DNA of 21,827 nucleotides. It comes from a virus. The translations under genes and the position numbers were made by a program. Below the pieces are notes generated by a model. That model made no database searches and was not told the origin of the DNA. It saw only the letters and a program-made list of their open reading frames with translations. Positions 1-21,827 of this stretch are shown here, piece by piece; positions within the stretch are counted from its first letter, which is position 1, and every line of letters begins with the position of its first letter. The stretch is from positions 1 through 21,827 of IMG/VR virus record IMGVR_UViG_3300009409_000058; one strand, written 5' to 3'.

Positions 1-642
1 AAAAAATATGGCGGTAAAGATGGTAAGGCTAAATTTATTAAAGATGCTAAGGCTTACAACGCTAAGAAAAACAAGTCTAAAAATAGTGTAAATGAATCTA
101 AATCTACTACTACTACTAAAAATTATTTTGAAAAAGATCTTACTGAAGGTCTTGGTGAAAAAGATTTAACAAAAGTTAAAAACCCTGAAACCAACATAAG
201 TAATGCTTTAGATACAAAATACAAAAAAAAGACTCTTACTGCTTACGAAAGAATGCAAGCAAAACAAAAAGAACTTGATAAAAAAAGTTCTAATAAATCT
301 GAAACACCTAAATCTGAAGGACCTAAAAGTAAAAGAGAATTAAGATTAGCAAAAGTTAAAAACAAAGTAAAAGTTGCTAGAAAAAAAATTGATTCTAAAG
401 GTGCTGGAGATACTTCTGAAGATACTAAAATACAGCAAAGTAAAAGTAAAAGACTTAGAAAAAAAGCTCAACGTATACAGGGAAGAATGGATAGAAAGGC
501 TATTCGTAAAGGAAAAGGAACTAAAGAAGAAAAAAAAGAAGATATTAGTACTTCTAGAGCTGAACAAAGAAACAAAAGAAAAGAAGTTAATTCCGAACCT
601 AAAAATAATTTAATTGGTATTAGAAGGGGAGTAGCAAAATAA
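1..642 (+). CDS. Lysine-rich hypothetical protein, 5' end missing
   Basis: The reading frame is open from the first base, so the gene starts upstream of the window; the ATG at 253 is only an internal Met. About 213 residues are visible. The protein is extremely rich in Lys with much Ser, Thr, Glu and Arg, has no hydrophobic segment, and ends in a short neutral tail (IGIRRGVAK). The Tyr-Gly-Gly-Lys-Asp-Gly start of the visible part and the long charged, low-complexity body suggest a disordered, basic protein, possibly a DNA- or RNA-binding or internal virion protein, but no family is recognised. Codons are strongly A-biased, as elsewhere in the window. The stop TAA at 640-642 is followed by a 73-base A-rich leader for the next gene. 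Confidence 0.75.
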   Translation, partial: KKYGGKDGKAKFIKDAKAYNAKKNKSKNSVNESKSTTTTKNYFEKDLTEGLGEKDLTKVKNPETNISNALDTKYKKKTLTAYERMQAKQKELDKKSSNKSETPKSEGPKSKRELRLAKVKNKVKVARKKIDSKGAGDTSEDTKIQQSKSKRLRKKAQRIQGRMDRKAIRKGKGTKEEKKEDISTSRAEQRNKRKEVNSEPKNNLIGIRRGVAK

Positions 643-689
643 AACTAAACAGAAAGTAACTGTATAAAATCTAACCAAACATTAAAACA

Positions 690-715
690 ATAACAATAAC
701 AAAAACAAAAACAAA
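690..715 (+). promoter_or_regulatory. A-rich translation leader without Shine-Dalgarno
   Basis: The 26 bases before the ATG at 716 consist almost only of A with scattered C and T (repeated ACAAA and AACAAT units). There is no purine-rich AGGAGG-like site. A-rich, unstructured leaders of this kind replace Shine-Dalgarno pairing in Bacteroidota, where the anti-SD of 16S rRNA is sequestered and A residues near -3 and -6 promote initiation. It is the clearest example of a leader type seen before most genes here. Confidence 0.5.
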
Positions 716-1099
716 ATGGCAAAATTTTTATCATTCAATATAGTAAACACTGGGGCGGCTACTACAGAAGGACCAGTGCTAGTTAATGTAGACTTAATTA
801 GACATGTAGCTTATGCAACGGCAACAGGAATACTTACTTTAGGTTTATCAGCAACATCAACATCAACAGTTGCATTTTTAATTAAAAACGTAACAACGGG
901 AGCAGTGGCAATTCCAGCAATAACATCTGGAACACCTGTAATTCAAGCAGTTAATAGAGCTATAACGGCTAATCCAGGTGGTGTTAAATCCGCTGTAGCT
1001 TTTGGAAGTGATCAAACAGGTGGAGTACCACCAGCAGGACAAGGACCTTTAGCAACTAACTTACAAATGTATGCAGCTACAGCAACGTTTACAGCCTAA
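716..1099 (+). CDS. Small Ala/Thr/Gly-rich probable virion-associated protein
   Basis: This is a 127-residue protein with an A-rich leader and a tandem TAATAA stop. Its first residues (MAKFLSFNIV) lead into a run of short beta-prone stretches rich in Ala, Thr, Val and Gly, with no Cys, no signal peptide and no clear membrane segment. The composition suits a small beta-sheet virion decoration or fibre-associated protein, but I do not recognise a named family. A short phrase near residues 35-43 (ATATGILTL) resembles the last residues of the 243-aa protein at 2235-2966 (TTATGILAL), which may be chance in such simple sequences. The strong leader and tandem stop suggest high expression. Function is inferred from composition and position only. 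Confidence 0.65.
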   Translation: MAKFLSFNIVNTGAATTEGPVLVNVDLIRHVAYATATGILTLGLSATSTSTVAFLIKNVTTGAVAIPAITSGTPVIQAVNRAITANPGGVKSAVAFGSDQTGGVPPAGQGPLATNLQMYAATATFTA

Positions 1100-1251
1100 T
1101 AACCAACTCAAAAGGTCTTGGTGATAGTATAGAGAAATTTACTACTAAAACTGGGATTAAAACTATTGTTGACAGAGTACCGCGGGGACTTAATATTCCC
1201 TGCGGTTGTCAGCAAAGAAAAAACACATTAAACAAAATTTTTCCTTATTAA
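1099..1251 (+). CDS. Conserved-looking 50-codon CGC-motif protein lacking an ATG start
   Basis: Frame 1 is open here and encodes a compact protein that reads as a real gene: a helix-like KGLGDSIEKFTTKTGIKTIV segment, a linker, then a CGC dipeptide motif (Cys35-Gly-Cys37) followed by basic residues (QQRK) and a closing LNKIFPY, ending at TAA 1249-1251. From memory, small proteins of this plan recur in phages of Bacteroidota, with unknown function; the paired Cys could bind metal. The oddity is the start: no ATG, GTG or TTG lies between the upstream in-frame stop (about 1060) and the conserved part. The best candidate is ATA at 1099-1101, which overlaps the previous stop as TAATA, one base from the usual TAATG coupling. 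Either AUA initiates through translational coupling, or the gene has lost its start, or a base is wrong. Confidence 0.6.
   Translation: MTNSKGLGDSIEKFTTKTGIKTIVDRVPRGLNIPCGCQQRKNTLNKIFPY
1171..1210 (+). other. Strong GC-rich stem-loop inside the CGC-motif gene
   Basis: Bases 1179-1188 (ACCGCGGGGA) pair with 1197-1206 (TCCCTGCGGT) over 10 bp with one G-U pair, around an 8-base AT loop. GACA at 1171-1174 can add a 4-bp outer stem with TGTC at 1207-1210 across a bulge. This is conspicuous in such AT-rich DNA. It lies within the coding frame and has no immediate T-run, so it is not a clear intrinsic terminator; an RNA-processing or attenuation role is possible, as is simple coincidence with the codons for VPRGLNIPCG. 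Confidence 0.45.
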
Positions 1252-1258
1252 TAGTAAT

Positions 1259-1585
1259 ATGGCTTTTAAATTGAAACCTTTTTATAATATCGATACTACT
1301 CCAATTTATAAAGTAGAATTAGAAGAGGGTGTTAATGGTAAAGCTAATAATAATGGTAGTATATTAATAGATAAAAATATTAATGACACATCCATAGTAG
1401 AAGGAATTATTGATCACGAAAAAGTTCATTTAGATCAAATAAAAAGAGGTGATCTTAATTATGATGCACATAGCGTGATATGGAAAGGTAAAAAATACCC
1501 TCGTTCTAAAATGAAAGAAGGAGCTAAGAATTTACCTTGGGAAAAAGAAGCATATAGTAAAACAAAACAAAAAACTTTAAAATAA
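1259..1585 (+). CDS. Small HExxH-motif (zincin-like) protein
   Basis: This 108-residue protein carries His-Glu-Lys-Val-His at residues 53-57 after a short hydrophobic helix start (EGIID). That is the HExxH zinc-binding and catalytic motif of metallopeptidases, with the His pair and Glu spaced correctly. Downstream, a Pro-Trp-Glu-Lys-Glu-Ala-Tyr stretch near residues 92-98 offers acidic residues that could give the third zinc ligand. The N-terminal half contains short strands that would be expected to flank the active-site helix. It is far smaller than most zincins, lacks a signal peptide and would act in the cytoplasm or inside the virion. It lies between the CGC-motif gene and the small gene before the holin, so a lysis or virion-maturation role is possible. 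Peptidase activity is an inference from the motif. Confidence 0.65.
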   Translation: MAFKLKPFYNIDTTPIYKVELEEGVNGKANNNGSILIDKNINDTSIVEGIIDHEKVHLDQIKRGDLNYDAHSVIWKGKKYPRSKMKEGAKNLPWEKEAYSKTKQKTLK

Positions 1586-1590
1586 AAAAA

Positions 1591-1842
1591 ATGGGAATAG
1601 GAAAATCAGGTTTAGGTGGAAGACCATCTATATTATCACATATGAAAACTACAGGTAAATCCTCAGGGGGATCATTAAAAAATAATCCAGATATTAAATA
1701 TGGGGGACCAGTAATTGATAAGTTTAAGTCACCAGTGAATGATGAAAAAAATATTTCTGGAAGTAAGAAAGTTAAAACTAAACATCATGATGATATGAAA
1801 GACTCTGCACAACTTATAGCACATGTTAGGAATACAACATAA
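1591..1842 (+). CDS. Small Gly/Lys/Ser-rich hypothetical protein
   Basis: This 83-residue protein starts five bases after the previous stop, behind a run of A, and its TAA (1840-1842) directly abuts the holin ATG at 1843, so the two are probably translated together. It is polar and probably disordered: Gly-rich at the start (MGIGKSGLGG), with many Lys, Ser and Asn, two adjacent His near residue 65, and no hydrophobic segment or Cys. No family is recognised. Its tight linkage with a holin hints at a lysis or late-structural role, but nothing in the sequence itself shows a function. Confidence 0.55.
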   Translation: MGIGKSGLGGRPSILSHMKTTGKSSGGSLKNNPDIKYGGPVIDKFKSPVNDEKNISGSKKVKTKHHDDMKDSAQLIAHVRNTT

Positions 1843-2223
1843 ATGTTTAAATTATTACTAGGTCTTTTAGGTAAAGGCAGTGGAAATAAAACTGTTGCTG
1901 GAAACTTGGCTTGGGATATAAGGGAAGCAATAAAAGGTAAGGAGTTAGATCCTGAAAAATTAATAGAATTACAAACAAAGATCAATGCAGTTGAAGCTCA
2001 GCATCGTACATTATTCGTTGCTGGGTGGAGACCATTTATTGGTTGGATATGTGGAGTAGCATTAGCCTATAATTTTGTCATAAGAGACTTATTTATATGG
2101 GCGACACAAACTACCGAAGCTCCACCTGCTTTACAAATGGATCATTTAATGACTGTTCTGTTGGGTATGTTAGGATTAGGTGGTTTAAGAACTTATGAAA
2201 AAATAAAAGGAAAAGATAAATAA
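1843..2223 (+). CDS. Phage holin, three-transmembrane type (Holin_3TMs-like)
   Basis: This 126-residue membrane protein has the plan I associate with the phage Holin_3TMs family: a short hydrophobic N-terminus (residues 2-10), a charged amphipathic stretch with EKLIELQTKINAVEAQHRT, then the hallmark Gly-Trp-Arg-Pro-Phe-Ile-Gly-Trp (residues 61-68) leading into a transmembrane helix to about residue 80, a loop with Pro-Pro-Ala-Leu, and a final hydrophobic segment ending in GLGGLRTYEK (111-120). Holins of this type gather in the inner membrane and open holes at a set time to start lysis. No endolysin or spanin is visible in the window. The start codon follows the preceding stop without a gap, indicating co-translation. 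Family assignment is confident; timing and partner are inferred. Confidence 0.85.
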   Translation: MFKLLLGLLGKGSGNKTVAGNLAWDIREAIKGKELDPEKLIELQTKINAVEAQHRTLFVAGWRPFIGWICGVALAYNFVIRDLFIWATQTTEAPPALQMDHLMTVLLGMLGLGGLRTYEKIKGKDK

Positions 2224-2234
2224 ATAAAATAAAT

Positions 2235-2966
2235 ATGTATCAACAAAATCAAACAGGAATGTTTACTCACGCAGTAGATATATTATTATCTGCTACATTA
2301 AGATCCCCTGAAAGTGCGGCTGGTTTAATAGCATCTTCAGCCTCAACTCTAGCTAATCTTCCAGTTACTAGAGAAGATATAGTATATGCCTCGGGAGGAA
2401 CATTTCTAGGTTCAGCTCAAGTAAGTACAAGAGGCCCAGGAACAGGAATTCAGAATGATAGATTTGGGGCTTCTTATAAAATTAGAATAGATGGTGCTGG
2501 TACTGTAGATAGAATACAAGTGGTACAAACAAGGCCTAATGGAACTATAAATGGTGCTGCGGTTGCAGCCCCATTAAACCCAGGCGCGGGACCTAATCTT
2601 GGTGTCACTGGACAAACTATACTTTTTGATGCTACAGCTATGTCAAACGCTTTTGGTGTTCAAGCGCCAGCTATAACAGGGATATTAACAATAACATTAT
2701 TAGCTGGAGATTTACAACCACCTTATAGTGGTGGCACTGGAGTAGCTACAGATGGTATATATGAGGCTGAACCTAATATAGGTGGTGGTTTTGGATTATA
2801 TTCTGGTAGTGGAGGTAATATAAAAGTAGAATTAGTTGGTGCGCCAGCAAATCAAACAGTAACAATAAGTGCTATACCAGTAGGAACAGTGGTAAATGGA
2901 TTATTTAGAAAAATATACACTACTGATGCGGCTACTACAGCAACGGGAATACTAGCCCTTTACTAG
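2235..2966 (+). CDS. Gly/Ala/Thr-rich probable virion protein
   Basis: This is a 243-residue protein starting 11 bases after the holin, behind a TAAATAAAATAAAT leader. An N-terminal helical-looking part (residues 1-45, with HAVDILLSATLRS) is followed by long beta-prone, Gly/Ala/Pro/Thr-rich sequence (from about 55) of the kind found in fibre-head or capsid-decoration proteins. There is no Cys, signal peptide or membrane segment. The C-terminus (KIYTTDAATTATGILALY) ends at a TAG followed at once by TAA, a tandem stop shared with several virion genes here. I do not recognise a family. A decoration, fibre or tail-accessory protein is the best guess from composition and from its place between the holin and the packaging genes. 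Confidence 0.65.
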   Translation: MYQQNQTGMFTHAVDILLSATLRSPESAAGLIASSASTLANLPVTREDIVYASGGTFLGSAQVSTRGPGTGIQNDRFGASYKIRIDGAGTVDRIQVVQTRPNGTINGAAVAAPLNPGAGPNLGVTGQTILFDATAMSNAFGVQAPAITGILTITLLAGDLQPPYSGGTGVATDGIYEAEPNIGGGFGLYSGSGGNIKVELVGAPANQTVTISAIPVGTVVNGLFRKIYTTDAATTATGILALY

Positions 2967-2970
2967 TAAA

Positions 2971-2997
2971 AAATTAAATTAAATTAAATTAAATTAA
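2971..2997 (+). repeat. (AAATT)5 pentamer leading into an ATG
   Basis: Five perfect AAATT units occupy 2971-2995, and a sixth unit changed to AAATG supplies the ATG at 2998. The repeat is the entire leader of the next gene. A shorter copy of the same arrangement precedes the gene at 21377. It acts at least as an unstructured A/T-rich initiation region; changes in copy number by slippage could tune initiation. Confidence 0.7.
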
Positions 2998-3270
2998 ATG
3001 AAAAAAGTAAAACCAATAGAAGCCGAACCGGCTAAAGTACAAATTACAGAAGAACAATTAATAAAAGTAAAAGAACAACAAGATTCATTGGCTGGTCTAT
3101 TAAGAGACATAGGTTATCTAGAGACTCAAAAACATGCATTAACTCATAAATATGCAGGTGTTGTTCAAGAAACTGAAGATTTTAAAGGTGAACTAGAAAA
3201 AGAGTATGGTGCGGTTAATATAAATCTACAGGATGGTACTTGCACTCCAATAGAGGAAAAAAGTGAGTAG
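2998..3270 (+). CDS. Small coiled-coil hypothetical protein
   Basis: This 90-residue, highly charged protein is predicted by eye to be almost all helix from about residue 17 to 70 (EEQLIKVKEQQDSL, LLRDIGYLETQKHAL), with heptad-like spacing of Leu and Ile, followed by a short C-terminal tail with YGAVNINLQDGTCTPIEE. The plan of long helices ending in a short beta tail recalls small proteins common in marine phages, with no defined role. The single Cys lies near the C-terminus. The stop TAG at 3268-3270 overlaps the GTG of the next gene by 8 bases, so the two are translationally coupled. A chaperone-like or assembly-accessory role is possible but unsupported. Confidence 0.7.
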   Translation: MKKVKPIEAEPAKVQITEEQLIKVKEQQDSLAGLLRDIGYLETQKHALTHKYAGVVQETEDFKGELEKEYGAVNINLQDGTCTPIEEKSE

Positions 3271-3490
3271 CGTTATAAGAAAAATTAGTATAGGTGCTGA
3301 TTATAAAAATGATGCCATGCATTACGCAGTTGGTCAGCAAGTTTATGGTGGGCACACTATATCTCATATATTACATGATGAAGAAGAGTCTTCTTATAAT
3401 ATTTATATTAAAAAAGAAGATGAGGTATTACCTTGGAAGAAATTCAATTCTAATATGGCTATATCGGTAGAATATGATTTAGAATACTAG
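3263..3490 (+). CDS. Small hypothetical protein with GTG start
   Basis: This 75-residue protein starts at GTG 3263, inside the end of the previous gene (GTGAGTAG overlap). Unusually for this window a purine-rich AGAGGA lies at 3252-3257, six bases before the start, and could act as a Shine-Dalgarno-like site or simply be codons of the upstream gene. The protein has a predicted beta-rich body (YAVGQQVYGGHTISHIL, SYNIYIKK) and ends with a Trp-Lys-Lys-Phe and a YDLEY tail. No Cys or membrane segment is present. I do not recognise a named family; the fold could be a small beta-barrel. The TAG stop at 3488-3490 shares its last G with the GTG of the next gene. Confidence 0.65.
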   Translation: MSSVIRKISIGADYKNDAMHYAVGQQVYGGHTISHILHDEEESSYNIYIKKEDEVLPWKKFNSNMAISVEYDLEY

Positions 3491-4095
3491 TGAATAGCAT
3501 TTATCAATTTATAATAAAACCAATTGGTGAAAGATATAACAATAAAATTAATATTAATAAAAAAGAATTAATTATTAATTCCAGTATTTCAAATCATAAA
3601 TTTATTAATAGAACAGCTAAAGTAGTAGGTATTCCACTAGGATTAGAAACACCTATTAAAAAAGGTGATACTGTTATTGTGCACCATAATATATTTAGAA
3701 GATATTGGGATATGAATGGAAAATCTGTAAATAGTTCTCAATTTTTTAAAGGTGAACTATATTTTGCTAACATAGGTCAAGTATATTTATATAAAAATAA
3801 AGATAATTGGAAACCACATAATGATTTTTGTTTTATAAAACCGTTATTAGAAAATAATGATTCTAAGATGGATAAATTAAAAAAGAATGCTGGTATACTA
3901 AAATATAGTAATAACTCATTAGAAGTGTTAGGAATAACTCCTGGAGACTGTGTTGGTTTTAAATCCAATAGAGAATTTGAGTTTATTATAGATAACGAAC
4001 TTCTTTATTGTATGGAATCAAATGATATTTTAATTAAATATGAACACTCAAAAAACCAAAGAGAGTATAATCCAAGCTGGGCACAAGGCAGTTGA
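3490..4095 (+). CDS. GroES-like co-chaperonin-type protein with two related halves
   Basis: GTG 3490 is the only start that keeps the N-terminal motif. Residues 8-16 (IIKPIGERY) match the way GroES proteins begin, and KKGDTVIVHHN (57-67) matches the GroES stretch with Gly-Asp before a hydrophobic strand. The second half repeats this plan: FCFIKP near 113-118, GITPGDCVGF (148-157) and IIDNELLYCMESNDILIKYE (166-185), where GroES has its DGEEYLIMREDDIL-type end. At 201 residues it is about twice the usual 95-100 of GroES. Phage co-chaperonins such as T4 gp31 cap host GroEL to fold the capsid protein, and its place just before the terminase and capsid genes fits that use. The last residues overlap the next gene by 56 bases and may be an extension. 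The similarity is by eye, so the fold is probable rather than proven. Confidence 0.5.
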   Translation: MNSIYQFIIKPIGERYNNKININKKELIINSSISNHKFINRTAKVVGIPLGLETPIKKGDTVIVHHNIFRRYWDMNGKSVNSSQFFKGELYFANIGQVYLYKNKDNWKPHNDFCFIKPLLENNDSKMDKLKKNAGILKYSNNSLEVLGITPGDCVGFKSNREFEFIIDNELLYCMESNDILIKYEHSKNQREYNPSWAQGS

Positions 4096-4312
4096 GGAAT
4101 TAATAAAAGTTGCTAAAGAAAAAATTATAGATTCAGAAGATGATATATCAGCTGATAGATTAAAAAATGCAGCAGCTACAAAAAAATTAGCTATCTTTGA
4201 CGCTTTTGAAATACTAACACGTATAGAAGAAGAGGAAAGTATGTTGAAAGAAAGTTCTAAAAAAGATAAAGGGACACAATTTAAAGGATTTGCAGAAACA
4301 AGGTTTAAATAA
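4040..4312 (+). CDS. Probable small terminase subunit
   Basis: This 90-residue, mostly helical, charged protein lies directly before the large terminase; its TAA overlaps the terminase ATG as TAATG (4310-4314). It starts 56 bases inside the previous gene in another frame, behind AATTAAAT. A central helix (SADRLKNAAATKKLAIFDAFEIL, about residues 38-60) and an acidic coiled-coil (RIEEEESMLKES) precede a basic tail (KGFAETRFK). Small terminase subunits bind the packaging site, form rings and regulate the large subunit; they are short, helical and usually encoded just upstream, which is the basis of this call. No helix-turn-helix can be proven by eye, so a different packaging-linked role remains possible. 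Confidence 0.45.
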   Translation: MNTQKTKESIIQAGHKAVEELIKVAKEKIIDSEDDISADRLKNAAATKKLAIFDAFEILTRIEEEESMLKESSKKDKGTQFKGFAETRFK

Positions 4313-6543
4313 TGTATATACAAACCCTTTATAAAATTTTACCTAATCACATTAAGTCTAAAATACTTAAAAGAAATAATAGATATAATAAATGGGAGAC
4401 TGGCTATAATGAAGAGCATGATGTTATTATTATTAGTAAAAGTGGTAAAATTGGGGAAATATATGAAATACAAGGTCTTAAGATTGCCCTTCCGTTAGAA
4501 GAAAAGGTTTATAAAAGATCAGGGAAAAAAGACGAACAATATTGGGAGTCAGCTAATTATCCAAAAGAATTGTCTAATATTAAAACAGTTTTTGATTGGA
4601 ATAATTATCCTTCTAATTTTAAAGATAAATGGTATGATTATATTGATGAAGAGTTTAAAAGGCGCGATGAAGGTTTTTGGTTCTATAACAAAGGTATCCC
4701 TAGTTATATTACTGGTTCTCATTACATGTACTTGCAGTGGACTAAAATTGATGTTGGCCAACCAGAGTTTCGTGAGTCCAACCGAATATTCTTTATATTC
4801 TGGGAGGCTTGTAAACTGGACACCAGATGTTACGGATTGTGTTACCTTAAGAACAGACGTTCTGGCTTTTCATTCATGGCATCTTCAGAACTTGTACACC
4901 AGGCAACTATCTCTTCGGATTCCAGATATGGAATATTATCGAAGACTGGAGCTGATGCAAAGAAGATGTTTACCGATAAAGTGGTACCCATATCAGTTAA
5001 TTACCCGTTCTTCTTCAAACCAATACAGGACGGTATGGACCGCCCCAAGACCGAACTCGCATATAGAGTCCCTGCCTCGAAACTCACACGGCGTAAACTT
5101 GATCAGAACGAACGTCCCGAGGACCTTGTCGGGTTGGACACCACAATCGACTGGAAGAACACCGGTGACAACTCGTATGACGGTGAGAAACTTAAGATCC
5201 TTGCCCACGACGAATCCGGGAAATGGGAGCGTCCGGACAACATCCTCAATAACTGGCGTGTCACGAAAACAACGCTAAGATTAGGTAGTAGAATAATTGG
5301 TAGGTGTATGATGGGTTCAACATCAAATGCTTTAGATAAAGGAGGTGGTAATTTTAAAAAGTTATATGATGCATCAGATGTTACAAACAGAAACCGCAAT
5401 GGTCAGACTAACTCAGGACTATATAGTTTGTTCATTCCTATGGAGTGGAATTACGAAGGATACCTCAATACTCATGGATTTCCTGTATTCGACACTCCGA
5501 AAAAACCCGTCACCAGCATTGATGGATCCAAAATTCAGATTGGAGTTATCTCGCATTGGGAAAATGAAGTCGAGGGCTTAAAGTATGATCAGGATAGTTT
5601 AAATGAATTTTATCGTCAGTTTCCACGAACAGAGAAACACGCTTTTAGAGATGAAGCTAAACAGTCTTTATTTAATCTAACTAAGATTTACGAACAAATA
5701 GATTATAATGAAGATTTAAGAAATACAAATATACTAACTAAGGGTAGTTTTCAGTGGGAGAATGGAGTTAAAGACACTAGAGTTGTTTTTTACCCTAATA
5801 AACAAGGGAGATTTTTAATCTCATGGATACCACCTATACAACTACAAAATAAATATTTAATAAAAAATGGTATCAAGTATCCTGGAAATGATCATACTGG
5901 TGCTTTTGGTTGTGATAGTTATGATATTTCCGGCACAGTAGACGGTAGAGGTTCAAAAGGAGCTTTACACGGTTTAACTAAGTTTTCTATGGAGGATGTT
6001 CCTCCTAATAGTTTTTTCTTAGAATACATAGCAAGACCACAGACTGCAGAAATATTTTTTGAAGATGTTCTAATGGCTATAGTTTTTTATGGTATGCCAA
6101 TATTAGCTGAAAATAATAAACCACGATTGTTATATTACTTAAAAAGAAGAGGTTATAGGGGATATTCTATAAATAGACCAGATAAGGTTTATAATAAACT
6201 TTCTTTAACTGAACGAGAGATAGGTGGTATACCTAATACTAGTGAAGATATTAAGCAGGCTCATGCGGCGGCTATTGAAGATTATATTGAAAACTTTATA
6301 GGTGTAATAGGTGATGGATATGGGGATATGTATTTCCAACAAACATTAGATGATTGGGCTGGGTTTAATATAAATAACAGAACAAAACATGATGCATCTA
6401 TAAGTTCAGGTCTTGCTATAATGGCTTGTAATAAAAATAGATATACACCACACGGGAAAAGAACTATATCAAAAGTTCCTTTAAATATTAGTTCCTATAA
6501 TAATGAGGGATACAATTCAAAAATAATCAAAATAAATGATTAA
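4312..6543 (+). CDS. terL: Terminase large subunit (packaging ATPase-nuclease)
   Basis: This 743-residue packaging motor drives ATP-powered DNA translocation through the portal and cuts the concatemer. The ATPase part shows a deviant Walker A loop (NRRSGFS, residues 181-187), a Walker B site (ILAHDE, 296-301) with the catalytic Glu after Asp, and a coupling motif (GSTSNA, about 345-350). The nuclease part has acidic residues in the expected order: Asp535 and/or Asp538 in CDSYDISG, Glu571 in FFLEY, and Asp694 in KHDAS. It is longer than the 420-600 residues usual for TerL, with an N-terminal extension of about 100 residues. It overlaps the small subunit at its start and the portal by 8 bases at its end. 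Base composition is mosaic: 4740-5275 is far more GC-rich than the rest (see the separate entry), yet the frame is unbroken. Confidence 0.9.
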   Translation: MYIQTLYKILPNHIKSKILKRNNRYNKWETGYNEEHDVIIISKSGKIGEIYEIQGLKIALPLEEKVYKRSGKKDEQYWESANYPKELSNIKTVFDWNNYPSNFKDKWYDYIDEEFKRRDEGFWFYNKGIPSYITGSHYMYLQWTKIDVGQPEFRESNRIFFIFWEACKLDTRCYGLCYLKNRRSGFSFMASSELVHQATISSDSRYGILSKTGADAKKMFTDKVVPISVNYPFFFKPIQDGMDRPKTELAYRVPASKLTRRKLDQNERPEDLVGLDTTIDWKNTGDNSYDGEKLKILAHDESGKWERPDNILNNWRVTKTTLRLGSRIIGRCMMGSTSNALDKGGGNFKKLYDASDVTNRNRNGQTNSGLYSLFIPMEWNYEGYLNTHGFPVFDTPKKPVTSIDGSKIQIGVISHWENEVEGLKYDQDSLNEFYRQFPRTEKHAFRDEAKQSLFNLTKIYEQIDYNEDLRNTNILTKGSFQWENGVKDTRVVFYPNKQGRFLISWIPPIQLQNKYLIKNGIKYPGNDHTGAFGCDSYDISGTVDGRGSKGALHGLTKFSMEDVPPNSFFLEYIARPQTAEIFFEDVLMAIVFYGMPILAENNKPRLLYYLKRRGYRGYSINRPDKVYNKLSLTEREIGGIPNTSEDIKQAHAAAIEDYIENFIGVIGDGYGDMYFQQTLDDWAGFNINNRTKHDASISSGLAIMACNKNRYTPHGKRTISKVPLNISSYNNEGYNSKIIKIND
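4740..5275 (+). other. GC-rich mosaic patch inside terL
   Basis: By hand count, rows 5041-5220 hold 98 G+C of 180 (about 54%), against 13 of 60 at 4561-4620 and 19 of 60 at 5281-5340. Codons shift too: AAG, GAC, AAC, CTC, GTC and CGT/CGC replace the AAA, GAT, AAT, TTA and AGA used elsewhere. A weaker patch at 5401-5580 is near 43%. The patch covers the Walker A to Walker B segment. Because stops are rare in GC-richer DNA, it also opens spurious frames on both strands. Recombination with a less AT-rich relative or a chimeric assembly could explain it. Confidence 0.7.
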
Positions 6544-8941
6544 CATTAACTATAATAGCAGTTTTCCAGATCAGGTAGTACCTGAATCAGAGAAAAAATC
6601 TCGGGAATATGGTTTAGCTGTAGCACAAGCTATAGAACATGAGTGGTTTAGAAATAATAGTGGACAAAATAGATTTCTTAATAATTTCCAAAATTTTAAC
6701 AGATTAAGATTATATGCAAGGGGTGAACAACCAGTTCAAAAATATAAAGATGAACTAGCTATAAATGGTGATTTATCTTATCTTAATTTAGACTGGAAAC
6801 CAGTTCCTATATTATCTAAGTTTGTAGATATTGTTGTTAATGGAATGACTGAAAAAGGGTATGATATAAAATCATATGCAACTGATCCTTTTGCTATAAA
6901 ACAAAGAACCAACTTTGCAACAAATGCTTTAAGTGATATATATAATAAAGAAATATTAGGTCAAATGGAAGCTATTGGTGTTACTGGTTTAGCTGCTTCT
7001 GCTTCCCCGGAGACTTTACCAGCAAGTAAAGAAGAACTAGATCTTTATATGCAGTTAAGTTATAAACAAAGTATAGAAATAGCTGAAGAAGAGGTAATAA
7101 GTAATATATTAGACTATAATAAATTTGATGAAACTAAAAAACAACTAGCTTATGATCTTACTGTATTAGGTATAAGTTGTGTTAAAACAAGTTTTAATTT
7201 ATCTGAAGGGGTTACTGTAGATTATGTTAATCCTGCTAATATTTGTTATTCTTATACAGAAGACCCTAATTTTGAAAACATATATTATGTAGGGGAAGTA
7301 AAAAATATGTCACTATCTGAAGTTAAAAGACAGTTTCCACATCTTACAGATAAAGAATTAGAAGAAATACAGAAATACCCGGGAAGAAATTCCTATACTA
7401 ATAGTTATTGGGGACAAAGTACCCAAGATCAAGTACAAATATTATATTTTGAATACAAAACCTATCATGATCAAGTATTTAAAATAAAACAGACACCTGA
7501 AGGTTTAGAAAAAACATTATCTAAAGAGGATACTTTTAACCCTCCGGATAATGATAATTTTAAAAAAGCATCCCGATCTATTGAAGTACTTTATTCTGGA
7601 GCAAAGGTTTTAGGGTTAGGTAATAATATATTAGAATGGAAGTTATGTGAAAATATGACTAGACCTAATGCAGATACAACTAAGGTTAATATGAACTATA
7701 TTATCACAGCGCCTAGAATGTATCAAGGTAGAATAGAATCTATTGTAAGTAAAACTATAGGTTTTGCTGATATGATTCAATTAACACATTTAAAACTACA
7801 GCAAGTATTATCTCGTATTGTACCCGATGGCGTATATGTAGATGTTGATGGGTTAGCTGAGGTTGATCTTGGTAATGGAACAAACTATAATCCACAAGAA
7901 GCATTAAATATGTATTTTCAAACTGGTAGTATTGTGGGTAGATCATTAACTCAAGATGGTGAAGGTAATAGAGCTAAAGTCCCTATTCAAGAGCTACAGA
8001 GTTCTTCAGGTATATCTAAAATACAGTCTATGATACAAACATATAATTATTATTTACAAATGATAAGAGATGTTACTGGGCTTAATGAAGCAAGAGATGG
8101 AAGCACTCCCGATGCACACGCTTTAGTAGGATTACAAAAACTAGCAGCTGCTAATTCAAACACAGCAACAAGACATATACTACAGTCACTAATGTATTTA
8201 ACAATAAGAACATGCGAAAATATAAGTTTAAGGGTGGCCGATATGCTTAGTTTTTCTTTAACTAAAGCAGCTTTAATAAATAGCATTAATACATTTAATA
8301 CAAATACTTTAAAAGAAATAGATCAGTTACATATTCATGATTTTGGTATATTTTTGGAACTAGAACCAGATGAAGAAGAAAAAGCTATGCTAGAAAAAAG
8401 CATACAAATAGCCTTACAAGCGGGTAATATTAATTTAGAAGATGCTATAGATATACGAGATATTAAAAATCTTAAACTAGCTAATCAATCACTTAAGCTT
8501 AAACAAGAGCAAAAACGAGCTAAAGATCAAGCTGCTCAGCAAGCTAATATACAAGCACAAGCTCAAGCAAACGCTCAATCGGCAGAAAAAGCAGCAATGT
8601 CTGAGGTACAAAAAGAGCAAGCAGTTGCACAAACAAAAGTTCAAATAGAACAAGCTAAATCTCAGTTTGAAATTGAAAGAATGGAACAAGAAGCTTTAAT
8701 CAAGAAACAATTAATGGCTGAAGAGTTTAATTATCAAATGCAATTAGCTGAAATGCAGGGTCAAGTTCAAAGACAAAAAGAACAATCAATAGAAGATCGT
8801 AAAGATAAAAGAGTAAAAATACAAGGCACACAACAAAGTGAACTTATAAGCCAAAGACAAAACGATGCATTACCTACTAATTTTGAATCAGCTGGTAATG
8901 ACAATTTGGATGGTTTTGGATTAGAGCAATTTAATCCGTAA
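6536..8941 (+). CDS. Portal protein
   Basis: This 801-residue protein follows the large terminase with an 8-base ATGATTAA overlap, the standard place for a portal. The N-terminal part has acidic and aromatic residues typical of the portal clip and wing (for example EHEWFRNNSGQNRFLNNF, residues 33-50), a long central alpha/beta body, and a stem-like region before residue 600 (MIQTYNYYLQMIRDVTGLNEARDG). The last 150 residues form a long Gln/Ala/Glu-rich coiled coil (about 645-765, with QAQAQANAQSAEKAA) and a short polar tail. Portals form the dodecameric gate at one capsid vertex through which the terminase pumps DNA, and they anchor the tail. The size and Gln/Ala coiled-coil tail match portals of large podoviruses of Bacteroidota. 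It ends in tandem TAATAG. Confidence 0.85.
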   Translation: MININYNSSFPDQVVPESEKKSREYGLAVAQAIEHEWFRNNSGQNRFLNNFQNFNRLRLYARGEQPVQKYKDELAINGDLSYLNLDWKPVPILSKFVDIVVNGMTEKGYDIKSYATDPFAIKQRTNFATNALSDIYNKEILGQMEAIGVTGLAASASPETLPASKEELDLYMQLSYKQSIEIAEEEVISNILDYNKFDETKKQLAYDLTVLGISCVKTSFNLSEGVTVDYVNPANICYSYTEDPNFENIYYVGEVKNMSLSEVKRQFPHLTDKELEEIQKYPGRNSYTNSYWGQSTQDQVQILYFEYKTYHDQVFKIKQTPEGLEKTLSKEDTFNPPDNDNFKKASRSIEVLYSGAKVLGLGNNILEWKLCENMTRPNADTTKVNMNYIITAPRMYQGRIESIVSKTIGFADMIQLTHLKLQQVLSRIVPDGVYVDVDGLAEVDLGNGTNYNPQEALNMYFQTGSIVGRSLTQDGEGNRAKVPIQELQSSSGISKIQSMIQTYNYYLQMIRDVTGLNEARDGSTPDAHALVGLQKLAAANSNTATRHILQSLMYLTIRTCENISLRVADMLSFSLTKAALINSINTFNTNTLKEIDQLHIHDFGIFLELEPDEEEKAMLEKSIQIALQAGNINLEDAIDIRDIKNLKLANQSLKLKQEQKRAKDQAAQQANIQAQAQANAQSAEKAAMSEVQKEQAVAQTKVQIEQAKSQFEIERMEQEALIKKQLMAEEFNYQMQLAEMQGQVQRQKEQSIEDRKDKRVKIQGTQQSELISQRQNDALPTNFESAGNDNLDGFGLEQFNP

Positions 8942-8968
8942 TAGTTATTATTAATTTTATATTATATT

Positions 8969-10210
8969 ATGTCAAATAAAAAACAAACAAAAAAAGAAGA
9001 GGTAGCTGTTAAAGCAATTGATACTACCCCGGTTAAAAAAGAAGGAGATTTTAAAATAAAGTCTGCTAAAAGAATGAAAAATCTTGGTGAAGATAAAACT
9101 CAAGATATAATCAAAGTTGATTTAAACAAACCTAAAAAAGAAGAAAAAGATGCCGTTCCTACACAAAAGACAAATGTGGGCGATGCTCCTGTCGAAAAAC
9201 TCAAAAACAGTGGCAACAGCGAAAAAGTGGTTGAAGAAGTACGGGAAACCGACGAAAAAGTAGACTCACCAATACAAGAAATAAAAGATGAAGACAATAA
9301 CATTAACGAGAGCGGAGTGGCAGGAAGCGATGAAACTCCCGCTACCTCATCAGAACAAAAAGAAATACCTCAGGAAGTTGAAACACAAAAACTCCCTGAA
9401 AATATAGAAAAATTAATTAAATTCATGGAAGAAACAGGTGGTGATGTACAAGATTATGCCCGTTTAAATGCTGACTATACTAATGTAGATGGGGATGCAT
9501 TACTTCATGAATATTACAAAACAGCTAAACCACATTTAAATAATGAAGAAAGAGGATTTATAATAGAAGACTCTTTCTCTTTTGATGAGGAATTAGATGA
9601 AGCAAGGGATATTCGTAAGAAAAAACTTGCATATAAAGAAGAAGTTGCGAAAGCCAAGAACTATTTGGAAGATTTAAAAGGTAAATATTACGACGAAATC
9701 AAGTTGAGACCCGGCGTTACCCAAGAACAACAAAAAGCTACTGATTTTTTCAACCGCTACAATGAAGAACAAGATACAAATAAAGCTAAACATGAAAGGT
9801 TTATTGCTAAAACTAAACAAGTTCTTTCTAGTGATTTCAAAGGTTTTGATTTTAAACTAGGAGACAAAAAATTTAGATATGGTGTTAAAGATCCCTCAAG
9901 TGTTGCAGATAAACAAAGTGATATATCAAACTTTATCGGGAAGTACCTAGATAAAAATGGGGAGATAGTTGATCACAAGGGTTATCATAAAGCTTTATAT
10001 AGTGCACAAAATGCTGATACATTAGTTAATCACTTTTATGAGCAGGGTAAAACCGATGCTATTAAAGAGCAATTAGCTAAGTCCAAAAATATAAATACTG
10101 ACCCCCGGGCAACTGCCTCTGGTGATGTTTTTGTTGGTGGATTTAAAGTAAAAGCAATGAGTGGTCTTGATTCTTCAAAATTAAGAATTAAAAAGAAAAC
10201 ATTTAACTAA
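8969..10210 (+). CDS. Probable scaffolding or capsid-assembly protein
   Basis: This 413-residue protein lies between portal and major capsid genes, the usual place of a scaffold, scaffold-protease or internal head protein. Residues 1-140 are a low-complexity Lys/Glu-rich, probably disordered region (KKEEKDAVPTQK, EKVVEEVRETDEKVDSP). From about 145 helices predominate (KLIKFMEETGGDVQDYARL; EELDEARDIRKKKLAYKEEV), ending with a basic tail (SSKLRIKKKTFN) that may contact the capsid shell. No Ser-His-Asp or other protease triad is evident, so an enzyme role is not supported. Base composition rises locally around 9181-9360 (43-50% GC), although part of this follows from Pro, Ala, Ser and Gly codons. 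Its leader is A/T-rich with a TTATATTATATT run. Confidence 0.6.
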   Translation: MSNKKQTKKEEVAVKAIDTTPVKKEGDFKIKSAKRMKNLGEDKTQDIIKVDLNKPKKEEKDAVPTQKTNVGDAPVEKLKNSGNSEKVVEEVRETDEKVDSPIQEIKDEDNNINESGVAGSDETPATSSEQKEIPQEVETQKLPENIEKLIKFMEETGGDVQDYARLNADYTNVDGDALLHEYYKTAKPHLNNEERGFIIEDSFSFDEELDEARDIRKKKLAYKEEVAKAKNYLEDLKGKYYDEIKLRPGVTQEQQKATDFFNRYNEEQDTNKAKHERFIAKTKQVLSSDFKGFDFKLGDKKFRYGVKDPSSVADKQSDISNFIGKYLDKNGEIVDHKGYHKALYSAQNADTLVNHFYEQGKTDAIKEQLAKSKNINTDPRATASGDVFVGGFKVKAMSGLDSSKLRIKKKTFN

Positions 10211-10223
10211 AAAAAAATAAAAA

Positions 10224-11681
10224 ATGGCTTTAATACCACAATTTGGTGCTATTGTACCTGCTCAAAATCAGCAGTTATTAGCAGCAAACTATTTAGCATT
10301 TGATGCTGGAGCGAATGATTTTGCTCAGCAATATTTGCCAGAATTATACGAACAAGAAGTAGAGCGTTATGGAAACAGAACGTTATCAGGCTTCTTAAGA
10401 ATGGTAGGCGCTGAAATGCCTATGACATCCGATCAAGTTATTTGGTCAGAACAAAACAGATTACACATAGCATACAATAACTGTGTTAGTAATCAAGGTG
10501 CTGCTAACCCAACTATTACAATTCCACTTGCTACTGCTCCTGGAGTTACAAGAAATGTAATAAGCCCGGGTCAAACAATAGTAGTAATGGACAATGCAGG
10601 TAACGAAGCAAAATGTTACGTATCTGCAAGTAACACTGGAACAGGTCAGTTAACCGTACAACCATATTTAACGGCTGGTCTTCCAGCGGCTACCATGGGT
10701 GCCACTGTTAAAATATTTGTATACGGTTCGGAATTTCAAAAAGGTGCTTCTACAGTTAACGCTGCAGCTGGTGCTTTAGCAGATGCTCCTGCGGCTCAAC
10801 CACAAGTAACTATTACTCCTTCTTTCACTCAATTTTCTAACTCTCCTATTATCATAAGAAATGTTTATACAATAAACGGATCTGATATGGCTCAAATAGG
10901 TTGGGTTGAAGTTGCCACAGAAGATGGAACTACTGGATACTTATGGTATTTAAAAGCGGAGTCTGAAACAAGATTACGTTTTGAAGACTACCTAGAAATG
11001 GTATGTGTTGAAGGTGAGTTAACAGCTGCTGGTTCAGGTGTTGCTGGTTTAGGTACAAACTTAGGTGGTACTCAAGGTTTATTCTCTGCTATTCAAGCTA
11101 GAGGTAATGTAGAAATTGGTTTCGCTGGTGCAGCTGGAATTGATGACTTTGATGAAATCCTTAAGAATTTAGATACTCAAGGAGCTATTGAAGAAAACAT
11201 GCTTTTCTTAAATAGATCAACTTCTTTAGAGTTTGATAATATGTTAAGTGCTGTGTCTCAGGGAGTAAATGGAGGTACTGCTTATGGATTATTTGAAAAC
11301 TCTGAGGAAATGGCATTGAATCTTGGATTTAGTGGTTTCCGTAGAGGATCTTACGATTTTTATAAGACTGACTGGAAATACTTAAATGACGCTTCTACTC
11401 GTGGTGCTCAAATAGGTATCTCTTCAATAGAAGGTGTTTTAATTCCTGCTGGAACTTAAACAGTTTATGACCAAATTCTAGGAACAAACATCAGACGACC
11501 ATTCTTACATGTACGTTATAGAGCTTCTCAAACAGAAGACAGACGTATGAAGTCTTGGTTAACTGGTTCTGCAGGTGGTGCATATACTTCAAATCTTGAT
11601 GCTATGGAGGTTAACTTCCTATCTGAAAGATGTTTAGTAACACAAGCTGCTAACAACTTTGTTTTATTCCAAGGAGTTTAA
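10224..11681 (+). CDS. Major capsid protein (HK97-fold type) interrupted by an in-frame TAA
   Basis: The gene begins behind a pure A/T leader (AAAAAAATAAAAA) and would encode about 485 residues, in the range I associate with capsid proteins of crAss-like and related Bacteroidota phages. The N-terminus shows AANYLAFDAGANDFAQQYLP, then RTLSGFLRMVGAEMPMTSDQ (residues about 51-70), a hallmark-like stretch of such capsid proteins. A Gly/Ala-rich middle and a FLNRSTSLEFDNMLSAVSQG segment follow. TAA at 11457-11459 cuts the protein after residue 411. The next 73 codons stay in frame and read as a normal capsid C-terminus: an NIRRPFLHVRYRA strand, MEVNFLSERCLVTQAANNF, then FQGV before tandem TAATAA at 11679-11684. 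The capsid fold would be incomplete without them. A point error, a nonsense mutant or ochre readthrough are the alternatives; the downstream part shows no decay. Confidence 0.8.
11457..11459 (+). other. In-frame ochre stop within the major capsid gene
   Basis: The codons run GGA ACT TAA ACA GTT TAT GAC. One base change would turn TAA into CAA (Gln), AAA (Lys) or GAA (Glu) and restore an unbroken 485-residue protein. It is a lone stop, whereas the true end is a tandem TAATAA, as in several other virion genes here. Confidence 0.85.
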
Positions 11682-11688
11682 TAAGTAC

Positions 11689-11732
11689 TGTAAAGTTATG
11701 GGGCATTAATTTGCCCCACCTTTACAATTTTT
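11689..11732 (+). terminator. Intrinsic terminator after the major capsid gene
   Basis: TGTAAAG (11689-11695) pairs with CTTTACA (11720-11726), and inside it GGGGCA (11700-11705) pairs with TGCCCC (11712-11717) around a TTAATT loop, separated by a small internal loop. It is followed at once by ATTTTT. This is a standard Rho-independent terminator 5 bases after the tandem stop of the capsid gene, and it would insulate or taper late transcription before the downstream genes. The following AT-rich stretch 11733-11754 (with ATTATATTATAT) could hold a new promoter, but no clear Bacteroidota -33/-7 pair is visible. Confidence 0.8.
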
Positions 11733-11754
11733 AACTATTTAATTATATTATATC

Positions 11755-12519
11755 ATGAAAACAAAAAAAATAACTCAACAAAATAGTTGGGAAATAAAAG
11801 ATAGAACATATCTTGTAACAGGGGTAAGTCAACCTTTAACATTAAAAATACCATCAAGACACACAACGCGACATGCTTTATTGTGGTTTGATGAATCTAA
11901 GAGCGAACAAAGAGAATTAAGATATGCTACAAATCAAAATTCACCATTTAAAGACGAACAAAAAGGTGAGGCAACTTTAGGACATATTTTATTTAAAGAT
12001 GGTGCATTAACTGTAAAAAAAACCAACCAATCTTTACAAAAAATATTATCTCTTTATCATCCTTTAAGAAATGTAAAATATAGAGAACTCGACATAATAT
12101 CAGATGCTAAAGATGAATTGGTAGATCTTGAATTAGAAATAGATGCTTTAAATATGGCTAGATCAGTAGAAATAGATCAGGCCGAGGCAATATTGAGAGT
12201 TGAAATGGGATCTAAGGTGTCAGAGATGAGCTCTAAGGAGATAAAAAGAGATTTACTTATCTTTGCTAAAGATAATCCTAAATTATTCATAAATTTAGCT
12301 AATGATGAGAATGTTCATTTAAGGAATTTTGCCATAAAAGCAACTGAAGCTGGAATTATAATGCTAGCTTCTGATCAAAAAACATTTAAGTGGTCCTCAA
12401 ACGGTAAAAAATTGATGACTGTTCCTTTTGATGAACATCCTTATGCTGCTATGGCTTCTTTCTTTAAAACAGATGAAGGTTTAGATGTCTATAAATCAAT
12501 AGAGAAAAAACTCTCTTAA
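11755..12519 (+). CDS. Hypothetical protein between capsid and connector genes
   Basis: This is a 254-residue soluble protein starting after the terminator. Its N-terminal third is beta-prone with basic and aromatic residues (SRHTTRHALLWFDESKSEQ, residues 35-53; LRYATNQNSPFKDEQKGEAT, 55-74). The rest is mostly helical, with a charged coiled-coil near residues 113-135 (DAKDELVDLELEIDALNM). It has no Cys, signal peptide or membrane segment. It lies between the capsid and the first connector-like gene, so it may be a head-completion or capsid-associated protein, but no family is recognised. It ends with TAA just before a second hairpin (12531-12560). The upstream terminator suggests its expression depends on readthrough or a local promoter. 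Confidence 0.65.
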   Translation: MKTKKITQQNSWEIKDRTYLVTGVSQPLTLKIPSRHTTRHALLWFDESKSEQRELRYATNQNSPFKDEQKGEATLGHILFKDGALTVKKTNQSLQKILSLYHPLRNVKYRELDIISDAKDELVDLELEIDALNMARSVEIDQAEAILRVEMGSKVSEMSSKEIKRDLLIFAKDNPKLFINLANDENVHLRNFAIKATEAGIIMLASDQKTFKWSSNGKKLMTVPFDEHPYAAMASFFKTDEGLDVYKSIEKKLS

Positions 12520-12530
12520 TATGTAATACT

Positions 12531-12560
12531 AATAAGGGGGGTGTAAAAACCTCCTTTATT
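12531..12560 (+). terminator. Hairpin between the 254-aa gene and the connector genes
   Basis: AATAAGGGGGG (12531-12541) pairs with CCTCCTTTATT (12550-12560) over 11 bp with two G-U pairs, around a TGTAAAAA loop. The descending arm has TTTATT but only a short T-run follows, so it is a weak terminator or an RNA-stabilising structure. With the terminator at 11689 it brackets the 254-aa gene. The A-rich stretch after it (12562-12576) is the leader of the next gene. Confidence 0.6.
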
Positions 12561-12576
12561 ATAATAAAAACAACAA

Positions 12577-13329
12577 ATGGCTATAAATGTAAACACAGTA
12601 TATCAAACTGTTTTGCTTATACTAAACAAAGAACAACGGGGTTATATGACACCCACTGAGTTTAACAGTATAGGTACACAGGTTCAGTTAGAAATGTTTG
12701 AAAAATATTTTGAAGATATTAATCAACAAGTACGCATACCACAAACTGACACAGATTATGCTGATAGAGTAGAAAATATTGATGAAAAAATAGCTATATT
12801 TAAAACTTTTAATACCGCCAACTACATAACAAACAATAACTTAAGTTATTTTACTATTCCTAATGTAGATGCTTATGGTAATCAAACTACTTTTTACCGA
12901 CTTGGAACTGTACTTTATAATAATGAAACAGAAGTACAAAGAGTAGATAGAGGTGATTTTTATTATATTGATAAATCACTATTAACCAAACCCTCAACAA
13001 CTTTTCCTGTATATTTATATGAGAATAATTTATTATATGTTAAACCAACAACAATAGTAAGTAATATACAACTAGATTATATAAGAAAACCTAATGACGT
13101 TAAATGGGGTTTTACTGTTGGAGGACTAGGTCAATATATATATAATTCAAACACATATGATGTCACAAATGAACCAACCGGATCTTTAAATTTTGAAATT
13201 CATGACTCAGAACAAACTGAGGTAGTATTAAAAATATTAATTTATGCTGGTATAATAATCAGGGATCCTAATATAGTACAAGCTGCAGCACAACAAGTGG
13301 CTAATGACGAAGTAAATAAAAAAAGCTAA
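12577..13329 (+). CDS. Head-tail connector (ring-type) protein
   Basis: This 250-residue protein begins with a helical segment and a Gly-Tyr-Met-Thr-Pro-Thr-Glu-Phe-Asn motif (residues 22-30, in KEQRGYMTPTEFN) that recurs at the start of connector proteins of Bacteroidota phages. A beta-rich middle (FYRLGTVLYNNETEVQRVDR; LLYVKPTTIVSNIQLDYIRK) follows. The C-terminus is a helix pair (TEVVLKILIYAGIIIRDPNI, about 215-235, then QAAAQQVANDEVNKKS) matching the adaptor-ring plan of short-tailed phages. Such proteins form a ring beneath the portal and close the head. It is followed by tandem TAATAA and, six bases later, by the next structural gene. Exact ring number cannot be assigned; the family call rests on pattern and context. 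Confidence 0.65.
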   Translation: MAINVNTVYQTVLLILNKEQRGYMTPTEFNSIGTQVQLEMFEKYFEDINQQVRIPQTDTDYADRVENIDEKIAIFKTFNTANYITNNNLSYFTIPNVDAYGNQTTFYRLGTVLYNNETEVQRVDRGDFYYIDKSLLTKPSTTFPVYLYENNLLYVKPTTIVSNIQLDYIRKPNDVKWGFTVGGLGQYIYNSNTYDVTNEPTGSLNFEIHDSEQTEVVLKILIYAGIIIRDPNIVQAAAQQVANDEVNKKS

Positions 13330-13335
13330 TAAATT

Positions 13336-14562
13336 ATGGCAACACCTAACGGGGGATTAATCACAGAAACAGACGCACAATATTATGCAGGTACACAAGT
13401 ATTTATAGCAGCTAATAACCAAACTATATTTACAACTACGTTTAATACTGATCTTACTTTTGGAAGCAACGATCCCACTAATCCTTTATATAATACAAAT
13501 AATTTTAGATTATATACTAGCGTTAGTGGTGCTCAAGGAACATTTACTGAATACATTAATACATACACGGTTGTAAATGATATTATAACTTTTGGAGTTG
13601 TAATAGCTGATGGTACATATGTAGTAGTACAGTTATTAAGTCAGAGCGGGGGAGAGTTTGGTAACAACGATGCTTTTGGTAATGTTGTAGAAGAAAATTA
13701 TGGAAGTTATGCATATATATCGGTTGATGATTTAGTTAATAATTTTTTAGTAGCTTATGTTGGGGCTGGTAAATTAATATCTAGTGTTAAAAAAACAGAT
13801 GTTATTTTTCATACTAAAAGAGCACTACAAGAATTTAGTTATGATACACTAAGAAGTATTAATTCTCAAGAACTAACAATTCCAGCAAACCTAAGTGTAC
13901 CTCTTCCTCATGATTATGTTAATTATGTTAATGTTTCTTGGATTGATCAAGTAGGTGTAAAACATATAATATACCCTACAACTTTAACAAGTAATCCTTA
14001 CACAAAACCTATTCAAGATGCCAATGGGGTTCCTATTCAAAGTAGTACTGGTGCAACTATTACAGGTACTTCTATAACAGAAGAGAGGTGGGCTGAACAA
14101 AATACTACAATATTACAAGAAATAAGAGATGATATAACGGGAAGATTGTTATCTGATGGATTATGGGGTGTTTATGGAACAGGTCTTTTGGGTTATGGGC
14201 AACTATATGGTATGCAACCAGAGACTGCTCAAATGAATGGGTGGTTTACAATTAACGATAGAGATGGTAAAATGTCTTTTTCTAGTGATTTAAAAGATAA
14301 GTTAATAATATTAGAATATATATCGGATGGTTTATCATATGATCAAAATATGAGGGTTCCTAAATTAGCTGAAGAAGCGGTGTATGCTTATTTAATGCAT
14401 GCTATATTAGCTAGTAGAATAAATCAACCAGAATATGTTGTTCAAAGATTACGTAGAGAAAAAAGTGCTAAATTAAGAAATACAAAAATAAGGTTATCTA
14501 ATATTAAATCTAATGAGTTTATTCAGATTATGAGAGGTAAATCTAAATGGCTTAAATTTTAA
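13336..14562 (+). CDS. Second head-tail connector or tail structural protein
   Basis: This 408-residue protein follows the first connector by six bases. The N-terminal 130 residues are beta-rich and Asn/Thr-rich (FTTTFNTDLTFGSNDPTNP). From about 135 a helical core begins (VDDLVNNFLVAYVGAGKLI, SVKKTDVIFHTKRALQEFSY) that resembles the helical core of connector and tail-stabilising proteins in Bacteroidota phages, followed by a strand-rich part (LPHDYVNYVNVSWIDQVG), a second polar insert and a basic helix at the end (RLRREKSAKLRNTKIRLS). The beta N-terminus looks like an added domain on a connector core. It would join the portal-adaptor ring to the tail below. Function is inferred from position and fold impression. 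It ends with TAA four bases before the giant tail gene. Confidence 0.6.
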   Translation: MATPNGGLITETDAQYYAGTQVFIAANNQTIFTTTFNTDLTFGSNDPTNPLYNTNNFRLYTSVSGAQGTFTEYINTYTVVNDIITFGVVIADGTYVVVQLLSQSGGEFGNNDAFGNVVEENYGSYAYISVDDLVNNFLVAYVGAGKLISSVKKTDVIFHTKRALQEFSYDTLRSINSQELTIPANLSVPLPHDYVNYVNVSWIDQVGVKHIIYPTTLTSNPYTKPIQDANGVPIQSSTGATITGTSITEERWAEQNTTILQEIRDDITGRLLSDGLWGVYGTGLLGYGQLYGMQPETAQMNGWFTINDRDGKMSFSSDLKDKLIILEYISDGLSYDQNMRVPKLAEEAVYAYLMHAILASRINQPEYVVQRLRREKSAKLRNTKIRLSNIKSNEFIQIMRGKSKWLKF

Positions 14563-14566
14563 ATAA

Positions 14567-17500
14567 ATGGCAGAAGTTAAAAATTCTTTTATTAAGTCCA
14601 AAATGAATAAAGACCTGGATGCCAGGTTGTTGCCAAATGGTGAATATCGTGAAGGAATTAATATACAAGTAAGTAGATCCGAGGGGGCCGACGTTGGAGC
14701 GTTAGAGAATGTTTTAGGTAATAAATTAATTTTAGATTTAGTTACTAAAACTGGTATAAGTGGACTTGAGTGTATAGGTATGTATACTGATGATACTAAT
14801 AATAATATATATTTATTTTTAACAGATTATACAGCAACTAATATTGCTACAATAACAGGGAATAATCAAAGACAATTTAACGCTGCCTCTTTAAATTATT
14901 ATGAAGGAGCAAATAATTTTATATACCTATATAATACATCTACCAACACAGCAACAATGCTTGTTAGAGGAGCATTTTTGAATTTCTCTACAACAAACTC
15001 TATATTATCTGTAAATATATTAGAAGATTTATTGTTCTGGACAGATAACAGAAATCAACCAAGACGAATAAACGTACAGTTTGCTAATACTGATGCTGCT
15101 ATAACTAATCCAACATATTATACAACTGAAGATCAGATATCTGTAGCTTCATATAATCCTTATCCTGCTATAGATTTATATTATTTAAATTCAGACGTAT
15201 ATAATACTAACGGTGGTCAAGGAACTGTATTAACCACTCAATTGGGTATAGGAACAGATATAATTTTAGACCCAGCTAGTTTAATTGGTATAAATCCAGA
15301 ATATTTAATTGGTGCTGTTGTTACTGGTACAAATATTCCTACAGGTGCTACAATACATATTTATGCTGGTACTACTATAACACTAGACACATCTACAGCG
15401 GTGGCTGTAACAGCGGGAACTGTATTAACATTTAATGCTAATCAAAGCACAACTACATATGTAACTAGTATGTTGGATGTAAGTAGTCCTTTTCTTCCTA
15501 ATGGTACAGATATAAATCCAGATTACAATGCAAATTATTCGGGTGATCCGGATTATTTAGAAGATAAGTTTGTTAGGTTTAGTTATAGATTTAAATTTGA
15601 AGATGGTGAAGTTTCTATAATGGCTCCATTTACTCAAGCAACTTTTATACCTAAACAAGATGGTTATTTTTTAGGTGCTGATACAACTGGAACTCCTACA
15701 CCTGTTGGTAATACAACTGATGAAGATTCTACATATAGAACTACTATTGTTGAATTTATGGAAAATAAAGTAAATCAAATATTACTTCAAATACCATTAC
15801 CTTCACAAGGTAAATCATTAAATAATGATTTCAAAGTATCAGAAATAGAAATATTATATAAAGAATCTGATGGTTTAGCTGTGAAAATAGTAGATACTAT
15901 TTCCTCAGATGGTAATCAAGGTTTTGGAATGATGCCAGATCCTTCAAATCCAGTGGATTTTATAGCTAGAACAACAGAATCTGTTACATATAGTTATCAA
16001 GGTATAAAGCCTTATAAAACATTACCTGAGCAAGATTTAATTAGGGTATATGATAAAGTTCCTGTTAGAGCTTTAAGTCAAGAAATAATAAGTAACAGAG
16101 TTGTTTATGGTAATTTTCAAAATAAACATACACCACCTAATTCTTTAGAATTTAACGTAGGTATATTTGATAAATATAATTTTAATATAGGGCAAGCTCA
16201 GCCAGTTGCGGAGTGGTATACAAGTATAGTAGAATATCCAATGCACACTGTTAAACAAAACAGAAACTATCAAGTTGGGATAGTGTTGTCGGATAAATTT
16301 GGTAGATCATCTACAACTATATTATCATCTAAACAATCACAAGGGGTTTTTACTGATCCTATAAGTGGAGATCCTACTACTTTTCAAGGTGGTACCATAT
16401 ATCATCCTTATGAAGCCAACCCTGGGCTTAGTGGTAATAAAGTTAATTCTTGGCCTGGTGATTCTATAAAAATATTATTTAATCAAGCAATTGGTTCTAA
16501 TGGACCAATAGCTGGAGTTGAACCTAATTTAGAAAATTTTTGGCCCGGTATTTATAACGGAGATATAACTAGTGAATATTATAATCCTTTAGGTTGGTAT
16601 TCATATAAAGTTGTTGTTAAACAACAAGAACAAGAGTATTATAATGTATATCTTCCTGGTATATTAAATGGATATCCCAATGCGCCAGCTGCTCCACCAG
16701 ACCCAGCAAACACCATAAATTTTATTACTTTATTTGGAGATAATATAGATAAGGTGCCCGCAGATATGACAGGTGTTGGCCCTGATCAAAAACAATACAG
16801 AAGTGGTGTACAACTATATGGTAGGGTAACACCGGAATCTGTAAGTGTACCTTCTCCAACTAATAATACTCAATTCTACCCAGGAATATTAGCCAATAAT
16901 ACAATAGCTATAGCTAATCAAGACTCTATATTTGGTACGGTTGTTGATTATTTAGATGTTTATCAAACTGAGTCAAACCCTCCAGTAGGTAGAGTGTCCC
17001 AATCAGACGTAAATAATCCCATAGGAAGTGATCCTCAACCAGTAGCTACCACAACAGCTTATAATTTTTTATTAGGTGTTTATGAAACCGCACCGGTAGA
17101 GTCAGTTATAGATATATATTGGGAAACTTCTACTTCTGGTTTAATATCAGAATTAAATGAAGCTATTAATGCTGAAAGCGGTGGTATAGTTGGTTTTGAT
17201 ACCACTGATGGTACTGGAAAATGGGTTTATTTTCAAGATGAAAATATTATACCGGGTCAATCAGTAAATACAAGAGGTAATACATATGACTCGCTAGCAC
17301 CTTTTTATCCTATCTATGGGGGAGGAAGTGCGGTTGTAAATTCCATAATTAATTTAACATCAGTTATTGATGGTGCAGGTAGAAACAGGACAACTGAGTT
17401 TCAATTAAATAGAGATTCCGGTAATGGAGCTGAGGGGCAAGATACGTATAATATTACTATAACAACTGATAGTTTTTTTTATTATGGACAAAATGCTAAT

Positions 17501-19873
17501 ATAGATGAAACATATACGTTTACTTTTGAAATAACTGATTTAGATGAAGATAATCTACAAACAACTTTACTTTCTTTTGGAAGTTTACAAAATGTAGATC
17601 CTAGATTTACTAACTGTTTAACCGCTTATAATAATCCAACTGGACAAGAATTAATATATTCTTATGATGCGGTTAATGGCTCTGCAGACCCATCAAGAAA
17701 TACTGAAGATTTAACGTTTGCAATTGTTGAGCAAATTCCAGCCCTACCTCTTTTAACAATTGATCAACAAGGACAATTAAAAGATCCGGCAACTGTACTT
17801 AACGGGGCTATGACTGTAGAGGTATCAGTTACTGATGCGGCAGGTGCAGTGGCTACATGTACCACCGCATTAAATGGAAGTGTAGGTTATAGAACCTTAC
17901 CACTAAATGATGATTTTTATACATGTGGAAATAAGAGCATAGGTGGTGGGCCTTTAATAATAAATAAAGCCTCTGAATCATCTGGTTTTTATTGGACAAG
18001 TGATTATACTACTAATATAAATGGAGATGTTATCCCCGGTACTGGTGGTCCCGCGCCCGTAATAAATAGAGAGCCCGTATCTGGTTTAAGTTTACCAAAC
18101 TCATTAACTTATTTAGAGGGTACCACTGGTACTGATACTTTAAGTGTCGTATCAAGTTGTTCTACTGGGTCTACTTGGTCTTGGGTTAATACAAATAGAA
18201 CAGCAACAGCTAGTGTTACTAATGATTTTGAGTCAACTAATAGTAGATTAGCAGTTCTTGGGTCTAATGCATATGATGGTAAGTTAACTTTTAATAATCC
18301 CATTGGTATAACAACTGGTACTGCTTATATTATAGTAGATTTTGAAGTATCACTATTAAATGGTGTAACACTTTCTGATGCCCCTGGTTTAATTTGGCCA
18401 ACTTATTTACAATATAGAGTAGCAGGTACATCTACTTGGGAAAATGTTACTGATATTGAAGGCACACCTGTTGTGTTTGGTCAAACACAAATTAATGATT
18501 GGACTATATCAAAAGATGGTAATGGACCTTTTAATGATACAGGGGTTATTAACGATAGAACTAAATCTGAATCCACTGATGATGGTACTTATGATAAATT
18601 TAATGCTGCTGAATCATATACATATGGAAGAGGAACAGGTGTAGGTGCAAGTGCGCCAACATTAAAAGCAGTGTGTAGACAGTTGTTTGCTGTTGGTATG
18701 TGTCAGGCTTATAGAAATCAAACTTCGTTTGCGCCAGTAGCTTCTGCCCCAGACAAAATAGGGGACTACAGATTAACAGTAAGGTATCCAAGTGGAAGAA
18801 ACCAAGTATATAGCACGGCCGCTAGTGGGTGGGCTGATGGTGGTATAAACCCAGCTATATCTATAGGTTATTGTCCAACACCTCCTTATGATAATTATAC
18901 TAATGCACAACAAACCCAACAAGTAAAACTTCAGTTTGGTGATTTTTATAACCCTTTTCAATTAGGTTATAAACAAAATGAGTTATCATATTCTTATAGA
19001 GTAAGCACTAATGGGTCTGTAGATATATCAAACGCTGAAGCATTATCTACACCAGGAACAAACGTAGTATATGCTAGAGAGTGGGCATTTAAATATGTCT
19101 CAAGATTTTATTTAGATTCTAAATTAACTCAACCATGGGAACCTGGTACTGTTGGTAATAGTGGTTATAATGGTCAAACAGCTGATCTTTATTACTCATT
19201 TATATCTAATGAGAAAAATAAAGCTAATCCTGAAGATGGAAATGATTATTCTAATGTAGAAAAAGATAGATTTACAAAGTATTCAGAAACAAGATCTAGA
19301 ACTTCAAGTTCAAATGATATATTGTGGGCAGATGTGGATAGAAAATGGGTGGCGGAATTTACAAAGTTTGGTATAAAAGTTAAAAGTACAGCTCTACCCT
19401 TACAAAGATTAAGTGAAGGTGGGGGAGATCCTATTGTTTTACCAACTGGAGCGATTCCTGTTATAGCAAACTATAGTGATGGAGGACAAACAGTCTATAT
19501 GCGGGCTGGTAATGTAAACGTTGCTCCCGCAAATTACAATCTACCAGAACTTAAAATTATATTTGAAAGTAGTGAATACACATCTAATATTGCTACTGAT
19601 GCACAAAACTATGCTTCAATGATAATTGCAGAGGGCAGTTTAGACCCTAGTGGAGAAAATCCTATTGCTCAAAATATAACACAAAATTGGTGGTTGGGCC
19701 TTCAGGATGATTATCAACCAGTAACAGAGCTAACCTTTCATGCTGGTGGTAATAGTTCTTTAACATATTCACTAAACGGTGACGTTGCAACTATTACAAT
19801 AACTAATTGTAGATTAAGTAATGAGGTAGGTATAGCGCCTCAAGATTACTATGTAAACAATCCTAATGCTTAG
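14567..19873 (+). CDS. Giant tail structural protein (1768 aa)
   Basis: The N-terminal signature KSKMNKDLDARLLPNGEY (residues 11-28) and the following NIQVSRSEGADVGALENVLG match, in my memory, large tail-stabilising or tail-tube-end (muzzle-like) proteins of marine and Bacteroidota podoviruses. The chain is almost all beta, Asn/Thr/Tyr-rich, without a signal peptide or transmembrane segment. Residues about 985-1105 look like an Ig- or cadherin-like domain (FTFEITDLDEDNLQ; PLLTIDQQGQLKDPATV; AMTVEVSVTDAAGAV), a common insert in tail proteins that binds cell surfaces. Further strand-rich modules fill 1110-1600. The C-terminal 150 residues are also beta-rich and end with TAG TAA. It probably forms the distal tail with the 486-aa protein downstream. 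Domain limits are by eye, and a split or fused form relative to relatives is possible. Confidence 0.75.
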   Translation: MAEVKNSFIKSKMNKDLDARLLPNGEYREGINIQVSRSEGADVGALENVLGNKLILDLVTKTGISGLECIGMYTDDTNNNIYLFLTDYTATNIATITGNNQRQFNAASLNYYEGANNFIYLYNTSTNTATMLVRGAFLNFSTTNSILSVNILEDLLFWTDNRNQPRRINVQFANTDAAITNPTYYTTEDQISVASYNPYPAIDLYYLNSDVYNTNGGQGTVLTTQLGIGTDIILDPASLIGINPEYLIGAVVTGTNIPTGATIHIYAGTTITLDTSTAVAVTAGTVLTFNANQSTTTYVTSMLDVSSPFLPNGTDINPDYNANYSGDPDYLEDKFVRFSYRFKFEDGEVSIMAPFTQATFIPKQDGYFLGADTTGTPTPVGNTTDEDSTYRTTIVEFMENKVNQILLQIPLPSQGKSLNNDFKVSEIEILYKESDGLAVKIVDTISSDGNQGFGMMPDPSNPVDFIARTTESVTYSYQGIKPYKTLPEQDLIRVYDKVPVRALSQEIISNRVVYGNFQNKHTPPNSLEFNVGIFDKYNFNIGQAQPVAEWYTSIVEYPMHTVKQNRNYQVGIVLSDKFGRSSTTILSSKQSQGVFTDPISGDPTTFQGGTIYHPYEANPGLSGNKVNSWPGDSIKILFNQAIGSNGPIAGVEPNLENFWPGIYNGDITSEYYNPLGWYSYKVVVKQQEQEYYNVYLPGILNGYPNAPAAPPDPANTINFITLFGDNIDKVPADMTGVGPDQKQYRSGVQLYGRVTPESVSVPSPTNNTQFYPGILANNTIAIANQDSIFGTVVDYLDVYQTESNPPVGRVSQSDVNNPIGSDPQPVATTTAYNFLLGVYETAPVESVIDIYWETSTSGLISELNEAINAESGGIVGFDTTDGTGKWVYFQDENIIPGQSVNTRGNTYDSLAPFYPIYGGGSAVVNSIINLTSVIDGAGRNRTTEFQLNRDSGNGAEGQDTYNITITTDSFFYYGQNANIDETYTFTFEITDLDEDNLQTTLLSFGSLQNVDPRFTNCLTAYNNPTGQELIYSYDAVNGSADPSRNTEDLTFAIVEQIPALPLLTIDQQGQLKDPATVLNGAMTVEVSVTDAAGAVATCTTALNGSVGYRTLPLNDDFYTCGNKSIGGGPLIINKASESSGFYWTSDYTTNINGDVIPGTGGPAPVINREPVSGLSLPNSLTYLEGTTGTDTLSVVSSCSTGSTWSWVNTNRTATASVTNDFESTNSRLAVLGSNAYDGKLTFNNPIGITTGTAYIIVDFEVSLLNGVTLSDAPGLIWPTYLQYRVAGTSTWENVTDIEGTPVVFGQTQINDWTISKDGNGPFNDTGVINDRTKSESTDDGTYDKFNAAESYTYGRGTGVGASAPTLKAVCRQLFAVGMCQAYRNQTSFAPVASAPDKIGDYRLTVRYPSGRNQVYSTAASGWADGGINPAISIGYCPTPPYDNYTNAQQTQQVKLQFGDFYNPFQLGYKQNELSYSYRVSTNGSVDISNAEALSTPGTNVVYAREWAFKYVSRFYLDSKLTQPWEPGTVGNSGYNGQTADLYYSFISNEKNKANPEDGNDYSNVEKDRFTKYSETRSRTSSSNDILWADVDRKWVAEFTKFGIKVKSTALPLQRLSEGGGDPIVLPTGAIPVIANYSDGGQTVYMRAGNVNVAPANYNLPELKIIFESSEYTSNIATDAQNYASMIIAEGSLDPSGENPIAQNITQNWWLGLQDDYQPVTELTFHAGGNSSLTYSLNGDVATITITNCRLSNEVGIAPQDYYVNNPNA

Positions 19874-19905
19874 TAATAAATAAAATAAATAAGTAATAAT
19901 AAATT

Positions 19906-21366
19906 ATGGCAGCAATAGTAGAAGTTAAGTATTTCAATAGTTTTATTTTACGTAAAACATTAGATAGTACAAACATTGCGGTGTGGAACGGATCCAGAGG
20001 AAATAATACCTATACTGGAGGTGCGAGCCCTGTCCCTATTTCTTCTTCCCCAGCCACAACTAATGTTAATGCTTGGACAGTAGAGGAATCTAGAATACGA
20101 GGTGGTTTTAGCAACACAGATGTTGGTTATGGGGCTAAAGCTTATTTAGTAGAAGACGAACCTAGTGGGTCACGTAGAAATAATGCTATGATTTACTCAG
20201 GTATATTCAACTCAAGAACCGGTATAAATAATACTAACGTTTTTTCTGTTGCTGAAGATATAATTAAAGCTGTTGATCCAGCACAAGGATCTATACAGAA
20301 ATTGTATGCAGAAGACTCTTGGTTACAAATATTTCAAGAGAAAAAAGTAAATAGAGCACCTATAGATAAAGATTTATTATACACAACTGAGGGAAATACA
20401 GCTGTAACAGCTAGCAATAAAGTTATTGGTGCTGTTGATCCTTATGCTGGAAACTTTGGTATAAGTAAAAACCCTGAAAGTTTTGCTGTATATGGTTATA
20501 GAAAATATTTTACTGATAAAGATAGAAATGCGGTTCTCAGATTATCACACGATGGTATAACAGAAATATCTAATTATGGTATGATTGATTTCTTTAGAGA
20601 TCAATTTAGTACCGTAGGTAATGGTAAATTAGCTGGTTCATGGGACATATATAATAAACAATACGTTTTATCTATACAACCGGAAAACTTAAACACCTTT
20701 AAAACTTTATCATTTGATGAAATAACACAAGGGTGGACAAGTTTATATAGTTATAAACCGGAGCATGGTGTAAGCTTGAAAAGTAATTTTTATACAATAG
20801 GTCCAAGTTCTACAGCAAACACAGATACAGCTGGGTTATATCAACACTATGTTGCTACACAGCCTAGAGCAGAGTTTTATGGGGTTCAAGGTAAATCTAG
20901 TATTGAGTTCGTATTTAATCCAGAAAAAAGTGCATCTAAAGTATTTAAAACTATCAACTATGAAGGTAGTAATGGTTGGCAGATAGATTCATTTGTTTCT
21001 GATTTTACAGGTATAGGATCTGTAGATACAGACTTCTTAGAATTTTCAACAACAAATACTCAAGATACTACAGCATTAATATACAGCTATAATCAAGGTG
21101 CTTATGATAATTATGGGAATGTTTTTCCATCAGTATTAATACCCCCGGTTAATAGAGCTGGTTTCAGTAGAAAAGAAAATAAATATATGGCTAACCTTGT
21201 AAATTCAAGTATAGCAGCCCCAGGAGAAGTAATATTTGGAGCAGATATGACAGGTATAAAAGGTTATTTTGCAACTGTTACTATATCTAATGATACGGTT
21301 ACAGATCCCGGAGGTATGAAAGAATTATTTGCAGCATCTTCAGATTATGTAGAATCTGCTTATTAA
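19906..21366 (+). CDS. Tail structural protein (probably distal tail/muzzle partner)
   Basis: This 486-residue, beta-rich protein carries stretches I recall from conserved tail proteins of marine and Bacteroidota phages: WTVEESRIRGGF (about residues 57-68), MIYSGIFNSRTGINNTN (94-110), QEKKVNRAPIDKD (153-165) and NPESFAVYGYRKYF (198-211). The middle has a LSHDGITEISNYGMIDFFRD stretch and repeated aromatic strands, giving a propeller-like impression. In some relatives a region like this is part of the same chain as the large upstream tail protein, so here the pair may be a split form, or two parts of one tail assembly. No enzyme motif, signal peptide or coiled coil is seen. Its leader (19876-19905) is purely A/T/G-poor, and the stop is followed by the AAATT repeat leader of the next gene. 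Confidence 0.75.
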   Translation: MAAIVEVKYFNSFILRKTLDSTNIAVWNGSRGNNTYTGGASPVPISSSPATTNVNAWTVEESRIRGGFSNTDVGYGAKAYLVEDEPSGSRRNNAMIYSGIFNSRTGINNTNVFSVAEDIIKAVDPAQGSIQKLYAEDSWLQIFQEKKVNRAPIDKDLLYTTEGNTAVTASNKVIGAVDPYAGNFGISKNPESFAVYGYRKYFTDKDRNAVLRLSHDGITEISNYGMIDFFRDQFSTVGNGKLAGSWDIYNKQYVLSIQPENLNTFKTLSFDEITQGWTSLYSYKPEHGVSLKSNFYTIGPSSTANTDTAGLYQHYVATQPRAEFYGVQGKSSIEFVFNPEKSASKVFKTINYEGSNGWQIDSFVSDFTGIGSVDTDFLEFSTTNTQDTTALIYSYNQGAYDNYGNVFPSVLIPPVNRAGFSRKENKYMANLVNSSIAAPGEVIFGADMTGIKGYFATVTISNDTVTDPGGMKELFAASSDYVESAY

Positions 21367-21376
21367 ATTAAATTAA
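21365..21376 (+). repeat. (AAATT)2 leader directly before an ATG
   Basis: AAATT at 21365-21369 and 21370-21374 is followed by AAATG, whose ATG (21377) is the start codon, then another AAATT inside the gene. This is the same pentamer and phase as the longer array at 2971-2997, although the two genes are unrelated. Confidence 0.6.
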
Positions 21377-21787
21377 ATGAAATTAAATATACGTAAGATT
21401 ACAGAAAATGATTGGGATACATTAGTGTCTTGGTGGGATACTTGGCCTGAATGGACTAATCCACCAAAAGGTTTTTTACCAGATAATGGCACGGGTGGTC
21501 TTATGGTAGAAAAAAATGGTTTTCCAATAGTAGCTGGATTTTTATATTTTACAAACTCTGAAGCGGTATTATTAGAGTGGATCGTATCAGATCCTGAATA
21601 TAAAGATAAAGACAGAAAACTAGCTATAGAAACCTTAATAAATGGTGCTGAAATTTTCTGTAAAAATAATGGTAAAAATTATATGTTTACTATAGGTAGA
21701 AACATGTCTTTAATCAATATACATAAAAAATTAAACTGGACGGTGGATGAAAAACCATCATACGAAATAACAAAAAAAATAGAATAA
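21377..21787 (+). CDS. GNAT-like N-acetyltransferase
   Basis: This 136-residue protein starts with RKITENDWDTLVSWW (residues 6-20), has a GTGGLMVEKNGFPIVAGFLY core (38-57), a VLLEWIVSDPEY strand (64-75) and a helix with RKLAIETL (80-87), in the order of a GNAT fold. GNAT enzymes move an acetyl group from acetyl-CoA to an amine. The usual acetyl-CoA loop (R/Q-x-x-G-x-G/A) is degenerate here: the corresponding site reads DRKLAIE, so activity or acyl-donor use is uncertain. Similar small proteins occur among virion genes of marine phages, sometimes with no known substrate. It sits at the end of the tail genes and may modify a virion or host protein. The family call is fairly sure, the substrate unknown. 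Confidence 0.75.
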   Translation: MKLNIRKITENDWDTLVSWWDTWPEWTNPPKGFLPDNGTGGLMVEKNGFPIVAGFLYFTNSEAVLLEWIVSDPEYKDKDRKLAIETLINGAEIFCKNNGKNYMFTIGRNMSLINIHKKLNWTVDEKPSYEITKKIE

Positions 21788-21788
21788 T

Positions 21789-21827
21789 ATGGGAATAGTA
21801 ACAGCAATAGCAGCAGTAGGAGCCGTG
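21789..21827 (+). CDS. Start of a further late gene (3' end missing)
   Basis: ATG at 21789 follows the GNAT stop by one base and the frame stays open to the end of the window, giving 13 residues: MGIVTAIAAVGAV. A hydrophobic Ala/Gly/Val start of this kind is common in phage internal-virion or membrane-penetrating tail proteins, but the visible piece is too short to assign a family. Confidence 0.6.
   Translation, partial: MGIVTAIAAVGAV

Follow-up and report, generated by a model that had tools for sequence, protein, structure and literature searches.

A very small zincin-like protein, probably a zinc metallopeptidase, encoded near the holin gene of phages akin to those of flavobacteria

The 108-residue protein encoded at positions 1259 to 1585 of a 21,827-base virus record carries an HExxH motif and a downstream WExxA motif, both invariant in its family, and we give an even chance to the proposal that it is a stripped-down zincin-type zinc metallopeptidase acting in virion assembly or release. 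The record, analyzed over its full length and called the window below, is classed as linear and is perhaps a fragment; it contains genes for a terminase, a portal, virion structural proteins, a GroES-like protein, and a holin. The open reading frame (ORF), its strand and length, and the HEKVH motif at residues 53 to 57 are as a sequence-only reading of the same DNA had given them. The features of the gene are as follows.

1259..1585, + strand: minimal zincin-like metallopeptidase (predicted), 108 aa, ATG start; studied through 78 distinct family sequences and AF2 models
1415..1429, + strand: HEKVH, residues 53 to 57, two predicted zinc ligands and the predicted catalytic Glu54; conserved in 78/78 sequences, within helix 44 to 63
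1538..1552, + strand: W94-E95-x-x-A98, where E95, on the second helix, is predicted as the third ligand; W94, E95, and A98 in 78/78 sequences
1259..1273, + strand: N-terminal tag-like MAFKL, at the low-confidence start of the models; F3 in 77/78 sequences

By sequence, the source phage is akin to phages of flavobacteria. Its large terminase shares 62.6% identity with the one from MW202828, an unclassified podovirus (Manatee Spring), and about 45% with those of Flavobacterium elemo phages, and the 87 records matching this terminase comprised 68 from Flavobacterium, 15 from Cellulophaga, 2 from Tenacibaculum, 1 from Maribacter, and MW202828. Hosts would be expected among the Flavobacteriia, judging from these relatives. 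A tblastn search of the same phage collection with the peptidase matched six records, none of which belonged to that terminase-matching group.

RESULTS

The predicted zinc-binding motifs are invariant in the family

A scan of viral-contig proteins gave 264 stretches encoding relatives of the 108-residue protein, of which the best 80 were retained, with 49 distinct proteins among them. We aligned 81 rows (the window, the retained loci, the loci anchored on the GroES-like gene described below, and six longer contigs), adding rows only if they were longer than 95 aa and leaving out members from genome bins. Over residues 3 to 99, 78 of the 81 rows were distinct, and the other three differed from existing rows only at the start or in the tail. 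H53, E54, H57, W94, E95, and A98 were identical in all 78 distinct sequences, as were G27, G33, I35, G64, L66, Y68, R82, G88, and L92. Position 60 was Q in 67 sequences and D in 11, W75 was a tryptophan in 58/78, and no histidine downstream of H57 was present in more than 11/78. Values of dN/dS were 0.04 to 0.25 in seven of eight chosen pairs (dS was not computable for the eighth).

The same residues held at greater distances. An 18-row superfamily alignment, which included proteins of Ochrobactrum, Xanthomonas, and Methylophilales phages and the bacterial-genome loci L096 to L098, kept H53, E54, H57, Q60, P93, W94, E95, and A98 invariant; a 43-row alignment that reached down to 23% identity and took in the Q60D branch kept H53, E54, H57, W94, E95, and A98. 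When the protein's own residues were shuffled, HExxH arose in 409 of 100,000 cases, and the conservation of the motif is stronger evidence than this rarity.

The sequence-only reading had sought a third zinc ligand in the stretch PWEKEAY, among Glu93 to Glu95. This stretch corresponds to residues 93 to 99, so that its glutamates are E95 and E97; of the proposed positions only E95, which is invariant and sits on the predicted second helix, qualifies as a candidate, positions 93 and 94 being proline and tryptophan. Residue 97 was E in 57 of the 78 sequences, K in 9, D in 7, T in 2, R in 2, and P in 1, and because 21/78 thus carry K, D, T, R, or P, we excluded E97 as the ligand. The invariance of E95 and the variability of E97 therefore make E95, within the WExxA motif, the likely third ligand. 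E95 lies in the first turn of the predicted second helix, which starts at residue 93, and E95, A98, and Y/H/N99 fit what we take to be the E-x-x-A-x pattern of M48-type gluzincins.

Predicted fold

Two AF2 models were computed from different input alignments (pLDDT 81.4 and 82.5; pTM 0.70 and 0.71). They agree on the middle strands, a helix at residues 44 to 63, a hairpin at 72 to 81, and a helix from 93, and disagree at residues 8 to 14 and at the C-terminal end. The ten-residue blocks of helix 44 to 63 have pLDDT values of 85 to 91, and residues 1 to 10 average 66 and 56 in the two models. H53 and H57 share this one predicted helix and the conserved glutamate is on the next, which is part of what the sequence-only reading had asked a structure prediction to reveal; its minimal zincin, with a putative three-ligand site formed by H53, H57, and E95, has good backing from both conservation and the predicted fold. 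The core would combine a small beta sheet and a beta hairpin with two helices, one bearing HExxH and the other providing E95 as third ligand through its WExxA motif.

Foldseek searches of the PDB gave best E values of 0.24 and 0.47 for the two models, and the lists also contained unrelated folds (Rad50, RecA, GAPDH). Realignment of the Foldseek candidates with VIA-align gave best Z scores of 6.1 and 5.9, values below the 8 under which, as the tool warns, a match may reflect merely a common arrangement. Zincin-fold proteins nevertheless filled 20/20 and 19/20 of the first 20 VIA-align rows for the two models; they included IrrE/PprI, Spartan, selecase, abylysin, jannalysin, ArdC, Wss1, the VgrG2b effector domain, and BepA, among others, and CapP for the first model only (ArdC, CapP, and the VgrG2b domain being, as we assume, zincin-fold proteins). 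In the BFVD viral library, ten matches reached E ≤1e-3, and three of these bear the name SprT-like. We conclude that the 108-residue protein very probably has a genuine zincin fold, and an active peptidase seems a good bet.

Relation to known zincins

Pfam (searched up to E 10), NCBIfam, and PADLOC had no model matching the window protein, and the Pfam families without a match included M78 (PF06114), PF10263, and M15 (PF08291). It did match PHROGs 10499 and 16532 (E 3.8e-9 and 2.8e-8), both annotated as function unknown. Sequence searches of the PDB gave nothing convincing for the window protein (best E 0.21) or the family profile (no match); the best match with the relative P0002 had E 9.3, and the profile of the Melnitz relative placed TFIID subunit 6 (E 0.27) ahead of Spartan (E 0.96).

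The closest known proteins are uncharacterized HExxH proteins of other phages: QZI95022.1 of the Methylophilales phage Melnitz-3, QIG66055.1 of Ochrobactrum phage vB_OspM_OC, and ORF071 of Xanthomonas phage XacN1. They share HExxHxxQ followed by PWExxA, with a WxG-like stretch between the two in most rows, but have 140 to 168 aa against 108 for the window protein. Their HExxH motifs start at residues 70, 83, and 102, and that of the window protein, at residue 53, is 17 to 49 residues closer to the N terminus; the best reading of these sequences is a minimal zincin that would lack the N-terminal segment of its longer relatives. The profile of the Melnitz family aligned with that of the window family over 74 columns (probability 98, E 1.6e-13, for a single comparison). 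Two relatives approached named families from below their cut-offs, the Melnitz protein scoring 22.4 bits against SprT-like PF10263 (cut-off 25.6) and P0002 scoring 12.7 bits against M78 PF06114 (cut-off 22).

In structure, the top matches were IrrE/PprI proteins of family M78 (PDB 3dte, 3dti, and 8sln; Z 5.3 to 6.1 over 82 to 86 residues, rmsd 3.6 to 4.3), whose chains are much longer (240 to 247 aa) and whose Pfam model does not match the window protein. The minigluzincins selecase, abylysin, and jannalysin (PDB 4qhf, 4jiu, and 4jix) are zincin-fold chains of similar size, about 105 aa; their scores are modest (4qhf, Z 4.9 to 5.2, and 4jiu, Z 4.9 to 5.0, over 67 to 72 residues with rmsd 2.7 to 3.7), and they are archaeal entries with no sequence match to the window protein. 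Spartan (PDB 6mdw) and Wss1 (5xbn) gave Z scores of 5.1 to 5.4 and 4.4 to 4.7. In SprT/Spartan and Wss1 the third ligand is a histidine, whereas the window family has no conserved histidine after H57 (in at most 11/78 sequences) and an invariant E95 instead.

Polyvalent proteins offer a further parallel. According to the excerpts of PMC5512222 that bear on them, zincin-like MPTases are the commonest domain type in these proteins; they resemble the window protein in their phage origin and in carrying HExxH on one helix and a ligand glutamate on the next. They differ, in the same excerpts, in being domains inside large multidomain proteins, where the window protein is free-standing, and in having an N-terminal helix, of which neither window model shows one of 4 or more residues. 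Partial texts also describe SprT-like and other zincins in jumbo phages, one with a suggested role in maturation (PMC5512222, PMC7824862), and a 199-aa zinc-dependent metallopeptidase in phage Molly (PMC8776804, in excerpt). Free-standing and embedded phage zincins are thus already known, and the window protein is a very small variant with a signature of its own.

The only clear fusions among the family members listed were L010 and L074 (196 aa each) and L094 (671 aa). L010 (1366-1956) and L074 (5001-5591) have the same C-terminal extra segment of about 90 aa on otherwise different members, and L094 (1321-3336), whose gene is followed by a holin gene, joins the peptidase domain to some 550 additional residues. 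Neither Pfam nor PHROG gave a match to the whole L094 protein at E 0.1, and in the loci at hand neither the L010/L074 segment nor the L094 tail occurred as a separate gene. A relative on a Roseivirga contig (L096, 5827-6309) starts with an apparent secretion signal, which suggests a cellular, exported branch of the family. Among 198 sampled genomes of the phylum of G013, the one strong match was G013 itself, which is also the source of L096; six further matches were weak (20 to 22 bits). Two contigs titled as Woesearchaeota and Euryarchaeota MAGs (L086 and L089) carry close relatives of the phage gene and are probably misbinned phage contigs.

Gene neighborhood

We then looked at the genes around the peptidase, using a synteny set of 81 sources (80 loci and the window). 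The neighboring features in the window are as follows.

1099..1251, + strand: possible small CGCxxR...FPY protein directly upstream of the peptidase gene, ATA start
1591..1842, + strand: 83-aa variable protein between peptidase and holin, from a cluster of three members, no Pfam match
1843..2223, + strand: holin (GTA_holin_3TM, Pfam E 2.5e-10; PHROG 3427, E 2.4e-26)
2998..3270, + strand: conserved 90-aa cassette protein, in 79/81 synteny sources
3263..3490, + strand: conserved 75-aa cassette protein, in 79/81 synteny sources
3490..4095, + strand: GroES-like protein, the anchor for presence and absence (PHROG 13932, E 6.8e-24; matches in 77 phage records)
4312..6543, + strand: terminase large subunit, end of the conserved cassette (PHROG 6681, E 2.6e-166)

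The cassette is conserved: the peptidase cluster and the GroES-like, 75-aa, and 90-aa genes were each found in 79/81 sources and the terminase in 78/81 (in L072 and L073, the mechanical call put no ORF in the peptidase family). In MW202828, Panino, an Elemovirus, and phi38:1, the corresponding position encodes a protein that aligns with the 75-aa protein. Upstream, a CGCxxR homologue of at least 50 aa ends between -11 and +2 nt from the peptidase start in 34/56 sources; homologues elsewhere have an ATG start and abut the peptidase gene, and in the window the ATA at 1099 was the only candidate among seven start codons checked. Downstream, the next ORF overlaps the peptidase gene by 4 nt in 22/79 sources.

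The holin confirms the earlier description of the gene as lying beside the lysis genes. Counted over + strand ORFs of at least 60 aa, a holin-family gene is the next ORF in 43 of the 79 sources, the second in 23, the third in 3, the fourth in 7, and the fifth in 2; it thus falls within five ORFs in 78/79 and is absent in 1. This family joins two clusters, that of the window and a commoner one, which scores 21.6 bits in Pfam (cut-off 24.8) and of which two scanned members matched the PHROG holin at E 6.1e-20 and 7.4e-20.

These arrangements, in which both holin clusters match the PHROG holin, argue for a role in lysis or release, which we regard as possible though doubtful. The protein would leave through the adjacent holin and cut a periplasmic or peptidoglycan-linked target, either to assist the M15 endolysin or to make the outer membrane come away. 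The order in L094, from a Flavobacteriaceae bin, points the same way (amidase with Pfam E 7.2e-13, 151-aa ORF, DUF6321, peptidase fusion, holin), as does an M15 protein encoded five ORFs upstream of the peptidase in G001. Against this, inspection by eye of the 108 residues shows no signal peptide or transmembrane segment, and five of the six longer contigs encode an M15 peptidase as a separate gene, which makes it improbable that the window protein is the only endolysin; we rejected it as an endolysin replacement on the same ground. The M15 gene is absent from the sixth, G006, a 38-kb record. The M15 proteins of G004 and G005, whose first matches were weak (E 4e-6 and 1e-5), match Pfam M15 at 2.2e-21 and 1.5e-21, and an M15 neighbor in L029 matches PF08291 at E 6e-11.

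Presence and absence among relatives

To avoid selecting loci by the peptidase itself, we used the GroES-like gene as the anchor. The peptidase was found in 61/84 GroES-anchored loci and in 39/43 of those with at least 5 kb of upstream sequence, and it lay 0.86 to 2.2 kb upstream of the GroES-like gene in all 61 carrying loci. The four loci without it despite at least 5 kb upstream all came from the phi38:1 (Callevirus) query. The loci anchored on the window's own GroES-like gene account for all of these 39 (39/39 with enough sequence), a count biased to near relatives because these loci were the best 80 of 358 and some shared contigs with those of the peptidase scan.

In whole-genome profile searches up to E 10, no relative was found in Panino, one Elemovirus, phi38:1, or Calle, or in two further viral records (G216 and G217). 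Elemovirus, Callevirus, and Maribacter phage Panino have head and packaging genes in common with the window and no peptidase; related heads can therefore be built without it. The four named relatives that do without it also count against a role in lysis. MW202828, the nearest annotated genome, gave one weak match (E 1.3e-5, 20.9 bits) inside a giant protein, which we considered as a carrier of the domain and for which we do not claim homology: it has two HExxH motifs and no W[ED]xxA. The second of these, which may mark a distant zincin, scores 13.5 bits on the A5 profile and is missed by the family profile.

Five of the longer contigs encode giant proteins of 2,467 to 3,019 aa with one HExxH each (oriented contigs G001 39252, G002 40383, G003 31048, G004 22626, and G005 24609). 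Shuffling each of the five produced HExxH in 0 to 4 of 1,000 cases, which makes chance an unlikely origin, and a Pfam scan of two of the giants found nothing above the cut-off. These motifs possibly mark polyvalent-type zincin domains. Since they occur in five contigs, the 108-residue protein is not the only candidate protease there.

A possible N-terminal tag shared with neighboring proteins

Several proteins encoded in the variable stretch before the holin start like the peptidase (for example, MAYKQ, MPFKM, and MAFKI). Starts of the form M-[AGP]-[FY]-[KT]-x were seen in the oriented contigs G001 (17995-19630), G002 (16921-19364), and G006 (13823-16714), on unrelated, small, often lysine-rich proteins of that region. 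We clustered the ORFs, joining them only by alignments of at least 35 residues that reached past residue 45, and compared clusters starting at most 5 kb upstream of the GroES-like gene with those elsewhere, the peptidase itself being excluded (a partly independent set). The pattern M[AGPS][FY][KTE][QLMK] began 11/52 clusters near the GroES-like gene and 0/163 elsewhere (Fisher p 7e-8), a p value that is optimistic because the pattern was chosen after the sequences had been seen and because the 163 include mechanical, perhaps non-gene, ORFs. A looser pattern gave 12/52 versus 4/163 and also caught terminase and holin starts.

The M-A-F/Y-K tag is perhaps a packaging signal. In phage T4, according to excerpts of PMC7697877, an N-terminal targeting sequence of roughly 10 residues directs internal proteins to the head and is removed by the maturation protease; we take the parallel as a lead only. 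In a bolder and improbable version, M-[AGPS]-[FY]-[KTE]-x would be a capsid-targeting tag that gathers varied small proteins into the virion, with the peptidase as a fixed member that would trim tags or cargo before or after ejection. If true, the system would be a counterpart of the T4 internal proteins in which a zinc protease replaces the T4 maturation protease.

A tagged protein could also be a virion-carried effector, ejected into the host to cleave a defense or regulatory protein, a reading that we hold to be improbable. IrrE/ImmA-like peptidases cleave repressors, and IrrE/PprI proteins are the top structural matches; the tag common to unrelated neighbors in turn recalls the capsid targeting sequence of T4, as excerpts of PMC7697877 describe it. 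An accessory gene should come and go, however, and this one was kept in 39/39 window-anchored loci (from the best 80 of 358); nor does the window protein have a PADLOC or M78 match.

DISCUSSION

Taken by role, virion assembly or carriage in the virion is our leading, still tentative, choice, and lysis or release is its close rival at a somewhat lower probability; ejection as an effector is improbable, and to the same small extent we allow for a role that is of another kind or non-catalytic. In the preferred reading, the peptidase would be expressed late, as its position implies, and made in the cytoplasm, where H53, H57, and E95 would hold the zinc at the predicted site and E54 would activate a water for catalysis. 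It would cut a phage protein during virion assembly; alternatively, it may travel in the virion by means of its N-terminal tag. Either way, its target, from the phage or the envelope, would be cleaved late. The sequence-only reading had entertained virion maturation, host-wall cleavage, and defense evasion, all of which are candidate functions; strict conservation within one holin-adjoining cassette speaks more for virion maturation or lysis than for an optional gene of defense evasion. Two observations count against assembly, namely the relatives without the peptidase and the giant proteins' own HExxH, and the holin adjacency and the amidase-to-holin order of L094 fit lysis equally well.

A structural role, in which the protein binds zinc without catalysis and the zincin fold serves only as a scaffold, would suit the very small size, and invariant residues away from the site (G27, G33, I35, Y68, R82, and G88) suggest a constrained surface; we think this quite unlikely, as E54, a catalytic residue that is not a ligand, is invariant in 78/78 sequences. 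That HExxH arose by chance in an unrelated small protein, as the missing Pfam, NCBIfam, and PADLOC matches might suggest, is strongly disfavored and scarcely credible given that HExxH and WExxA are both invariant, that the predicted fold matches zinc peptidases, and that a profile comparison ties the family to one from phages whose SprT-like match is sub-threshold.

If active, the protein would count as a phage zincin of very small size, marked by the signature HExxH...WExxA and drawn from a family without a Pfam or NCBIfam match and known to PHROG only under unknown function. Its gene has one fixed position in a phage branch represented here almost only by metagenome contigs, and its shared N-terminal tag is a testable candidate packaging signal. 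For the biology of these phages, the peptidase would point to a step in assembly or release for which four named relatives do not use it.

Follow-up and report, generated by a model that had tools for sequence, protein, structure and literature searches.

An in-frame TAA in the major capsid protein gene of an elemovirus-like phage contig is absent from a near-identical sibling contig

We report that the TAA interrupting the major capsid protein (MCP) gene of virus record IMGVR_UViG_3300009409_000058 is very probably a singleton C>A change, representing either a sequence or assembly error or a defective allele, and not a site of programmed readthrough. The window, i.e. the whole stretch of DNA analysed, comprises the entire IMG/VR virus record (21,827 bases), and the structural genes and sites of the capsid region given below are on the plus strand.

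Results

Layout of the capsid gene

The window carries a tailed-phage structural gene cluster in the order terminase, portal, scaffold-like protein, MCP and then more structural genes, as judged from the ORFs and PHROG profiles. The portal gene (6536-8941; phrog_6547) and the scaffold-like gene next to the MCP gene (8969-10210; ORF list and scan of relatives) are intact, the latter encoding a protein 100% identical to that of a related contig, L284. The gene downstream of the MCP gene (11755-12519; ORF list) is also intact, and its DNA is 100% identical in the alignment with the sibling contig L451 (see below). Elsewhere in the window, a 126-aa protein encoded at 1843-2223 matches Pfam GTA_holin_3TM (E 2.5e-10) and is likely a holin.

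The MCP gene, which encodes 485 residues in relatives, spans 10224-11681. An ORF of 411 aa starts with ATG at 10224 and is closed by the TAA at 11457-11459, corresponding to codon 412. Reading on in frame confirmed what an earlier note on this DNA had described, namely that 73 sense codons (11460-11678) follow this TAA and end in a tandem TAATAA (11679-11684), the ordinary end of the gene. In a PHROG profile search, residues 30-411 aligned with positions 33-378 of the phrog_13704 profile (E 7e-68), and the 73-aa piece with positions 385-446 of 452 (E 1.3e-12). Because the two pieces match successive parts of the same profile, the locus is one gene with one stop and not two genes. A separate start for the 73-residue part was considered and rejected, the nearest ATG past the stop (11467) being out of frame and soon closed. 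Homology to the elemovirus-like MCP family extends over the whole length of the protein (phrog_13704, and tblastn matches to elemovirus and Cellulophaga phages).

Specifically, the MCP of Flavobacterium phage vB_FspP_elemoE_6-9C (YP_010109075.1) is homologous to both halves of the window gene, with 38% and 60% identity, and this phage shares the window's gene order of portal, structural protein and MCP. The elemovirus MCP is annotated as a single continuous CDS and has AAA (Lys) where the window has TAA.

A sibling contig with an intact capsid gene

Contig L451 (IMGVR_UViG_3300027844_000072, 8,056 bases) aligned end to end with window positions 7521-15576 at 99.913% identity, with seven differences and no gaps. 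Five of these are synonymous transitions, one is a missense change in the portal gene located 27 bases from L451's own end, and the seventh is the stop base; position 11458 is A in the window and C in L451, such that codon 412 of the latter is TCA (Ser). This is the sole difference within 11301-11760, and the region past the stop is identical (219/219 nt). An intact gene in an otherwise identical genome is what a nonsense allele or a sequence error predicts. From this comparison, the gene being whole in a contig 99.9% identical to the window, we conclude that within the strain the TAA is peculiar to this one contig, that it is not fixed in the virus, and that the capsid can be built without readthrough. 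The earlier note had taken reads with a sense codon in nearly all molecules as the mark of an error, and L451 largely supplies such an intact molecule, as an assembled contig and not as reads.

A frameshift or a generally poor contig was rejected as the cause, the comparison with L451 being gapless and its differences mostly synonymous, unlike contig L144 (IMGVR_UViG_3300047157_000138), which is full of frame breaks. L144 and a further contig, L321, have many frame breaks and stops in conserved genes and are probably error-rich assemblies.

The three options raised in the earlier note (an error, a nonsense mutant in a mixed population, or readthrough) remain the right set, and we favour a reading that covers the first two. 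The virus would have an ordinary, unsplit HK97-fold MCP gene of elemovirus-like phages, with Bacteroidota as hosts judging from its relatives, and in this contig the middle base of the Ser412 codon would read A for C, giving TAA. This base may be an error, introduced by amplification, DNA damage or assembly, that became fixed in the assembly consensus. Somewhat less likely, although a real possibility, it marks a genuine but non-functional nonsense allele, i.e. a mutation in a defective genome or in a lineage in its last round, in which case intact siblings in a co-infection would provide the capsid protein that packages the defective genome. The otherwise good quality of the contig, gapless and with few non-synonymous differences from L451, fits such an allele, as does a singleton of the same kind in another pair of contigs, L199 and L231 (see below); against it, a defective genome would have to be in the majority among the reads to enter the consensus, and the conserved genes of these contigs very seldom carry an isolated stop otherwise.

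Codon 412 among relatives

Codon 412 was compared across relatives, as the earlier note had proposed. The first 80 relatives all have a sense codon for Ser or Thr (80/80), and the 79 relatives found via the next gene likewise have Ser or Thr; the six nearest MCPs, with 89-95% protein identity, all have TCA. Together with two further scans these make up 303 distinct MCPs, among which codon 412 is sense in 302 and almost always encodes Ser or Thr (TCT 150, TCA 112, ACT 17, ACA 10, AGT 6, AGC 4, and TCC, TCG, ATG and TGA one each). The scans may omit records very near the window, although contigs at 99.7% and 99.9% identity were still returned. A collection-wide scan for the surrounding motif gave no match with TAA and one contig with TRR, which carries TGA; a search of genome contigs for the stop pattern gave no matches. 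Thus, the stop is not kept among close relatives as programmed readthrough would predict, L451 and 302 of the 303 MCPs being sense. The suggestion that the original codon was CAA, AAA or GAA finds no support for this strain, given TCA in L451 and codons for Ser or Thr among relatives, and AAA in the isolated elemovirus makes that codon conceivable in the wider family.

The part past the stop is under strong constraint. Compared with L199, the window has 16 synonymous and one non-synonymous codon differences in this region, which together with the 219/219 nt identity to L451 indicates that the frame past the stop is real coding sequence. In the MCP alignment, invariant or near-invariant residues flank codon 412 and fill the C-terminal 73 residues. 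The view that this tail is a normal capsid C-terminus is thus borne out by its conservation, the phrog_13704 match and the fold match described below.

Contig L284, 99.67% identical to window positions 5969-10842, ends before the stop site. Fourteen of its 16 differences fall within one 265-base stretch of the MCP gene (window 10475-10739) and include three amino-acid changes (codons 102, 142 and 172), a pattern suggestive of recombination or of diversifying change in this section of the capsid protein.

A second stop at the same base

The contig with TGA, L199 (also L192; IMGVR_UViG_3300031687_000130), has about 83% DNA identity to the window over the MCP region. Its TGA at 5097-5099 is the equivalent of window codon 412, with the same base changed (G in place of C), and contig L231, 99.896% identical to L199, has C at this base and hence TCA. 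The remaining six differences between L199 and L231 are synonymous transitions. The stop-making change in the window is a transversion, and the remaining strain variation in both pairs, the portal change aside, is made up of synonymous transitions. In a maximum-likelihood tree computed with stop codons masked, the window pairs with L451 and L199 with L231; both pairs lie inside a clade of 25 in which the 23 members other than the two with a stop have TCA or TCT. Because the two stops are on separate tips and each has a TCA sibling, they are, on this tree, separate single-base changes at the same base. Descent of both from a shared stop, which the 16 synonymous to one non-synonymous differences past the stop had first made attractive, was rejected, given that the nearest relatives and both 99.9% siblings have TCA and that the tips are separate.

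Two observations count against a singleton change, i.e. that the rest of the contig looks clean and that an independent stop is present at the same base in a second contig. Isolated in-frame stops are otherwise rare, with one clear case, the L126 portal gene, and two or three doubtful ones; in the former an isolated TGA lies near window portal residue 250 in a protein that otherwise aligns. From about 745,000 codons of conserved genes, with 373,000 one-step opportunities, and an assumed 1,500-5,000 MCPs, the background rate predicts a stop at codon 412 about 0.003-0.04 times. The collection holds at least several hundred MCPs, as one scan gave 16 hits for a haplotype seen in 0/114 unselected matches. 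Since L199 was found through a search aimed at codon 412, its recurrence is one surprising coincidence and not proof, and in view of the low expectation we reserve a little probability for a site that tolerates stops.

A systematic hotspot, i.e. a base at which sequencing, amplification or damage errors are frequent, would explain why the same place was hit twice, and we regard it as unlikely. The affected base and its local context (ACTTCAAC) are the same in both lineages. On the opposite strand, the changes C>A and C>G become G>T and G>C, which guanine oxidation is known to produce. Artefactual G>T changes caused by oxidative damage have been described (PMC12390751). However, TCA is kept at codon 412 in 112 other distinct MCPs, and the stop site shows no established error motif. 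A change templated by a quasi-palindrome, GTTTTAATTCC-TGCT-GGAACTTAAAC, considered by eye, was rejected, as its arms retain other mismatches.

Readthrough, hopping and reassignment

We also considered that the stop is passed, either by readthrough of TAA or TGA or by a hop of peptidyl-tRNA-Thr, allowing stop alleles to survive. In such a hop the tRNA would leave one of the two Thr codons that flank the stop and land on the next (ACT-TAA-ACA in the window, ACT-TGA-ACT in L199), and these flanking codons make it conceivable; different stops at the same base in two separate lineages and the strong constraint past the stop point the same way. However, both near-clonal siblings have TCA, so that the constraint reflects the sense allele, and the collection scan returned one other contig only with a stop at this codon. 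No RNA structure was found around the stop, folding energies being like those of shuffled sequence (z between -0.3 and 1.2); some readthrough sites need no such structure. Moreover, no suppressor tRNA was detected in the window, itself a genome fragment, or in the relatives checked, the only tRNAs being Met, Gly, Gln-ttg and Pro, and the truncated MCP would, according to the structural model, lose part of its core fold. We therefore consider programmed or tolerated passage of the stop very unlikely, and just as improbable is codon 412 being a site where stop alleles repeatedly arise and persist because they are passed in translation by readthrough or by such a hop, with a facultative two-length capsid protein. 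Programmed readthrough as a trait of this virus, yielding 411- and 485-residue forms as the earlier note had allowed, is not supported by these comparisons.

Under reassignment, the codon would be expected within the reading frames of numerous genes and would have ceased to terminate any. In the window, one in-frame stop was seen, and TAA closes many other genes; this and the MCP gene's own TAATAA contradict reassignment, in agreement with the earlier view that no stop codon is generally reassigned. General recoding or a suppressor tRNA was rejected, none being detected in the window or the relatives checked.

Predicted fold of the capsid protein

The intact L451 protein was modelled with 103 relatives as alignment, giving a mean pLDDT of 66 (moderate confidence). 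Its best structural matches are phage capsids, i.e. the phicrAss001 MCP (PDB 7qof; Z 12.2) and the Vibrio phage VP1 capsid (9in6; Z 12.1), consistent with an HK97-type fold within the limits of this model. Sequence identity to these is 10-14% over the aligned part, and a PDB sequence search gave no matches. The structural alignments follow both capsids to the C-terminus, extending to residues 484-485, and because the HK97-like match thus reaches the last residue of the full protein, the residues lost past the stop are, in the model, part of the core fold. Given the architecture of the HK97 fold, an MCP without its last 73 residues would be expected not to assemble.

Residues about 80-171 (window 10461-10736) match, in the predicted structure, the small beta-barrel domain of V-ATPase subunits (rmsd about 2.4 over 75 residues), probably no more than a widespread type of barrel that the capsid fold carries as an insertion. 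This barrel-like part coincides with the region where L284 differs.

Discussion

Our literature search found no report of this case. Readthrough of the coat-protein stop in RNA phage Qbeta, which gives the A1 protein, resembles it in that the reading frame of a capsid protein contains a stop. There, however, the stop is conserved and termination at it already yields the complete coat protein, whereas the window's short form is without core residues and the stop is absent in the sibling contig. In-frame stops have been described in phage genes, including those of some phages infecting Bacteroidota and of crAss-like phages (PMC10607447, PMC7886860), and in phAss-1, 41 ORFs carry an in-frame reassigned codon. 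Compared with such phages, where many genes are affected, the window has a single in-frame stop, confined to the MCP gene, TAA closes many of its other genes, and neither it nor the relatives checked yielded a suppressor tRNA.

The matter of a 'split capsid gene' in a metagenome contig is thus settled by a sibling contig that is nearly identical and has the gene whole, and neither a readthrough annotation nor a two-gene annotation is appropriate for the MCP of the window. Should the recurrence at codon 412 be real biology, it would mean that a core capsid domain contains a position able to tolerate stops, a surprising outcome. On the sequence evidence, the observation is real, and the split does not characterize the virus.
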